DNA of 64,000 nt from positions 124,001-188,000 of the forward strand of contig JAOABC010000004.1 of the NCBI GenBank assembly GCA_026418535.1. The letters run 5' to 3'. The position numbers were made by a program, and so were the translations under genes. Every line of letters begins with the position of its first letter. The stretch's first letter is position 1. Positions 1-64,000 of the stretch are shown here, piece after piece. The notes beneath the pieces were generated by a model. It ran no database searches. It was not told where the DNA came from and was given only the letters and a program-made list of their open reading frames with translations. Source of the stretch: Hydrogenothermaceae bacterium (lineage in GTDB: Bacteria > Aquificota > Aquificia > Aquificales > Hydrogenothermaceae).

Positions 1-142
1 CCCATACCTCTAGGGACCAAAAACCAGCATCATCTAGTTTCTGTAGAGCCGGTAGGAGATCATCTGTCTTCACTCTTGTAGCCAGTAAACTCTGTTGTCC
101 ATCTCTCAATGTAACATCAGTAAACTCTATGATTCTACTCAT
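1..142 (-). CDS. Biotin-dependent carboxylase, carboxyltransferase subunit (N-terminus, partial)
   Basis: Only the first 47 residues lie in the window; the gene runs off the left edge. The N-terminus contains TDVTLRDGQQSLLATR followed by DDAGFWSLEVWG, the signature of the HMGL-like carboxyltransferase domain of pyruvate carboxylase subunit B, oxaloacetate decarboxylase alpha and 2-oxoglutarate carboxylase large subunit. In Aquificota such subunits work with a separate biotin carboxylase to make oxaloacetate or oxalosuccinate, feeding the reductive TCA cycle. The ATG at 142 is preceded by GGGAG at a good distance. Substrate cannot be decided from 47 residues. A candidate biotin carboxylase partner (accC-type) lies at 8524-9876, but an accB is also present in the window, so the pairing is open. 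Confidence 0.85.
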   Translation of the reverse strand, partial: MSRIIEFTDVTLRDGQQSLLATRVKTDDLLPALQKLDDAGFWSLEVW

Positions 143-190
143 AGTATACTCCCATGATATTTTTCTTTTTCTAAAGACTAAAAAATTTTA

Positions 191-1720
191 TCATAAGTGA
201 GATTCTATGGTTTCCCTTATTTTATCCTCGAAGGACTCCTTGAATTTCTGAGAGTAGCTGGCTATGTAGACCTCTCTATTCTCTCCGGTGTCTACTACCT
301 TTATCCAGACTCGCCTATGGACTGTATAGAAGGCTAACATTGTTCCTAGGACAACTATAACGGTTCCAACCCAGATTAGGATAGTTCCCGGAAAGTAGCT
401 TATCTGTAATCCGGAGAAATACCTCGGTTCAAACCTATCTATGAACACTATATACGGAAAGTTGTAAGGTTTAATGAACCTTTCAAAAGACATTATACCT
501 ACATTAGGGTCTGCTGATACAGGCATATTGAAATCTCTTCCTCTATAAGAAACCTTGAAGATCATCAATGGGTCATACATGTCCTGATGAACCAAAACTG
601 GATTCTTGTAGTTTAAAGTCTGGTTTAAAAGAGTAAAAGATATATCCTCAAATCTTACTACATCTTCACCAAATGTGAACTTTACTCTCTTGGCATTTTC
701 AAAAAACTCTATACTCTCCCTCTGAATATCCCTCAACTTCTTCTCTAGATTTACAGATTCCGGAGTGTTCTTTAACTGTTGGAGCTGATGGTTTATAACT
801 TGAGACCTGTCTATGAGATCTATAAGCTTCCTATACTCTACTACTACCAGCTCTGCCTCTTTTATATCTCCAGTTTTTCCGTAGGATGTCTGGAACACTC
901 TATAGCCATAATATTCTAATGGCTCATTTACCCTGACGATCCCAGTTTTCACTTCTCTTCCATTTTTAAAGATAGCAATATCACTGTTATAAGATTTTAC
1001 AGCTCCTTGGAACTCTTTACTTTCGTAGAAATCTAACCAGAACTTTCTAACTGCTATCTCAAAAGGCAATTTATATGTCTCATCCCCAGGCACTAAAGAA
1101 CCCTCTCTGTACTTTCTAATGTAATCTGCCTTTTCCCCCTCCGGAATTTCTATCTGACCCCTAACACCAAGAACTGAACCCATAAAAGCACCTACTAAAA
1201 AAACAACAATTCCTACATGGGTAACAAGCATACCAAGTCTTGATATCCTCCCTTTTTCCGAGAACAGATAGACTGTCTTACCATCGTCCTTTATAACCTC
1301 CACCTTCTTAAACCCAAGGTTGTCTAAAAAAAAGACCATCCTGCCTATAACGTCGTCTAAAGTTAGGTTTACGTGAAATCTGAGAGTAGAGGGTTTATTT
1401 ACAATACCCTCTGTCATCCTTTTTTCCACCTTTCCGTAAGCTGTCCTATAAATGGCAGGGAATCTATCTATAGTCGCAAAGATTACAGCAACACCAACCA
1501 TAACTATCAGAAGCTGGTAGTACCAAGCGTGGAACACATTGTTTAGATAGGTCTTCCAGATTACTTTGGCAAAGAACTCACCGTATTCCTTGTAGTAAGT
1601 CGTATAAGTCTCACCTTGTTTTATATATGTTGAACCTAATACAGAAAGTAGAGCTAAAGCTATAAGATAAGCTACACCTAATTTGACATTTCCCAAAACA
1701 GATATCACCTTCTTTATCAA
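191..1720 (-). CDS. resB: Cytochrome c biogenesis protein ResB (Ccs1)
   Basis: A 509-residue membrane protein of the ResB/Ccs1 family, the partner of CcsA/ResC in system II haem export and ligation to apocytochrome c on the periplasmic side. The N-terminus (KLGVAYLIALALLSVLGSTY) is the typical first ResB transmembrane helix. A second helix lies near residue 70 and a third near residue 165, followed by a large periplasmic domain of about 270 residues and a last helix near residues 445-470. Translation starts at a TTG at 1720 behind GGAGG (9-base spacing). No ccsA gene is visible in the window. It precedes the carboxyltransferase gene on the same strand with a 48-base gap. Confidence 0.9.
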   Translation of the reverse strand: MIKKVISVLGNVKLGVAYLIALALLSVLGSTYIKQGETYTTYYKEYGEFFAKVIWKTYLNNVFHAWYYQLLIVMVGVAVIFATIDRFPAIYRTAYGKVEKRMTEGIVNKPSTLRFHVNLTLDDVIGRMVFFLDNLGFKKVEVIKDDGKTVYLFSEKGRISRLGMLVTHVGIVVFLVGAFMGSVLGVRGQIEIPEGEKADYIRKYREGSLVPGDETYKLPFEIAVRKFWLDFYESKEFQGAVKSYNSDIAIFKNGREVKTGIVRVNEPLEYYGYRVFQTSYGKTGDIKEAELVVVEYRKLIDLIDRSQVINHQLQQLKNTPESVNLEKKLRDIQRESIEFFENAKRVKFTFGEDVVRFEDISFTLLNQTLNYKNPVLVHQDMYDPLMIFKVSYRGRDFNMPVSADPNVGIMSFERFIKPYNFPYIVFIDRFEPRYFSGLQISYFPGTILIWVGTVIVVLGTMLAFYTVHRRVWIKVVDTGENREVYIASYSQKFKESFEDKIRETIESHL

Positions 1721-1735
1721 CTTAAAATTCCTCCA

Positions 1736-2008
1736 CTATATCTGCATAATCTCTTTGTACTTATCTATTATTACCCTTCTAACTCTTTCAGAGAAATCTT
1801 TATCTAAAAGCTGAACTATATCAACAAAGTTTCCTGCAGAGCTTTTTCTTTTTGGAAAACTTAAGAAGAGTCCTCCTGTTTTTGATTGGACGATCTTTAT
1901 ATCCTTTATCAGCAGTGTATCATCTAAAACTATCTCGGCTACTGCTCTAGTTCTTCCACCTATCTTTCCAGTATCAAAAGGATATATCTTTATGTGCGTG
2001 ATTTCCAT
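1736..2008 (-). CDS. spoVG: SpoVG-family regulatory protein
   Basis: A 90-residue SpoVG homologue. The family is small and widespread; in Bacillus it affects septation and sporulation and in several bacteria it binds nucleic acid. The order of conserved features matches: the N-terminal strand MEITHIKIYPF, a helix-strand pair with DDTLLIKDIKIV, and the GGLFLSFPKRK core. No sporulation function is implied here. The start lies one base after the pfkA stop codon, so the two genes are probably co-transcribed and translationally linked. Confidence 0.9.
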   Translation of the reverse strand: MEITHIKIYPFDTGKIGGRTRAVAEIVLDDTLLIKDIKIVQSKTGGLFLSFPKRKSSAGNFVDIVQLLDKDFSERVRRVIIDKYKEIMQI

Positions 2009-2009
2009 C

Positions 2010-2984
2010 TTACATAGAGAGTATGTTGTTAAGTTGGTATTCCTCTAAATCCGGAACTCTGACTCTCCCAAAAGAGACTTCTAGAGGTTTTATCCCTATC
2101 CTTCCATTTTCAAAACTCACCATAAAGTTCCTTTCCCCTTCTACCAACTTCTTTACTGCAAAATATCCAAACTTTGAAGCCATCACCCTATCATAGGCCG
2201 TGGGGGACCCACCTCTCTGTATGTATCCTAGGACAGTGTATCTGATCTCCTCTATCCCCTTATCTTTAAGTCTCTCCCTTAGTAAATTTGCGAGATCTTT
2301 TCCGGAAGCTACTCCTTCCGCAACAACAATGATGGCAAAGTTCTTTCCTATCTTTTTGGAATTTATAAGTGTCTCTTCTATGACATGTAGAGGGGATGGG
2401 TACTCAGGAATAAGAGTAAGTTCTGCTCCGGTTGCTATTCCAACCTCCAAGGCTATAAATCCACTGTCTCTGCCCATAACCTCCACTATAAACACCCTTT
2501 CATGGGAAAGAGTAGTATCTTTGATTTTGTCTATTGCATCCATAGCGTTGTTTACAGCTGTGTCAAACCCTATAGCATACTCCGTGCCATAGATGTCGTT
2601 ATCTATAGTCTTTGGTATACCTACCATATTCAGGTCAAACTCCTTCTGGAGAAGGTTTGCACCTTGAAAGCTACCATTACCACCTATAACTATCAGAGCA
2701 TCCACAGATAGAGCCTTTAAGTTATTGTAGGCCAACTCTCTAAAAATTCTATCCTTAAACCTATCCTCTCTTGCTGTTAAAAGGAATGTTCCTCCCCTCT
2801 GAAGTAGGCCGGCTACCGTTTTATAGTCGAGGAGTATATAGTCGTTCTCTATGAGGCCCTTAAACCCTCTCCTGAACCCGAAGACCTCTATACCATAGAA
2901 CTTTGCAGTCCTAACTACTGCTCTGATACAGGCGTTCAAACCCGGACAGTCGCCACCACTTGTAAGCAGTGCTATCCTTCTCAT
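2010..2984 (-). CDS. pfkA: 6-phosphofructokinase
   Basis: A 324-residue group A phosphofructokinase, phosphorylating fructose 6-phosphate to fructose 1,6-bisphosphate in glycolysis. It shows the N-terminal TSGGDCPGLNA nucleotide loop, the PKTIDND catalytic loop (Asp128), MGRDSGF and LGYIQRGGSPTAYDR. Two positions are unusual. The loop that is GGDGS in ATP-dependent enzymes reads GGNGS (Asn103, codon AAT), and Gly before TIDND is Lys (PKTIDND), a residue common in pyrophosphate-dependent and mixed forms. Phosphoryl-donor specificity is therefore uncertain. The start overlaps the upstream gene's stop by one base (TAATG). Confidence 0.93.
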   Translation of the reverse strand: MRRIALLTSGGDCPGLNACIRAVVRTAKFYGIEVFGFRRGFKGLIENDYILLDYKTVAGLLQRGGTFLLTAREDRFKDRIFRELAYNNLKALSVDALIVIGGNGSFQGANLLQKEFDLNMVGIPKTIDNDIYGTEYAIGFDTAVNNAMDAIDKIKDTTLSHERVFIVEVMGRDSGFIALEVGIATGAELTLIPEYPSPLHVIEETLINSKKIGKNFAIIVVAEGVASGKDLANLLRERLKDKGIEEIRYTVLGYIQRGGSPTAYDRVMASKFGYFAVKKLVEGERNFMVSFENGRIGIKPLEVSFGRVRVPDLEEYQLNNILSM

Positions 2985-3262
2985 TACTTGTTCATATAAC
3001 AGAAATCAAACACTTCAGACATCTGAGCTATGATATCTCCATTATCTTTCTTAACGTATATCTTCCTTATGTTCGATATTCCTTCATAGCCTTTTAAGTA
3101 GACCTCACCAATAAAGTAATTTTTACTTTCACAGACTGATATGGTGTAATCTTTAGTATCTCCAAAGTACTGTTGTATCTTCTTCTCAGCTTCTGCCTTT
3201 GTTATGGCAAAAGAAGAAGTAAATATTCCCGTTATAGATAAAGCGATAATCAACCTTCTCAT
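2984..3262 (-). CDS. Small secreted protein of unknown function
   Basis: A 92-residue protein beginning with a short signal peptide (MRRLIIALSITGIFTSSFA, probable cleavage after SFA). The mature part opens with ITKAEAEKKIQQYFG, reminiscent of the first helix of PepSY-type periplasmic domains, followed by beta-rich sequence with two cysteines (one mid-protein, one in FCYMNK at the end) that could form a disulfide. The family is not recognised with confidence. It is translationally coupled to pfkA downstream (one-base overlap), but a functional link to glycolysis is not implied. Confidence 0.65.
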   Translation of the reverse strand: MRRLIIALSITGIFTSSFAITKAEAEKKIQQYFGDTKDYTISVCESKNYFIGEVYLKGYEGISNIRKIYVKKDNGDIIAQMSEVFDFCYMNK

Positions 3263-3321
3263 CTAAAACCTCCAAAAAAAGTTTTGATAAAAAATTTTAT
3301 CAGATTTCCATATCTTTTAAA

Positions 3322-4383
3322 CTAATTTTTTGTAATAATGCCACCGCCCAAGAGTGTGTCATCTTTATAGACAGCCAAAACCTGCCCAACTGCAAACTTT
3401 GGATGGGGCTCTTTTAGTAAGACTTTTATTCTATTTCTTTCTACTGAAAACTGTTCTACCTCTATCGGTTTCTGTCTATACCTTCCTTGAACTTTTATAT
3501 CTTTCCAGTGTTCTAAATCTAAGAGGATGTTTAAGTTCTCAGCCTGGACTTCCCTTGTAAATAGATGTTCTTTCTCTCCAGCGATTAGTCTGTTGTTTGA
3601 GATATCTTTATCCAACACGTACAGAGGTTCTTTCCACGCTACAGATATCCCTCTTCTCTGGCCTACTGTGTATGCTGGCAGTCCCTTATGTTTCCCTAAA
3701 ACTTTTCCAGATATATGGACAACTTCTCCTTCCGGAGCATATATTCCTCTCTCAGAGAGGAACCGAAAGGGTTCTTTCCCTGCGGTAAAACATATCTCAA
3801 AGCTATCCTTCTTCTCCGACACTGGAATGCTCTCTTCTCTTGCAATCTTTCTAACCTCTGATTTAGACATCTCCCCTACAGGGAATATGAGCATCTCTAC
3901 AACATCTCTTGTTAAGAGAGATAGAAAGTAGGACTGGTCTTTCTCATCATCTTTTCCCCTTACCAACACCTTTTTGCCAGCTATGTAATCAGTCCTGATG
4001 TAATGTCCAGTTGCAAGAAAGTCCGCCTTCAAAATCTTCTTAACGTACATCCCAAGAAGTCCGGTTTTAACATCCTTATTACAGATAGCACATGGATTTG
4101 GAGTTTTTCCGGAGAGGTACTCCCGGATAAAGTAATCTATAACCTTCTCTTTAAATATATCTTGCCAATCCAAGACGAAGTGAGGGATACCAAGGAAGTC
4201 TGCCACCCTTCTTGCGTCTAGTATATCTTTAGTAGAACAGCATACCTGTAAACCACCATCACAACTGTCCACAGAAGATAGCTTCAGAGTTATACCAATA
4301 ACATCAAAACCTTGACTCTTTAGCAAAAAGGCGGAGACGCTACTATCAACGCCTCCACTGAGAGCAACAATAACCTTTTTCAT
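3322..4383 (-). CDS. mnmA: tRNA-specific 2-thiouridylase MnmA
   Basis: A 353-residue enzyme that thiolates uridine 34 of tRNA-Lys, -Glu and -Gln using ATP and sulfur relayed from a cysteine desulfurase. Seen are the PP-loop ALSGGVDSSV at the N-terminus, the catalytic Cys98 in NPCAIC, the ATGHY motif near residue 125, the second catalytic Cys198 in SFEICFT, and the YTVGQRRG segment of the central domain. Length is normal for the family. It follows pilC directly (stop and start adjacent). A cysteine desulfurase that could supply sulfur lies at 21162-22292. Confidence 0.95.
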   Translation of the reverse strand: MKKVIVALSGGVDSSVSAFLLKSQGFDVIGITLKLSSVDSCDGGLQVCCSTKDILDARRVADFLGIPHFVLDWQDIFKEKVIDYFIREYLSGKTPNPCAICNKDVKTGLLGMYVKKILKADFLATGHYIRTDYIAGKKVLVRGKDDEKDQSYFLSLLTRDVVEMLIFPVGEMSKSEVRKIAREESIPVSEKKDSFEICFTAGKEPFRFLSERGIYAPEGEVVHISGKVLGKHKGLPAYTVGQRRGISVAWKEPLYVLDKDISNNRLIAGEKEHLFTREVQAENLNILLDLEHWKDIKVQGRYRQKPIEVEQFSVERNRIKVLLKEPHPKFAVGQVLAVYKDDTLLGGGIITKN

Positions 4384-5607
4384 CTACTTAATCAATTCAC
4401 CTATCTTGAATATCGGTAAATAGAGAGCAATCAAGATGAACCCCACTACTCCACCTATGAAAACCATCAACATAGGCTCAAGTAGTGATATGAGAGCATC
4501 CACTTCTCTATCAACCTCATCCTCGTAGAAGTTAGCTATCGTGTCTAACATCTCATCTAATCTTCCTGTGTTTTCTCCAACGTTTACCATAGCAGTAAAC
4601 ATAAGCGGAAAGTACTTTTTGTCAAGAGAAGAGGCCAACGTCTTTCCTTTTTCTACCTCTGCTTTAGCTTTCTCTAAAGACTTTTCTATATGGACATTTC
4701 CTACAGTTTTAGCAGATATCTCTATAGCCCGGAGTATTGGAACACCACCGTTAATGAGAGTAGATAGAGTTCTAGCAAACTTTGCTAAAGCTCCTTTATG
4801 GAAGATGTTCTTCAATACTGGGATCTTTAAAAATATCTTATGATAGAACTCTTTTCCTGTAGGAGTTTTATAGAAGTAAGAGTTGCCGACAAATATGACA
4901 ACTAAAAACCCAAATATGAAGAAAATATTGCTCTTCACAGTGTTGCTTATATTTATTAGTATCTGGGTCAAAAACGGAAGATCACCACCCATACTGGCAT
5001 ATATCTCTGCAAACGTAGGAACTATAAATGTAAGTATACCAAAAACTATGAGAGTGGCTATAACTATTACAGCAGTAGGATACCAAGAAGCACTCTTTAT
5101 TTTTCCCTTTATCATAGCTATCTTTTCATAGTACAGAGTAGCTCTCTTAAGGATCTCGTCCAATTTACCAGACTCTTCTGCAGCAGCGAATAGGTTTATC
5201 ATAAACTCTGGAAAAACATTTTTAAATTTAGACATAGATTTAGCTAAAGAACTACCAGACACTACATCTTTTCTAACCTTATCTAGAGTCTCTTTCAATA
5301 TTTGATTTGGAAGTTGCTCAGACAGAATCTCAAGAGCGGTAGCGATAGATATACCAGCTGACAGCATAGCACCCATCTGCCTAGAGAAGAGGGCAAGGTC
5401 TCTCTCGCTCACTTTTCCCCTGAATATAGAGATATCCCTTCCCTTTTCCTTCCTGATGTCTAAATTTACACCCTTTAAAGATACTTTTACGTCTTGAAAC
5501 CCTTCTTTAGTAAGGAGCTCTTCAGCTTCCTCGATAGAAGAAGCTTCTATATCTCCTCTCTTTACAAAACCATAGATATCCCTGGCAGTGTAGCTAAACT
5601 TAGCCAT
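4384..5607 (-). CDS. pilC: Type IV pilus inner-membrane platform protein PilC/GspF
   Basis: A 407-residue GspF/PilC family protein that forms the inner-membrane platform on which the pilus ATPases act. Two GspF domains are visible: residues about 70-195 (RDLALFSRQMGAMLSAGISI) and 275-400 (KFARTLSTLINGGVPILRAIEI). Each is followed by hydrophobic helices (around 170-190, 215-240 and 375-400). The N-terminal residues (FSYTARDIYGFVKRGDIEA) match the cytoplasmic N-domain. It sits directly downstream of pilT and pilB on the same strand, the usual order of a pilus motor cluster. Confidence 0.93.
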   Translation of the reverse strand: MAKFSYTARDIYGFVKRGDIEASSIEEAEELLTKEGFQDVKVSLKGVNLDIRKEKGRDISIFRGKVSERDLALFSRQMGAMLSAGISIATALEILSEQLPNQILKETLDKVRKDVVSGSSLAKSMSKFKNVFPEFMINLFAAAEESGKLDEILKRATLYYEKIAMIKGKIKSASWYPTAVIVIATLIVFGILTFIVPTFAEIYASMGGDLPFLTQILINISNTVKSNIFFIFGFLVVIFVGNSYFYKTPTGKEFYHKIFLKIPVLKNIFHKGALAKFARTLSTLINGGVPILRAIEISAKTVGNVHIEKSLEKAKAEVEKGKTLASSLDKKYFPLMFTAMVNVGENTGRLDEMLDTIANFYEDEVDREVDALISLLEPMLMVFIGGVVGFILIALYLPIFKIGELIK

Positions 5608-5615
5608 AACCCACC

Positions 5616-6701
5616 CTACCTAATGTTCAGCATCCTCTTTAACTCCTCAACATCTGGACTTAACTTCAAACCTTCTTCTACCTTTAATAGTCCGGCTTTT
5701 ATAGCTTTAAATAAAGATTGGTTCATAGTCTGCATGCCAGACTCTGCCTGACCGGTCTGCATCAGACCATAGATCTGATGTATTTTGTTCTCTCTTATAA
5801 GGTTTCTTATAGCTGTATTTGGAACTAAAACTTCATGGATAAGAACTCTTCCTCCACCTACCTTAGGAGCTAATCTCTGAGATATAACCCCTTGTAGTAC
5901 AAAACTCAACTCTGTCCTGACTTGGTCTTGTTCCTCCATAGGAAAGACATTTATAATTCTGTTTATGGTCTGTATAGCTGTATTTGTATGGAGTGTCCCA
6001 AAAACTAAATGTCCCGTTTCAGCAGCAGTTAAAGCAGCTCTTATAGTTTCTAGGTCCCTCATCTCACCAACTAGTATCACATCTGGGTCTTCCCTTAATG
6101 CATATTTCAGAGCTAAAGCGAAGGAATCTGTATCTGTTCCTACTTCTCTCTGAGCGATTACAGACTTTTTATGCTGATAAACATACTCTATCGGGTCTTC
6201 TATGGTTATTATATGGTGATGAAAATTAGCGTTTATATAGTCTACCATAGATGCTAAAGTTGTTGTCTTACCTGAACCTGTTGGACCTGTTACTAAAACT
6301 AGACCCATACTAAGATTACACAAGTCTCTTACCTTTGGTATAAGTCCAAGCTCTTCCATAGGTTTGATCTCGTACGGTATCCTTCTTAAAGCTGCAGCCA
6401 CTGTCCCCCTCTGATAGAAAACGTTTACCCTAAATCTACCAACTCCCCTGATACCAAAGGAGAAATCTAACTCTTTTTTTTCTTCAAAGTTCTTTTTCTG
6501 CTTTTCGTTCATAAAAGAGTATATGAGCTGTTGGGTATCTTTTGGAGAGAGAGAAGGATATCCTTCCAATAGAACTATTTTCCCATCAACTCTTATTGTA
6601 GGAGGAACACCTACTGTTATATGAATATCAGAAGACCTCTTTTCTACTGCCTCTTTGGCTATCTCATCTATCGCTAATCTCTTGTATCCAACTTCTTCCA
6701 T
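5616..6701 (-). CDS. pilT: Twitching motility / pilus retraction ATPase PilT
   Basis: A 361-residue hexameric secretion ATPase of the PilT type, which depolymerises type IV pili to power twitching and DNA uptake. It has Walker A GPTGSGKTTTLASM, the Asp box with TIEDPIEYV, Walker B DPDVILVGEMRD, and the His box TGHLVFGTLHT. The short length and the C-terminal AIRNLIRENKIHQI (AIRNLIRE is diagnostic for PilT) separate it from PilB. The ATG at 6701 is six bases after GGAGG; a TTG six bases further upstream is the less likely start. It lies between pilB and pilC. Confidence 0.94.
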   Translation of the reverse strand: MEEVGYKRLAIDEIAKEAVEKRSSDIHITVGVPPTIRVDGKIVLLEGYPSLSPKDTQQLIYSFMNEKQKKNFEEKKELDFSFGIRGVGRFRVNVFYQRGTVAAALRRIPYEIKPMEELGLIPKVRDLCNLSMGLVLVTGPTGSGKTTTLASMVDYINANFHHHIITIEDPIEYVYQHKKSVIAQREVGTDTDSFALALKYALREDPDVILVGEMRDLETIRAALTAAETGHLVFGTLHTNTAIQTINRIINVFPMEEQDQVRTELSFVLQGVISQRLAPKVGGGRVLIHEVLVPNTAIRNLIRENKIHQIYGLMQTGQAESGMQTMNQSLFKAIKAGLLKVEEGLKLSPDVEELKRMLNIR

Positions 6702-6729
6702 TATCAACCTCCAAAAGAAAGATAAAGCT

Positions 6730-8466
6730 TTATTTCATTAAAACCCTCTCTATTTCCCCAATGTCTGTCACACCCTTTTTCATCTTCAGTAAACCATCTT
6801 TATAGAGTGTCCTCATCCCGGATTTTATGGCTATCTCTCTTATGTCATCAACAGGTCTATCATTAATGATAGCTTTCCTTATATTTTCGTCAACCTTCAG
6901 GATTTCGTGAACAGCAGTCCTACCTTTGTATCCGGAATGTCTACATTTTTCACATCCTTTGGGATTATGGACGAAAAACTTACCTTCTTGGATATCTTGT
7001 TCTGAGAAACCTAAACCCTTTAAGAACACTGGATCATAGTCTGCAGGCTGTTTACAGTTATCACATAGCTTTCTTATCAGCCTCTGGGCTATAATCATGT
7101 TCACAGCCGTAGAGACTAAGAACTTTTCTACTCCGATATCCACAAGCCTTGTTATAGATGAAGGAGCATCGTTAGTGTGAAGTGTGGAAAATACAAGGTG
7201 TCCTGTAAGTGCTGCTTTAACACCTATCTCTGCAGTCTCTCTATCTCTTATCTCTCCTATGAGGATTATATCTGGGTCTTGTCTTAAGAATGCCCTTAAA
7301 GCTGAAGCAAATGTAAGTCCAACCTCTTCTCTTATCTGAACTTGGTTTATACCAGCAATGGAGACCTCTACAGGGTCTTCAGCTGTCATTATGTTAACGT
7401 CATCTTTGTTTCTCTCCATAAGGGCTGCATAGAGGGTTGTTGTCTTTCCAGAACCGGTTGGTCCAGTGACTAAGACCATACCCCAAGGGCTGTATATAGC
7501 TTCCCTTATCTTCTTTAAGTCATCCTCTTCGAACCCTAAATCTTCTAACTTAACGGACAGATAACTTTCCGCATCTTGTATCCTCATAACTACTTTCTCA
7601 CCATAGACAGTTGGAAGGGTGGAGACCCGCAGGTCTATCTTTTTTCTTCCTATCAGTACCCTGATTCTACCATCCTGTGGAACCCTCTTCTCCGCTATAT
7701 CCAGATTGGCCATTATCTTATACCTTGAGACAAGGGCGTTCTTTATAGTGATAGGGAACCTCCTAACAGTCCTGAGTATACCATCAATCCGGTACCTTAT
7801 CTTCAACTCCTTCTCAAAAGGCTCTATATGTATGTCTGACGCTCCTTGGGCTACCGCCTCATAGATTATAACCCGGGAAGCTTTCACGATAGGGTCTTCC
7901 TCTGCTTCTGCTCGGAGAAGATCTTCTGAAACCGTTTCTTTTTGCTGGACCTCCTCCGTTACCTCTTCTTTGAGTTGTATATCATTCAGAAGCTCTTTTG
8001 CAGGCATCAGAATAGATAGTGACTTTAATAACTCTTCTATCTCCGTCAAGGTTGCAGAAAAAACCTCGATAGTACGAGCATTCGTGTTGAACTTCATCTG
8101 GTTTATCGAATCTTTATCTGTTGGGTTTAAGATGGCAACCCTCACTACACCGTTGTACCACTCAAAGGGAACTATCTTCTTCTTACTCATAAAGTTGAAG
8201 GACACATTTTTGAGAACTTCTTTTTGGATGTTTAACTTGTGAATTTCTGGATTATAGGTTTTGTATCCTAAGAACTCTGTAAAGAAGTTCTTTATCCTTG
8301 ACTCTTCAGCTATACCTTCATTAATAAGGTACACTAGAACATCTGTGAAGTGTTTATCCGGAGTTATGTTAGGGTTACCTCGGACACTTTCTACTGGCAC
8401 TATACCTTCACTCACCATCCTTCGGAGTATAAGGAATACCCTTTTCTGGGTAGTGTCTTGTTCCAC
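6730..8466 (-). CDS. pilB: Type IV pilus assembly ATPase PilB
   Basis: A protein of about 578 residues, the GspE/PilB motor that drives pilus extension. It carries an MshEN/GSPII_E N-terminal domain, Walker A GPTGSGKTTTLYAAL, TAEDPVEVS, Walker B DPDIILIGEIRD, TGHLVFSTLHTND, and a C-terminal four-cysteine zinc site (CDNC ... CEKC). A GTG at 8466 preceded by GGTGAT is the preferred start; the open frame extends to an ATG at 8511, but that would leave only 12 bases before the divergent accC gene. pilT and pilC follow on the same strand. A paralogue is at 25426-27165. Confidence 0.93.
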   Translation of the reverse strand: MEQDTTQKRVFLILRRMVSEGIVPVESVRGNPNITPDKHFTDVLVYLINEGIAEESRIKNFFTEFLGYKTYNPEIHKLNIQKEVLKNVSFNFMSKKKIVPFEWYNGVVRVAILNPTDKDSINQMKFNTNARTIEVFSATLTEIEELLKSLSILMPAKELLNDIQLKEEVTEEVQQKETVSEDLLRAEAEEDPIVKASRVIIYEAVAQGASDIHIEPFEKELKIRYRIDGILRTVRRFPITIKNALVSRYKIMANLDIAEKRVPQDGRIRVLIGRKKIDLRVSTLPTVYGEKVVMRIQDAESYLSVKLEDLGFEEDDLKKIREAIYSPWGMVLVTGPTGSGKTTTLYAALMERNKDDVNIMTAEDPVEVSIAGINQVQIREEVGLTFASALRAFLRQDPDIILIGEIRDRETAEIGVKAALTGHLVFSTLHTNDAPSSITRLVDIGVEKFLVSTAVNMIIAQRLIRKLCDNCKQPADYDPVFLKGLGFSEQDIQEGKFFVHNPKGCEKCRHSGYKGRTAVHEILKVDENIRKAIINDRPVDDIREIAIKSGMRTLYKDGLLKMKKGVTDIGEIERVLMK

Positions 8467-8523
8467 AGCATCACCATAGGGTAGTTTTGTAATATAATTA
8501 TAATAAAACAAAAGGAGCGAGTT
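8467..8523. promoter_or_regulatory. Divergent promoter region between pilB and accC
   Basis: A short AT-rich spacer separates two divergent operons. TATAAT-like hexamers lie at 8493-8498 and 8499-8504 (plus) and 8497-8502 (minus), so the two promoters would overlap. No good -35 element is evident on either strand. accC has AAAGGAG just before its TTG start. Confidence 0.45.
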
Positions 8524-9876
8524 TTGCTAAGAAAGATAAAGAGGGTTTTAGTAGCCAACAGAGGAGAGATAGCAGTAAGAGCTATAAGAGCTGTCAGAGA
8601 GTTAGGAGGAGAGTCTGTAGCTGTGTTTTCTGAAGGGGACAAAAATTCTATCCACAAGGATTTAGCAGACTTTTCTGTATGTATAGGTCCTGCACCTTCA
8701 TCTAAAAGTTATCTGAGTATCCCCTCTATTCTGTCTGCTATAGACCTCACAAACGCAGATGCAGTCTACCCCGGATATGGCTTTTTAGCAGAAAATTCCC
8801 ATTTTGCCAGTATATGTGAGAGGTCTAATATAAAGTTCATAGGACCATCCTCGAAAACTCTATCATTAACCGGAGATAAGGCAGCAGCAAGACAGGCTGC
8901 TATAGAGGCACAGGTTCCTATTATATCCGGAAGTCCTCCGGTAGAGGATGTAAAAGAAGCTTTAGAGTTTGCTTCTAAGATAGGTTACCCAGTCCTCCTG
9001 AAGGCTGCAGCTGGAGGAGGTGGCAGGGGAATGAGAGTTGCCCATAACGAACAGGAGATGGTCAGATTACTACCTGTTGCCCAAAGGGAGGCAGAGGCAT
9101 CATTTGGAGACAAGAGGGTGTATATAGAGAAATACATACTAAACCCAAAGCATATAGAAATTCAGATTCTAGCCGATGAATACGGAAATGTGATATATGT
9201 GTCAGATAGAGAGTGTTCTATCCAGCGGAGACACCAAAAGCTTTTAGAAGAGGCTCCCTCACCCTTTATAACTGAAGAAGTAAGGAAAAAGATGGGAGAG
9301 GCTGCCGTTAGATTTGCAAAGCATGTTGGTTTTACAGGGGCAGGGACTGTTGAGTTTTTAGTAGATAAGGATATGAACTTCTACTTCATAGAGATGAACG
9401 GAAGGATACAAGTAGAGCATCCAGTGAGTGAGATGATAACTGGCGTAGACTTGGTCTCATGGCAACTGAGAATAGCTGATGGACAAAAGCTCGGTATACG
9501 GCAGTCAGATATAACAGTAGATGGACACGCCATAGAGTTTAGGATAAACGTAGAAGACCCAGAAACGTTCGCTCCATCTCCAGGGACTATAACAAAACTC
9601 TTCCTACCAGGTGGATATGGTGTGAGAGTGGATACTCATATATACCAGGGTTACACGATACCTCCTTTCTACGACTCCCTCATAGCTAAACTGATAGTAT
9701 GGGGAAAGACGAGGGAAGAAGCTATAGAGAGAGGAAAGAGAGCCCTTAAAGAGTTTATAGTAGAGGGAGTAAAGACCACTATTCCATTCCATCTTAGAAC
9801 ATTGGAGCATCCTCAGTTCCTCAGTAGAAAGTACGACACATCTCTCGTAGACAAGGAGTTTCTGAAAACCAGATGA
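8524..9876 (+). CDS. accC: Biotin carboxylase (AccC / pyruvate carboxylase subunit A type)
   Basis: A 450-residue ATP-grasp biotin carboxylase that carboxylates the biotin of a carrier protein using bicarbonate and ATP. It shows VLVANRGEIAVRAIRA, YPGYGFLAEN, the glycine-rich ATP loop KAAAGGGGRGMR, ECSIQRRHQK, and IEMNGRIQVEHPVSEM followed by AIEFRINVED. The catalytic Glu, Asn and Arg of the EMNxRIQ motif are kept; the usual Thr is Gly. It could serve acetyl-CoA carboxylase (accB at 39474) or the carboxyltransferase at 1-142. It starts at a TTG after AAAGGAG and overlaps the next gene by four bases (ATGA). Confidence 0.93.
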   Translation: MLRKIKRVLVANRGEIAVRAIRAVRELGGESVAVFSEGDKNSIHKDLADFSVCIGPAPSSKSYLSIPSILSAIDLTNADAVYPGYGFLAENSHFASICERSNIKFIGPSSKTLSLTGDKAAARQAAIEAQVPIISGSPPVEDVKEALEFASKIGYPVLLKAAAGGGGRGMRVAHNEQEMVRLLPVAQREAEASFGDKRVYIEKYILNPKHIEIQILADEYGNVIYVSDRECSIQRRHQKLLEEAPSPFITEEVRKKMGEAAVRFAKHVGFTGAGTVEFLVDKDMNFYFIEMNGRIQVEHPVSEMITGVDLVSWQLRIADGQKLGIRQSDITVDGHAIEFRINVEDPETFAPSPGTITKLFLPGGYGVRVDTHIYQGYTIPPFYDSLIAKLIVWGKTREEAIERGKRALKEFIVEGVKTTIPFHLRTLEHPQFLSRKYDTSLVDKEFLKTR

Positions 9877-10508
9877 GGGTAAAAAAAGTAACCGTTGGAT
9901 TTATACAGGAGAACTGCTACATCATCTATGATGAGGAAAGTAAAGATGCGGTAATTGTAGACCCTGGAGCAGAAGGTGATGAGATCTTAGAAGCCTTAAA
10001 TGGCCTGAACTTAAGAGCGATCCTTGGGACCCATGGTCATATAGACCACGTGGGCCAGGTTGGATATATAAAGTCTCTCTTCAAAGTACCTTTTTACCTG
10101 AGCAATAGAGATAAGTTCTTACTAAAAGAGGAACTCTTTCCATCCTTTTCTAAGGCTCTCGGAACATATCCATGTCCTGAACCAGATTACGATTTAGATG
10201 GTATAGACAGGATTCAGGTCGGTAGTATACACCTTCAGGTTATAAAGACTCCCGGTCACACTCCTGGAGGTGTATCCTTCTACAGCAAAGAGGATAACTT
10301 TGTGTTAGTGGGAGATACACTGTTCAGTGGAAGTATAGGAAGGACAGATCTTCCAGGTGGAGACCCTTTCCAGCTGAGCCAGTCTCTAAAAAGACTGATG
10401 GAACTTCCGGATGATACTATAGTCTACTCAGGCCATGGTCCAAACAGTAGGATAGATAAAGAAAGGTTGACAAATCCATTTATAACTGGCAGGTTTCAGA
10501 TAAGATGA
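9873..10508 (+). CDS. Metallo-beta-lactamase-fold hydrolase, glyoxalase II-like
   Basis: A 211-residue single-domain MBL-fold protein. The metal ligands are visible in order: THGHIDH (HxHxDH) near residue 55, PGHTPGGV near 127, GDTLFSGSIGR near 147 and SGHGPNSR near 190. This arrangement is that of the YcbL/glyoxalase II-like hydrolases that cleave thioesters such as S-lactoylglutathione, but the C-terminal glutathione-binding domain of true GloB is missing, so the substrate is unknown. It overlaps accC and nfo by four bases at each end, so the three are co-transcribed. Confidence 0.88.
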   Translation: MRVKKVTVGFIQENCYIIYDEESKDAVIVDPGAEGDEILEALNGLNLRAILGTHGHIDHVGQVGYIKSLFKVPFYLSNRDKFLLKEELFPSFSKALGTYPCPEPDYDLDGIDRIQVGSIHLQVIKTPGHTPGGVSFYSKEDNFVLVGDTLFSGSIGRTDLPGGDPFQLSQSLKRLMELPDDTIVYSGHGPNSRIDKERLTNPFITGRFQIR

Positions 10509-11347
10509 TAAATATAGGGACTCATGTATCCTCCTCTAAATCTCTAGACCTTGTATTTGACAGGGGAAGAGAGGTTAGAGCTCAATCTATCCAGTTCTTT
10601 TTACGTTCTCCAAGAAGCTGGACATCTGTAGAGAGAAAGGAAGAAGAAAAAGAACTCTTTGTAAAGAAATCTAGGACTTACAACATCTCTCCGAAAGTGG
10701 CCCATGCTTCATACCTGTATAACCTTGCATCTCCCGATGAAAACCTGTTTAACAAGTCATTAAATGGGGTTATCCAGGATTTAAAACTCTGTGAGGAGAT
10801 TGGAATAGACTACTACGTAATCCACGCCGGAAAAACAAAAGGGGAAAGTAAAGAAAGTGGTGTAGAGAGGATAAAGAAAGCCTTTGAGAAAATTTTTAGG
10901 GATATTCCCTTAAAGAGATGTTGTTTCCTGGTAGAAACACTTGCAGGACAGAGAGGAGAGGTAGGGGAGAGTATACACGAAATAAAACAGCTTATAGAAC
11001 CTTTTGAGGGTGTAAACATAGGTGTATGTATAGACACTGCTCATCTCTTTGCATCTGGATACAGGATAGATAGAGAGAATGGATTGTTAGAGTACAAAGA
11101 AGTGTTTGATAACCTGATAGGCTTGGAAAAGATAAAGTTAATACACTGTAACGACTCGAAGGTTCCTTTTGGTTCAAAGAAAGACAGACATGAGCATATA
11201 GGGAAGGGTTTTATAAGGTTAGAAGGCTTTAGAGTTATAGTAAATGATAAACTTTTCCGAACACTTCCTTTTATACTTGAAACTCCAAAGGAAGGAAATA
11301 TGGATATAATAAATATACAGAAATTAAGAGAGTTAGAGCACCCGTAG
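10505..11347 (+). CDS. nfo: Endonuclease IV (AP endonuclease)
   Basis: A 280-residue TIM-barrel AP endonuclease that cuts 5' of abasic sites during base-excision repair. Family features are NIGTHVSSSKSL at the start, YYVIHAGKTKG, the metal-site Glu in FLVETLAGQRGEVG, GVCIDTAHLFASGY, LIHCNDSKVPFGSKKDRHEHIGKG and the C-terminal FILETPKE. The trinuclear zinc ligands (His, Glu, Asp) are in place. The last ten bases, including the whole TAG stop, are also the first ten bases of a tRNA-Arg gene on the same strand, so mature tRNA processing must destroy the mRNA 3' end. Confidence 0.95.
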   Translation: MINIGTHVSSSKSLDLVFDRGREVRAQSIQFFLRSPRSWTSVERKEEEKELFVKKSRTYNISPKVAHASYLYNLASPDENLFNKSLNGVIQDLKLCEEIGIDYYVIHAGKTKGESKESGVERIKKAFEKIFRDIPLKRCCFLVETLAGQRGEVGESIHEIKQLIEPFEGVNIGVCIDTAHLFASGYRIDRENGLLEYKEVFDNLIGLEKIKLIHCNDSKVPFGSKKDRHEHIGKGFIRLEGFRVIVNDKLFRTLPFILETPKEGNMDIINIQKLRELEHP

Positions 11348-11411
11348 CTCAGCTGGATAGAGCATCGGTTTCCGGGGCTGAAGGTCGCAGGTTCGAATCC
11401 TGCCGGGTGCA
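11338..11411 (+). tRNA. tRNA-Arg (anticodon CCG)
   Basis: A 74-base tRNA folded by hand: acceptor GCACCCG/CGGGTGC (7 perfect pairs), D arm GCTC/GAGC, anticodon stem TCGGT/GCTGA with loop TTCCGGG (anticodon CCG at 34-36, reading CGG), variable loop AGGTC, T stem GCAGG/CCTGC with loop TTCGAAT, and discriminator A. No CCA is encoded. It overlaps the nfo coding sequence by ten bases; bases 8-10 of the tRNA (TAG) are the nfo stop codon. The T-rich sequence immediately downstream overlaps the end of a convergent gene and may help end transcription. Confidence 0.95.
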
Positions 11412-11412
11412 T

Positions 11413-11853
11413 TTATTTTACATTTTTTCTTAGACTGTTTTGAAGGAAGCTTTCTAAACTCTTCTCTGTTATACTTCCGTATATAACTTCCAACTTTTTT
11501 CCGGAGGGAGAGATAATATAGGTTGTTGGGGTTCCCATAGTTGGAAACAGAACATTATTCTTTGAATTGTTTGCATATATAGGGAATTCAGGATCTTTAA
11601 AGTTGTTCTCTTTTCCATCTAGAGAAAAAGTATAAAGAATAAAACGACCCCTGAACTCTTGTTTAGATAGAACCTTCTTGAATACCGGTATCTCCGCCAT
11701 ACAGTGTCCACAGGAGTAGGATATGAAATTTAGGATTAAAATCTTATCCTTTGGAAGGGGTATCTCTCTACCACTTTTGTCAAAGAGCTTAACTTCTCCG
11801 AAAGAGGTCTTAAATAGTGTTATGATGGACAGAATAAGTATGATAGTCTTCAT
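11413..11853 (-). CDS. Periplasmic thioredoxin-like protein (TlpA/ResA type)
   Basis: A 146-residue protein with an N-terminal signal sequence (MKTIILILSIITLFKTSFG) and a thioredoxin fold. The redox motif is CGHC, in NFISYSCGHCMAEIPVFKK, and the cis-proline segment is MGTPTTYIIS. Proteins of this type reduce disulfides in the periplasm, for instance in apocytochrome c maturation, which would fit the resB gene elsewhere in the window, but the target is inferred. It overlaps the upstream gene by four bases (ATGA) and ends one base from the convergent tRNA. Confidence 0.85.
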   Translation of the reverse strand: MKTIILILSIITLFKTSFGEVKLFDKSGREIPLPKDKILILNFISYSCGHCMAEIPVFKKVLSKQEFRGRFILYTFSLDGKENNFKDPEFPIYANNSKNNVLFPTMGTPTTYIISPSGKKLEVIYGSITEKSLESFLQNSLRKNVK

Positions 11854-12254
11854 AACTTCTGCTGGACTCTAATAACTTTACCCAGTAAGTTTAGTTGAGA
11901 GAAGTCTTCCAGTCTGACCTTAGTTTTTTTCTTCCTTTGACCATCTGTAAGGATGATATAACCATCTTTCCTCTCTACTAACCGAAACAACCCCCACTTT
12001 CCTCTCTCCCTAAAGATAATGATATCATCCATCTCAAGGGACAGAGGAGGAGCTTTTCCGATGAGGACCCAGAGGTTCTTTAAATTAACCCAAAAAGCAT
12101 TCTCTTCGCAAGAGTCTATAGCTTCTACGATAGGAAGGGGTGTTGGAATATCTTCTCTCTGTAAGAGCTCACCTGTTTTCTCATCCACAGTGAAGGATCT
12201 CAGAGAGACCGTTTCCAAACTATCAGGCAAGCTTTTTTGTAGGTATTGTCGCAT
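11850..12254 (-). CDS. Unknown protein, possibly with a LexA/S24-like beta fold
   Basis: A 134-residue cytoplasmic protein without recognised catalytic motifs. The C-terminal half (DDIIIFRERGKWGLFRLVER, then ILTDGQ and LLGKVIRVQQ) has the strand pattern of S24/LexA-type peptidase domains, in which a conserved Ser-Lys pair performs autocleavage. Neither residue is evident here, so if the fold is right it is probably inactive; this is inference from pattern only. The ATG at 12254 overlaps the previous gene by 32 bases in another frame; a downstream TTG is an alternative start. It lies in the purS-purQ operon. Confidence 0.6.
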   Translation of the reverse strand: MRQYLQKSLPDSLETVSLRSFTVDEKTGELLQREDIPTPLPIVEAIDSCEENAFWVNLKNLWVLIGKAPPLSLEMDDIIIFRERGKWGLFRLVERKDGYIILTDGQRKKKTKVRLEDFSQLNLLGKVIRVQQKL

Positions 12255-12471
12255 TCCTTGTTTGTTCTTTAAGTATATTTATAGACTGAGCTACCATAAA
12301 GAAGGCATGTTCTAAATTTATCAGAGCTGCTTGAAAATCTTTGTCCTCTGTCTGAAACCTAAGCTGTCTCACTTCTCTAGAAAGCTCATCAGTTGATGTG
12401 CCAAGCTCGTAAGCTAAAGTGAAAACTTTGGCTACTAAATGCTCTAGTTTAGCTCTTTCTTCTTTTGTCAT
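12223..12471 (-). CDS. Small helical protein of unknown function
   Basis: An 82-residue, almost wholly alpha-helical protein rich in Glu, Lys and Leu (MTKEERAKLEHLVAKVFTLA). No family is recognised. The ATG at 12469-12471 lies one base after the purQ stop codon, which argues for this start rather than one inside purQ. It could be a small partner or regulator of the purine genes, but nothing in the sequence says so directly. Confidence 0.6.
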   Translation of the reverse strand: MTKEERAKLEHLVAKVFTLAYELGTSTDELSREVRQLRFQTEDKDFQAALINLEHAFFMVAQSINILKEQTRNATIPTKKLA

Positions 12472-12472
12472 A

Positions 12473-13159
12473 TTAAGCCTCTCGTAGTATTGATTGAAGG
12501 AAGAGCAGACCATCAAAACTTCCCAGTATAGGTTCACAAGCTCTCTCTGGATGTGGCATTAGGCCGAAGACGTTCTTTCCCTTATTACACACTCCAGCTA
12601 TATTTGATACAGAGCCGTTTGGGTTAGCCTTGTAGGATACGTTCCCTTCCATATCACAGTATCTTAAGATTATCTGTCCGTTTTCTTCCATTTCCTTAAG
12701 AGTTTCTTCATCCACAAAGTAGTTTCCATCATGATGGGCTATAGGCATAATCACAACTTGACCAGGAGAAAATTTCCTTGTAAACACTGTTTGATTGTTC
12801 TCAACCCTCAAAAACTGATGTTTACAGACAAATTTCCCGTGGTTGTTGGGAAGAAGTGCTCCTGGAAGAAGGTGAGCTTCTGTCAGTATCTGAAATCCGT
12901 TACATATACCTACAACAAACTTTCCTTTTTCTGCAAAATTCCTTAGAGCCCAAGTAAGAGGAGTGTGGGAAGCTATAGCACCCGGTCTTAGATAGTCTCC
13001 GAAGGAGAACCCTCCAGGAACGACAATACAGTCATACTTAGATAAGTCTGTTTGACGGTAATCCACAAACTCAACTTCCTTCTTTAGTATATCCCTTATG
13101 ACGTAGTAAGTATCGTAATCACAGTTTGAACCTGGGTATACTGCAACACCGAACCTCAA
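12473..13159 (-). CDS. purQ: Phosphoribosylformylglycinamidine synthase, glutaminase subunit PurQ
   Basis: A class I glutamine amidotransferase of 228 residues that supplies ammonia to PurL in step four of purine synthesis. It has FGVAVYPGSNCDYD at the start, the oxyanion region VPGGFSFGDYLRPGA, the catalytic Cys in VGICNGFQIL, and the His-Glu pair in GLMPHPER. The start is a TTG at 13159, one base after the purS stop and six bases after GGAGG; this gives the canonical N-terminus. A TTG 21 bases upstream inside purS is less likely. PurL is not in the window. Confidence 0.95.
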   Translation of the reverse strand: MRFGVAVYPGSNCDYDTYYVIRDILKKEVEFVDYRQTDLSKYDCIVVPGGFSFGDYLRPGAIASHTPLTWALRNFAEKGKFVVGICNGFQILTEAHLLPGALLPNNHGKFVCKHQFLRVENNQTVFTRKFSPGQVVIMPIAHHDGNYFVDEETLKEMEENGQIILRYCDMEGNVSYKANPNGSVSNIAGVCNKGKNVFGLMPHPERACEPILGSFDGLLFLQSILREA

Positions 13160-13160
13160 A

Positions 13161-13406
13161 TCACCCCTCCACAATCTCAAACTCGTAGTCTTCTATAAGG
13201 TCATTTACGAGAGCTTTCTTTGCCATATCCACAGCCATCTCTCTAGCCTTGTCCCTGTCTGTCTCTTCTATGTGAACCTCTACATATCTACCTACAAAAA
13301 CTTTGTTTGTGCTTTCAAAACCAAGGGATTTTAAACTCTCTGCCACAGCTCTTCCCTGAGGATCTAAAACACCTTTTCTTGGTTTTATGAAGAACTTTAT
13401 AATCAT
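13161..13406 (-). CDS. purS: Phosphoribosylformylglycinamidine synthase subunit PurS
   Basis: An 81-residue PurS, the small subunit that bridges PurQ and PurL in the three-part FGAM synthase of many bacteria. It matches the family in length and pattern: KPRKGVLDPQGRAVAESLKSLGF, the VGRYVEVHIEE strand, and a C-terminal IEDYEFEIVE. It is the first gene of a minus-strand group that continues with purQ and three further genes. Its start faces the GGDEF-EAL gene across a 60-base divergent spacer. Confidence 0.95.
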   Translation of the reverse strand: MIIKFFIKPRKGVLDPQGRAVAESLKSLGFESTNKVFVGRYVEVHIEETDRDKAREMAVDMAKKALVNDLIEDYEFEIVEG

Positions 13407-13466
13407 AGATTTGCTCCTGAGCTGAAAGTTTAAAAAATTATATCACAGTATGATAGAATAGAATCT

Positions 13467-14732
13467 ATGATATTCATCGAGAAAATATTTAAGAAAAACA
13501 GAGAGCGAATAGACAGAAAGTATATAGACCCCCTAACTGGGGTCTACTCTAAGGAGTATTTACCAGTTTTAGAGAAGGAGTTTCTAAATATTAAGTGCTC
13601 TATAATCCTCTTAGATATAGACAATTTAGACAGTATAAACAGATATTACGGCAAAGAGATAGGAGACCTGCTCCTATCTGAGGTAGTCAAAATAATAAAG
13701 ACATCTCTAAGAGAAGAGGATATAATCGTCAGGATCGGCGGAGATGAATTTTTAATACTACTCAAAAAAGAAGGAGCTGATAAAAACTTTTCTTATGGTA
13801 TTGGAGAGAGAATAATCCAGAAGATAGGGATGGCAAACTTCAACCTTGGAAATCAGAAGATAAAGCTAACAGCCTCAGCTGGAATATACTTAGAACCTGA
13901 TAAGGAGCTAACTCTAAACAAAGCTATAGAGAAAACAGACAAAGCTCTCCTACTGGCAAAGCAGAAAGGTAAAAATAGGATAGAGATATACAGGGACAGC
14001 CTTCTAGAAGTCATAAACAAGAGATTGATCGACATAAAGGATGCTATAGCTGACAACAGGATCGTCTGTTTCTACCAACCTATATTTGAGATAGAAAGCA
14101 CGAAAACCGTGAAGTTTGAGAGTTTAGTCCGGATGGTCACGAAGGACAGAAAAATAGTCTCTCCAGGCATGTTCTTGAGCCAGATAATCAACACTACTGT
14201 ATACAAAGATTTAACCAAGAGAGTAATTAACTACAACATTAGCATAATCAAACAGAAAAAGATAAATGTGAGTGTAAATTTCTTACCATCGGATATGGTG
14301 GACAAGGAGTTTATAAACCTTCTTCTAAGTATAGAAAAACCTGTAAGGGAGAAGATAACTATCGAACTACTGGAGTCTGAGAATGTTGGGAGTTACAATA
14401 TACTTAGAGATAACATCTCATCTCTAAGGGATGCAGGATACAAGATAGCCTTGGATGACTTTGGTAGTGGTTTTTCAAATCTGATGCATGTAGTAGAGCT
14501 TAAGTTTGACTATCTGAAGATAGATGGAAATATAATAAGAAAGATAGACAAAGACCATGTCTCTTATGCTGTGGTAAAGGCTATAAAAGCCTTCGCTTCT
14601 GAGATTGAGACAGAGACAGTAGCTGAGTTCATCTATTCTAAAGAGATATTTGAAAAGGTAAGAGAGGTCGGGATAAAGTATGGTCAGGGTAACTACTTCA
14701 AGGAAGCTATACCTGCAAGTTTAATAAAATGA
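13467..14732 (+). CDS. GGDEF-EAL cyclic-di-GMP enzyme
   Basis: A 421-residue soluble protein with a diguanylate cyclase domain (about residues 15-170) and an EAL phosphodiesterase domain (about 185-420), and no visible sensor or membrane domain. The cyclase motif IGGDEF is intact and is preceded by REED, a canonical RxxD product-inhibition site. The EAL signature reads ESL (FESLVRM); other EAL catalytic features remain: Asn in VNFLPS, the DDFGSG segment, Lys in LKIDG and Gln in GQGNYF. Both activities are plausible. There is no clear ribosome site and a TATGAT hexamer lies just upstream, so the leader is very short. The end overlaps hldA by 26 bases. Confidence 0.9.
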   Translation: MIFIEKIFKKNRERIDRKYIDPLTGVYSKEYLPVLEKEFLNIKCSIILLDIDNLDSINRYYGKEIGDLLLSEVVKIIKTSLREEDIIVRIGGDEFLILLKKEGADKNFSYGIGERIIQKIGMANFNLGNQKIKLTASAGIYLEPDKELTLNKAIEKTDKALLLAKQKGKNRIEIYRDSLLEVINKRLIDIKDAIADNRIVCFYQPIFEIESTKTVKFESLVRMVTKDRKIVSPGMFLSQIINTTVYKDLTKRVINYNISIIKQKKINVSVNFLPSDMVDKEFINLLLSIEKPVREKITIELLESENVGSYNILRDNISSLRDAGYKIALDDFGSGFSNLMHVVELKFDYLKIDGNIIRKIDKDHVSYAVVKAIKAFASEIETETVAEFIYSKEIFEKVREVGIKYGQGNYFKEAIPASLIK

Positions 14733-15675
14733 TCTCCTTAAGAGTATCCGGATAGACAACCGCCGTTCCTATCTCCCCTACAACGTATCCACCTGCATAA
14801 TTTGCCAAAATTGCTGACTCTTCCCAGGTCCCACCAGACAGCCTTACTGTGGCTAACACAGATATAACTGTATCCCCAGCTCCGGTCACATCATAGACCT
14901 TCCTCGCTCTAGCTGGGATTTTCTTCACTCTATCCCCATCAAAAAGAGCCATTCCTTCCGGTCCAAGGGTTATGAGTAGTTTGTCAAGGGATAGGTCCTC
15001 CATTATCCTCTTACCCACAAACTCTATACTTTCTTCCGGAGAGGCTTTCACACACTCGTAGGCCTCTTTTCTGTTTGGAGTCATGATGGTGATACCTTTA
15101 TAGAGGTGGTAGTTTTTTGGTTTTGGGTCTACAAAAACAGGTTTTCCAGAAAACACACAAGCCTGAACTATCTCTTGAGATACCACCCCCTTACCATAGT
15201 CCGAAATTATAAAACCTTCTACCTCTTCAGAGATATCCCTAATCTTGGATAATATCTTCCTAACTATCTCCGGGGATAATTTCTCTTTAGATTCTCTATC
15301 TATTCTCAAAAGCTGTTGGCTTACAGCTATAATCCTCGTTTTTTCCGTCGTAGGCCTACTATCATCTTCAACAAAAGCAGGGACGATACTTTTCTCCTCT
15401 ACCAAACCTCTAATGAGTTTACCATTTTCATCCTTCCCAATTACACCCAATAGGACTGTTTTAACTCCGAGAGCAGAGAGATTCCAGGCAACATTTGACG
15501 CACCACCAAGGTTATAACTTTCTTTCTTCACATCTACTACTGGAACTGGAGCCTCTGGAGATATCCTATCAACACTTCCCCAGAGATACTTATCCAGTAT
15601 CAGATCTCCAATGACAGCTATCTTTCTTTCCCTAAAAACGGATATGATACTGTTTAATCTTTCTACAGCTAGCAA
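14707..15675 (-). CDS. hldA: D-glycero-beta-D-manno-heptose-7-phosphate kinase
   Basis: A 322-residue PfkB-type sugar kinase matching the kinase half of HldE/RfaE, which phosphorylates heptose 7-phosphate at C1 for the LPS inner core. Seen are VIGDLILDKYLWG at the start, NLGGASNVAWN, the ISDYGKG segment, and the DVTGAGDTV anion-hole motif with the catalytic Asp. The nucleotidyltransferase half of bifunctional HldE is absent, so a separate gene is expected elsewhere. The start is a TTG behind GAGG. The pathway's epimerase hldD is at 39937-40875. Confidence 0.88.
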   Translation of the reverse strand: MLAVERLNSIISVFRERKIAVIGDLILDKYLWGSVDRISPEAPVPVVDVKKESYNLGGASNVAWNLSALGVKTVLLGVIGKDENGKLIRGLVEEKSIVPAFVEDDSRPTTEKTRIIAVSQQLLRIDRESKEKLSPEIVRKILSKIRDISEEVEGFIISDYGKGVVSQEIVQACVFSGKPVFVDPKPKNYHLYKGITIMTPNRKEAYECVKASPEESIEFVGKRIMEDLSLDKLLITLGPEGMALFDGDRVKKIPARARKVYDVTGAGDTVISVLATVRLSGGTWEESAILANYAGGYVVGEIGTAVVYPDTLKEIILLNLQV

Positions 15676-15686
15676 GAGAATAACCT

Positions 15687-16718
15687 CTACGGAAATAACA
15701 AAGATATATCAGATAGATACATATCTTCTGAAATACCTGCCATAAGATTGAAGTTTTGAATAGCTTGAGTAGACGCACCCTTTCCTAAGTTATCTATAGC
15801 GGAACATACTACAGCAGCTCCTGTCCTTTCATCCTTATCCACATAAATATCGCAGTAGTTAGAACCTATCACACTCTTTATATGAGGTGGACTATCTAAA
15901 AGACGGATAAAAGGCTCTGTAGCATATTTGATCAAGTATAACTCTCTTAACTTTTCCCTATTCAAAGAAGTCTTAAAAGTGATCGTTGACAGCATGCCCC
16001 TGGATACGGGAATTATATGTGGAGTAAACCTTACGTACAGCTTCCTACCAGAAAACCTAAACACAACATCCTCTACCTCTGGTGTATGTCTGTGTTTTAT
16101 AAGATTATAAGGGTAAGCATCCGAGTAAGCTTCTGGATAATGAAAATGTTGTTTTGGTGTTCTTCCAGCTCCAGATATACCTGATAGGGAGTTTACGATC
16201 ACAGTCTCTTCTTCTAAAACTCCTTCCAATATTACTGGAAAAAGGCCAAGAAGAACCGATGTAGGGTAGCAACCAGGATTAGCTACTATACGAGCCCTCT
16301 TTATCTCCTCTCTGAAAACCTCCGGAAGCCCATAAACAGCTTTATCTAATACATCCGGGTATATATGTTCAAACCCGTAAAACTCCGGATACATCTGTTT
16401 ATCTTTTATCCTGTAAGCTCCAGATAGGTCAATCACTTTCTTACCTTTCTCCAACAAGACTTTCACAGTCTCTAGGGAAGCATCGTGGGGAAGGGCAAGG
16501 AAGTAATATTCAGCAACTTCTGTATCTAACTCTTTTTGGAATATCAGATCTTGATACTTGTTTTTTAGGAAAACTGGGAAGACTTCACTCAAGGTCTTCC
16601 CAGCAAACTGTCTTGATGTTATCTGAGATATATTAACCTCTCTATATAGAGAAAGAACTCTTAGGAGCTCGATACCAGTATAACCGGAAGCCCCTGCAAT
16701 GGCAACTGAGATAGACAT
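15687..16718 (-). CDS. argC: N-acetyl-gamma-glutamyl-phosphate reductase
   Basis: A 343-residue NADPH-dependent reductase of arginine synthesis that converts N-acetylglutamyl phosphate to the semialdehyde. It shows the Rossmann start VAIAGASGYTGIELLR, the catalytic Cys in VANPGCYPTS, SGISGAGRTP, and the conserved HTPEVE and FTPHIIPVSRGM segments. Length is as expected. It begins three bases after the rpsI stop, on the same strand, and is followed by hldA. Confidence 0.95.
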   Translation of the reverse strand: MSISVAIAGASGYTGIELLRVLSLYREVNISQITSRQFAGKTLSEVFPVFLKNKYQDLIFQKELDTEVAEYYFLALPHDASLETVKVLLEKGKKVIDLSGAYRIKDKQMYPEFYGFEHIYPDVLDKAVYGLPEVFREEIKRARIVANPGCYPTSVLLGLFPVILEGVLEEETVIVNSLSGISGAGRTPKQHFHYPEAYSDAYPYNLIKHRHTPEVEDVVFRFSGRKLYVRFTPHIIPVSRGMLSTITFKTSLNREKLRELYLIKYATEPFIRLLDSPPHIKSVIGSNYCDIYVDKDERTGAAVVCSAIDNLGKGASTQAIQNFNLMAGISEDMYLSDISLLFP

Positions 16719-16721
16719 AAC

Positions 16722-17153
16722 CTAACGTTTAGACCATCTGTACTTAGCTCTAGCACCCATCTGGTTATACTTCTTCCTTTCTTTAGCCCTTGCATCTCTA
16801 GTCATCAGTTGAGCAGCCTTTAGGGAAGACCTAAACTCTGGCTTATAACTCTCTAAAGCTTTAGCGATACCGTACATAACCGCTTCAGCCTGAGCAGGTT
16901 TACCACTACCTTGCACTGTGGCATACACATCAAACTTCCCACTAGTGTTTGTAACTTCAAAGGGGTACTTTATCTTTGCTAACAAGATATCTCTCTCAAA
17001 GTAGTCTTTTGCATCCCACTCTTTACCAGAGGCACTTCTGACGAATATCCTACCTTGCCCTGGTAAAATCCAAACTCTTGCTATAGCTTCTTTCCTTCTT
17101 CCTGTTCCATACTTTGCCAAAGACGGGTCTATCTTTAGTGTTTTTTCAGCCAA
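16722..17153 (-). CDS. rpsI: 30S ribosomal protein S9
   Basis: A 143-residue S9 with the family core GTGRRKEAIARVWI near the N-terminus and the C-terminal basic tail ending KYRWSKR that contacts P-site tRNA. The start is TTG at 17153 behind AGGAGG, nine bases away. It follows rplM by 13 bases, the standard L13-S9 pair. Confidence 0.97.
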   Translation of the reverse strand: MAEKTLKIDPSLAKYGTGRRKEAIARVWILPGQGRIFVRSASGKEWDAKDYFERDILLAKIKYPFEVTNTSGKFDVYATVQGSGKPAQAEAVMYGIAKALESYKPEFRSSLKAAQLMTRDARAKERKKYNQMGARAKYRWSKR

Positions 17154-17166
17154 GATATATTACCTC

Positions 17167-17619
17167 CTATATAGCTTTCCAGAGTTTAGCTATCTCTTCC
17201 AAAGATTTTGGGTTTTGAGCTTGATGTTCATGGCTTTCTCCAGTATACAATTTCAACCTCTTCATATACCTTTTTTGGAGCTTGTTCTTAGGGAGCATCC
17301 TCTCAACTGCCAAAGCAAGAGCCTCAGTTGGCTTGTTCTGTATCATCCACTCTAAAGTTCTAACCTTCAACCCACCAGGTCTGTTAGTGTGGTATTTATA
17401 CTCCTTGTCTGTAAGTTTTTTGCCAGTTACAGTAAACTTATCTGCATTTAGAACTATAACATAATCACCACAGTCAACATCAGGTTGGAAATAGGGCTTG
17501 TTTTTACCTCTTAAAACGTTTGCTATAGTGGAAGCAAGCCTTCCAAGGTTTTTACCTTTAGCATCGATGATATACCACTCTCTCTTTACATTCTCTTTCC
17601 TAAGGTGGAATGTTTTCAT
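17167..17619 (-). CDS. rplM: 50S ribosomal protein L13
   Basis: A 150-residue L13 with WYIIDAKGKNLGRLAS, the NADK segment, YKYHTNRPGGLK and VERMLPKNKLQKRYMKRLKLY. The ATG at 17619 preceded by GGAG is preferred over the in-frame GTG three bases upstream. It is the first gene of the rplM-rpsI-argC run and has a good sigma-70-type promoter upstream (17658-17686). Confidence 0.97.
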   Translation of the reverse strand: MKTFHLRKENVKREWYIIDAKGKNLGRLASTIANVLRGKNKPYFQPDVDCGDYVIVLNADKFTVTGKKLTDKEYKYHTNRPGGLKVRTLEWMIQNKPTEALALAVERMLPKNKLQKRYMKRLKLYTGESHEHQAQNPKSLEEIAKLWKAI

Positions 17620-17657
17620 CACTCTACTCCTCTCACACTAAATTTAAGCAAAGAAAT

Positions 17658-17686
17658 ATTATAACAAAAAATAATCTAGATGTAAA
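17658..17686 (-). promoter_or_regulatory. Sigma-70-type promoter for rplM-rpsI
   Basis: On the minus strand TTTACA (17681-17686) and TATAAT (17658-17663) are separated by exactly 17 bases, about 40 bases upstream of the rplM start. This is close to the housekeeping consensus (TTGACA-17-TATAAT), and the same -35/-10 pair recurs at 46567-46595. Confidence 0.7.
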
Positions 17687-17697
17687 GCAGTTAAACG

Positions 17698-18261
17698 TTA
17701 GACTATTCCGGTCACAAGACCATAATTTCCTCCCTTCTTCTTGTATATCACGCTTATCTGCCCTGTTTCTGAGTTTATGAATGGTAAAAAGAAGGCTCCA
17801 AGCTCTTCAAGCATGATCCTTGCATCTTCTACACTTATTGGTTTATCTACTGGCAGTGGTTCTACGGTGATTACAGCTCTCTGTATTGAAGGTTCAGAAG
17901 CTGTGTGTTCCCTTAGACTCTCAAGTCTAGCTTCTCTCCTCTTCTCTTCTATCCTTCTACTCTTCAACCTTATCAACTGTCTCTCAACTTCATCTATGAT
18001 AAAGTCTATTGCTGAGTAAAGCTCGTTACTCTCTTCCCACGCGTGGATGACACCACCCCCAGGAGTGTTAAAGTATATGTCAATATCAACTCTGTATCTA
18101 TGTCTGTGTTTTTCATAGTTATACACTACTCTAACCCTTACAGAGTCTTCTGCTGTATCAATCTCTCTAAGGTAGTGCTTTAACCTCTCTAGTTTGTGCT
18201 CTGTGTAATTCCTTATAAACTCCGAGAGTTCAAAGTTTCTACTGACATGTTCAACCTGCAT
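17698..18261 (-). CDS. hpf: Ribosome hibernation promoting factor, long form
   Basis: A 187-residue long-form HPF/RaiA-type protein. The N-terminal half (about 1-110) is the ribosome-binding domain (FELSEFIRNYTEHKLERLKHYL). The C-terminal half (about 130-187: KPISVEDARIMLEELGAFFLPFINSETGQ) is the dimerisation domain that forms 100S ribosome dimers. It sits downstream of rpoN, a frequent association. GGAGG precedes the ATG by eight bases. Confidence 0.93.
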   Translation of the reverse strand: MQVEHVSRNFELSEFIRNYTEHKLERLKHYLREIDTAEDSVRVRVVYNYEKHRHRYRVDIDIYFNTPGGGVIHAWEESNELYSAIDFIIDEVERQLIRLKSRRIEEKRREARLESLREHTASEPSIQRAVITVEPLPVDKPISVEDARIMLEELGAFFLPFINSETGQISVIYKKKGGNYGLVTGIV

Positions 18262-18273
18262 CCTGTTTGCCTC

Positions 18274-19590
18274 CTATTTTAGTTTTCTTTTACGAGAATC
18301 TGGAATTCCAAGCTCCTCTCTATACTTAGCCACTGTCCTCCTTGCTATGTTTATCCCTCTTTCTTTTAGGATATTAGCTATCTCTGAATCACTCAAAGGA
18401 GCCTGTGAGTCTTCTCTCTCTATAAGCTCCCTAATAGAATATTTTACTCTCTCAGAGGATATATTTCCACTATCCTTTGTAGCTCTAGAGGCAAAGAACG
18501 CTTTCAATGGTAATACACCTTGAGGTGTTACTGCATACTTGTTAGATACAACTCTGCTTATGGTTGATTCATGCAGACCGATCTTCTGAGATACATCCTT
18601 GAGGGTTAGAGGTTTTATAGAGTCCTTCCCGTTCAGGAGGAACTCTCTCTGATACTCCGCCAAGAACTTAACTAGACTGTACAGATTTTCTCTCCTTTGC
18701 TGGATGCCTTTTACTATTCCTATAGCTTTTTCATATTTCTGAGCCAAGAACCTCCTTACTTCCGGAGAGACGTTTTTCCTGGATAGTACCCTTTTATAAC
18801 TACTTACGAAGTTTATCTTAGGAATATCCATCTCATCTATAACCACATCAAAGTAATCCCCTTCTTGGTGGTCTGACTTTAAGTATATAAAAATATCCGG
18901 TTGTACATACTGAACGTCAACATCTTCGTATCCATACAGAGGATAAGGTTTGAAGTGTCTTATAATATCTATTCTGTGTTGGATATCTTCCTCCGGAAGA
19001 TTGTATTTCTGAGCTAGTAGGAAGATGTTGTTTATGTTTTCTAAATCATCTAATATTATACTTTCTACAATAAGGTCAAAGTTTTCAGAGTCATCAAGTT
19101 GAGCAAGTAAAAACTCCCTCAAATCCTTAGATGCAAGCCCAGTTGGTTCTAATGTGATGAGTTTTTTCCTTATTGACTCTACATATTTTACTCCTACTCC
19201 ATACTTCTCCCCCAGAACGGCAAGGTCCTCCTTGAAGAACCCTTTTTCATCTATAGAGTCTACTATCTCCAGTGCTATATCCCTGTCTATACCTTCAAAT
19301 TCCATATCAATCTGGTTCTCTATCACATCCCTTAAAGTTCTTCTGTAAGGGATCCTACCAAGAGGGTTTATTTCCTCTTCATCCTCTTCATAGAATACAG
19401 GCTCCTTTAGATCTGGGTTATACTCCGGTTGAATGTTTACTATCTCTTCGAGGAACGGGTTCTCTTGAAGCTCTTTCTGTATCTCCTCTATTAACTCTAC
19501 CTTAGGAAGTGTCAAAAGATTTATCTGAGTCTTAAGACTGAGAGTCAGTTGGAGTTTGTTCTGAAGCTTTAGGTTAAGAGACTGTTTCAT
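18274..19590 (-). CDS. rpoN: RNA polymerase sigma-54 factor
   Basis: A 438-residue RpoN, the sigma factor that recognises -24/-12 promoters and needs an AAA+ activator. Region I is Gln/Leu-rich ([23 protein letters not shown]), an acidic region follows near residues 50-75, then the core-binding domain, the helix-turn-helix ([26 protein letters not shown]) and the C-terminal RpoN box [15 protein letters not shown]. The start overlaps pyrF by four bases. hpf is immediately downstream. Confidence 0.96.
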
Positions 19591-20270
19591 CTTATTCTCT
19601 CTTTTATTTCTCTTATTACTTTACTCTTATCTTCAGCCTTTAATATAGGCCTTCCCACTACTACAATGTCAGCACCGTTCTTAACTGCTTCCTCCGGAGT
19701 TGTCACTCTTGTTTGGTCATCTAGAGTATCCATTTCAAGCCTTATACCCGGAACTACCGCTATAAAGCTCTTTCCTATCTTTTCTTTTAGAAGTTTTACT
19801 TCATGAGCAGAACATACCAAGCCATCTACTCCACAATCTATAGCTTTAATCCCAAGCTTCAAAACAAGCTCATCTACAGAAAGAGTACTACCTAAGTAAG
19901 CTGGATATTCTTGGGAATGGCTGGTCAGGATTGTGACTCCCAGCAGTTTAGTAGATGACCCTTCCTTTGCAATGACGGCCTTTTGAAGCATTTCTTCCCC
20001 ACCTAACGTGTGGATGGTTAGGTAGTCTACTCCTAATTCTACAGATGCCTTAACTCCGTTGTATACTGTATTTGGTATATCGTGAAGCTTTAAATCCAAA
20101 AATAGATCAAAACCCATATTCTTTATTCTCTTAACTAAATTTATTCCATCTCTGACAAATAGAGAGTATCCTATCTTTACTATGATATCCTTGGCCTCTA
20201 TACTTTCCAAAATCTCAAGGCCTTTTTCAGGTGTTTCAACATCTAGAGCAAAGGCTAATCTCTTTCTCAT
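19587..20270 (-). CDS. pyrF: Orotidine 5'-phosphate decarboxylase
   Basis: A 227-residue TIM-barrel enzyme making UMP from OMP, the last step of pyrimidine synthesis. Seen are FALDVE at the start, [13 protein letters not shown] with the catalytic Asp-x-Lys-x-x-Asp, [10 protein letters not shown], and VVPGIR and VVGRPI phosphate-binding segments. The ATG at 20270 follows GGAG; the in-frame GTG six bases upstream is less likely. It is co-transcribed with rpoN. Confidence 0.95.
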
Positions 20271-20327
20271 AGACACTCCAAAAACAGTTTTTGTTACACA
20301 AAAATTATGCCAAAATAGTACAGTAAG

Positions 20328-20930
20328 TCAAGAGTGATATATAGGTTCAAAGAGAAAAGTGTCTTCCAGTAGGTCGTTTTCCACGGCATATATACCCCCA
20401 AGGATGGACAGAGGGACCAAAGGAGGAATAGAGTTCTTGGCCTGTAAGTTCAAGTTTTTCTCCACTATCAGAATGTCCTCTTTTAACAGGTATCTGTCTT
20501 TAAAACTATCTATCTCTTCAAAAGTTAAGCTCTGGACCTCTTTACTTTTCTCAAAAACTTTATATGCTACCATACCTTTTCCTACGTTTATACACGGTAT
20601 TACTTTACCATGGAAGTGTCTGTATCCGTAGGCGATGGCATCTAAACTTACATAAGAGTATAGTGGAACTGATAGTGTATAACTTATAGTCTTCCCAGTT
20701 ATAGCACCAACCCTGAGGCCTGTATTTGAACCTGGACCTTTGTTGACTACAACTTTGGAAACTTCTGTCTTCCGGATGGAGAGTTTCTTCAAGAGCTGGT
20801 CTATTTCTGTCAGCAGTATCTCTGAGAAGGGTTTTGGTTTTAGTAGGTCTATGCAACCTATCACCTTCATATTCGGAGACAACAGAGAAACAGAAAAGTT
20901 ATCAGAGAATGTATCGATACAGAGTATCAC
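20328..20930 (-). CDS. tsaB: tRNA threonylcarbamoyladenosine synthesis protein TsaB
   Basis: A 200-residue ASKHA-fold protein of the TsaB/YeaZ family, which dimerises with TsaD to make t6A37 in ANN-decoding tRNAs. The order of features matches: ILCIDTFSDNFSVSLL near the start, VVVNKGPGSNTGLRVG and GKTISYTLSVPLY. GTG at 20930 is six bases after AAAGGAG and gives the standard N-terminus; the frame is open nine codons further to a TTG without a better ribosome site. Divergent from flgM. Confidence 0.88.
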   Translation of the reverse strand: MILCIDTFSDNFSVSLLSPNMKVIGCIDLLKPKPFSEILLTEIDQLLKKLSIRKTEVSKVVVNKGPGSNTGLRVGAITGKTISYTLSVPLYSYVSLDAIAYGYRHFHGKVIPCINVGKGMVAYKVFEKSKEVQSLTFEEIDSFKDRYLLKEDILIVEKNLNLQAKNSIPPLVPLSILGGIYAVENDLLEDTFLFEPIYHS

Positions 20931-20942
20931 TATACTCTCCTT

Positions 20943-20969
20943 TAAGGTTTTTAACAATTATACCGAAAA
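20943..20969 (+). promoter_or_regulatory. Putative sigma-28 (FliA) promoter for flgM
   Basis: TAAG (20943-20946), 15 bases, then ACCGAAAA (20962-20969) matches the flagellar sigma-28 consensus (about TAAA-N15-GCCGATAA) at 3 of 4 and 6 of 8 positions. It lies 30 bases upstream of the flgM start. Two better matches occur at 36412-36438 and 53280-53306. Confidence 0.5.
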
Positions 20970-20999
20970 AGTTCAGAGAGTTTAAAAGAGAAGAAGAAA

Positions 21000-21179
21000 A
21001 TGGAAAAAAAATTTGACAACACGGAGATATCTGAAACCCTAAAAAAATTAGAAGAGGAGTGTAACTTGGACAAAGAAAGACTCAACAGGTTAAAGGAGCT
21101 TATAGAGGCTGGTGAGTACAATGTTTCTATAGAAGAGGTTGTAGCAAAGATGTTGAAATACCTAAAAGAAAAGGGATAG
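21000..21179 (+). CDS. flgM: Anti-sigma-28 factor FlgM
   Basis: A 59-residue protein matching the conserved C-terminal half of FlgM, which binds sigma-28 (FliA) until hook completion, when it is secreted. The segment LDKERLNRLKELIEAGEYNVS followed by IEEVVAKMLKYLKEK aligns with the family's VDxxKVxxLKxxIxxGxYxV and IAEKLL pattern. The disordered N-terminal export region is much shorter than in enteric FlgM. AGAGAAGAAG precedes the ATG. It overlaps the convergent cysteine desulfurase by 18 bases and stands alone, without other flagellar genes nearby. Confidence 0.85.
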   Translation: MEKKFDNTEISETLKKLEEECNLDKERLNRLKELIEAGEYNVSIEEVVAKMLKYLKEKG

Positions 21180-22292
21180 ATTTTTATACACAGACTTGAG
21201 TTTATCCACCGCTGTATCCACATCCTCAAGACTGTTCATCACACCAAAAGAGAATCTAAGAGAGGAAAGAGCTTCTCTTTCTGAGTACCCCATTGCTAGC
21301 AGGACGTGGGAGGGTGTTGGTGTTCCAGATGAACAAGCTGAACCGGATGAGACATACACTCCTTCACTACTAAGAGCTATGAGGAGGGATTGAGCATCCA
21401 CTTTAGGAAAAATAACTGTCGAGATGTTTGGCAGTCTCTTTGTACCTTTACTGACAATCCTTACTTCCGGGATCTCATGAATCAGAGTATCTTCAAACCT
21501 ATTTTTAAGGCTCAACAACTTTTCTCTAAAACTATGCTTGTTATCCAGCCATACTTTTATAGCATCCCACAGAGATGCTATAAGTTGAACATTCTCTGTT
21601 CCGGACCTTAATCCCTTTTCCTGTCCTCCACCGTATATTAACGGACTTATCTGTATACCTTTTCTTTTGTACAGAACACCTATTCCCTTTGGTGCGTTTA
21701 TTTTATGCCCGGAGATAGAAAGAAAATCTACAAAATCTAAATTTATATCCTCTTTCATAAAAGACTGAACCGCATCTGTAAAAAAGAATACACCCCTCTC
21801 TCTACAGATTCTACCTATAACCTCTATGTCCTGCAGTACACCTGTCTCGTTGTTTCCATGCAGAACTGCCACAAGCAAAGTTTTGTCTGTTATTGACCTC
21901 TTAAGATGATCTAAATCCACTACTCCTTCTTCATCCACCTTTAGAAACTCTACTACGAACCCTTTACTCACCAGTTTTTTCCCAGGTATAAGCACAGATT
22001 TATGTTCTATAGGGGAGAGCAATATATGTTTCTTGGAGGCAAAGGTGTCTGCAAGACCAAAGAGAACCGTATTATTACTCTCTGTTCCGGAAGATGCAAA
22101 AAACAGCTCCTCCTCACTACAGCCTAAGACGGTGGCTATGTTAAATCTACTCTTCTCAACCAGATGTCTTGCTTTCTGCCCTTCTCTATGAATAGAGCTG
22201 GGGTTTGAGAAGTACTCTTGATAGTAAAAAGGTAGCCTGTCTAAAACCTCCCTAAAAACCGGTGTAGTTGCTGCGTTATCAAGGTAAACCAT
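21162..22292 (-). CDS. Cysteine desulfurase (NifS/IscS family)
   Basis: A 376-residue PLP enzyme that removes sulfur from cysteine for Fe-S clusters and thio-tRNA. It shows the N-terminal YLDNAATTP, SGTESNN, the substrate segment HGNNETG, the PLP lysine in SISGHKINAPKG, and the active Cys in SSGSACSSGTPTPSHVL. It belongs to the NifS/IscS (group I) type by this loop. No iscU or regulator gene flanks it. MnmA (3322-4383) is one plausible sulfur acceptor route. Confidence 0.93.
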   Translation of the reverse strand: MVYLDNAATTPVFREVLDRLPFYYQEYFSNPSSIHREGQKARHLVEKSRFNIATVLGCSEEELFFASSGTESNNTVLFGLADTFASKKHILLSPIEHKSVLIPGKKLVSKGFVVEFLKVDEEGVVDLDHLKRSITDKTLLVAVLHGNNETGVLQDIEVIGRICRERGVFFFTDAVQSFMKEDINLDFVDFLSISGHKINAPKGIGVLYKRKGIQISPLIYGGGQEKGLRSGTENVQLIASLWDAIKVWLDNKHSFREKLLSLKNRFEDTLIHEIPEVRIVSKGTKRLPNISTVIFPKVDAQSLLIALSSEGVYVSSGSACSSGTPTPSHVLLAMGYSEREALSSLRFSFGVMNSLEDVDTAVDKLKSVYKNLSLFF

Positions 22293-22294
22293 AC

Positions 22295-23209
22295 TTATAA
22301 TTTAGCACAAAACTCCACTAAAAAGTATACTGCAGGTACACTCACTAAGCTAAAAAGTATGCCAGTTGCAGAAGAAACAGCTAACTCTCTGTCTAACTCA
22401 GCATTGATTATAAATATAGAAGCAAGGATCATAGGTGGCATAGCTACCTGTAGTATAGACACCTTTACAGGAAGTTCTATACTCATATCTAAGAGGACGA
22501 GGGCTATCAAAAGAAAAACCGGAGTAAGCAGATTTTTGATAAGGACAACAAATAGAACATCTCTGAACCTCTCCTTCAGATATGACAGTCTCATATTCAT
22601 ACCTACAGAGAAGAGTATGAGGGGTATGACAGTCTTACCTAAAACATCAGAAAGCTCCAGTATAGTAGAGGGAATACTAAACGGCTTTAAAAAGATAGCT
22701 AAGATAAAAGCTAAAGTGGGAGGAAAGAAGAAAAACCTCTTTATGTCTATGTTGAACTTTGATTCTTTTCCATAGGAAATTATCAATGGAGCAATGAGGT
22801 AAAATGGAAGAAACATTCCTATGTTGTCAAAGAGTACTGCATACCTAAGAGCTTCTTCTCCGTAAAGAGATAAAGAAAAAGGGTATCCTAAAAACCTGTA
22901 TTCCCGAAAGAAGAGAGTAAAACAAAAGAGGAGAGGGTTTTTTGTCAAAGGATAGTATTCTACCTACTACAAAAGATACTAGGATAGAGAAAGCTATGGA
23001 TGTGTATCCTATAAGGAGTATTACAAACAGATTAAGGCTGACCTTTAAGTGATAGATATTGTAGAACACTAAAGCTGGAAAACCTATGTTTATTATAAAG
23101 TCAGTGTAAGCTTTGGAGTGGTTAGATGGAAACATCCTAACTTTTATTACCATATAACCAAGGAAAAAGAAAAACAGTATTCCAAAATACTCTTAAATAA
23201 ACTTTCCAT
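22295..23209 (-). pseudogene. Frameshifted AEC-family membrane transporter
   Basis: The reading frames join into one roughly 305-residue auxin efflux carrier-type permease with two single-base frame changes. The start fragment (23209, MESLFKSI) must gain one base in a four-base homopolymer at 23184-23187 to continue as FGILFFFFLGYM; the middle fragment must lose one base in the six-base homopolymer at 22938-22943 to continue as FREYRFLGYPFSLSLYGEEAL. The family core, YGEEALRYAVLFD, and the C-terminal helices are intact in the last fragment. Both changes lie in homopolymers, so either the gene is dead or these are sequencing errors. Confidence 0.75.
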
Positions 23210-23944
23210 ACTAATATTATAAATGTCATGGGAACATCTCCAGGGATGGGAAGTAGAAAAATTCAAGGAATAAAAACGTATAAGGTTTGTAATAATAACT
23301 AGAAAATAACTATCAGATATGGGTAAGATTGCTATGACTGAAAGACTACCTCTTAAAATAGGGCTAATATTTCTTGACAATAAAATATGGAATGAGTATT
23401 AATAACGGTGAATAGTTGCTACTCAATTGCATTGAGGAGTAAAATCTATAATCTGTGAATTTAGGCTTCTCTCAACGGTTTCTAGACACATAACAGAAAA
23501 TATATTCCTGTTGTGTGAGGTTCACTGCAAAAAAACATCAATTTGTGGTTATTCATTTTAAAATCTACTTTGATTTAAACCACTTGACAGAAACCAAAAC
23601 TTCTGTTATTGCTTCTCATTTAATATTTGACGTGTTACATCTAAACCGTGTGGGATATAAAGTTATCTTCGTATCAAATCCGTATATTCTACAAAACTGA
23701 TTCCATCTGAATCATGTAAGGTAAAAAGGTGGTCTTCTGAAAGTTTTATTTGTTTACCAAGGCAATGTTGCATCTGGGGAGGTAATAGAAATGTGATTTA
23801 GAGTTTAATGTAAATTAGATTTTATGGACAATAAACACTGTCTTTCATATGAATCTTATCTGTCCTCTTTTCTTAAATTTTTAAACAGCTTCTATGTACT
23901 CTGTATGGTAAAATATTCTTTTTAACAATCTTTGAGGTTTTTCG
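23210..23944. other. 735-bp AT-rich intergenic region without a supported gene
   Basis: This is the only long gap in the window. Short open frames on both strands lack ribosome sites and resemble no family I know. The content is AT-rich, unlike structured RNA genes of thermophiles, so RNase P, tmRNA or SRP RNA are unlikely. Two inverted repeats are visible: 23487-23517 (ten pairs with one G-T, loop 11) and CTCAAT/ATTGAG near 23430. Next to the frameshifted transporter it may be decaying sequence. The right end carries the promoter of the next gene, with TAAAAT about 36 bases before the start. Confidence 0.6.
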
Positions 23945-24196
23945 ATGGAAGAGCTTACAGATTTCATCAAAAAGATGAGTGTAGATAGAGATTTAACCGT
24001 ATTTATTCACAAAAATGAAATATGGCTTAGTGGATACAAAGATGGTCTAAAACTAGACATATTCATAAAGCTTTTTAGAGACGGAAAGATTAAACTTGTC
24101 TATGAACTTCCCCAAGAGAGGAAGGTTGCACTTTTCCTAAGCAAGGATAACTTAATTAGTCGTTTAAAAGAACTACTAAACTATGAGGTGGTATAA
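23945..24196 (+). CDS. Small protein of unknown function upstream of ychF
   Basis: An 83-residue alpha/beta protein of mixed charge with no recognised family. It begins with a helix (MEELTDFIKKM) followed by beta-strand-like segments (LTVFIHKNEIWLSGY, LDIFIKLFRDGKIKLVYELP) and a C-terminal helix. GAGG lies about eight bases before the ATG and a TAAAAT hexamer a little further upstream. The ychF start follows after six bases, so the two are co-transcribed. Confidence 0.7.
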   Translation: MEELTDFIKKMSVDRDLTVFIHKNEIWLSGYKDGLKLDIFIKLFRDGKIKLVYELPQERKVALFLSKDNLISRLKELLNYEVV

Positions 24197-24202
24197 GAAG
24201 AG

Positions 24203-25315
24203 ATGAAGATGAACGTTGGTATAGTTGGACTACCTAACGTAGGAAAATCTACAATATTTAATGCTCTTACAGAGACTGGTAAAGCTAGTGTTGCAAACTA
24301 TCCATTCTGCACTATTGACCCAAACGTAGGGATAGTAAATGTTCCGGATGAAAGGTTATACAGATTAGCTCAGATGGAGAGAAGTAAGAGTATAGTTTCT
24401 GCTACGATAGAATTTGTTGATATAGCTGGATTGGTTAGGGGGGCAAGTAGAGGAGAAGGGTTAGGAAACCAGTTTCTTGCAAATATAAGGAACGTATCTG
24501 CCATAGCCCACGTGGTCAGATGTTTTGAGGATGAGGATATAGTCCACGTAGAAGGATCAGTTAATCCGGTAAGGGATGCAGAGATCATAGAGGCAGAACT
24601 GATCTTAGCAGACCTTCAGTCTATAGAGAAGAGATACGAGAAGTCTGCCAAGGCGGCAAAAACCGGAAGTAAGGATGCTAAGTTTGAACTGTTTGTATTA
24701 GAGAAAACAAAAACCATACTGGAAGAGATACAACCTCTAAGACTGCACCTTGACAAATTTGAGAGTGAAGAGATCGAGTGGTTGACAAAGACTCTGTATC
24801 CTCTAACCATAAAACCTATAATGTACGTAGCGAACATTCCGGAAGAAGACTTACCAGAAGGAGAAAATAACATCTACCTTGAGCAGATAAAGGAAAAGGC
24901 AGAGAAGGAAAAGGCTCCGGTGGTTACTCTCTGTGGAAAAGTTGAGCAGGAGATCATAGAGCTTCCAAGAGAAGAAAGAGAAGAGTTTCTAAAAGCTCTT
25001 GGATTAGAAGAACCTGGACTGAACAAGATGATAAAGACTGGGTATACCCTTCTTGACCTTATAACCTATTTTACGGCAGGAGAGAAAGAGGCAAGAGCCT
25101 GGACAATAAAAAAGGGAACAAAGGCACCACAAGCAGCCGGAGAGATACACTCTGATATAGAGAGAGGTTTTATAGCAGCAGAAGTTATAAACTACGAAGA
25201 GCTCGTTAAGATAGGCTCTATCCAGAAGGCAAAGGAGCTTGGTGCAGTTAAAATAGAAGGCAAGGAGTACATCGTAAAAGATGGGGATGTAATGTACTTC
25301 AGATTTAACGTATGA
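24203..25315 (+). CDS. ychF: Redox/ribosome-associated ATPase YchF (Obg family)
   Basis: A 370-residue OLA1/YchF P-loop protein that binds the ribosome and prefers ATP over GTP. Walker A is GLPNVGKST, the G3 region is DIAGLVRGASRGEGLGNQFL, and the usual NKxD is replaced by NIPEED, the hallmark of YchF's altered base specificity. The C-terminal TGS-like domain (TYFTAGEKEARAWTIKKGTKAP through IVKDGDVMYFRFNV) is complete. Length is standard. Confidence 0.95.
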   Translation: MKMNVGIVGLPNVGKSTIFNALTETGKASVANYPFCTIDPNVGIVNVPDERLYRLAQMERSKSIVSATIEFVDIAGLVRGASRGEGLGNQFLANIRNVSAIAHVVRCFEDEDIVHVEGSVNPVRDAEIIEAELILADLQSIEKRYEKSAKAAKTGSKDAKFELFVLEKTKTILEEIQPLRLHLDKFESEEIEWLTKTLYPLTIKPIMYVANIPEEDLPEGENNIYLEQIKEKAEKEKAPVVTLCGKVEQEIIELPREEREEFLKALGLEEPGLNKMIKTGYTLLDLITYFTAGEKEARAWTIKKGTKAPQAAGEIHSDIERGFIAAEVINYEELVKIGSIQKAKELGAVKIEGKEYIVKDGDVMYFRFNV

Positions 25316-25425
25316 ACACCTTGGAGTGAGAGATAACCTTGAATCCTTCCATAAGTGCCAATACAAATTCAATATAACTTCTTTTTTCACCTTCTAAACC
25401 CTATCAGAACTATGCTGTAGAATTT

Positions 25426-27165
25426 CTAAATAACAGTTTTCTCTACTTCTTCGAGAGTGGTAATACCTTGTAATACTTTTAGCACACCATCTTGCCGGAG
25501 GGTTTTCATACCCTCTGCTAATGCGACCTTTAGTATTTCGTCTGTAGTAGCATTCTGAATCATCAACTCTTTTATCCTGCTACTTACATACAAAAGCTCA
25601 TGGATTCCAACCCTACCCTTATAACCGGTAAAGTTGCAACTCCTACAACCAGAACCTCTGTAAAGATAAGTATCAGAGTCTACTGTAAAACCAGCTTTTT
25701 CTATAATGGCTTTCTCCTTCTTTGAAGGAATGTATCTTTCCTTACAGTTCTCACATAACCTTTTTGCTAACCTTTGTGCAACAACAAGAAGGAGAGAGTC
25801 TGCTATGAGATAACTCTCTATTCCCATCTCCCTAAGTCTAGTTATAGTGCTGACAGCATCGTTTGTATGTAAAGTGGAAAATACCAAGTGACCTGTTAGA
25901 GAAGCCTCAACACATATCTTAGCAGTCTCTATATCTCTTATTTCTCCGACTAAGATAATATCAGGGTCATGCCTTAGAAAGGCTTTTAAGGCTTTTGCAA
26001 ATGTATATCCAGCCTCGTTGTTAACACTCGTCTGGACTATCATACCTCCCATCGAGTATTCAACTGGATCTTCTACAGTCAATATTTTCACATCTGGTTT
26101 GTTAACCTCGTTCAGAGCAGCGTATAAGGTTGTGGTTTTTCCCGAACCTGTAGGTCCTGTATGGAGGATAAGGCCGTAAGGTTTAGATATAGTTTCCCTG
26201 TAGAGTTTCATGTTCTCTAGAGTAAAACCGAGATTATCTAAATTTAGAAGCTGGGTCTTCTTCTGTAGTATCCTCATAACTACATCTTCACCGTATATGG
26301 TAGGAATCGTAGACACCCTTAAATCTATAGGTATGGAGGAATTATACTTGTAGAAGTCTATTCTTCCATCTTGTGGCACCCTTTTTTCATCTATCTTCAT
26401 ATCAGACATTATTTTGTATCTCGTAATTATTGCGTCTTGAAGGACCTTGGGAAGCTCTAGGACCGTGTGTATATCTCCATCTATTCTATACCTTACTATA
26501 AACTTGTTTTCTAAAGGTTGAATGTGAATATCACTAGCCTTTTTTAAGAAGGCTTCTTCTATCAACTTGTTAGCAAGGGTTATTATAGGAGACGAACTTT
26601 CTAAAGGTTTTTCTCTTTCTATCTTTTCTTCTATCTCAAAATCCTTTAAACTATTCTTGAGGATATGCATTATCTTTGATATATCTTCTTCATTTTCAAA
26701 TAAGCTCTCTATCTTCTCTTCAATTTGAGATTTGGTGGAAACTACAATATCAACCTGAGAAACCTTATAATCTTTCTGATTTAATATATCAACAATCTGG
26801 TTTATTGTCATGATATCTGTAGGCTCATACAGTGCTAAGACTATGGAGTTATTCTCATACTTTATAGGCAAAACTAGCCTTGATTTTAGAAACTCTTTAC
26901 TGAAGAACTCTTTCACAAACCCAGGAACTTCATAGTCCGATAATTTATCGAATCTATATCCTAGATACTCAGCTTTTATCTTACATATATCTTCTTCAGA
27001 ATACCCCTTATCTAGGAGTATTTTAAGTAAGCTTTTCTTATTAGTTAACGACTCTTCTTGGAGTTTTTTAAGTTCCTGTTCGTCTATACCAAACCTTTCT
27101 TTAAGTATCTCTTGAAAGCTACGAGTGGATACATTTCTTACTACTTTAACACTCATCTTTCTCAT
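25426..27165 (-). CDS. Second PilB/GspE-type secretion ATPase
   Basis: A 579-residue paralogue of the pilus assembly ATPase at 6730-8466. It has an N-terminal MshEN-like region (GYSEEDICKIKAEYLGYRF), Walker A GPTGSGKTTTLYAAL, TVEDPVEYS, Walker B DPDIILVGEIRD, TGHLVFSTLHTND and a four-cysteine zinc site (CENC ... CRSC). It could drive a second pilus or type II secretion system or be an alternative extension motor. The start overlaps the upstream GAF-PAS gene by four bases; a second in-frame ATG nine bases later is an alternative. No cognate pilin or secretin genes flank it. Confidence 0.9.
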   Translation of the reverse strand: MRKMSVKVVRNVSTRSFQEILKERFGIDEQELKKLQEESLTNKKSLLKILLDKGYSEEDICKIKAEYLGYRFDKLSDYEVPGFVKEFFSKEFLKSRLVLPIKYENNSIVLALYEPTDIMTINQIVDILNQKDYKVSQVDIVVSTKSQIEEKIESLFENEEDISKIMHILKNSLKDFEIEEKIEREKPLESSSPIITLANKLIEEAFLKKASDIHIQPLENKFIVRYRIDGDIHTVLELPKVLQDAIITRYKIMSDMKIDEKRVPQDGRIDFYKYNSSIPIDLRVSTIPTIYGEDVVMRILQKKTQLLNLDNLGFTLENMKLYRETISKPYGLILHTGPTGSGKTTTLYAALNEVNKPDVKILTVEDPVEYSMGGMIVQTSVNNEAGYTFAKALKAFLRHDPDIILVGEIRDIETAKICVEASLTGHLVFSTLHTNDAVSTITRLREMGIESYLIADSLLLVVAQRLAKRLCENCKERYIPSKKEKAIIEKAGFTVDSDTYLYRGSGCRSCNFTGYKGRVGIHELLYVSSRIKELMIQNATTDEILKVALAEGMKTLRQDGVLKVLQGITTLEEVEKTVI

Positions 27166-28022
27166 CCTTTAGGATACCGGAATATAAAGACGAACTTTTT
27201 CAACTTTTTCTCCCCAAACTCATCTGTTATTAGAGGAATTATCTTCACTTTCAATAAGTTCAGTAATAATTCTGAAGAGATACTTTTTTCCCTGCACTCT
27301 TGAACTTTTTCCAGTAATACATACCCTATCTCGTTCAATATTTTTGTAATCTCTATACCAACTATACTTTCACTATCCCATCTGAACCCTATCATCTCAA
27401 GGAATGAGTAGTTGTAATCTACTATCCTCAACTTTGCGTCTGTAACTGTTATTGCCTCTGATATACTTTCTATTATTAGTTTTTTTTCTTTTTCTTTATG
27501 AATTAGATTATAGATTGTCAGGCCATCCTCCAGGGCAATAGCTATAAATTTAGACAGAGCTACTACTAATTTTTCATCTTCCTGAAGGAACATCTGCTCT
27601 TGATTTTTTTTGTTTATGAGCTGCAAAACTCCCAAACCTCTGTCTCCTCTGACTATAGGCAGAGAAAATAGACTCTTAGTTCTGTATTTGAACTGGATGT
27701 CCCACCTCTTATCGTGCCTTAGGTCTTGGTGTATAGACTTTATCTCTTCTTCGTCGTATACATCCTTTATGTTCAACACTTTATTAGTTAAGAATGTGTA
27801 CCCAGCTATGCTACTGTAGTTTATGTCTACATTTATTTTACTAATATTGTCACCTGTTACTACGATAGACTCTAGAATGTTCTCTTCTTCGTTGTAGAGA
27901 AACAGGGTTACCCTCTCAGCCTGAACTAAGTCTTTAGTATAAATAGTTATGTTCTTTAGTATCTGGAATATGTCTCTTTGAGAAAATATACTCTCTATAA
28001 AAGGAATAATCTCCTTTTCCAT
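27162..28022 (-). CDS. GAF-PAS sensor-like protein
   Basis: A 286-residue soluble protein with a GAF domain (about residues 10-165: AERVTLFLYNEEENILESIV, SLFSLPIVRGDRGLGVLQLINK) and a PAS domain (about 180-275: IIESISEAITVTDAKLRIVDYN). No output domain (kinase, GGDEF, HTH) is present. It is translationally coupled to the PilB-type ATPase that follows by a four-base overlap, so it may act directly on that motor; this is inference from position. The ligand is unknown. Confidence 0.8.
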   Translation of the reverse strand: MEKEIIPFIESIFSQRDIFQILKNITIYTKDLVQAERVTLFLYNEEENILESIVVTGDNISKINVDINYSSIAGYTFLTNKVLNIKDVYDEEEIKSIHQDLRHDKRWDIQFKYRTKSLFSLPIVRGDRGLGVLQLINKKNQEQMFLQEDEKLVVALSKFIAIALEDGLTIYNLIHKEKEKKLIIESISEAITVTDAKLRIVDYNYSFLEMIGFRWDSESIVGIEITKILNEIGYVLLEKVQECREKSISSELLLNLLKVKIIPLITDEFGEKKLKKFVFIFRYPKG

Positions 28023-28026
28023 ATCC

Positions 28027-29718
28027 CTACCTCTTTACACTCTCTAGGAAATTGTCCAAGTCCTCTAAGTCCAACTGGAATTTTTTACTTTCTTTACGGC
28101 TCTGATATTCCACTTTTCCTTCTTTTAATGTCTTTCCTATAACTATCCTGTGTGGAATACCTATAAGATCTGTATCTTTGAACTTCATCCCTGGAGAGAT
28201 ATCTCTATCATCAAGGAGAGTATCTATCCCTAAAGCTTTAGCTTTACTGTATATCTCAAACCCTGTCTTGATAGCATCCTCTTCTTTTATGTTTAAAACA
28301 AGTATATGTAGTTTGAAAGGAGCTACGTTCTCTGGCCAGATTATACCTCTATCATCGTGGTTCTGTTCTACTATTGCTGATATGAGTCTGCTAACCCCTA
28401 TACCGTAACATCCCATGATTATCGGCTTTTCTTTACCGTCTCTATCAACGAAGTTAGCATTCATAGCTTTTGAATACTTTGTCCCAAGAAGGAATATATG
28501 TCCTACCTCTAAGCCTGTGGTCTCTTTTAAGGGTAAATGGCAAACTGGACATGGGTCTCCTTCTTTTGCGGTCCCAAAGTCATAGAACCCCTCTATATTA
28601 AAGTCTCTTCCTACGTTGGTGTTTATGAAATGGTAATCGAACTCGTTTGCACCTACTACGAAGTTATGAAGGTCTTCCAGGGATCTGTCAGCAAGAATTG
28701 GGATGTTCGATCCTATTGGGGATGCGTATCCCTCAGGAATACCAAGACTCTCTAACTCTTGAGAGGTCGCAAGTCTAACTTCCAATGCTTTTAGGTGATT
28801 TGCAAGCTTTGTTTCGTTTAGTTCCATATCTCCCCGAATTAAGACAGCCACATAGCCATCCTCATCTACTCTGTATACAAGTGTTTTTATCACCTTGTTT
28901 TCCGGAATGTTCAAGAACTTGGAAATTTCCTCTACAGATTTTATACCTGGAGTGTATACCTTCTGGAGAGGTAGAAGCTCCTCCGGAGGGAGTTTGTGTC
29001 TATGGAATTTTGCAGCCTCTACGTTTGCAGCGTACCTACAGTTGTCACAGTATACCATATGGGCTTCTCCATTTGGAACTTTCACTACAAACTCGTGGGA
29101 AAATTTACCCCCAATAGCTCCAACATCCGCCTCCACCATCAGATAATCAAGCCCAAGCTCACTGAAGATTTTGTGATAAGCTTCCTTCATAGCATCATAG
29201 GTCTTTACAGCATCTTCCTCAGATACATCAAAAGAGTATCCGTCCTTCATGATAAACTCTCTCCCTCTTATCAGACCATACCGAGGCCTAGCTTCATCCC
29301 TAAACTTAGTCTGAATCTGGTAGAAATTTAAGGGTAGATCTTTATAGGATCGGACATTCTTCCTAACTAAGTCCGTTATGGTCTCCTCATGGGTTGGACC
29401 TAATGCAAAGTCTGTATCTTTCCTATCTTTCAGCCTGAAGAGTTCTTTTCCATAAACATCCCACCTTCCAGTCTCTTTCCAAAGAGATGCAGGGGTTAGA
29501 ATGGGTAGTAAAACTTCCTGAGCTCCAGCACCGTCCATATGTTTCCTTATAATCTCCTCTATCTTTCTCAAAACCTTGAGGCCTAAAGGTAGATACTCGT
29601 AGATACCTGCAGATAGACTTCTTATGAATCCTGCTCTTATAAGATATATATGACTTGGGATCTGGACGTCTGATGGATTTTCTTTCAGTGTTGGTATAAA
29701 AAGTCTGCTGGCGAGCAA
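28027..29718 (-). CDS. proS: Prolyl-tRNA synthetase
   Basis: A 563-residue class II ProRS of the bacterial type. It has motif 1 region GLKVLRKIEEIIRKHMDGAGAQEVLLP, motif 2 with FRDEARPRYGLIRGREFIMKDGYSF, an inserted YbaK-like editing domain (about residues 225-400), motif 3 GCYGIGVSRLISA and a C-terminal anticodon-binding domain. The start is TTG at 29718 after GGAGG. Divergent from rph. Confidence 0.97.
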   Translation of the reverse strand: MLASRLFIPTLKENPSDVQIPSHIYLIRAGFIRSLSAGIYEYLPLGLKVLRKIEEIIRKHMDGAGAQEVLLPILTPASLWKETGRWDVYGKELFRLKDRKDTDFALGPTHEETITDLVRKNVRSYKDLPLNFYQIQTKFRDEARPRYGLIRGREFIMKDGYSFDVSEEDAVKTYDAMKEAYHKIFSELGLDYLMVEADVGAIGGKFSHEFVVKVPNGEAHMVYCDNCRYAANVEAAKFHRHKLPPEELLPLQKVYTPGIKSVEEISKFLNIPENKVIKTLVYRVDEDGYVAVLIRGDMELNETKLANHLKALEVRLATSQELESLGIPEGYASPIGSNIPILADRSLEDLHNFVVGANEFDYHFINTNVGRDFNIEGFYDFGTAKEGDPCPVCHLPLKETTGLEVGHIFLLGTKYSKAMNANFVDRDGKEKPIIMGCYGIGVSRLISAIVEQNHDDRGIIWPENVAPFKLHILVLNIKEEDAIKTGFEIYSKAKALGIDTLLDDRDISPGMKFKDTDLIGIPHRIVIGKTLKEGKVEYQSRKESKKFQLDLEDLDNFLESVKR

Positions 29719-29812
29719 TCTATTACCTCCCTTATAGATTATCTGAATATTTTACTATAAAGATTTTATGTTAAAATTTTTACTTGGACTTAATGAAATG
29801 GAGGAAACTGTT

Positions 29813-30589
29813 TTGCGTCCAGATGGAAGAAAACCCGGTCAGATAAGGAACATAAAAGTAATCAGAGACTTCAACATATACGCAGAAGGGTCAGTTTTAA
29901 TTGAGTTTGGAAACACGAAGGTTATAGTTACTGCATCAGTGGAAGAGAAGGTTCCTCCATTCCTGAAAGGAACAGGTCAAGGATGGATCACAGCTGAGTA
30001 CTCCATGATTCCAAGGGCATCTGAAACAAGAAGCCTGAGGGAAGTGGTGAAAGGTTCTCCTTCTGGAAGAACCCACGAGATACAGAGGCTGATAGGTAGA
30101 AGCTTAAGAGCTGCTGTAGACTTAAAGAAGCTTGGGGAGAGAACAGTATGGATAGATTGTGATGTTATACAGGCAGATGGTGGAACGAGAGTAGCATCAA
30201 TAACAGGAGCCTTCATAGCTGTAGCTGATGCCATGATTAAGCTATCGAAGGAAGAGAAATTAAAATCAAATCCTCTTAAAGACTATGTAGCTGCCATAAG
30301 CCTTGGGAAAGTAAAGAGTGAAATAGTTATAGACCTGAACTATTTGGAAGATTCTACAGCTCAGGTAGATATGAACTTAGTGATGACAGGAAGGGGAGAG
30401 TTTGTGGAAGTTCAAGCGACAGGAGAGGAGAACACATTCAACAGGGATGAGTTTAACAAGATGTTAGAATACGGTAAACTGGCGATAGAAAAACTCATAC
30501 ATATCCAGAAGCAGTTTGTAGAAGGTATTCCTTCCATAGGACATTGGGATAGAAAAGATATAAAGGAGTTCGTCTACATAGATAAATAG
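29813..30589 (+). CDS. rph: Ribonuclease PH
   Basis: A 258-residue phosphorolytic 3' exoribonuclease that trims tRNA precursors. It begins [13 protein letters not shown] at a TTG (29813) eight bases after GGAGG; the frame is open 15 codons further but only this start gives the canonical N-terminus. Core motifs are [40 protein letters not shown] and [13 protein letters not shown]. purA follows after 11 bases. Confidence 0.95.
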
Positions 30590-30600
30590 GAGGTTTTAGA

Positions 30601-31887
30601 TTGAAAGAAAGTCTCATAATTTTGGGTTCCCAATGGGGAGATGAAGGTAAAGGTAAGATCGTAGACCTTCTGGCTCCGGATTTTGATTACGTAGTTAGGT
30701 ATCAAGGTGGAAGCAACGCAGGACACACAGTTATAGCAAATGGAAAAAAGTACACCCTTCACCTAATTCCTTCCGGGATACTCCATAGAGATGTTAAGAA
30801 TATCATCACAAACGGTGTTGTTGTAGATATATTAGAGATTTTAAATGAGATGGAGAAAGTAAGGGATGTTGTAGGGGAGTTTAAGGGCAAACTGTACATA
30901 AGTGAAAGGTCTCATGTTGTGTTTCCTTACCATAAGATATTAGACAGTTTGTCAGAAAAGTCCAAAGGGAAGAACAAAGTAGGAACCACCCTAAAGGGAA
31001 TAGGCCCTACCTATATGGCAAAGTATGCAAGGAACGGTATAAGGATGGTAGATCTGTTTGACCCTCCTTACTTCCGGGAAAAGTTGGAAAGAGCATTTAT
31101 GGAAGCTAAAGAGATAGCTCATAAAGTTTACGGAGAGGACTTTAGCCTTGACCTAGAGAAAGTTTATGATGAAACGTTGAGAAACTTCGAGAAAATAGCA
31201 GATTTGGTAACTGATACATCCTTACTACTAGACACTGTAATGAGGGATGGTAAGAGAGTTCTATTTGAAGGTGCTCAAGGGACTATGCTGGATGTAGATA
31301 TGGGAACATACCCATACGTTACCTCCTCTAACGCTTCTGCCCTTGGTATAACAGCAGGGACAGGAGTATCACCAAAACTTATAGGACAAGCTAAAGTTTA
31401 TGGGGTAAGTAAGGCCTACACCACTAGGGTTGGAGAAGGGCCTTTCCCTACAGAGCTTAACGATGAGATCGGAATGATGTTGAGGGAAGAAGGGCATGAA
31501 TACGGCTCAACTACCGGAAGACCAAGAAGATGTGGCTGGTTAGATCTAGTGGCCTTGAAGTTTGCTTGTAGGATAAACGGTATAGATGGACTGATAGTTG
31601 CAAAACTAGATGTTTTGGATGTTTTTGATGAGATTAACGTCTGTGTAGCTTATGAGTATGAAGGAAAATATATAAAAGACTTTCCAGCATCCCTAAAGAT
31701 CCTATCTGAGTGTAAACCTGTATACAAAACTCTAAAAGGATGGAAGAAGACTACCAAAGGGCTAAAGGATATATCAAAATTACCGCCGGAAGCTATAGAG
31801 TTCATAAAGGTTATAGAGGAGAATACTAACACAAAAGTGGTTATGCTCTCTACCGGTCCAGAGAGGACAGAGTATATATGGATATAA
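30601..31887 (+). CDS. purA: Adenylosuccinate synthetase
   Basis: A 428-residue GTP-dependent enzyme forming adenylosuccinate from IMP and aspartate. The P-loop LGSQWGDEGKGKIVD, NAGHTV with catalytic His, GVVVD, the FEGAQGTMLDVDMGTYPYVTSS segment, RVGEGPFPTEL and TTGRPRRCGWLD are present. It starts with TTG behind GGAGG and is probably co-transcribed with rph and the small membrane protein downstream. Confidence 0.97.
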   Translation: MKESLIILGSQWGDEGKGKIVDLLAPDFDYVVRYQGGSNAGHTVIANGKKYTLHLIPSGILHRDVKNIITNGVVVDILEILNEMEKVRDVVGEFKGKLYISERSHVVFPYHKILDSLSEKSKGKNKVGTTLKGIGPTYMAKYARNGIRMVDLFDPPYFREKLERAFMEAKEIAHKVYGEDFSLDLEKVYDETLRNFEKIADLVTDTSLLLDTVMRDGKRVLFEGAQGTMLDVDMGTYPYVTSSNASALGITAGTGVSPKLIGQAKVYGVSKAYTTRVGEGPFPTELNDEIGMMLREEGHEYGSTTGRPRRCGWLDLVALKFACRINGIDGLIVAKLDVLDVFDEINVCVAYEYEGKYIKDFPASLKILSECKPVYKTLKGWKKTTKGLKDISKLPPEAIEFIKVIEENTNTKVVMLSTGPERTEYIWI

Positions 31888-31904
31888 TTTAAGAGGTTTG
31901 TGAA

Positions 31905-32174
31905 ATGTACGATATTATGAGACAGGCAGAAGAGAAGCTTATGGAGGTTGGAGTAAACCACGCCACATCAGTGCTTTTTTTCATACTATCCATATTGGTT
32001 ATATTCTCCATAACTTTTCTTGGTCTTCTCCTCTATAACAGGAACAGACAATCGGATGAGAAGTTATCAGAGATAAAGGTGTTTATAATATCTCTTATAG
32101 TAGGCTGGGCTATCACAACTCTTATATTCGTATACAGGATAGTGATGGTAGGAATCTCCAAACTTTCTGGTTAG
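31905..32174 (+). CDS. Small two-helix membrane protein of unknown function
   Basis: An 89-residue protein with two predicted transmembrane helices, about residues 22-45 (SVLFFILSILVIFSITFLGL) and 58-80 (VFIISLIVGWAITTLIFVYR), joined by a charged loop. No family is recognised. GAGG precedes the ATG. The last four bases overlap the convergent glycosyltransferase gene. Confidence 0.65.
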   Translation: MYDIMRQAEEKLMEVGVNHATSVLFFILSILVIFSITFLGLLLYNRNRQSDEKLSEIKVFIISLIVGWAITTLIFVYRIVMVGISKLSG

Positions 32175-33778
32175 TTTTTGTATATCAAATATATCCTGAT
32201 AAACCTATTATCCTTACCTTCTCTTAACCTCTTTATCTGATTCAGAAAAACAGCAAACCTTGATTCACTTGAGTTATAGATGTATCCTTGCCAGAGGACT
32301 GTTTTTTTAGGAATCTTATCTAAAGTCTCCGGACTAACCAGAGCAACCATAAACCTATTTTTAGAGGCATAGTCCAAAATCATCTCCGAAGAATAGTCTC
32401 TTAAGACTCTTCTTTTAGCGTAGAAAGGCATGTTATGGAAAAAAGTTTCTTCTACTATTAGAGGAACTGACCTGTCTGGAAGATTGTCCTCTATGATCTG
32501 ACCTATCTCTTTGTATGGTCTGTACCTTTCCACGAACGGTAGGATAGAGACAACAAAAATCAGGAACATCATCAGTATAGAGACAAAGGGAGCAAGTCTA
32601 AGATCCCTAAACTTAAGGATGTATAGAATAGGAAAGACAGCAAATAGGTAGAATAGATAGTCAAGGTTGAATCTATATACCATGTAGATATTCAGTGATA
32701 CTATAAGGAAGGTAGGTATACAGAGAGAAGCATAGAAAAGGTGTCTTTTAAAACCGTCCGGATTGTGGTTTACAAGGTAGTAACCAACCAAGATAGCCAT
32801 AGGAGTATGAGCCTGAATAAAGTAAGTAGGTATCTTACCCTTTGCTACCGTAAATATAACAAACATAACTGCAAACCAGCTAAAGATTAAGCTATGTTTT
32901 TTGAAGAACTCTCTAAAGGAGTTAAAAAGCCCGTAGTAAAACATTAGGGAGTAGGGAAGAAAACCCCACAGTATAACGGTAGGATAGAAGAAGACATCAC
33001 TCAGCCTTGAGCTCTCCCCCAAAGCTCTCTCGAAAGTTTCCTGGTTGTACACATCCCAGAAAGACTGACCAAACTTAACATGCATGTAAACTATCCAGCT
33101 CATACCAATAACTACAGATATGGCTACACCAACATGGGCCTTTATATCAACAAGCCCTCTGAGGAACCTCTTCCAATCAAAACCACTCTCAGAGAGGAGA
33201 TACAGCCCAACTATCCCACCTATAACGATGTAGTAAGGGAATCCTTTCGTAAGAACTGTCAGTCCAAGGGCTATGTAAGATAGATACAGGTATAGAACTC
33301 TCTTTTCTTTATAGCCTTTGATGAATAGATATATAGTCAGAGTAAAGAAAAATACTAAAGGAACCTCTGGAGAAGCATACCTTGAGTTTATGATGAACTG
33401 AAAGCTAAGAGCCATAGTAAAGAAGGAGTAGATGGCAGTTTCTCTATTATAGAGAGTAATGGCTATCTTGTAGGTTAAAAAACTGCTACCAAGAGCCATC
33501 AGGACTACAGGAAGTCGAACAGCAAACTCGCTAAGCCCGAATATAAAAACAGATAGAGCAATAACCCAGTAGGTCATCGGTGGTTTGTTGAACCTTGGTT
33601 CGTAGTTGTAGTATATATCTAAGAAGTTTCTAGTCTCAAACATCTCTCTAACGGCTTCTCCGTAAAAGCTCTCGTTTGGAATCCAGATATCGTTAAGCCA
33701 GAAGTTCCAAAAGTATACAAAGACTGTTAAAAAGAGGAGTAAGTGGAGTTTATACTTCTCCGGAAAGCTGTTATCCAT
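32171..33778 (-). CDS. ArnT/PMT-like membrane glycosyltransferase
   Basis: A 535-residue polytopic protein of the GT-C fold, similar to dolichyl-/undecaprenyl-phosphate sugar transferases (GT39/GT83 type). The N-terminal loop holds the catalytic acidic residue in WIPNESFYGEAVREM and the conserved FNKPPMTYW segment (residues about 30-70). About ten transmembrane helices follow, then a smaller C-terminal periplasmic part. Members glycosylate lipid A or proteins; which applies here is unknown. Divergent from rlmN. Confidence 0.85.
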   Translation of the reverse strand: MDNSFPEKYKLHLLLFLTVFVYFWNFWLNDIWIPNESFYGEAVREMFETRNFLDIYYNYEPRFNKPPMTYWVIALSVFIFGLSEFAVRLPVVLMALGSSFLTYKIAITLYNRETAIYSFFTMALSFQFIINSRYASPEVPLVFFFTLTIYLFIKGYKEKRVLYLYLSYIALGLTVLTKGFPYYIVIGGIVGLYLLSESGFDWKRFLRGLVDIKAHVGVAISVVIGMSWIVYMHVKFGQSFWDVYNQETFERALGESSRLSDVFFYPTVILWGFLPYSLMFYYGLFNSFREFFKKHSLIFSWFAVMFVIFTVAKGKIPTYFIQAHTPMAILVGYYLVNHNPDGFKRHLFYASLCIPTFLIVSLNIYMVYRFNLDYLFYLFAVFPILYILKFRDLRLAPFVSILMMFLIFVVSILPFVERYRPYKEIGQIIEDNLPDRSVPLIVEETFFHNMPFYAKRRVLRDYSSEMILDYASKNRFMVALVSPETLDKIPKKTVLWQGYIYNSSESRFAVFLNQIKRLREGKDNRFIRIYLIYKN

Positions 33779-33842
33779 TCGTTCTTCCTTGAAATGTATT
33801 AAAAAACTGGATTATATTATAATAAAATTTCCTGAGGTAATA

Positions 33843-34904
33843 ATGATAAACCTGAAAGATTTAAACTTTAGGGAGCTTGAGGAGTTTGTTTTAAAGAGAG
33901 GTTGGCAGAAGTTCAGGGCTAAACAGATAGCAAAGTGGATATACACAAAGAAAGTATACTCTTATGATGAGATGACAGACCTTTCTAAGGAGATAAGAAA
34001 CAAACTGAAAGAGGAGGCTGAGTTTGACGCTTTAGAGTTAATCACTTACCAGCAGTCTAAATTAGACGGCACTGTTAAATTCCTATGGAAACTAAAAGAT
34101 GGAAACAGTATAGAAACTGTCCTTATAAAAGAGAAAGACCATTGGACTTTATGTGTCTCTACTCAGGTTGGTTGTGCGGTAGGGTGTATGTTCTGCTACA
34201 CTACAAAGGATGGTCTTATAAGGAATCTGTCCACAGCTGAGATAGTCCAACAGTACATCAATGTACAGAGGTTGTTAGGAGAGGGGAAAGAAAACCGGAT
34301 ATCAAACATCGTGTACATGGGAATGGGAGAACCATTAGCCAACTACGACAATGTGAAAAAATCTGTTCAGATATTCACCCACCCAGATATGTGCAAACTT
34401 TCTCACAGAAAGATAACCATATCTTCCAGTGGTATACTCCACCAGATAAGGAGGATGTATGAAGACAATGATTTTCCGGAAGTGAAGTTGGCTGTATCCA
34501 TAAATGCTTCTCAGCAGAATCAAAGACAGTTTCTAATGCCAATATCCCAGACCAACACTTTGGAAGATCTGTTAGTTCTTTTAAGAACTATATCTCTCAA
34601 ACCTGGTTGGAGAATCACTTTAGAGTATGTCCTTATAAAGGGTCTAAACGACACAGTAGAGGATGCAAAGAGACTTGCAGACCTGATAAAGAGGGACAGA
34701 CATAGATTTAAAGTAAATCTCATACCATTTAACCCCTTCCCAGGAAGCCCTTTCCAGAGACCTGAAGAAGAGAGAGTTTACAGGTTCGAAAAGGTGCTAT
34801 GGGATAACGGGATAGCCACCTTCATAAGATGGAGTAAAGGAATAGATATAGATGCAGCTTGCGGACAGCTCCGGAAGAAACACTTGGAAGAGGTGAATGT
34901 TTGA
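33843..34904 (+). CDS. rlmN: Dual-specificity RNA methyltransferase RlmN
   Basis: A 353-residue radical SAM enzyme that methylates A2503 of 23S rRNA and A37 of some tRNAs. The 4Fe-4S motif CAVGCMFC, the GMGEPLANYDNV segment and the second catalytic Cys in DAACGQLRKKH are seen. The ATG at 33843 follows GAGG; the frame extends 18 codons further without support. It overlaps ruvA by eight bases. Confidence 0.95.
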   Translation: MINLKDLNFRELEEFVLKRGWQKFRAKQIAKWIYTKKVYSYDEMTDLSKEIRNKLKEEAEFDALELITYQQSKLDGTVKFLWKLKDGNSIETVLIKEKDHWTLCVSTQVGCAVGCMFCYTTKDGLIRNLSTAEIVQQYINVQRLLGEGKENRISNIVYMGMGEPLANYDNVKKSVQIFTHPDMCKLSHRKITISSSGILHQIRRMYEDNDFPEVKLAVSINASQQNQRQFLMPISQTNTLEDLLVLLRTISLKPGWRITLEYVLIKGLNDTVEDAKRLADLIKRDRHRFKVNLIPFNPFPGSPFQRPEEERVYRFEKVLWDNGIATFIRWSKGIDIDAACGQLRKKHLEEVNV

Positions 34905-35436
34905 CTACGTAGTAGGAAATGTGGTTGATAGAGGGGATGACTTTATAGTCCTAGATAAAGGTGGTTTTGGACTACTGGTATATGTTCCCTCTCCGGAGGA
35001 GTTTGAGGGAGAGGTTAAGGTGTTTTTGTACATCCATCTAAAAGAAGATTCCATAAAGCTCTATGGATTTAAAACTATTCAGGAAAGACGGCTGTTTCTC
35101 AAACTTATTTCTATTTACGGGATAGGTGTAAAACATGCTTTCTCTATTCTATCCAACATCTCTATCCAAGAGTTCCTTAAGGCTATAGAGACAGAAGACA
35201 CGACCACACTCTCCTCCTTACCAGGAATAGGTAAAAAGACAGCCCACAGAGTGATAGTGGAACTTAAGGGAAAACTCAACTTTGAGAGAAATAATAAGTT
35301 AGAGGAGTTACTAGAAGCTCTCTCAAGCCTTGGATACGAGAAAAAAGAGGTTATAGATATAGCAAAAGAGATTATAAAAGAGAACAAGAGTATAGAGGAG
35401 AGCTTAAAGGAAGTCCTAAGAAGGCTCCAAAGTTGA
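34897..35436 (+). CDS. ruvA: Holliday junction DNA helicase subunit RuvA
   Basis: A 179-residue RuvA, somewhat shorter than the usual 190-200. It has the N-terminal OB domain (VDRGDDFIVLDKGGFGLLVYVP), two helix-hairpin-helix motifs (ISIYGIGVKHAFSILS and LSSLPGIGKKTAHRVIVELKGKL) and the C-terminal RuvB-contacting domain (ALSSLGYEKKEV). The tetramer binds Holliday junctions. No ruvB or ruvC is in the window. It is translationally coupled to rlmN. Confidence 0.93.
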   Translation: MFDYVVGNVVDRGDDFIVLDKGGFGLLVYVPSPEEFEGEVKVFLYIHLKEDSIKLYGFKTIQERRLFLKLISIYGIGVKHAFSILSNISIQEFLKAIETEDTTTLSSLPGIGKKTAHRVIVELKGKLNFERNNKLEELLEALSSLGYEKKEVIDIAKEIIKENKSIEESLKEVLRRLQS

Positions 35437-35445
35437 CTATCTTCA

Positions 35446-36300
35446 CTATTTTGCCAGTAGTCCTTTAGAGAGATCCTTTATAAACCTGTCTGTAGTGGCT
35501 TCAAGACCGGATAAGATACTGTACAACCACTCTGTGTTTACGGCCACAGTAGGATCTGCAAGGCCATCCCTCATATCTGATATCTGTTGTAATACATTGG
35601 TTGTTTCTCTCTCTAATATTCCACTCTCTGCCAACCCTTCAAAACATCTCTTATTTGGAATTCTTCCTTGTCTTGCTATGTGTCTACATATCCATAGGGC
35701 AGCGTCTATATAAGCAGTTAGAAAGTACCTAACTCTGTCTACAGCAAATGGGCTGTTTGAGAACTCCTCTAAATCCATACCTTTGAAAGTGTTCATCCTT
35801 TTTATCTCCCCCTTCATGGTAGAAAGATTTTTGTTTATCTTCACCAGGTTTACAGGTATCTTTAACTTTGGTGCTCTCTCCTTTAACTGTTTAACCACAG
35901 AAACAAGCTCTTGTATGAAAAGGTTATCTATCGTGTACACTATCTCCTTTGTGAGATAGAAGAGTTCTCTCTCTGAGTAGGAGAAGCTGTCTTCAAAGAG
36001 TCTTTTCCGGAAGTTTACAAAATCTTTAAAAATCCTGTTTATCTTCTCAGAGAATAGGTCTGTCCTGGATACATATTCTAAACATCCTTCTTTCACTATA
36101 TTCTGGGATATCTCCTTTAATAGGTGGCAGGATATCTCCTCTAGAAAGTCGTAGACTATAACAAGGTAGTATTTTACTCTGTCTGGATACATAGGAGTGG
36201 AAAGAAAGATATCTTCTCCTCTCTCAAGTATGAGCCTTATATTCTTTAAAGCTGACTTTAACTTGGTTGCCTTTTGGTTTAGGAACTCAATATCAACCAT
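35446..36300 (-). CDS. Tandem HepT/DUF86-like protein lacking the RNase motif
   Basis: A 284-residue all-helical protein that appears to hold two HepT/DUF86-like domains. Domain 2 (about residues 180-270) has VDRVRYFLTAYIDAALWICRHI and FEGLAESGILERETTNVLQQI, close to the DUF86 pattern. Domain 1 (about 10-125) has DRVKYYLVIVYDFLEEI and FVNFRKRLFED. In HepT toxins the next segment is an R-x4-6-H RNase/AMPylation motif; here it reads FRKRLFED and MRDGLADP, with no His. No MNT nucleotidyltransferase partner lies nearby. The ATG at 36300 follows AAGGAG. The function is unknown. Confidence 0.6.
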   Translation of the reverse strand: MVDIEFLNQKATKLKSALKNIRLILERGEDIFLSTPMYPDRVKYYLVIVYDFLEEISCHLLKEISQNIVKEGCLEYVSRTDLFSEKINRIFKDFVNFRKRLFEDSFSYSERELFYLTKEIVYTIDNLFIQELVSVVKQLKERAPKLKIPVNLVKINKNLSTMKGEIKRMNTFKGMDLEEFSNSPFAVDRVRYFLTAYIDAALWICRHIARQGRIPNKRCFEGLAESGILERETTNVLQQISDMRDGLADPTVAVNTEWLYSILSGLEATTDRFIKDLSKGLLAK

Positions 36301-36411
36301 AGTACACTCCTTCACATCTGATAAAAGTTCTTAAGTGTCTCCTTCCCTTACATTCGATCTAAAGGTTATATACCTTTACATCATCCTCTGCCTGCTTATA
36401 TTTTACACTAT

Positions 36412-36438
36412 GAAAAGATTTACGGTTTTTACCGATAA
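36412..36438 (+). promoter_or_regulatory. Putative sigma-28 (FliA) promoter
   Basis: GAAA (36412-36415), 15 bases, then ACCGATAA (36431-36438) matches the flagellar consensus at 3 of 4 and 7 of 8 positions. It sits 20 bases before the ATG of a 54-residue open frame that has its own AGAGG site, giving transcription a plausible start near 36445. Confidence 0.6.
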
Positions 36439-36458
36439 TGAATTTAGAGGTGAGTGTT

Positions 36459-36623
36459 ATGGATGACTTTAGAATATATAATGTCTTTAACGTAAAACCT
36501 ATAATATACCAGACTTCCAGTGAGAAGGAATACCTAAAGAAGAAAAAGAAAAAAGAAGGGGAAAAGAGTCAAAAAGCTCAACCGGAGAAAAGGGAAGAGG
36601 GACACGTAGATATCTACGTTTAA
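36459..36623 (+). CDS. Small lysine-rich protein, putative flagellar-regulon member
   Basis: A 54-residue protein. The N-terminal part ([20 protein letters not shown]) looks structured, followed by a very basic stretch of lysines and glutamates (about residues 22-47) and a short hydrophobic end, HVDIYV. AGAGG lies eight bases before the ATG at 36459. A strong sigma-28-type promoter is just upstream, so I infer a motility-related role. No family is recognised. It overlaps the convergent uvrB by four bases. Confidence 0.6.
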
Positions 36624-38620
36624 AGGACTGTAGCTATCTTTCTCAACCTCTCCAATCTGTCCCTTACCTCTGCTGCTTTCTCAAACTCCCAGTTTGCGGC
36701 ATACTCCCACATCTGTTTTTCAAGCTTCTCTATCTCCCTAAAGAGCTCTTCCTGAGAGTTTATCTCAGTTGGAATATTTTCATAGACTTCCAGTATACCC
36801 AGCTCCTTTAAGGATATGAGGTCTTTTATCTCTTTTTTCACCGTTTTTGGTGTTATACCGTGCTTTATGTTGTACTCTTGCTGGACTCTCCTTCTTCTCT
36901 CTGTCTCCTTTATAGCCTCTACCATAGCGGGGGTTAGACTGTCAGCATACAGTATAGCTTTACCGTTTTCGTTCCTTGCTGCTCTTCCTATAGTCTGTAT
37001 AAAAGCCGTCTTTGAACGTAGGAAACCTTGTTTATCTGCATCCAAAACCGCTACAAGAGACACTTCCGGCATATCTAAACCTTCTCTTAAAAGGTTCACC
37101 CCTACCACTACATCGTACTTTCCCTCTCTTAGCTCTCTTATTATCTTAGCTCTCTCTATCGTATCTATCTCTGAATGAAGATAAACCGCCTTTATATCTC
37201 TATCAGTTAAATGGTCAGAAAGATGCTCAGCCATCTTCTTGGTCAGAGTGATGATTATAGATCTTTCTCCTCTCTCCTTCACCTTCCACACTTCTGAGAT
37301 AATATCGTCTATCTGTCCATCTGTTCTCCTTACTTCTATGACAGGATCGAGTATTCCAGTGGGTCTGATTATCTGCTCTACTATGACTCCTCTTGACCTC
37401 TCTATCTCCCACTGAGCTGGTGTAGCAGACACATAGATAGCCTTCTCTATCTTCTGGGTGAACTCTTCAAACTTAAGAGGTCTGTTATCGTAGGCAGATT
37501 TCATCCTCCATCCATACTTCACCAAATTATCTTTACGGGTCAAATCTCCGTTGTACATCGCCCTTATCTGGGGGATTGTGACATGAGATTCATCTATAAC
37601 AAGTAGAAAGTCCTCCGGAAAGTAATCTATAAGGGTATATGGAGGCTCCCCAGGTTTCCTACCATCAAAGTATCTGGAGTAATTCTCTATGCCTTTACAG
37701 GTTCCAAGCTCTATCATCATCTCTATATCGTGGTTAGTCCTTTGCCAGAGTCTATTGGCCTCTATCTCTTTTCCTGCTTGCCTGAACTCTTGGACTTCTA
37801 GTTCTAAGTCTCTCTGTATCTGCTTTATAGCTTCCATCATGTCTGGTCTTGGAATAACATAGTGGCTTGCAGGGAATATAACTGTCCTGTCCAGCTTCCT
37901 TTTAACATCTCTGTTGAACACATCCAACTCTGATATAGAGTCTACTTCATCTCCGAAGAACTCAACTCTTATTATGATGTCCTCAGAGTAAGCTGGAAGT
38001 ACCTCTACAGTGTCTCCCTTCACTCGGAATGTTCCTCTCTTATAGGAGAAGTCATCTCTCTGATACTGTAGCTCTACTAACTTCCTAAGGAGAGACTGTC
38101 TATCTAGCTGCATACCTGTGTAGAGATGTAGACGGAGCTTCTCATAGAACTCTGGAGTTCCAAGTCCATATATGCAGGATACAGAGGCTACAACTATAGT
38201 GTCAGGTCTCTCTATCAGACTTTTTGTTGCAGAGTGTCTAAGTCTGTCTATGACATCGTTTATGGCACTGTCCTTCTCTATATATAGGTCTTTCTGGGGT
38301 ATATAGGCCTCTGGTTGGTAGTAGTCGTAATAAGATACGAAGTATTCAACGGCGTTTTCCGGAAAAAGCTCTTTAAGTTCTCTGTAGAGCTGTGTTGCCA
38401 ATGTTTTGTTGTGGGATAGGACTAAAGTAGGCCTTCCGTACTTCTCTATGACGTTAGCTATAGTAAATGTCTTCCCAGTTCCGGTTGCTCCAAGGAGTAC
38501 CTGCTCATCTATACCTTGTCTAAAATTAACTAAAAGTTGTCTTATAGCCTTAGGCTGGTCTCCAGTAGGCTCAAAAGGAGACTCCATCTGAAAAAGAAAT
38601 CTTCCCATCTTTCCTCTCAT
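36620..38620 (-). CDS. uvrB: Excinuclease ABC subunit B
   Basis: A 666-residue UvrB, the damage-verifying helicase-like subunit of nucleotide excision repair. It has [10 protein letters not shown] (Walker A), the beta-hairpin region [44 protein letters not shown]-type motif V ([19 protein letters not shown]) and QTIGRAARN. The C-terminal UVR domain ([27 protein letters not shown]) that contacts UvrC is present. Start could be this ATG or the one four codons downstream. Confidence 0.97.
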
Positions 38621-38859
38621 ATAAGCTAAGTTTTTTCTTAGGATAATTTAATATCTTCAATCTCTAAAATCAATTGAGATAGGGAGGAAGTTTAAAAATT
38701 TTAGAAAAAGACTTTTTAACCCCCTAAAATACCTGTACAGATCCGATATAACTTCGACATAATTCCGCTCCAGATTAAAATTTCTTCACCTTAGGCTAAT
38801 AATCAAAAACATCTAATTAATGATATAATTATTTTTTCAAAAAATCCTTGGAGGTTTAT

Positions 38860-39432
38860 ATGGGTGTTAAAATCGACATCAACAGGATTTCAAGAGACCA
38901 GTTTATATTGGTTGACAACCAACCGTACAAAGTGGTCAGCTACGAGCACGTAAAACCTGGAAAAGGACAGGCTTTTGTTAGAGTGAAGGCTAAAAATATG
39001 AGAACTGGAAACGTAACAGAGTTTACCTTTAAATCTTCTGACTCTATAGAGCTTGCGGATTTTGAGCAAAGATTTATGAACTACTCTTACACAGATGGCT
39101 CTTACTACTACTTCTTAGATACTAACACATACGAGACCTTCTCTGTCCCAGCAGAGAACATGGAACACGAGAGTCAGTTTCTGAAGGAAGGTATGCAGAT
39201 AGTTGTTTTCTTATATAAGGGTAATCCAATAGGTATAGAGCTACCTAAACATGAAGTCTATGAAGTTATAGAGACAGAGCCTGGTTTTAAAGGAGATACA
39301 GCAACCAACACCCTAAAACCTGCCAAAATAGAGACAGGTGCAACAATTCAGGTTCCTCTCTTTATAAACGTTGGAGACAAGATAAAGGTAGATACGGAGA
39401 AAGGAACGTACATAGAGAGAGTAAACAAGTAA
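38860..39432 (+). CDS. efp: Translation elongation factor P
   Basis: A 190-residue EF-P that rescues ribosomes stalled on polyproline. The KOW-like N-domain carries the loop [10 protein letters not shown] with Lys35, the residue modified in many bacteria; two OB domains follow. The ATG at 38860 is five bases after GGAGG. A TATAAT hexamer at 38824-38829 is the likely -10 element. It heads a plus-strand run with accB, hldD, thrB, a glycosyltransferase, purH and folD. Confidence 0.96.
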
Positions 39433-39442
39433 ACACTAAAAA

Positions 39443-39456
39443 CTCCCAAGAGGGAG
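39443..39456 (+). other. Short hairpin between efp and accB
   Basis: CTCCC and GGGAG form a five-pair stem with an AAGA loop, extendable by flanking AA/TT pairing with a bulge, directly before the accB ribosome site GGAGG. There is no T-run, so it is not an intrinsic terminator; it might tune accB translation or the efp message end. Confidence 0.35.
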
Positions 39457-39473
39457 AGTTGGAGGATGAAGTT

Positions 39474-39935
39474 ATGGATAAGAGTTTTGTATTTGAATTG
39501 ATAGACAGGGTAAAGGATTCGAATATAGAAGAGATATACATAGAGACTCCTGACGGGAAGATTAATATAAAACAGTACACAGGTCCAAAGGAGATATACT
39601 TATCCCCTACTTCCCAAACTGTACCGGCAAGCATCACTCAACCAAATTCCATAAGCACAACTCACGTAGAGACCCTACCTAAGGAAAAACAGATAAGCTA
39701 CCATGTTATAAAATCTCCACTAGTAGGAACCTTCTACAGAGCACCATCCCCAGGTGCTCCTCCGTTTGTAGAGGAAGGGGATAAAGTATCAAAAGGTCAG
39801 ATCCTATGTATCATTGAAGCTCTAAAAGTTATGAATGAAATAGAGAGTGATGTGGATGGAAAGATAATTAAAATTCTGGTAGAAAATGGCCAACCTGTTG
39901 AGTACGGACAAGAACTTTTCTACGTAGAGGTATAA
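39474..39935 (+). CDS. accB: Biotin carboxyl carrier protein of acetyl-CoA carboxylase
   Basis: A 153-residue BCCP. The N-terminal AccC-interacting segment ([28 protein letters not shown]) is followed by a Pro/Thr/Ser-rich linker (about 40-75) and the biotinyl domain (about 78-153: [23 protein letters not shown]). The biotinylated Lys118 lies in EALKVMNE; the usual AMKM is ALKV. The ATG at 39474 is eight bases after GGAGG. efp-accB adjacency is common in bacteria. accC is far away at 8524. Confidence 0.95.
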
Positions 39936-39936
39936 G

Positions 39937-40875
39937 ATGTTTCATAATATACTGATAACAGGCGGAGCAGGTTTCATAGGGTCAAACCTTACCCTAAAAC
40001 TTCAAAAAGACTATCCAGATGCAAAGATCTTGATCTTAGACGACTTTTCCAGCGCTAACTTCAAAAACCTCAGAGGTTTTAAGGGTATAGTTCTACCCTG
40101 TGATGTATCTACGGACGAGATATTCTTTAAGGTGGGAGATTTTAAGCCGGACATTATCTTCCACCTGGCGTCTATCACAGACACAACAGTAACAGACCAA
40201 GACTTAATGATGAGAAAAAATGTAGATGGATTTAGGAATGTCCTTGAATACGCCCATGATGAAGAGTGTACTGTAGTGTATGCATCTTCAGCCTCTATCT
40301 ACGGTAATGTTAAGGAGAATTTACCACTGAAAGAAAACAGGGATAGTTTTCCGGAGAATGTGTATGCCTTTTCTAAACACATTATGGACAATATAGCCAT
40401 GGAGTTCTCAGAAAAAGCTGGTATAAAGGTAGTTGGGGTTAGATACTTCAACGTATACGGTCCAAAAGAGTCCCATAAAGGTAAGTTTGCTAGTATGATA
40501 TACCAACTTTACCTACAGATGAAGAGTGGGAACAGGCCAAGGATATTTAAGTGGGGTCAGCAGAAGAGGGACTTCGTCTATGTTAAGGATGTTGTTGAGG
40601 CCACTATCATAGCATCCAAGGCCCCAAAGAGCACTATTTACAACGTAGGAAGTGGTCAGGCTACCTCCTTCAACGAAATCATCCAGCTTTTAAACCAGAA
40701 CCTTGGGACAAACTACGAACCAGAGTACTTTGATTGCCCTTACGACTTTTACCAAGAGTTTACACAGGCTGATATGAGCAAGATAAAGGAAGAGCTGGGT
40801 TTTGTGCCAAAGTACAGTATCCAGAGAGGCATAAAGGAGTATGTTGATATACTAGAGGGAAGGTTGAATGAGTAA
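39937..40875 (+). CDS. hldD: ADP-L-glycero-D-manno-heptose 6-epimerase
   Basis: A 312-residue short-chain dehydrogenase-fold epimerase that finishes ADP-heptose synthesis for the LPS core. It shows LITGGAGFIGSN (NAD loop), YASSASIYG, the YAFSK catalytic Tyr-Lys, RYFNVYGPKESHKGKFAS, KRDFVYVKDV and FTQADMSKIKEELGF, which together are specific to HldD among epimerases. The pathway kinase hldA is at 14707-15675. It begins one base after accB and overlaps thrB by eight bases. Confidence 0.92.
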   Translation: MFHNILITGGAGFIGSNLTLKLQKDYPDAKILILDDFSSANFKNLRGFKGIVLPCDVSTDEIFFKVGDFKPDIIFHLASITDTTVTDQDLMMRKNVDGFRNVLEYAHDEECTVVYASSASIYGNVKENLPLKENRDSFPENVYAFSKHIMDNIAMEFSEKAGIKVVGVRYFNVYGPKESHKGKFASMIYQLYLQMKSGNRPRIFKWGQQKRDFVYVKDVVEATIIASKAPKSTIYNVGSGQATSFNEIIQLLNQNLGTNYEPEYFDCPYDFYQEFTQADMSKIKEELGFVPKYSIQRGIKEYVDILEGRLNE

Positions 40876-41782
40876 GAAGACTGTAAAGGTTAAAATTCCA
40901 GCTACTACCGCAAACTTAGGACCTGGGTTTGATACATTTGGACTGGCCCTATCTTTGTACAATGAGTTTGTAGTCCAGGAAGAAAACGGAGTGTTCATAG
41001 AAACATATCCAAAGTCTGATTTCTTGGAGGACCCTCATAACAACCTCTATATACAGGTGGTAAAGTATTTATGTGAAAGAGAGGGGAAGACATTTTACGG
41101 GGCAAAACTGAAGCAAGTTTCAAATATCCCTGTTGCAAGGGGCTTAGGTAGTAGTGCATCTGCAATAGTTGCAGGAATTCTAACAGGTTATGCAGTCCAT
41201 AAAAAAGGGCTAACAGATGAGGAGTTCTTCCAAATAGCTTACAGGTTTGAACCTCATCCAGATAACTTACTTCCAGCATGGAAAGGGGGGTTCATTGCAG
41301 CCTTGAGAACAGAGGAAAAAACCTACTACCAAAGGATAGACTTCCCGGAAGATATAAAGGTGGTAGTGGTGATACCAGATTTTGAACTCTCTACCCAAAA
41401 AGCAAGGGAGGTTTTACCAAAAACGATTCCCTATAGGGATGCTATATTCAACCTTCAGAGAGCATCCCTCTTTATCACTGCAATACAGAGTAGGAAGTAC
41501 GACCTGCTGAAGGTAGCTATGGACGATAGGCTACATCAACCTTACAGAAAGTCCCTCATTCCAGGGTTCAACGAAGTTATAAAGAGTGCTTTAGACTGTG
41601 GAGCATTAGGAGCTTGCTTAAGTGGTGCCGGTAGCACGATGTTAGCTTTGGCCACAGAGAACTTTGATAAGATAGGAAGATCTATGGTTGAGGCCTTTAG
41701 TCTACATGGAATAAGGGCGGAGCACAGGGTTTTAGAGGTAGACAAGGAAGGTGCAAAGGTAGATATAGTAGAAGAATCTTAA
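40868..41782 (+). CDS. thrB: Homoserine kinase
   Basis: A 304-residue GHMP kinase that phosphorylates homoserine in threonine synthesis. Features are VKIPATTANLGPGFDTFGLAL at the start, the GHMP ATP loop VARGLGSSASAIVAG, NLLPAWKGGF and the C-terminal GALGACLSGAGSTM. The start overlaps hldD by eight bases. GGAAGG precedes the ATG. Confidence 0.95.
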   Translation: MSKKTVKVKIPATTANLGPGFDTFGLALSLYNEFVVQEENGVFIETYPKSDFLEDPHNNLYIQVVKYLCEREGKTFYGAKLKQVSNIPVARGLGSSASAIVAGILTGYAVHKKGLTDEEFFQIAYRFEPHPDNLLPAWKGGFIAALRTEEKTYYQRIDFPEDIKVVVVIPDFELSTQKAREVLPKTIPYRDAIFNLQRASLFITAIQSRKYDLLKVAMDDRLHQPYRKSLIPGFNEVIKSALDCGALGACLSGAGSTMLALATENFDKIGRSMVEAFSLHGIRAEHRVLEVDKEGAKVDIVEES

Positions 41783-41793
41783 GGAGAGTAATA

Positions 41794-43038
41794 ATGCAGG
41801 AAAACATAACTAAACCAAGAGTAGTATTTTTTAATACCCCTGACCCGAAGGGTATGGTCAACTGGATAATAGAAGGGATAGAGAAATCTATATCTGCAAA
41901 CGGGTTTGAGGCTAAGGTTGTGGATCTTTCTGACCCTGAGACTATTTCAGATAGAGTGAACGAGATAATAGATTTTAGACCTCTCTTCACATTTGATATA
42001 AACCTAGATGGGATGATATTTGGGGAAAGGGAAGTGCAGAGACTTCCCCTCTGTGACATAATCGGAAACATCCACATCACCTGGTTTATAGATGACCCTA
42101 TGATACACTTTTCAAAACTAAAGACCATTTTAGGGTCAAACCAAGTCTTGTATATAACTATGGATGTAGAGCACAGCCAGTGGATAGCATCCTCTGGGAA
42201 GAATGTAGTGATAGTCCCCCCTGGGACTAACCCATCTAAAATACCTCCCCTGATGGAGAAAGATTTTGAAGTTGCCATGATAGGTCCGATAACGGACCCT
42301 AACATAATAGAGAGTAACTGGAAGGAGAGGTTTGATGAAGCTCTGTTTGGTTATGCCGTAGAGCTTGGAAGGTTGATATATAGAAACCCGGATATACCTA
42401 TCAGGTTTGCTAGTGGTTATCTACTATCCCAGTTAAACCCAGACTTTCAGAATGCTCTGTTAAACTTCCAGAAAGAGAATGAGGAGGACTTTATAAACCT
42501 CCTCACAGAGATAGGTTTATATTCAATGAACCTTCGAAGATGGAATATACTAACTGCAGTTGAAAACTTCGAGATAAACGTACTTGGTCCAGTCATGGGA
42601 GAACTCCCAGAGAATGTGGTAATCCACGAGGGCATATTCCTCCAGAAGGATGTAGTAGAGTTCCTCTCAAGAACTAAGATATCTCTTCTAAGTCAACCTC
42701 CTTTCATACCAACATCTTTAGGGTTTACAGTGTTCGACAGTGTAGTGACAGGAGCTCTTTCCATGGTAGAAGATAGACTTTCATCAAAATCTTTCTTCCT
42801 TCCGGATAGAGAGATAGTCACCTACCATCCTATGGACCCTGTGGAGATAGAAGGAAAGATAGCCTACTACCTGGAGGACAGTCCAGAAGAGAGAGAAGAA
42901 ATAGCAAAGGCTGGAAGAACTAGAGCCTTAAAAGAACACACCATATACAATAGAGGAGAGATAATATCGAACATAATGAAGGATATAATAAGACAATCTC
43001 TATCAGAAGAAAAACCTCAAGAAGGAGAGACATCTTGA
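41794..43038 (+). CDS. Glycosyltransferase-like protein (CgeB/GT-B type)
   Basis: A 414-residue cytoplasmic protein with the layout of GT-B enzymes of the CgeB group: an N-terminal Rossmann-like half (FFNTPDPKGMVNWIIEGIEKS, HITWFIDDPMIHFSKLK) and a C-terminal half with the nucleotide-sugar region (LLSQPPFIPTSLGFTVFDSVVTGALSMVE). Such proteins add sugars to LPS, flagellin or other surface structures. The acceptor is unknown; neighbouring hldD hints at LPS, but the operon is mixed. purH overlaps its end by four bases. Confidence 0.7.
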   Translation: MQENITKPRVVFFNTPDPKGMVNWIIEGIEKSISANGFEAKVVDLSDPETISDRVNEIIDFRPLFTFDINLDGMIFGEREVQRLPLCDIIGNIHITWFIDDPMIHFSKLKTILGSNQVLYITMDVEHSQWIASSGKNVVIVPPGTNPSKIPPLMEKDFEVAMIGPITDPNIIESNWKERFDEALFGYAVELGRLIYRNPDIPIRFASGYLLSQLNPDFQNALLNFQKENEEDFINLLTEIGLYSMNLRRWNILTAVENFEINVLGPVMGELPENVVIHEGIFLQKDVVEFLSRTKISLLSQPPFIPTSLGFTVFDSVVTGALSMVEDRLSSKSFFLPDREIVTYHPMDPVEIEGKIAYYLEDSPEEREEIAKAGRTRALKEHTIYNRGEIISNIMKDIIRQSLSEEKPQEGETS

Positions 43039-44576
43039 AAAGAGCTCTGATATCTGTATCCAACAAAACCGGCATAGTAGATTTTGCCAAAGCTCTATCA
43101 GAACTTGGGTATGAGATAATGTCTTCTTCCGGAACAGCAAAACACTTGAGAGAGAACAGCTTAGATATAATAGATGTATCTCACATAACAGGCTTTCCGG
43201 AAATACTGGATGGAAGGGTAAAGACTCTACATCCCAAGATACATGGGGGATTGCTGGCTATTAGAGATAATCCAGAACACCTGAAGCAACTTCAGAAAAA
43301 CGATATAACACCAATAGACATAGTGGTTATAAACCTGTATCCATTCGAGGAGGCAGTCAAAAGAGGAGCTGACCTTGATGAGATAATAGAGAACATAGAT
43401 ATAGGTGGACCTGCTATGGTCCGGGCATCTGCAAAAAATTACAAGTTTGTAATTGTAATTACAGACCCCAAGGATTACGGCAGAGTGTTAGAAGAACTTA
43501 CAGAAAAAGGGGATGTATCCCTAGAAACTAGGCAGTATCTGTCCTTAAAAGCCTTCAGACACACAGCCTTTTACGACAGTATGATATCAATGGTCCTATC
43601 TCAAAAGTTCAATGTAGAGGAAGACTTTCCGGAGGAACTCTCCATCCCATTTAGAAAGCTATCCAAACTCAGATACGGAGAGAACCCTCACCAAAAAGCA
43701 AGCCTGTATGTAAACCCTACAGAGGAAGATGAATTCTCTGTCTCAAACTGGGAGATACTCCAAGGAAAAGAGATGTCCTTTAACAACTATTTAGACACAG
43801 ACAGTGCTCTCTCTCTTATCAAGGAATTCGAAGAACCAACCTGTGTTATAATGAAGCATAACAACCCCTGTGGTGTAGCAACCGGGGATACAGTTACACA
43901 AGCCTACGAGAAGGCTTTAAAGACAGACTCAAAATCAGCCTTTGGTGGTATTGTGGCAGTAAACAGAGAGGTTGACGGAGAGTTGGCCCTAAAACTCACT
44001 CAGCTATTCCTTGAAGTAGTTGCATCCCCAGATTTCACCCAGGAGGCCTTGGAAATACTAAAAACCAAGAAGAACCTCAGACTGGTAAAAGTTAACAACT
44101 TCAATAGAGAAGTAAAGGGTAGAGACTACAGAAGAATATCCGGAGGTATGCTTATCCAGGACAGAGACGATAAACTCTATCAGAAATTAGAAGTAGTCAC
44201 AAGAAGATCTCCTACAGAGAAACAGCTTGAAGATATGCTCTTCGCCTATAAAGTAGTAAAGCATCTTAAGTCAAATGGAGTAGTGATCGTAAAAGACAAG
44301 ATGACCCTTGGAATAGGTCCAGGTCAGACCTCTAGGGTAGATAGCTTAGAAACAGCGGTAAAAAAGGCTAAAGAGTTTGGGTTTGATCTTGATGGTAGCG
44401 TGTTGGCTTCAGAGGCTTTCTTTCCATTCAGGGACAGCGTAGACTTTTCCTCTGAACATGGTATTAAGGCCATTATACAACCTGGAGGGTCTATAAGAGA
44501 CCAGGAAGTGATAGAAGCTTGCAACGAGCATGGAGTAAGTATGGTGTTCACCGGAACAAGACATTTTAAACATTAA
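43035..44576 (+). CDS. purH: Bifunctional AICAR transformylase / IMP cyclohydrolase
   Basis: A 513-residue PurH for the last two steps of IMP synthesis. The N-terminal IMP cyclohydrolase domain (about 1-195) has ALISVSNKTGIVDFAKAL, GRVKTLHPKIHGGLLA and NIDIGGPAMVRASAKN. The C-terminal transformylase domain has MKHNNPCGVATG with the catalytic Lys-His and SDSAFGG-like KSAFGGIVAVN. It starts at a TTG overlapping the previous stop. folD, which supplies formyl-tetrahydrofolate, follows after ten bases. Confidence 0.97.
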   Translation: MKRALISVSNKTGIVDFAKALSELGYEIMSSSGTAKHLRENSLDIIDVSHITGFPEILDGRVKTLHPKIHGGLLAIRDNPEHLKQLQKNDITPIDIVVINLYPFEEAVKRGADLDEIIENIDIGGPAMVRASAKNYKFVIVITDPKDYGRVLEELTEKGDVSLETRQYLSLKAFRHTAFYDSMISMVLSQKFNVEEDFPEELSIPFRKLSKLRYGENPHQKASLYVNPTEEDEFSVSNWEILQGKEMSFNNYLDTDSALSLIKEFEEPTCVIMKHNNPCGVATGDTVTQAYEKALKTDSKSAFGGIVAVNREVDGELALKLTQLFLEVVASPDFTQEALEILKTKKNLRLVKVNNFNREVKGRDYRRISGGMLIQDRDDKLYQKLEVVTRRSPTEKQLEDMLFAYKVVKHLKSNGVVIVKDKMTLGIGPGQTSRVDSLETAVKKAKEFGFDLDGSVLASEAFFPFRDSVDFSSEHGIKAIIQPGGSIRDQEVIEACNEHGVSMVFTGTRHFKH

Positions 44577-44586
44577 GGGAGTTTTT

Positions 44587-45444
44587 ATGATACTTTTAGA
44601 TGGAAAGAAATTGGCTCAGAAGATAAAGGAATCTATAAAAGATGAGATAAGTATCTTCGTAGCTCAAGGAAAAAGGCCACCTACACTATCTGTAATCTTA
44701 GTAGGGGATAATCCTGCAAGCCAGATATATGTAAACAAGAAGATAAAGGACTGTCAAGAGGTTGGGATAGTATCAAAACCTTTCTTCTTACCTAAGGATA
44801 TAACTCAAATTGAACTTGAGGATGTAATAGGCTCTCTCAATGGAGACGATGAAATAGATGGGATACTGGTTCAGCTACCTTTACCATCCCATATAGACAC
44901 CTTAGAAATAATCCAATGTATAAACCCTAATAAAGATGTTGATGGGTTCCATCCGGAAAATGTGGGAAAGCTTGCAACAGGAAGGAAAGGTGGAATCCTT
45001 CCATGCACCCCTTACGGTATAATGAAAATTCTCCAGGAGTACAAAATAGATACCTTTGGTAAGGATGTAGTTATAGTAGGTGCCAGCAATATAGTAGGCA
45101 AACCTATGGGTTTACTGTTCCTCTGGGAAGAGAGATCAACCGTAACAATATGTCACAGAAATACAAAGGATCTAAAGGAACACACAAGAGGAGCGGATAT
45201 ACTTGTAGTAGCTACAGGAGTGCCTCATCTCATAAAGAGAGATATGATTAAAGAAGGAGCGGTGGTTATAGATGTAGGCATAAACAGGATTGACGGGAAA
45301 ATAGTAGGAGATGTAGACTTTGAAGGATTAAGGGATAAAGTGTATGCTATAACTCCCGTTCCTGGAGGAGTAGGACCGATGACCGTAGCCATGCTTCTCC
45401 AAAATACATTAGAAGTATACAAGAGAAGGGTAGGGATACTCTAG
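44587..45444 (+). CDS. folD: Methylenetetrahydrofolate dehydrogenase/cyclohydrolase FolD
   Basis: A 285-residue bifunctional enzyme interconverting methylene-, methenyl- and 10-formyl-tetrahydrofolate. It has the catalytic Lys in YVNKKIKDC, the QLPLPSHID segment, NPNKDVDGFHP, PCTPYGIM, the NADP site VGASNIVGKPMG, and PVPGGVGPMTVAML. It is last in the efp-accB-hldD-thrB-GT-purH-folD run and pairs metabolically with purH. Confidence 0.97.
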   Translation: MILLDGKKLAQKIKESIKDEISIFVAQGKRPPTLSVILVGDNPASQIYVNKKIKDCQEVGIVSKPFFLPKDITQIELEDVIGSLNGDDEIDGILVQLPLPSHIDTLEIIQCINPNKDVDGFHPENVGKLATGRKGGILPCTPYGIMKILQEYKIDTFGKDVVIVGASNIVGKPMGLLFLWEERSTVTICHRNTKDLKEHTRGADILVVATGVPHLIKRDMIKEGAVVIDVGINRIDGKIVGDVDFEGLRDKVYAITPVPGGVGPMTVAMLLQNTLEVYKRRVGIL

Positions 45445-45482
45445 AAAGTTGACATTGGAAGCCATAAAGTTAGACAGAGGTT

Positions 45483-46013
45483 TTACTTCTTAGGTCTGAA
45501 AGCTTTAACCTTGGTAGGGTCTGTATCTATGTACGGACCTTCTATGAGTTCCACACAGTATGGAATAGCCGGAAACACAGCGTCTAAACATAGTTTTATA
45601 GACTGTGGTTTTCCAGGGAGATTTACTATCAGGCAACTTCCCCTTATACCTGCCGTCTGTCTAGAGAGTATAGCTGTAGGAACCTGTTGGAGAGAGACCT
45701 GCCTCATGAGTTCTCCAAACCCAGGCATCATTTTATCACATACAGCTTCTGTAGCCTCCGGAGTAACATCTCTCTTTGCAGGCCCAGTTCCACCGGTTGT
45801 AAAGATGAGACAAGCCCCTTTACTGTCCACCATATCTATCATACTGTCCTTAATAATTTCAAGCTCATCTGGAATAACTCTGTAATCAACCTCAAAGGGA
45901 GTTATCAAAACATCCTGAAGGTATTCTATAATGGCTTTTCCACTTATGTCTTCATATACTCCTTTACTTGCTCTATCTGATACTGTTAAGACACCTATTA
46001 CAGCTTTCTCCAT
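45483..46013 (-). CDS. mogA: Molybdopterin adenylyltransferase (MogA/MoaB type)
   Basis: A 176-residue MogA/MoaB-family protein that adenylylates molybdopterin before metal insertion. It has GVLTVSDRASKGVYED at the start, FTTGGTGPAKRDVTPEAT and NLPGKPQSIKLCLDAV. The ATG at 46013 is preceded by GAGGAG; the frame extends nine codons further. It lies one base after the end of the upstream cysteine-motif gene on the same strand, so they are co-transcribed. Confidence 0.92.
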   Translation of the reverse strand: MEKAVIGVLTVSDRASKGVYEDISGKAIIEYLQDVLITPFEVDYRVIPDELEIIKDSMIDMVDSKGACLIFTTGGTGPAKRDVTPEATEAVCDKMMPGFGELMRQVSLQQVPTAILSRQTAGIRGSCLIVNLPGKPQSIKLCLDAVFPAIPYCVELIEGPYIDTDPTKVKAFRPKK

Positions 46014-46014
46014 G

Positions 46015-46545
46015 CTAACTCCTCTCAAAACTGAACACACATCTGTTTTTCTGAAAATCTCTTTCCTTCCACCTAACCCCTCTTACTCCTCTGTCTAACT
46101 CTCTCACAAATCCTTCTATAAGCCCAAGACCTCCCCAGCAGACAGGGTGCTCTATAGGTTTTATATTCATGGGTTCTAAAAAGTTTGGGAAAAATATACA
46201 ATTACAGATACAAGCTTCTTCCTCAAATTTCTGGATTTCCTCTGCAAAACCAAGAAACTTAAGAGCGATCAGAAAAATCTTTTCCCATTCATCGCTACTC
46301 TTTTCCTCCATTAGAGACTTTGCTACCTCTCTACCTATCTGTCTAAAAACAGCAAATCCACCATTTTTACCGTATATATTCTGAATCTCTTTCCCGATCA
46401 TAAAGACCAACTCTTTACCATCAAACCCTTCTTCTCTTTTAGAGTTCACCTTATTTAGAATAAGTTCTACACCATGCTCTCCAAGTATATTTTTTGTTAT
46501 TGATAGGAGTTTATCTACCACTTCCTGACTAACCTCTGTCCTCAT
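46015..46545 (-). CDS. Cysteine-motif protein A, V4R-like, paralogue of the next gene
   Basis: A 176-residue protein paralogous to the one at 46660-47199. Shared features are a helical N-terminal half (LSITKNILGEHGVE, FRQIGREVAKSLME), a CxCNC segment (Cys112, 114, 116), EHPVCWGGLGLIEGFV (Cys136), and RWKERD with Cys169 near the end. The C-terminal pattern resembles V4R-type small-molecule binding domains; this is inference. The cysteines suggest metal or cluster binding. The gene has its own promoter (46567-46595) and precedes mogA by one base. Confidence 0.7.
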   Translation of the reverse strand: MRTEVSQEVVDKLLSITKNILGEHGVELILNKVNSKREEGFDGKELVFMIGKEIQNIYGKNGGFAVFRQIGREVAKSLMEEKSSDEWEKIFLIALKFLGFAEEIQKFEEEACICNCIFFPNFLEPMNIKPIEHPVCWGGLGLIEGFVRELDRGVRGVRWKERDFQKNRCVFSFERS

Positions 46546-46566
46546 GACAGACCTCTCCTCAGATTT

Positions 46567-46595
46567 ATTATATATACGTGAATGATAGATGTAAA
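46567..46595 (-). promoter_or_regulatory. Sigma-70-type promoter of cysteine-motif gene A and mogA
   Basis: On the minus strand TTTACA (46590-46595) and TATAAT (46567-46572) are exactly 17 bases apart, about 21 bases upstream of the ATG of the 46015-46545 gene. A pair of direct repeats lies just upstream of the -35 element. Confidence 0.65.
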
Positions 46596-46606
46596 AAATT
46601 TAAGTT

Positions 46607-46627
46607 TGATTAAATAATGATTAAATA
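46607..46627. repeat. Two 10-bp direct repeats upstream of a promoter (possible activator site)
   Basis: TGATTAAATA occurs at 46607-46616 and again at 46618-46627, a period of 11 bases, or about one helical turn. The repeats start 12 bases upstream of the -35 element at 46590-46595, the position used by activators that touch RNA polymerase. On the minus strand each unit reads TATTTAATCA. No matching regulator gene is identified. Confidence 0.5.
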
Positions 46628-46659
46628 GATTTTACAATGAAGATGATCATAAAGTATGC

Positions 46660-47199
46660 TTAATCTTTTATGTAAATAAACCTACACTTGCGGTTCTCGT
46701 AGTCTCTGTCTACCCATACAATACCTTTTACTCCTTCCTCAAGACCTTTTACAAAAGCCTCTATAAACCCCCAGCCACACCAACAAACACAGTGTTCTAC
46801 AGGTGCATAATTCTTTGGTTTTAAGATACTTTCGTAAAAGACACAGTTGCAGATATACGCTTCTGTGGATGTTTTCTCTATCTTATAGGCAAATCCAAAA
46901 GTGTTTAGACTTTTCTCTAAAACTTCTTCCCACTGCTCCTTAGGATACCTTTCCATCAAAACCTTTGCCACTTCTCTACCAAGTTGTCTTATTATGGCAT
47001 ATCCTCCTTTCTGTCCAAACATATTCTGAATTTCGTCAGCAAAGGCAAAGACTATATCCTTTCCGGAGGAAGACTCCCCCATCCTTTTTGATATCTCAGA
47101 TAGTACATGATTTACTGCATTTTCACCTAGTATATTTTTAGTGAGAGATACGAGAGTGTTTATAACATCTTGGTTTATTTCTCCTTCTATTCTTTCCAT
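46660..47199 (-). CDS. Cysteine-motif protein B, V4R-like, paralogue of the previous gene
   Basis: A 179-residue protein clearly paralogous to the 46015-46545 product. Conserved segments are LTKNILGENAV, GGYAIIRQLGREVAKVLME, YICNCVF (Cys117, 119), EHCVCWCGWGFIEAFVKGLEEGVKG (Cys137, 139, 141) and WVDRDYENRKC (Cys172). It has two more cysteines than its partner in the CVCWC stretch. Function is unknown; a redox or metal sensor or carrier is possible. A promoter candidate is at 47227-47255 and a 113-base gap with a second promoter separates it from gene A. Confidence 0.7.
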   Translation of the reverse strand: MERIEGEINQDVINTLVSLTKNILGENAVNHVLSEISKRMGESSSGKDIVFAFADEIQNMFGQKGGYAIIRQLGREVAKVLMERYPKEQWEEVLEKSLNTFGFAYKIEKTSTEAYICNCVFYESILKPKNYAPVEHCVCWCGWGFIEAFVKGLEEGVKGIVWVDRDYENRKCRFIYIKD

Positions 47200-47226
47200 G
47201 ATACTAACCTCTTTATGTTTAGAAAA

Positions 47227-47255
47227 ATCATACCATAACTCCAGCTAAAATTAAA
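47227..47255 (-). promoter_or_regulatory. Candidate promoter of cysteine-motif gene B
   Basis: On the minus strand TTTAAT (47250-47255) and TATGAT (47227-47232) are 17 bases apart, about 28 bases before the ATG. The match is moderate. It lies directly after the clpB terminator hairpin, which fits an independent transcription unit. Confidence 0.45.
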
Positions 47256-47265
47256 TCTAAAGAAG

Positions 47266-47292
47266 GGAAGCCCACCATTAAGGTGGGCTTCC
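47266..47292 (-). terminator. Intrinsic terminator after clpB
   Basis: A perfect 11-pair GC-rich inverted repeat (GGAAGCCCACC / GGTGGGCTTCC) with a five-base loop lies six bases past the clpB stop. On the minus strand it is followed by a moderately T-rich tail. It separates clpB from the downstream cysteine-motif gene B. Confidence 0.8.
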
Positions 47293-47297
47293 AAAGA

Positions 47298-50258
47298 TTA
47301 TTTTACCTTAAAGACAAACTCCTCTCCTTCAGTATCTATCAGAACAGTATCTCCATCTTTTATCTCCTTCCTGAGTATCTTCTCAGAGAGACGTGTCTCT
47401 ATGTACTTCTGGATAGACCTCCTCAATGGCCTTGCACCATACACAGGGTCGTATCCAAATTTTATAGTTAGGTCCTTTGCACTTTCTGTCAGTTCTATTC
47501 TTATATTTCTGTCTATCAATCTCTTGTTTAGAGAGTTTATCATAAGCTCTACTATCTGCTTTATATCTTTCTTAAACAGTGGTTTGAAGACTATGATCTC
47601 ATCTATCCTGTTTAAAAACTCTGGTCGGAAGTAAAGCTTTACCTCTTCTAAAACCCTGTCTTTAGCTCTGTTGAATTCTTTATCTACAACATCTTCAGAA
47701 CCATCGAAAGGTATGTTTATCAGATACTGGCTACCGATGTTTGAGGTCATGATTATAACTGTGTTCCGGAAGTTTACGGTCCTTCCTTGAGAGTCTGTAA
47801 GCCTTCCATCATCTAAAACCTGTAAGAACAGGTCAAAAACCCTTGGGTGTGCTTTTTCTATCTCGTCAAGAAGTATGACAGAGTAAGGTCTTCTCCGGAC
47901 AGCTTCTGTAAGCTTTCCTCCTTCTTCGTACCCTACATATCCTGGAGGTGCTCCTATGAGTTTTGCCACTGAATGCTCCTCTTTAAACTCTGACATATCA
48001 AGCCTTATCAGAGCATCTTCATCGTCAAAGAGTAGTTCCGCTAAAGTCTTCGACAATTCTGTTTTACCTACACCGGTAGGTCCTAAGAACATGAAGGATG
48101 CCAACGGTTTTCTTGGGTCTGAAAGACCAGCTCTTGCTCTCCTTATAGCTTCTGCAACCAACTTAACAGCATGCTCCTGGTCTATCAGTCTCTTATGCAT
48201 CTCTTCCTCAAGATGCAGGAGCCTTTCAATCTCTTCCTCTTTCATCTTGGATATTGGGATTCCCGTCCACTCTGAAATAACCTCCGCTACATCATCCTCA
48301 GTCACCACTGTTGCTTGAGCTATCTTCTGCTGTAGCTCTTTTATCTCCTTCTCTACTTGGACTCTTTTTATCTTGTACTCCGCCTCTCTTTCGTAGTCTC
48401 CTCTCTGACTGAAAAGCTCTATCTGCCTGTCTATCTCCTCTAACTGTTTTTCAAGTTCTGAGAGTTTTAGTTTTTCGTTTGAACTACTGCTAACCGTATC
48501 TTTCAGTTGTTTTTCTAATCTTGCTCTCTCTACTTTTAGGTTTGCCTCTTTCTGGTAGTCTCCATCCAGAGATGCCTTAACTATCTGTTCCTCCAGGAGT
48601 TTAATCTTCCTTTCCAGCTCTATCACCTCCGGAGGAGCATAGACTAACTTCAGCTTCTTCCTTGCACAGGCTTGGTCTAAAGCATCTATAGCCTTATCCG
48701 GAAGTTTTCTTCCCTGTATGTACCTATGGGTAAGTTTTGCAGCAGCTTTCGTAGCAGAATCGTCTATCTTAACGTTGTGGTGTTTCTCAAGTCTTGGTCT
48801 TAGAGCTGAGAGAATCTCTACTGTAGTGCCCACATCTGGCTCATCTACGTAGACAGGTTGGAATCTCCTCTCTAAGGCTGGGTCTTTTTCTATGTATTTC
48901 CTGTACTCATCTAACGTAGTAGCTCCAACAACCCTTATTTCTCCCCTTGCAAGAGCAGGTTTTAGAAGTTGTCCTGCATCAGAAGCTCCTTCACCCTTTC
49001 CTGCTCCTACTATAGTGTGAAGCTCATCTATGAATAGTATTATGTTAGGGTCTGCCTTCAGACCGTCTATAAGATCCTTCATCCTCTCCTCAAACTCTCC
49101 TCTGTACTTAGTTCCTGCTACTAAAGCTCCAAGGTCTAAGGATAAAACTTTCTTGTTGTTTAGGTCTTCAGGAACTTCTCTATTTACTATCTTCTGAGCC
49201 AACCCTTCAACTATAGCGGTCTTACCAACACCAGCCTCCCCTATAAGGACAGGATTGTTCTTAGACCTTCTGAGGAGTATCTCTATAACCTGCTGGATCT
49301 CCTTCTCTCTTCCTATAACTGGGTCCAACTTACCTTCCCTTGCAAGCTTAGTTAAGTCTGTAGTGAACTTCTCTAAGGCAGGTTTTTCCTCCTGCTCCAT
49401 CTCTTGTCTCAATTTTTTGTCTTCCATCTTCTTTTCTCCTCCTTTTTTGTCTAAATTTAGAACTTCGTTTAAGATTTTACCAGCTATAGTGTCCTTTGAA
49501 TCTATAAGGGCTGTTGCTATATCCACCACAGATACGGAAGAAGAGCTGCTGTCTACAGCTATTCTCTCAGCACTTTCCATTACCTTTATTAGCTTTGATG
49601 AGTATACCTTGGAAGTTGGTAAAGATGTTATCCTCTGGATTATCTTCTCCTCAAATCTATCCTTGGAAAAGCCAATCTCATCTATTTGTTTTATTAAGGG
49701 TGAGTTTTCCACTATCTTGTATAAGAAATTTAGAAGACTTATCTCTCCGGATAGAAATCTCTCAGCTGAGGCAGAATCTACCAACTGGATAAGCTGTGAT
49801 TTTATGGAGTTTATCTTAGACTCAAGCTGTTTCTCGTAGAGAGACAGTCTCTGGAGTTTAATCTCATCTGAACCAAAGAAGAATCCTCCGGAGGAGTACT
49901 TTCTTAACCTATCTTTCTCGGCTTTTACGTCCTTCAGCTCTTTGTATAACTCAAGAGCATTACTCCGAAGTTGAGATAACTGATTCTGAAGGTTTTTTAT
50001 GTGGTTAACATTCTCATCCAACACTTTATCTATCTGAGAGTATATATTCCTGAGGTATTGCTGGACGTTATCCCTTAAAGAGTTCTTATCTATACCTCTC
50101 TTCTCTAGGATCTTCAGAAGTGGGGAGTCATCTCTCTCTATCAGAGCAAGTAGAAGATGGTCTGTGTCTAAAATAACATCTCCCATCTTGGATGCAAGAT
50201 CTTTGGCCCTCTCTAACAACTCCCTACTCTTCTTATCCAGTAGATTCTCACTGAACAT
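47298..50258 (-). CDS. clpB: ATP-dependent disaggregase ClpB
   Basis: A 986-residue Hsp100 chaperone that extracts proteins from aggregates with DnaK. The first AAA+ domain has [10 protein letters not shown] and [14 protein letters not shown]; a coiled-coil middle domain (about 555-680) follows; the second AAA+ domain has [16 protein letters not shown]. It is over 100 residues longer than typical ClpB because the N-domain is split: the first Clp-N repeat is followed by a long Lys/Glu/Leu-rich helical insert (about residues 75-165) before the second half. A TTGAAA-17-TAAATT promoter is at 50291-50319; no CIRCE element is seen. Confidence 0.96.
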
Positions 50259-50290
50259 ATTTTCCCTCCTTTAGCATATTACTATAAATA

Positions 50291-50319
50291 AATTTAATAT
50301 AGTTCTTATAAATTTTCAA
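50291..50319 (-). promoter_or_regulatory. Candidate promoter of clpB
   Basis: On the minus strand TTGAAA (50314-50319) and TAAATT (50291-50296) are 17 bases apart, about 32 bases upstream of the ATG. This looks housekeeping rather than sigma-32-like. Confidence 0.45.
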
Positions 50320-50379
50320 TAAAAATAAAAAGAGAAAAAAGATTTTTTAGAAGATTTTTAGCACTTTAGATATACAGGT

Positions 50380-51378
50380 TTAAAACTTAGGTATCTGCTG
50401 AGTTAGACAGTGGAATGTCCCAAGTCCAACAACTATATCTGTAGCGTCTATACCGACTACTACCCTATCTCTGAATATACGTTGTAGGGTTTCTAAGGCT
50501 ACCTTATCTTTATCACAACGAAAAGTGGGAACTATGACAGCATAGTTAGATATGTAAAAGTTTGCATAACTTGCAGGAAGTCTGTCCCCTCTGTAATACA
50601 CTGGGTCCGGCATAGGAAGAGGAATGATGTTAAGACCTGTCTTCTTCAGGATCTGGTAGTTCTCCATAAGAGGTTCATAGTTCTCATCATTCTTATCTTC
50701 TTCTATGACAGTTATAATAGTATCCTCTGATACGAATCTTGTAATATCATCAACATGACCATCTGTATCATCTCCTACTATTCCATCCTTAAGCCAGATG
50801 ACCTTTTGAGCACCAAGGTAAACTCTTAAGTTCCTCTCTATATCCTCTTTTGAGAGCTGAGGGTTTCTGTTTTTGTTTAAAAGACAGGATTCGGTAGTAA
50901 GAAATAAGCCATTACCATTCGTGTCTATACTTCCTCCTTCCAAAACCATACCTACCTCAACCCTCTCAACACCCAGATAGTCTACCATAAGTTTTGGGAT
51001 CTCATTGTCTAACTGGTAAGGATATTTCCCCCCCCAGGCGTTAAACTCCCAGTCTGTGGCTACCAACCTTCCAGTCTCTATATCCCTGACGAAAATAGCT
51101 CCGTGGTCTCTACACCATGCATCGTTAGTAGGGAATCTATGTATAGTAACGTTCTCTTTTATTCCCTTTTCTTCTAACCTTCTCCGGAGGTCTTCTTCGT
51201 CAGACTCATCGTTAACATTCACATGGACTACTTCCCCTTTAGCTATCCACCTAATCATGTCTGTATATCTATCACGGACTGCCTCTATCTTTTCAAAGAA
51301 AGTATCTGGATTATGAGGGTAAGACAGCCAAGTTCCATAATGATCTTCCCACTCTGCAGGCATCAGAAACTTTCTCAT
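50380..51378 (-). CDS. aguA: Agmatine deiminase (peptidyl-arginine deiminase family)
   Basis: A 332-residue guanidino-group hydrolase of the PPAD/AguA family, converting agmatine to N-carbamoylputrescine for polyamine synthesis. It shows MPAEWEDHYGTWLSYPHNPDT at the start, the substrate segment NDAWCRDHGAIFV, GGSIDTNGNG, GDDTDGHVDD with catalytic His-Asp, and the nucleophile Cys324 in GLGTFHCLTQQ. Length is slightly below the common 350-370. AGGAG precedes the ATG. No aguB is adjacent. Confidence 0.9.
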   Translation of the reverse strand: MRKFLMPAEWEDHYGTWLSYPHNPDTFFEKIEAVRDRYTDMIRWIAKGEVVHVNVNDESDEEDLRRRLEEKGIKENVTIHRFPTNDAWCRDHGAIFVRDIETGRLVATDWEFNAWGGKYPYQLDNEIPKLMVDYLGVERVEVGMVLEGGSIDTNGNGLFLTTESCLLNKNRNPQLSKEDIERNLRVYLGAQKVIWLKDGIVGDDTDGHVDDITRFVSEDTIITVIEEDKNDENYEPLMENYQILKKTGLNIIPLPMPDPVYYRGDRLPASYANFYISNYAVIVPTFRCDKDKVALETLQRIFRDRVVVGIDATDIVVGLGTFHCLTQQIPKF

Positions 51379-51441
51379 CTTTCTCCTTAAGAACTTAAAT
51401 TAAAGTAAAATATTCTACCAAAAACATCAAAAAGGAGAGAG

Positions 51442-52191
51442 ATGATAACCATATTCGATGTAGATGGTGTTTTAATTGACGTGTCAAAGTCCTACCATTA
51501 TGCTATAAAGGACTCTGTTGAGTTTTTTTCCGGAAGGAAGGCCAACCTAAATGATCTACTCGATATAAAGCTCTCCTTTGGGATAAACAACGACTGGGAT
51601 GCCTCCATAGCAGGAACAATCTACACCATGTCCGGTATGGAACTTTCCCAGTTTAAGGCTGCCTTTTCTGTATACTCTCAGAGATTGGAGAGTTTCTACC
51701 GGTTTGCCAAAGAAAACTCTATAAGTTTGCCTCCTTACGATGAACTAGTTGAGTACTTTGAAAAGAGATATAGAGAACACCGGAATAAAGAAGAGCTAAT
51801 CATCCCTCACCAGATATTATCAGAGATAAGAGATAAGTCTGAGGTTATGGGTGTTATAACTGGAAGACCTTTCTCAGACTTGGATTACACATTTAGATTC
51901 TTTAACCTCTATAGATACTTTGATACCATCATCACAGAAGATGACATACCATCTCCAAACCTAAGAAAGCCTTCTTCTTACCCATTAAAGCTCTTCTTCT
52001 CAAAACACACTTACAGAAACCCAACCTACTACATAGGCGACACAATAGCAGACTATCTTATGGTATATAACTTCATAAAGGAAGAAGGTAAAGAGGTTGA
52101 GTTTATTTTAATGGAGAACAATCATAGCTCAAATATACCAGCAAGACTAAGGATAAAAAACCCAGAAGCGCTTTTAGAGGTTATAGGATGA
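51442..52191 (+). CDS. HAD-superfamily phosphatase
   Basis: A 249-residue haloacid dehalogenase-fold hydrolase. Motif I is FDVDGVLID at the N-terminus with the nucleophilic Asp, motif II is VITGRP near residue 140, motif III includes KPSSYPLK, and motif IV is YIGDTIADY. A helical cap lies between motifs I and II. It resembles the HAD-IA proteins sometimes tied to histidinol phosphate metabolism, but the substrate is not evident. It overlaps cmk by four bases. Confidence 0.85.
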   Translation: MITIFDVDGVLIDVSKSYHYAIKDSVEFFSGRKANLNDLLDIKLSFGINNDWDASIAGTIYTMSGMELSQFKAAFSVYSQRLESFYRFAKENSISLPPYDELVEYFEKRYREHRNKEELIIPHQILSEIRDKSEVMGVITGRPFSDLDYTFRFFNLYRYFDTIITEDDIPSPNLRKPSSYPLKLFFSKHTYRNPTYYIGDTIADYLMVYNFIKEEGKEVEFILMENNHSSNIPARLRIKNPEALLEVIG

Positions 52192-52859
52192 TTATAGCGA
52201 TAGATGGACCTGCAGGAAGTGGGAAGAGTACTGTAGCAAAAGCTCTTGCTAAGGAGCTTGGGTTCGTATACATCGATACAGGAGCTATGTACAGAGCCCT
52301 TGGACTAAAAGTAATAAAAGAGAGGATAAACCCAGATGATAAAGAAGAGGTGATAAAACTGATAGAAAGAACTGAAATAGTCTTAGATGGAAGTAGAGTC
52401 CTTCTCGATGGAGAGGATGTTTCTTCTCTAATCAAGACAGAAGAAATTGGAAATGTGGCATCAAAGATCGCAAGGTACCTTCCTGTTAGGAAGTATATGG
52501 TGGAAAAACAGAGGGAGATAGGAAAGAGAGCTAAAAATGCTGTTATAGAAGGTAGGGACACTGGAACTGTTATATTCTCAGACGCAAACTTGAAACTCTT
52601 CATGACCGCTTCTCCGGAGGTTAGAGCAAAAAGGAGAGTACACCAACTGAAGGAGAAAGGTTTTCCTGTGGATTACAATCACATTCTACAGAAGATTCTA
52701 GAGAGAGACAAGATGGACTACGAGAGGAAGGAGTCTCCTCTAAGACCTACAGAAGACTATATAGTAGTGGACACATCAAGCATGGGCATAGAAGAAATCA
52801 TCAGATACATAAAATCCCTAATCTCAGAAAGGCTTAAGAATAACCAGGATGACTATTAA
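52188..52859 (+). CDS. cmk: Cytidylate kinase
   Basis: A 223-residue CMP/dCMP kinase with the P-loop IDGPAGSGKSTVAKALAKEL, YIDTGAMYRALGLK, VIEGRDTGTVIF and RRVHQLKEKG. Length and motifs are standard. It follows the HAD gene with an ATGA overlap, and its 3' end overlaps the convergent hemJ by 36 bases. Confidence 0.96.
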   Translation: MIIAIDGPAGSGKSTVAKALAKELGFVYIDTGAMYRALGLKVIKERINPDDKEEVIKLIERTEIVLDGSRVLLDGEDVSSLIKTEEIGNVASKIARYLPVRKYMVEKQREIGKRAKNAVIEGRDTGTVIFSDANLKLFMTASPEVRAKRRVHQLKEKGFPVDYNHILQKILERDKMDYERKESPLRPTEDYIVVDTSSMGIEEIIRYIKSLISERLKNNQDDY

Positions 52860-53255
52860 TATGAGAAGAACTGTTGGGATTTCATTGTACATCCGGAAAA
52901 ACTTCCCGGATCTATTACACTCTCCACGCTCGAACCTTCTCCTAACATACTCGTTGTGGAAGTAAAAGGCGGAGAGAAATAAAACGAGGGTTATCTTGGC
53001 ATGTAACCAACCTCCGGAAGTTATCAGTTCTGGGTTTAAAAATATCATACCTACTCCGGTAACTACCGTTATAATAAAAGCTGGGATACCTATAAAGTAA
53101 AACAGCTTTCTTTCCATAACATTCACAACCTTCACAAAGCCTTCGTTATCTTTATTCTCAGCATGGTAGACAAAAAGCCTCGGTAGATAGAACAGAACTG
53201 CCATCCAAGAAACGAAAAAAACTATATGGAAGACCTTCATCCAGAGGTAAGCCAT
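52824..53255 (-). CDS. hemJ: Protoporphyrinogen oxidase HemJ
   Basis: A 143-residue membrane protein with four transmembrane helices, of the HemJ (UPF0093) family that oxidises protoporphyrinogen IX in haem synthesis. The first helix carries the conserved WMKVFHIVFFVSWMAVLFYLPRLFVYH (His and Arg functional residues), and WLHAKITLVLFLSAFYFH forms the third. GGAGG precedes the ATG. The C-terminus overlaps cmk. A 58-base spacer divides it from the divergent response regulator. Confidence 0.92.
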   Translation of the reverse strand: MAYLWMKVFHIVFFVSWMAVLFYLPRLFVYHAENKDNEGFVKVVNVMERKLFYFIGIPAFIITVVTGVGMIFLNPELITSGGWLHAKITLVLFLSAFYFHNEYVRRRFERGECNRSGKFFRMYNEIPTVLLILIVILVILKPF

Positions 53256-53279
53256 CTAAAACCTCCTTACTGGGATTTA

Positions 53280-53306
53280 TAATATTCTATTATAAAAAAC
53301 CGATAA
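53280..53306 (+). promoter_or_regulatory. Putative sigma-28 (FliA) promoter of the response regulator
   Basis: TAAT (53280-53283), 15 bases, then ACCGATAA (53299-53306) matches the flagellar consensus at 3 of 4 and 7 of 8 positions. The ATG of the response regulator follows only seven bases later, so the transcript would be nearly leaderless, in line with the absence of any ribosome site. Confidence 0.6.
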
Positions 53307-53313
53307 ATATAGC

Positions 53314-53958
53314 ATGAGAGTATTAATCATAGAAGATGACCACTTCTTAGGAGAATCTCTTTCAGAGTACCTCAGAGAGAACGGCATAGACGTAGACTGG
53401 ATAAAGGATGACAGAGAAGTAAAAGACACTCTCTCTATAAATGAGTATGATGTAATCCTCCTTGACTTAATGTTAAAGTACTCAAAAGGGGAAGATATCT
53501 TACTTTGGATGAGAGAGAACAGTATAATTACCCCTGTACTAGTAGTAACAGCAAAAAGTAGAATAGAAGATAAAGAAAGATGCTACAACTATGGAGCAGA
53601 TGACTATATAACAAAACCCTTTGACCCGAAAGAGTTAATCCTGAAGATAAAAGCCTTATCGAACCGAGTTCATATTCCTTATGTACAGACTGTGGGAGAA
53701 GTAGAGATAGATTTAAAGAACAAAACAGTAAAGAAAGAAGGAAAAGAAGTTAAGATCTCAAAGACAGCTTGGAACTTGCTTTACTACCTACTTAAAAGAA
53801 GAGGAGAGATAGTAAGTAACGAGAGTATACTGAACTATGTATGGGGAGGTAAAGCGGTAGGGGATGAGATAATCCGTTCCTACATAAAGGAACTTAGGAA
53901 GATACTGCCACCAGACACTATAGAAACCTTCAAAGGGAGGGGATACAGATTAAAGTAA
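53314..53958 (+). CDS. OmpR-family response regulator
   Basis: A 214-residue response regulator. The receiver (about 1-115) has VLIIEDDHFLGESL, the phosphoacceptor Asp in VILLDLML and TKPFDPKEL with the conserved Lys. The winged-helix DNA-binding domain (about 125-214: TVKKEGKEVKISKTAWNLLYYLLKR to ETFKGRGYRLK) is of OmpR/PhoB type. The ATG at 53314 lacks a ribosome site; a sigma-28-like promoter lies right before it. The kinase gene overlaps its end. Confidence 0.93.
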   Translation: MRVLIIEDDHFLGESLSEYLRENGIDVDWIKDDREVKDTLSINEYDVILLDLMLKYSKGEDILLWMRENSIITPVLVVTAKSRIEDKERCYNYGADDYITKPFDPKELILKIKALSNRVHIPYVQTVGEVEIDLKNKTVKKEGKEVKISKTAWNLLYYLLKRRGEIVSNESILNYVWGGKAVGDEIIRSYIKELRKILPPDTIETFKGRGYRLK

Positions 53959-54809
53959 GATTTGAAAACAGGGTCCTTATATACATCTCTACGGTCCTTG
54001 TGGTGTCCCTATCAGCACTTAACTTTATAAACCTCTTTTATATAAGTAGGATAGAGGATTACTACAAAGAAAAGATATCCTGGTTACTGAGAGGTAATAA
54101 TTACTACCAAAAGTACTATATAAAAGAAGATGAGCAAAAAGTACAACAGCTATCTGAAAGATACGGAAAGTTAGTTCTCCTTTGGGAAGTGATACTAACT
54201 GTTTCTTCCATTCTACTGTTCTATCTTGTCCTAACTAGAACTGTGAAAAGAGAGAAAAGATACCAAGAATTTTTAGAACTTGCCATTCTCTCTGTTTCTC
54301 ATAAGTTCGGTAATTTTGTCTCAGCTCTAAAGATAAATCTAGAGCTGATAAAGTCATCCGGGTCAAAAAGAGCCATTTCAAGTATGGATAGCTACATCTC
54401 TCTGATGCAGGATGAACTGAAAGTACTGACGGAGATACTGAGAAAAACAAAAGAAGAGGATATTCAAGAAATAGTTCTAACAGAAATTATAGAAGAGATA
54501 CTCTCAAAACTGGAACCAAAAGATAAAAAGATAATCATAGAGTTCAAGAATATAAGGCTCAGAGGGGATAAAAACAGTATAGAAAACATTCTATTTATAC
54601 TCCTACACAACAGTGTAAAATACTCAAAGAGTTTTATCCATATAAGGATATTCAAAAACAGGGTTGTGGTGATAAGGAACAACATGGAAAGTAGGGAAGG
54701 AGGAAGTGGAATAGGGCTAACACTGGCGGAAAAGTTTTGCCAGCTGAACAACTGGAGATTGAAAGTTAGACCTTCAAAAAGATACTTTACAGTTTTCCTG
54801 ATTTTCTAA
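53949..54809 (+). CDS. Sensor histidine kinase
   Basis: A membrane histidine kinase, partner of the response regulator. Two transmembrane helices (about residues 8-30 and 72-93) flank a small periplasmic loop. The H box is SVSHKFGNFV, the N box LLHNSVKYSK, and the G box EGGSGIGLTLAEKF; the Asp of the D box is replaced (RNNMES). The start is not certain: no ATG, GTG or TTG lies between the upstream stop near 53895 and the GTG at 54000. An ATT at 53949, eight bases after GGGAGG, would restore the whole first helix; the GTG at 54000 has no ribosome site. Confidence 0.85.
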   Translation: MKVRFENRVLIYISTVLVVSLSALNFINLFYISRIEDYYKEKISWLLRGNNYYQKYYIKEDEQKVQQLSERYGKLVLLWEVILTVSSILLFYLVLTRTVKREKRYQEFLELAILSVSHKFGNFVSALKINLELIKSSGSKRAISSMDSYISLMQDELKVLTEILRKTKEEDIQEIVLTEIIEEILSKLEPKDKKIIIEFKNIRLRGDKNSIENILFILLHNSVKYSKSFIHIRIFKNRVVVIRNNMESREGGSGIGLTLAEKFCQLNNWRLKVRPSKRYFTVFLIF

Positions 54810-55012
54810 TCTTTTCTTACTATCTTTGCTTTGTCTGTAGCTATCTCGTCTATAGCTATAACTGTCTTTTTTAGAGGTATACCTTCCTCTGTTATGTAAG
54901 TTTCTGCTCCTGTCTCGTATAGTTCTATAGCAAGCTTAGAAGCAGCATGAACTAACTCATACCTACTTTTTACTTTCTTTAGAGCCTGCTCTATCAGCGG
55001 TCTTTGGCTCAC
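54806..55012 (-). CDS. rpoZ: RNA polymerase omega subunit
   Basis: A 68-residue omega subunit with the conserved RYELVHAASKLAIEL helix pair and KKTVIAIDEIATDKAKI segment. GTG at 55012 is the start, eight to nine bases after GGAGG. It follows gmk by 33 bases on the same strand, a common pairing. It overlaps the convergent kinase by four bases. Confidence 0.9.
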   Translation of the reverse strand: MSQRPLIEQALKKVKSRYELVHAASKLAIELYETGAETYITEEGIPLKKTVIAIDEIATDKAKIVRKD

Positions 55013-55045
55013 CTAAATCTACCTCCTAAAAGTTTCAACAGATTA

Positions 55046-55660
55046 TTATACCAGAAAAGACCGAAGAGATTCATCAGATATCTGTGATGGGTCAAAGTTG
55101 GACTTTCTAAGTCTGTTTGAAAGGATTATACACTTTATCTCGTTTTTTGCTTTCTCTAAACTATCGTTTATAACTATATAGTCGTAATCCCTCCAAGCAG
55201 GAAACTCCAAGGAGGCTGTTTTTAATCTTTTCTGTATCTCCTCAGGATTCTCTCCTCTAATCCTCATCCTTTGGATGAGTTCTTCCAAGGAGGGAGGCAG
55301 TATGAATATGGTAATAGTCTGGGAGAAACTAGCCTTTACCTGTCTCATACCCTGGATATCTATCACCAAAACAACATCAAACCCTTGGTCTATATATTCA
55401 AAGACTTCCCTCTTTGGAGTGCCATAGTAGTTTCCATGGACTGTAGCATACTCCAAAAAAGCTTCCTGTCTTATGAGTACTTCAAACTCCTCAGTAGTTT
55501 TAAAGACATAGTCCATTCCGTCTATCTCGTTTTTCCTCCTATTCCTGGTAGTGTAGGTTACAATCCTCCTTAAAGAGGGAAGTTCTTGAAGGAGAAGATT
55601 GACTATAGTAGTCTTTCCTGCACCTGCTGGTGAGGAAACTACATACAGATTACCTCTCAT
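55046..55660 (-). CDS. gmk: Guanylate kinase
   Basis: A 204-residue GMP kinase with P-loop [16 protein letters not shown], the GMP-binding [33 protein letters not shown] and [13 protein letters not shown]. The ATG overlaps the nuoN stop by four bases, so it is the distal gene of the nuo operon with rpoZ. Confidence 0.96.
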
Positions 55661-57126
55661 CTTGCTACCGCTGTCATCAACAAGCTATTTGTTAGTAAGT
55701 TAGATATTTCCCAGAATATGGCCGGATATACACCAAGTAGAAGGGTAAGTATAGACAGAAACCCAATAACAGCCTTCTCTATTTGAGTAAGGTTAAACTT
55801 TGCCTTACTTATAGGTTCGTACATATACATGTTAGCTACTATCCTCAAGTAGTAACCGGCAGATATAACGCTGGTTATCACCAGCACTATAGTAAGCCAC
55901 CACACATCTGCAGATATTAGGGATAGGAAGATTCCAAACTTACCCATAAAACCTGCAGTTGGTGGTATCCCAAGCATGGAGAACATAAGTATTAGCATGT
56001 ATAAAGCCATTATAGGATGTCTCTTCGCTAGACCCTTAAAATCTTCTACACTGTTAGTCCAGCCCTCATTCCTCTCAAAGGCAGACAGGAATAGAAAGCC
56101 TGCTATAGCCATAAACACATAAACCATAGCATAGAATAGGATGGCAAAGAAGCCCACACCATTTCCAGATGCAAGAGCTGCCAATATATAACCTGTATGG
56201 GCTATGGAGGAGTATGTAAGCATCCTCTTAACATCCTTCTGTCTTAAAGCTATAAAATTACCAACAACCATAGAAGCAGCCGCCAAGACTGCCCAAGCTG
56301 GAGCCCACACTTCCGAAGAACCACCAAAAGCATCAACAGTAACCCTTACTATAGTGGCATAGGTTGCAAGCTTCGCCACACCCCCCATAAGGGCTGTTAT
56401 TGGAGTCGGTGCAGCTTCGTAGGCATCTGGAGTCCAAAAGTGGAAAGGAACAGCAGAAGCCTTTAGAGCTAAACCTACTATAAGTAAGACTAACCCGCCT
56501 ATACCCCCAACATCTATATTATCTTGCAGCTTTAGCGCTATACCGATTAAGTCAAAGGTTCCTGTTTTACCATAGATAAGGGCTATCCCATAGCTTATTA
56601 TCGCTGTTCCAGCACCACCTATTATCAGGTATTTAAAAGCACCCTCTTTAGATTTATAGTCTCTTTTAAGTAGACCTACAAGGATATACAGAGATATAGA
56701 CATGAGCTCTAAACCCATATACATGGTTATGAGGTTAGGGGAGGACACCATTATCATCATCCCAAGTATTGAAAAGAGCATAAGGTAATAGTGTTCTCCG
56801 TAGTAGCTTCTTTTACTGTCTATATAAGGATTAAACACCGCAAATATGGTTATGGAGGTTATCAGTATGAGAAACTTAAACCAGAGTGAGAATGTGTCCA
56901 CTATGTACAGACCGTAAAGAGTTTTATCTCCTTCCTGTATAAAGAACACAGAGATCGCTGCCAAGCCAAGGCCAAAGATAGACAGAGCAGAGAGTAAAGA
57001 CTTATTCTTAGTAAACAGCTCTAAGACCAGGATGGTAAGAGCCACAGTTAGAACTATTATCTCTGGTATCAACACATAGAAGTTCGGAACTCCCAAGTCA
57101 GCTACTATGCTTAACAGTATGCCCAT
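55657..57126 (-). CDS. nuoN: NADH-quinone oxidoreductase subunit N
   Basis: A 489-residue antiporter-like subunit with about 14 transmembrane helices. It has the conserved [35 protein letters not shown] stretch with proton-path Lys residues. It ends the membrane-arm gene series H-I-J-K-L-M-N and is coupled to gmk. Confidence 0.95.
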
Positions 57127-57130
57127 CTAC

Positions 57131-58642
57131 TTAACCTCCCACTATCTTATGAAGAACAAAGGCGGAAGTGGAGTTTATAAGGTTTACCCACCAGTTAGGG
57201 TAGGTTCCTATCACAAACATGAATATGACTAGAGGTAAGAAAGACCACAGCTCCGCACTGTTTAGATCCTTTATATGAGAGTATTCCTTTAACCTTTCTT
57301 CAGATAGCAACTCTTCTTCAAACATAGTTTTCTTGTATAGCCAGAGAGTGTAAGCGGCACCTACCACCAAACTTAAACCAGCAAGGACTGCAGTGAGTAT
57401 ACTTACTTTAAAAGTTCCAAGAAGTGCCAGAAACTCTCCAACGAACCCAGATAAACCAGGCAGACCTGCAGACGCCATCACAGATATCATGAACAGAGTA
57501 GCAAACACAGGAACAAATTTAGCCATACCTCCTAGATCCTTCATCTCGTAGCTGTGAAGTCTTTCATAGATAAATCCTGCCGCTAAGAATAGAGCTCCGG
57601 AAGTCAGACCGTGGGATATCATAGTTATTATAGCTCCATTTACACCTTCCATATTCAGAGCAAAAGTTCCTATAGTAACAAAACCCATATGTGATACAGA
57701 AGAGTAAGCGATTAACCTCTTTATGTGTGTCTGGGCTATAGCCATCATGGCAGTGTAGATTATGGCTATAACACCCAAGGTAAACATCACAGGCATAAAC
57801 ACCTTTGAAGCCTCTGGAAACCAAGGAAGATTAAACCTTACAAAACCGTAAGTCCCCATCTTCAGTAACACTGCAGCGAGGATAACTGAACCTGCAGTGG
57901 GAGCTTGGACGTGGGCAGCAGGAAGCCACGTATGGAAAGGCCACATAGGAACCTTAACTGCAAAACCTAGAGCAAGTAGTAAAAAGAATACAATTTCTAA
58001 ATTATGAGGAAGATCCACATTTAGAAGATCAAAGTAGCTAGTGGATAATACCTTGTTTGAGTAAAAGTTGTATATGTACATCCCAACAACACCGATAAGT
58101 AAGAATAGGGAGCCGAAGAATGTATATATGAAGAACTTTGTTGCAGCGTACAGTCTTTCAGCGTATCCCCATATACCTATTATGAGGAACATGGGAATCA
58201 GCATAACCTCCCAGAAGACATAGAAAGCAACTAGATCCCAGGCAACAAACACTCCAATACACGCAGCTTCAAGAATCAAAAAGGATATAAAGTACTCCTT
58301 GACCCTGTTTTGGATGTTAGTGCTCCATATGAACGACACAAAGAATGCGAGGGCTGTAAGCCAGACCATGGTTAGAGATAGAGCATCTACTCCAACCTCG
58401 TAAGATATACCAAACTGAGGTATCCACTCGTACTTTTCATAGAACTGTATTTTGTAATCTTTAGGGTCGTAAACTAACATAAGATAGGAGGATATAGCCA
58501 AAACTATCCCTGATGCTACTATACTTATAGGCTTAGCCACCTTTTCATTCAGTGCAAACACAATCAAAGCAGCAACAAACGGAATCAGTATAGAGACTGA
58601 AAGAATAGGAAAGCTGGCAGTCTCAAAAGTAGGCGTCATCAT
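57131..58642 (-). CDS. nuoM: NADH-quinone oxidoreductase subunit M
   Basis: A 503-residue antiporter-like subunit with about 14 helices. Features are VGVDALSLTMVWLTALAFFVS, YVFWEVMLIPMFLIIG with the conserved Glu, and KVPMWPFHTWLPAAHVQAPTAGSVILAAVLLKMGTYGF. Two adjacent ATG codons follow AAGGAGG; the second may be the true start. Confidence 0.96.
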   Translation of the reverse strand: MMTPTFETASFPILSVSILIPFVAALIVFALNEKVAKPISIVASGIVLAISSYLMLVYDPKDYKIQFYEKYEWIPQFGISYEVGVDALSLTMVWLTALAFFVSFIWSTNIQNRVKEYFISFLILEAACIGVFVAWDLVAFYVFWEVMLIPMFLIIGIWGYAERLYAATKFFIYTFFGSLFLLIGVVGMYIYNFYSNKVLSTSYFDLLNVDLPHNLEIVFFLLLALGFAVKVPMWPFHTWLPAAHVQAPTAGSVILAAVLLKMGTYGFVRFNLPWFPEASKVFMPVMFTLGVIAIIYTAMMAIAQTHIKRLIAYSSVSHMGFVTIGTFALNMEGVNGAIITMISHGLTSGALFLAAGFIYERLHSYEMKDLGGMAKFVPVFATLFMISVMASAGLPGLSGFVGEFLALLGTFKVSILTAVLAGLSLVVGAAYTLWLYKKTMFEEELLSEERLKEYSHIKDLNSAELWSFLPLVIFMFVIGTYPNWWVNLINSTSAFVLHKIVGG

Positions 58643-58650
58643 CTACCTCC

Positions 58651-60597
58651 TTACCTTATAATAAAGAACAGAGCTATGAATATAACAGTTCCTATAAGCA
58701 TCTGAAGAACATACCCACTTATCCTTCCAAGCTGAATCTTCCTGAAGATATCACCGCCGAAGATAGATACTTTAGCAGAACCATCAACTACCCCATCTAT
58801 AATAACCTTATCACCTACAAACCAAAGAACCTTTGATAGTTTGTAGTAGCCGTAAACGAATATGGCGTAGTAGATATGGTCAAAGTACCATCTATTGTAG
58901 AAAAGCTTGTAGATCGGTTGGAACATATCCCCGATCTTAACAGGGTCCACCTTCCTTAGCTGGTAGATCAAGAAAGCTGTGAATATTCCTGCTAGAGCTG
59001 TTCCAAGGATGACTATTCCTAGGAAGGACGTTAAGGAATGGCCAAGGAAGTGGAAAGCGTTAGGTTCTATCTCAACGTGGCTAGACCTTGAAAGCCCTTC
59101 CCAAACTATCCTCTTTGTCTCTTCAGAGAGAAATTTCATACTGTGAGGGTCTAAAGATGGTCTTAAGAAGTTCATAAAGAACTCCCGGAAGAAACCTAAC
59201 AAGACAGTTGCAGTAGCCAACACTATCAACGGTACAGTCATGTTCGGAGGAGATTCGTGAACATGCTCTCTTGTGTGGTGGTCCAACCTGTCTGTAGAGA
59301 AAAATGCAAGGAAGAACAATCTAAAGATATAGAAGGCTGTTAGGAAAGCACCACCCCAGAGTAACATAAACACAAAACTGTTTATCTCATAAGCCCCTTC
59401 TATGATAGGGTCCTTACTGAAGAAACCAACAAAAGGAGGGATACCAGCGAGGGCTAAGGAACCTATCAGGAAAGTTCCCATAGTTATAGGCATAGCTCTT
59501 CCGATCTGACCCATCTTCTGAACATCTAACAGGTGATGGAGAGCTATAAGAACGCTACCAGACCCAAGAAATAGCAGTGCTTTAAACACTGCGTGAGATG
59601 TGAGATGAAACATGCCTTCACTAAATAACCCCAGGCCTTCAGCAGCAAACATGTATCCAAGCTGAGATAGCGTAGAGTATGCTATTATCCTCTTTATATC
59701 GTTCTGGACTAATCCCATTGTAGCAGCTATAAAAGCAGACATAGTTCCTACAAACAGGACTGTGTCTAAAGCAACCTCGGATGCAGCGAAAACGGGCATC
59801 AATCTTGCAACCATGTAAACCCCTGCTGCTACCATGGTGGCTGCGTGTATAAGAGCGGATACAGGAGTAGGACCTTCCATCGCATTTGGAAGCCATATAT
59901 GGAGAGGTATCTGAGCAGACTTACCTATCGCACCACCAAAGAGAAGCAAGGCTATAGCTGTGATAACTACGTAGCCTGCTTCCGGAAGCTTATTGAATAT
60001 CTGGAGATAATCAAGGGTTCCAAAGGTTGCAAACGCAAGTAGTATACCAAGCAGGAACAGCCAATCACCAACCCTGTTTACCACGAAAGATTCCATAGCT
60101 GCGTTTGCTGCAGACTTCTTGTAGTGCCAGAATCCGATCAACAGGTATGAGGCAAGACCAACTCCTTCCCACCCAAAGAACAGTTGAACTAAGTTATCTG
60201 AGAGAGTTAGCATAAGCATCATAAAGACAAATAGAGAAAGGTATGCGAAGAACCTTGGATAGGATTCATCTCCTTTCATGTATCCGGTAGCAAATATGAA
60301 GATAAATGTAGATACACATGTAACAACGCATGTCATCAGAGCTGACAGAGGGTCCCATAGGATACTAACAGTTATGTTGTAGTTTTCTATGGTTAACCAG
60401 CTAAAAAGCTTAAGGTTATAGTAGCCTCCGGTTTTTGCCACATCTATAAAGCCTATGACAGAAGCTATAGCAGATATAGCTACACCGGCTACTGCAACTA
60501 TACCAGAGAGAGGCTCCCTCGGGAACTTATAACCAAATAAACCTATTATTACAAAGGCTATGAATGGTGAGAAAGGTATAATCCATAAGTATTCCAT
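58651..60597 (-). CDS. nuoL: NADH-quinone oxidoreductase subunit L
   Basis: A 648-residue subunit, the largest antiporter-like protein of complex I. It has FFGWEGVGLASYLLIGFWH with the conserved Glu, KSAQIPLHIWLPNAMEGPTPVSALIHAATMVAAGVYMVAR, and the long C-terminal lateral helix region. Length is normal. Confidence 0.97.
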   Translation of the reverse strand: MEYLWIIPFSPFIAFVIIGLFGYKFPREPLSGIVAVAGVAISAIASVIGFIDVAKTGGYYNLKLFSWLTIENYNITVSILWDPLSALMTCVVTCVSTFIFIFATGYMKGDESYPRFFAYLSLFVFMMLMLTLSDNLVQLFFGWEGVGLASYLLIGFWHYKKSAANAAMESFVVNRVGDWLFLLGILLAFATFGTLDYLQIFNKLPEAGYVVITAIALLLFGGAIGKSAQIPLHIWLPNAMEGPTPVSALIHAATMVAAGVYMVARLMPVFAASEVALDTVLFVGTMSAFIAATMGLVQNDIKRIIAYSTLSQLGYMFAAEGLGLFSEGMFHLTSHAVFKALLFLGSGSVLIALHHLLDVQKMGQIGRAMPITMGTFLIGSLALAGIPPFVGFFSKDPIIEGAYEINSFVFMLLWGGAFLTAFYIFRLFFLAFFSTDRLDHHTREHVHESPPNMTVPLIVLATATVLLGFFREFFMNFLRPSLDPHSMKFLSEETKRIVWEGLSRSSHVEIEPNAFHFLGHSLTSFLGIVILGTALAGIFTAFLIYQLRKVDPVKIGDMFQPIYKLFYNRWYFDHIYYAIFVYGYYKLSKVLWFVGDKVIIDGVVDGSAKVSIFGGDIFRKIQLGRISGYVLQMLIGTVIFIALFFIIR

Positions 60598-60600
60598 CTC

Positions 60601-60906
60601 TTACCCCTTCAACTCTGATATTTTTGTAACATCTACGTCTCTCTTCATTCTGTATATAGCCATAATAAGACCTAAGCCTATAGCAGCCTCAGCAGCAGCT
60701 ATTGTTAGTATGAAAAATACAAAAACTTGTCCTGCAACATCTTGGAGCTTTATATCGAAAGCGACAAAAGCTATATTTACAGAGTTTAGCATAAGCTCGG
60801 TAGAGATAAGTAGAGCTATAATGTTCTTCCTTATGATTATACCGATGAGTCCTATCACCATTAAAAGACCACTAAGAACTAAGTAATACTCATAGCTAAC
60901 GCTCAT
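60601..60906 (-). CDS. nuoK: NADH-quinone oxidoreductase subunit K
   Basis: A 101-residue, three-helix subunit with the conserved Glu in LLISTELMLNSVNIAFVAF and the second in TIAAAEAAIGLGLI. The ATG at 60906 follows GGAGG by six bases; a GTG three bases upstream is in frame. Confidence 0.95.
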   Translation of the reverse strand: MSVSYEYYLVLSGLLMVIGLIGIIIRKNIIALLISTELMLNSVNIAFVAFDIKLQDVAGQVFVFFILTIAAAEAAIGLGLIMAIYRMKRDVDVTKISELKG

Positions 60907-60919
60907 CACCTACCTCCTT

Positions 60920-61435
60920 TCAATCTTCCACTATATCTTTCTTACCGAGAACGATAGCTCCAATCATAGCTACTAACAGGATGACAGAGGCCACTTCGAA
61001 AGGAAAGAGATATTTTGTAAAGAGCATAGTTGCCACAGCTTTGACATTGGAGACCTGGTTTAACATCGCAGGTCCGAACACACCTGTTCCGGATACCCAT
61101 AGACCATAGACGCTGACGTAGGCTAACTCCATGAATAGGATGAATGCAAAGGGTGTAGATAGTAGAGAGTATTTAAGGTCTATAGCCTCCCCTTCATACT
61201 TTGGGACAGTAGAGATAACCAGAACGTAGAATACAACTATTGCAACGGCGTATATGAGAATCTGGAGAGCCCCTATCAGCTCTGCCCCTAGGTTGAAGAA
61301 CAGTCCAGAGATGGCTATAAGGGTGGATATAAGGGATAGCACGGCATAGATGATATTTCTGAAGAACACAACCCCTAAAGCAGATAAAACTGCTATAGTT
61401 GAAAGACTCCAAAAAGCTATAAGGTTTAGGTCCAT
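60920..61435 (-). CDS. nuoJ: NADH-quinone oxidoreductase subunit J
   Basis: A 171-residue subunit with five helices. It has the conserved third helix with ELIGALQILIYAVAIVVFYVLVI, which takes part in the quinone-linked proton path. It overlaps nuoI by ten bases. Confidence 0.93.
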   Translation of the reverse strand: MDLNLIAFWSLSTIAVLSALGVVFFRNIIYAVLSLISTLIAISGLFFNLGAELIGALQILIYAVAIVVFYVLVISTVPKYEGEAIDLKYSLLSTPFAFILFMELAYVSVYGLWVSGTGVFGPAMLNQVSNVKAVATMLFTKYLFPFEVASVILLVAMIGAIVLGKKDIVED

Positions 61436-62028
61436 CTAATCTGCCCCCAAAGTTTAGTTCTCTCTTCGTTATCTATCCAGATTCTATCTTTCTCTTTTAA
61501 CCTTCTCCTGTCAAAATCTCTACCTCTATCGCTCATATCATCCATCTTTATCACACAGTTTTCTCTGTTATAACTTGCAGACTCGTAAACATCTGTCATT
61601 ATCAGACAGTCAACCGGACAGGCATCTACACACAAACCGCAGTAGAGACAGTTTAACAGGTTCATCTCAAATTTGGTAACTCTCTTCTTTCCATCTGGAA
61701 GCTGAACAGCTTCTATTTTAAACAGAGTTGGCATAGGACAAGCCTGCTGACACATATAACAGGCTACACACCTGCTTTCATCATAACCGATCTCCATAAA
61801 CTTCCCCAAGACTGAGAAAGAAAGAGGCTCGTTCCCATCTTTAACCCTGTGGGCGTGAACCCCTCTGAACCTCTTAGGGGGAGTAAGCTTCTCGTACGGA
61901 TACTTAGTGGTTATGGTCTTCCTTATAAGGTTTTTAAAGGTAACCCTTAGACCTTTTATAAAGTCTAAGAAAATTATCCTCTCCCATATACTAAGCTTTG
62001 GTCTGTCCAAAAACTTCAGCTTTACCAT
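61426..62028 (-). CDS. nuoI: NADH-quinone oxidoreductase subunit I
   Basis: A 200-residue iron-sulfur subunit carrying clusters N6a and N6b. Two ferredoxin motifs are seen: CVACYMCQQACPMP and CLYCGLCVDACPVD, each with four Cys. It bridges the peripheral arm and NuoH. The N-terminal 75 residues form an amphipathic anchor (KLTPPKRFRGVHAH). Order nuoH-nuoI-nuoJ is the standard one. Confidence 0.96.
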   Translation of the reverse strand: MVKLKFLDRPKLSIWERIIFLDFIKGLRVTFKNLIRKTITTKYPYEKLTPPKRFRGVHAHRVKDGNEPLSFSVLGKFMEIGYDESRCVACYMCQQACPMPTLFKIEAVQLPDGKKRVTKFEMNLLNCLYCGLCVDACPVDCLIMTDVYESASYNRENCVIKMDDMSDRGRDFDRRRLKEKDRIWIDNEERTKLWGQIRWT

Positions 62029-62029
62029 T

Positions 62030-63040
62030 TCACCCTTTTATCAGTATTATAAAAGCAGTGATGAAGATGTTTAGAAGAGAAAGAGGGAGCATCACTTTCC
62101 AAGCTATCTCCGTTATCTGGTCTACTCTATACCTTGGAAGAGTCCAGTGAACCCACAGGAAGAACATGAACATCATCCCAACCTTTAGGAAGAACCATAC
62201 GAAAGGAGAGAGAGGACCAAATATCTCCGGACCCTTCCAGCCACCGAAGAACAGTATCACAGCTATAGCACTTAAAACAAAGGTTCCTATATACCACTCA
62301 GCTAAAGGAAAGAGGCCAAACTTCATTCCTGAATACTCTGTGTTGTATCCGGACACGAGTTCAGCCTCAGCTTCCTGAACGTCAAAAGGAGTTCTCCCTG
62401 TCTCTGCAAGTATAGCAAAGAGTATAACTATGAAAGCTATAGGTTGATACCAGATAAAGGCTCCAAAGAACCCATCCTGTGCTGCTACTATCTCCCTTAA
62501 TGAGAAAGATCCTGCCATCATAAGAGGTCCAACCATGGCAAAACCAAGGGCAACTTCATAACCAATTAGAACTGCAGCCTTCCTAAGGCCACCTATCATC
62601 GGATACTTACTGTTTGAAGCCCACCCTGCAAATATAACACCGTATATACTTATGCTACCGAAAGCTAAAGCTAATATAAGACCTACGTTTAGGTCTGTTA
62701 TGTAAGGTTTTATCTCTAAACCGAACACAGTGAAAGGTTCCCCGAAAGGAATAACAGCCAGTATCATTATGACTGGCACGAAGGCTAATAGAGATGCCAT
62801 GTAAAATAGGACTCTATCCACGTTGGCAGGGACAATATCCTCTTTCGTTAAAACCTTTAAGGCGTCTGCTATAGGTTGAAGTATACCATGAAATCCCACA
62901 TGTAGAGGACCAGGTCTCTGCTGAACGTGGCCTGCGAACTTCCTCTCTATTAGGGTAAGGTATGCGGAAGCCAAGAACATACCCACGATGAATATGAGAG
63001 ACTTTACCGCAACTCCTATAACAGTTCCTAAGATCTCCAT
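62030..63040 (-). CDS. nuoH: NADH-quinone oxidoreductase subunit H
   Basis: A 336-residue subunit with eight helices that forms the quinone-binding site. It has LIERKFAGHVQQRPGPLHVGFHGILQPIADALKVLTKEDI, ILAETGRTPFDVQEAEAELVSGYNTEYSG and LPRYRVDQ. The ATG at 63040 follows AGAGG; the upstream TTG is less likely. A promoter candidate lies before it (63069-63097). Confidence 0.96.
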   Translation of the reverse strand: MEILGTVIGVAVKSLIFIVGMFLASAYLTLIERKFAGHVQQRPGPLHVGFHGILQPIADALKVLTKEDIVPANVDRVLFYMASLLAFVPVIMILAVIPFGEPFTVFGLEIKPYITDLNVGLILALAFGSISIYGVIFAGWASNSKYPMIGGLRKAAVLIGYEVALGFAMVGPLMMAGSFSLREIVAAQDGFFGAFIWYQPIAFIVILFAILAETGRTPFDVQEAEAELVSGYNTEYSGMKFGLFPLAEWYIGTFVLSAIAVILFFGGWKGPEIFGPLSPFVWFFLKVGMMFMFFLWVHWTLPRYRVDQITEIAWKVMLPLSLLNIFITAFIILIKG

Positions 63041-63068
63041 CTGCAACCTCTTTGTGTTTTATTAAAAA

Positions 63069-63097
63069 ATAATAACATACAAGGCTTTAAAATTAAA
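63069..63097 (-). promoter_or_regulatory. Candidate internal promoter before nuoH
   Basis: On the minus strand TTTAAT (63092-63097) and TATTAT (63069-63074) are 17 bases apart in the 114-base gap between nuoD and nuoH. This gap is large for this operon, so a second start is plausible. Confidence 0.4.
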
Positions 63098-63154
63098 CAC
63101 TGTTTGATTTACACTTCCGAAAAATTAGTATAACTTATTCACAAATTTGATAGT

Positions 63155-64000
63155 TTACCTGTCAGTCTCACCTACCACTGGATCTATACTTCCAAGCAGT
63201 GCCACTGCATCAGCAACAGTTTTACCTCTTATAAGTTCAGGGAAGGCTTGGAGGTTATAGAAAGCACCAGACCTAATCCTCAACCTGTAAGGCTTTCCTT
63301 CTCCTTTACTGACTATGTAGAACCCAAGCTCACCCCTCGGATTCTCTCCGGATAGGTATACTTCCCCAAGGGGAGCTTGTTCTCCGTATATCCTGAGATT
63401 AAAGTCTTTTACCATAGACTCTATAGATAGGTATGTTTCCTGGAGTGTCGGTAAGACGTAGGGATTGTCTGTAGCTACATACCTGTCATTCTTCATTCTC
63501 TTTAATCTATCTACACATTGATGGACAATCTTTACGCTCTGCTTCATCTCTTCTATCCGAATAAGATATCTATCGTATGCATCCCCAATAGTTCCCAGAG
63601 GAATCTCAAAGTCTACTTCAGCATAGGCATCCGTAGGTTGGATATACCTTATGTCGTAGGGAACCCCTGCTGATCTTGCCATAACCCCAGTTAGACCATA
63701 CTGATAGACATCCTCCTCAGACACTATGCCTACTTCTCTATTCCTCTTCATCCATATCCTGTTTTTAGTTAGAAGGTCTTCGTAATCTCTTACTCTGGAG
63801 GGGAAGTCCTCTATAAACTTCTCAACAATGTCTATAGCACCCTCTGGAAGATCGTATCTAACTCCACCTATCCTCATAAAAGAGGAGTTCAGCCTTATAC
63901 CAGCTATCCCTTCTATAATATCCATCAACTTCTCTCTTTCTCGGAATGTATAGAGAAACATAGTAAGAGCTCCAAGGTCTAGGGCCGTTGTTCCAAGCCA
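63155..64000 (-). CDS. nuoD: NADH-quinone oxidoreductase subunit D (C-terminal part, partial)
   Basis: The window holds the last 281 residues; the frame is open to the right edge. It begins WLGTTALDLGALTMFLYTFREREKLMDI, typical of the 49-kDa subunit, and continues with YGLTGVMARSAGVPYDIR, AYDRYLIRIEEM, GEQAPLGEVYLSGENPRGELG and a C-terminal IDPVVGETDR. NuoD (or NuoCD) sits near the quinone-binding cavity with NuoH. Whether nuoC is fused cannot be seen here. It is upstream of nuoH with no nuoE, nuoF or nuoG between them. Confidence 0.94.
   Translation of the reverse strand, partial: WLGTTALDLGALTMFLYTFREREKLMDIIEGIAGIRLNSSFMRIGGVRYDLPEGAIDIVEKFIEDFPSRVRDYEDLLTKNRIWMKRNREVGIVSEEDVYQYGLTGVMARSAGVPYDIRYIQPTDAYAEVDFEIPLGTIGDAYDRYLIRIEEMKQSVKIVHQCVDRLKRMKNDRYVATDNPYVLPTLQETYLSIESMVKDFNLRIYGEQAPLGEVYLSGENPRGELGFYIVSKGEGKPYRLRIRSGAFYNLQAFPELIRGKTVADAVALLGSIDPVVGETDR

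Follow-up and report, generated by a model that had tools for sequence, protein, structure and literature searches.

Two tandem genes on the minus strand of the window (the whole 64,000-nucleotide stretch analysed here, from a heat-loving bacterium of the Hydrogenothermaceae) encode paralogous proteins, V4R1 and V4R2, which are predicted to share the fold of V4R, H-NOX and TRAPP domains and which carry four cysteines and a histidine conserved in nearly all members of their family across Aquificota. The explanation we prefer, rated as a whole at even chances, is that of a stand-alone metal-thiolate module of the V4R type responding to a ligand or to redox state. The fold and the general kind of protein are already known. 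The features of the locus are given below, with conservation counted over 32 family members across Aquificota in V4R2 numbering.

47266-47292, minus strand: terminator-like hairpin with an 11-bp stem, after clpB and between clpB and V4R2
46660-47199, minus strand: V4R2, open reading frame of 179 amino acids, the orthologue of the gene that most Hydrogenothermaceae have as a single copy
46843-46851, minus strand: C117-N-C119 of V4R2, the CxC that closes the second strand (cysteine in 31/32 and 32/32 members, respectively)
46780-46794, minus strand: H136-C-V-C139-W of V4R2, at the start of the long C-terminal helix (histidine in 32/32, Cys139 in 31/32)
46684-46686, minus strand: C172 of V4R2, in the last strand (C-x-F; cysteine in 32/32), aligned by hhalign with the final V4R cysteine
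46567-46595, minus strand: promoter-like TTTACA-17-TATAAT with 11/12 consensus bases, lying some 22 bases before V4R1
46015-46545, minus strand: V4R1, open reading frame of 176 amino acids, a divergent paralogue and additional copy
46198-46206, minus strand: C114-N-C116 (CxC) of V4R1, from sequence and alignments
46135-46149, minus strand: H133-P-V-C136-W of V4R1, from sequence and alignments
46039-46041, minus strand: C169 of V4R1, from sequence and alignments
45483-46013, minus strand: mogA, encoding molybdopterin adenylyltransferase (NCBIfam NF006932, 1.4e-84, over cut-off), a neighbour outside the described system

The minus-strand order is V4R2, V4R1 and mogA, with both V4R reading frames open and in tandem. 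V4R1 ends a single base short of mogA (stop codon at 46015-46017, mogA ATG at 46011-46013), as the sequence-only reading of this DNA had noticed, and the NF006932 match confirms the neighbour as MogA. The promoter-like site before V4R1 and the hairpin after clpB weakly suggest separate short transcription units, with the V4R1 site being suggestive only since promoter-like sites are not above shuffled sequences in count, and with terminator-like hairpins likewise no more numerous than in shuffles. Given the TTTACA-17-TATAAT site, V4R1 and mogA may possess a promoter of their own. V4R1 and V4R2 are the only family members in the host genome (1.47 Mb, 29 contigs). A weak V4R match elsewhere in this genome was rejected as a paralogue, being a BcsD-like protein that adjoins BcsB (G000:C22, L105:5153-5686, minus strand; Cellsynth_D just under cut-off, weak V4R). 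In genomes G001 and G008 a small membrane protein sits beside the family member, near clpB (L036:9005-9310 and L039:7039-7353); the window lacks this protein in the gap separating clpB from V4R2. The window also contains a HemJ-like protein (52824-53255, minus strand), the homologue of which in genome G010 follows the family member after about 10 bases.

The two proteins are 45% identical and 71% similar over 170 amino acids of gapless alignment (BLASTP 2e-61), and despite this level of overall identity both retain all four cysteines within the common ICNC, H-x-V-C-W and C-terminal C-x-F motifs. The proposal of a paralogue pair sharing CNC, VCW and a C-terminal cysteine was thus borne out. The additional cysteines ascribed to the second copy are real (C137 and C141) but lineage-specific, occurring in 9/32 and 8/32 members, respectively. 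V4R2 is 77% identical to the only family protein of the sister genome G001, and comparison with its same-genus orthologue gave a saturated dS with a dN of 0.15, indicating strong purifying selection. By contrast, V4R1 is an extra copy with no counterpart seen in G001 and forms a long, unplaced branch in the family tree. It resembles the f3-like clade in its HPVCW and IFYPNFLE motifs, and it may have arisen through an old duplication or through transfer from that clade. V4R2 would be the ancestral copy and V4R1 an additional, divergent copy carrying the same cysteine motif.

Because C117, C119, H136, C139 and C172 are each found in 31 or 32 of the 32 members, the shared cysteine pattern is not due to chance. 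The CxC, the histidine and the two further cysteines are retained down to about 33-40% identity, with the first cysteine of CxC missing in the member from G058 and the VCW cysteine missing in that from G108. Relatives are common in Hydrogenothermaceae, including Sulfurihydrogenibium, and extend to a third family of the order and a few Aquificaceae. Most Aquificaceae possess a sister group of about 141 amino acids in length (e.g. L054:7856-8281), significantly homologous to the family (hmmsearch 1e-10 to 1e-14, hhalign 97%) and devoid of all four cysteines. The cysteines therefore define a subfamily, not the fold; that the fold can do without the cysteine site in these cousins counts against a metal-site reading. 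An earlier suggestion had tied its case to relatives keeping both the cysteines and the mogA linkage: close relatives do keep the cysteines, but most are without mogA linkage and the distant Aquificaceae proteins are without cysteines. No relatives were detected on plasmids or viral contigs. PHROGs gave no significant match, nor did the PDB when searched by sequence, whether the query was V4R1 or the family profile. A match in Victivallales (L035) was discarded because its HCVCWCGWG occurs by chance in a large protein unrelated to the family.

AlphaFold (AF2) models reached a mean pLDDT of 94.5 for V4R2 and 94.1 for V4R1 (with 25 and 28 aligned relatives, respectively) and consist of four helices, a two-strand hairpin, a short helix, a long helix and a second hairpin. 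In the models, the CxC ends the second strand, VCW starts the long helix and the last cysteine is in the second hairpin. Foldseek against the PDB ranked H-NOX first (TM 0.5-0.57), with further matches to YslB, BcsD, the V4R domains of PoxR, MopR and DmpR, and archaeal and eukaryotic TRAPPC3/Bet3. Foldseek probabilities were mostly 0.8-1.0, with E-values from 4e-4 to 6e-2 and TM of 0.4-0.5 to PoxR/MopR/DmpR and TRAPPC3; given such modest E-values and V4R/TRAPP TM scores, we place the proteins at the superfamily level. The Pfam V4R model (PF02830) gave 15.6 bits for V4R1, no match for V4R2 and 18.1 bits for the best member, none reaching the gathering score of 31, and among 25 members sub-threshold Pfam matches were to V4R in 8 and to ATC_hydrolase in 6. 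The suspected V4R resemblance thus holds at the fold level, where confident models match V4R, H-NOX and TRAPP, but not at the level of Pfam V4R, and matches that stay below cut-off indicate a divergent V4R-like family.

The DmpR V4R domain coordinates zinc next to its phenol pocket, the ligands being Cys151, Glu172, Cys177 and Cys185 (PMC7264223). Alignment of the family to canonical Aquificota V4R proteins by hhalign placed VCW on PVC and KCRF on the final C-x-F, with the first and last cysteines of the zinc site matched and its glutamate and middle cysteine having no counterpart at the aligned positions. As this alignment is not significant (probability 2%, E 0.024), the case for residue equivalence with V4R draws on the fold and on the C/G/C-x-F pattern common to both. 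The CxC may replace the missing glutamate and middle cysteine. Metal or thiol chemistry at the conserved cysteines is plausible, as these are near-invariant and two of them align with cysteines that coordinate zinc in V4R domains, and the four of them probably hold a metal. In the model we propose, V4R1 and V4R2 would be intracellular proteins that stand alone and adopt the V4R/H-NOX/TRAPP fold. Each would coordinate a single metal ion (most likely Zn2+) through the CxC, the VCW cysteine and the last cysteine, perhaps together with the histidine, in a site at the base of its C-terminal helix and beta-hairpin. As in the DmpR and MopR V4R domains, the metal would brace a hydrophobic small-ligand pocket, and the protein would serve as a binding module that responds to a ligand or to redox state. 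Since neither protein has a fused domain, any output would pass through partner proteins.

The main rival is a thiol-disulphide redox switch resembling that in the V4R domain of MsvR: reversible disulphides between the cysteines would alter the protein's conformation. MsvR is a methanogen regulator, and mutation of its conserved V4R cysteines alters its redox-dependent DNA binding (PMC3729527). The near-invariance of the cysteines agrees with such a switch, which is also compatible with metal binding because thiol switching and a metal are not mutually exclusive. We nevertheless consider it unlikely as the explanation, given that an output domain is absent, that the conserved histidine sits with the cysteines, and that a CxC plus two more cysteines is a typical metal-ligand set. 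A heme or tetrapyrrole binder, acting as an H-NOX-like or BchJ-like carrier, would agree with H-NOX providing the best fold matches and with hemJ lying just downstream of the family gene in G010, but this reading is very improbable because the hemJ linkage was seen once, the HNOB (H-NOX) model found no Pfam match up to E=10, and the helix before the first strand contains no conserved histidine at the position of the H-NOX proximal heme ligand. Both the proximal histidine and the Y-x-S-x-R residues are absent from the invariant and near-invariant columns of the family alignment, and H-NOX heme binding was rejected on these missing ligand residues.

Two further rivals draw on the neighbourhoods, which were read in 24 genomes. 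The family gene adjoins mogA in five of them (two of the window's genus and three of the Sulfurihydrogenibium group) with a spacing of 1-4 bp or a short overlap, and the three Sulfurihydrogenibium-group genomes have the order moaA-V4R-mogA (moaA by TIGR02666). This tight spacing across two genera is what favours a molybdenum-cofactor accessory, a carrier or chaperone working with MogA and, in some species, MoaA. However, within the window's family the gene shows no association with a MogA over cut-off (2x2 counts 7/19/5/6, Fisher p=0.44), G010 (99% complete) has the family gene with both mogA and moaA absent, and Persephonella-like and other genomes carry the gene elsewhere, without this MogA. 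Two more Sulfurihydrogenibium-group genomes have it beside folD (by eye), with no mogA there. The link to molybdenum cofactor raised by the sequence-only reading is therefore not upheld; a molybdenum-cofactor function was rejected for want of co-occurrence with the corresponding genes, and we regard the accessory role as highly improbable. Inconsistent mogA linkage, lack of co-occurrence and the G010 genome together indicate that the family gene most likely has an independent function, and the preferred metal-thiolate module would be no molybdenum-cofactor enzyme, with the mogA neighbourhood a local operon arrangement. Other neighbours are lnt upstream (two genera), hemJ, a roadblock gene, a Ras-like GTPase, and cysM or secY (secY by eye). 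The proteins could instead partner a Roadblock/Ras-like GTPase module in the manner of TRAPP, given the fold match to TRAPPC3, a Roadblock/LC7 gene (Robl_LC7, 2e-17) directly upstream of the family gene in G012 and, for G058, a Ras-family GTPase as the second gene downstream of it. Such linkage was found in just 2/24 genomes, and the roadblock-sized gene of G058 has no Pfam confirmation, leaving this partnership improbable. At L048:4603-6075, a single run of genes encodes a divergent member without the first CxC cysteine, then a roadblock-sized protein and then a Ras-family GTPase. In G044, a protoglobin gene (PF11563, 1e-20; L053:9287-9919, minus strand) is convergent to the family member.

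A broader claim would be that Aquificota have rebuilt the V4R/H-NOX/TRAPP fold, in a lineage-specific manner, around a new CxC/His/Cys/Cys metal site to yield a free-standing metal, redox or gas sensor, with the Cys-less sister family showing the gain or loss of the site; we hold this as a doubtful possibility. In the literature we came across no account of the CxC/H/C/C arrangement, nor of the lineage-specific subfamily described here, and no paper naming both Sulfurihydrogenibium and V4R in the open-licence literature, the latter being weak evidence. If true, the metal site would represent a new ligand set for a fold found in phenol sensors and NO sensors as well as in the TRAPP vesicle-tethering core. 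The existence of sister families with and without the cysteines in a single phylum would also offer a natural comparison of the metal's role. The analysis also corrects a tempting molybdenum-cofactor link as unsupported.

Among known systems, H-NOX (PF07700) holds the highest Foldseek ranks without a sequence match, and TRAPPC3/Bet3 (archaeal 7yh3 and eukaryotic Bet3) shares the fold family and an occasional roadblock or GTPase neighbour, with no sequence match and a lower TM. YslB/DUF2507 (PF10702) and BcsD match in fold, with sequence matches below cut-off and a different gene context; ATC_hydrolase (PF14196) likewise differs in gene context, its match in 6/25 members being weak and below cut-off. 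MsvR-type regulators have a fused DNA-binding domain, whereas V4R1 and V4R2, at 176 and 179 amino acids, have none. The Cys-less Aquificaceae proteins differ from the family in their neighbourhoods as well as in the absence of the four conserved cysteines.

L112-L120 (e.g. L113:2676-3191 and L118:2384-2863) contain V4R proteins of the canonical kind, scoring over the Pfam cut-off and bearing a D-E-C-I-T-C-[AS]-G-M motif, and several of their genes lie between or beside heme d1/denitrification genes. The neighbours are a cytochrome cd1-type protein and NirJ in L118, and siroheme decarboxylase AhbA/AhbB and NorB in L113, tying this V4R protein to nitrite/NO reduction or heme d1 synthesis in Aquificota.

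It is common for V4R proteins to stand alone. The closest comparison for V4R1 and V4R2 is the V4R domain (PF02830; sensory domains of DmpR/MopR/PoxR, MsvR, BchJ), which has the same predicted fold and which they resemble in a C-terminal helix starting with a cysteine, a G-x(2-3)-G-like pattern followed by a glutamate, and the final C-x-F. By contrast, the family is without the glutamate and middle cysteine of the zinc site and instead has the CxC strand and the H-x-V-C-W signature. V4R proteins are patchily distributed with no strict metabolic link (PMC2253512), and the shifting neighbourhoods of the family gene fit this pattern.
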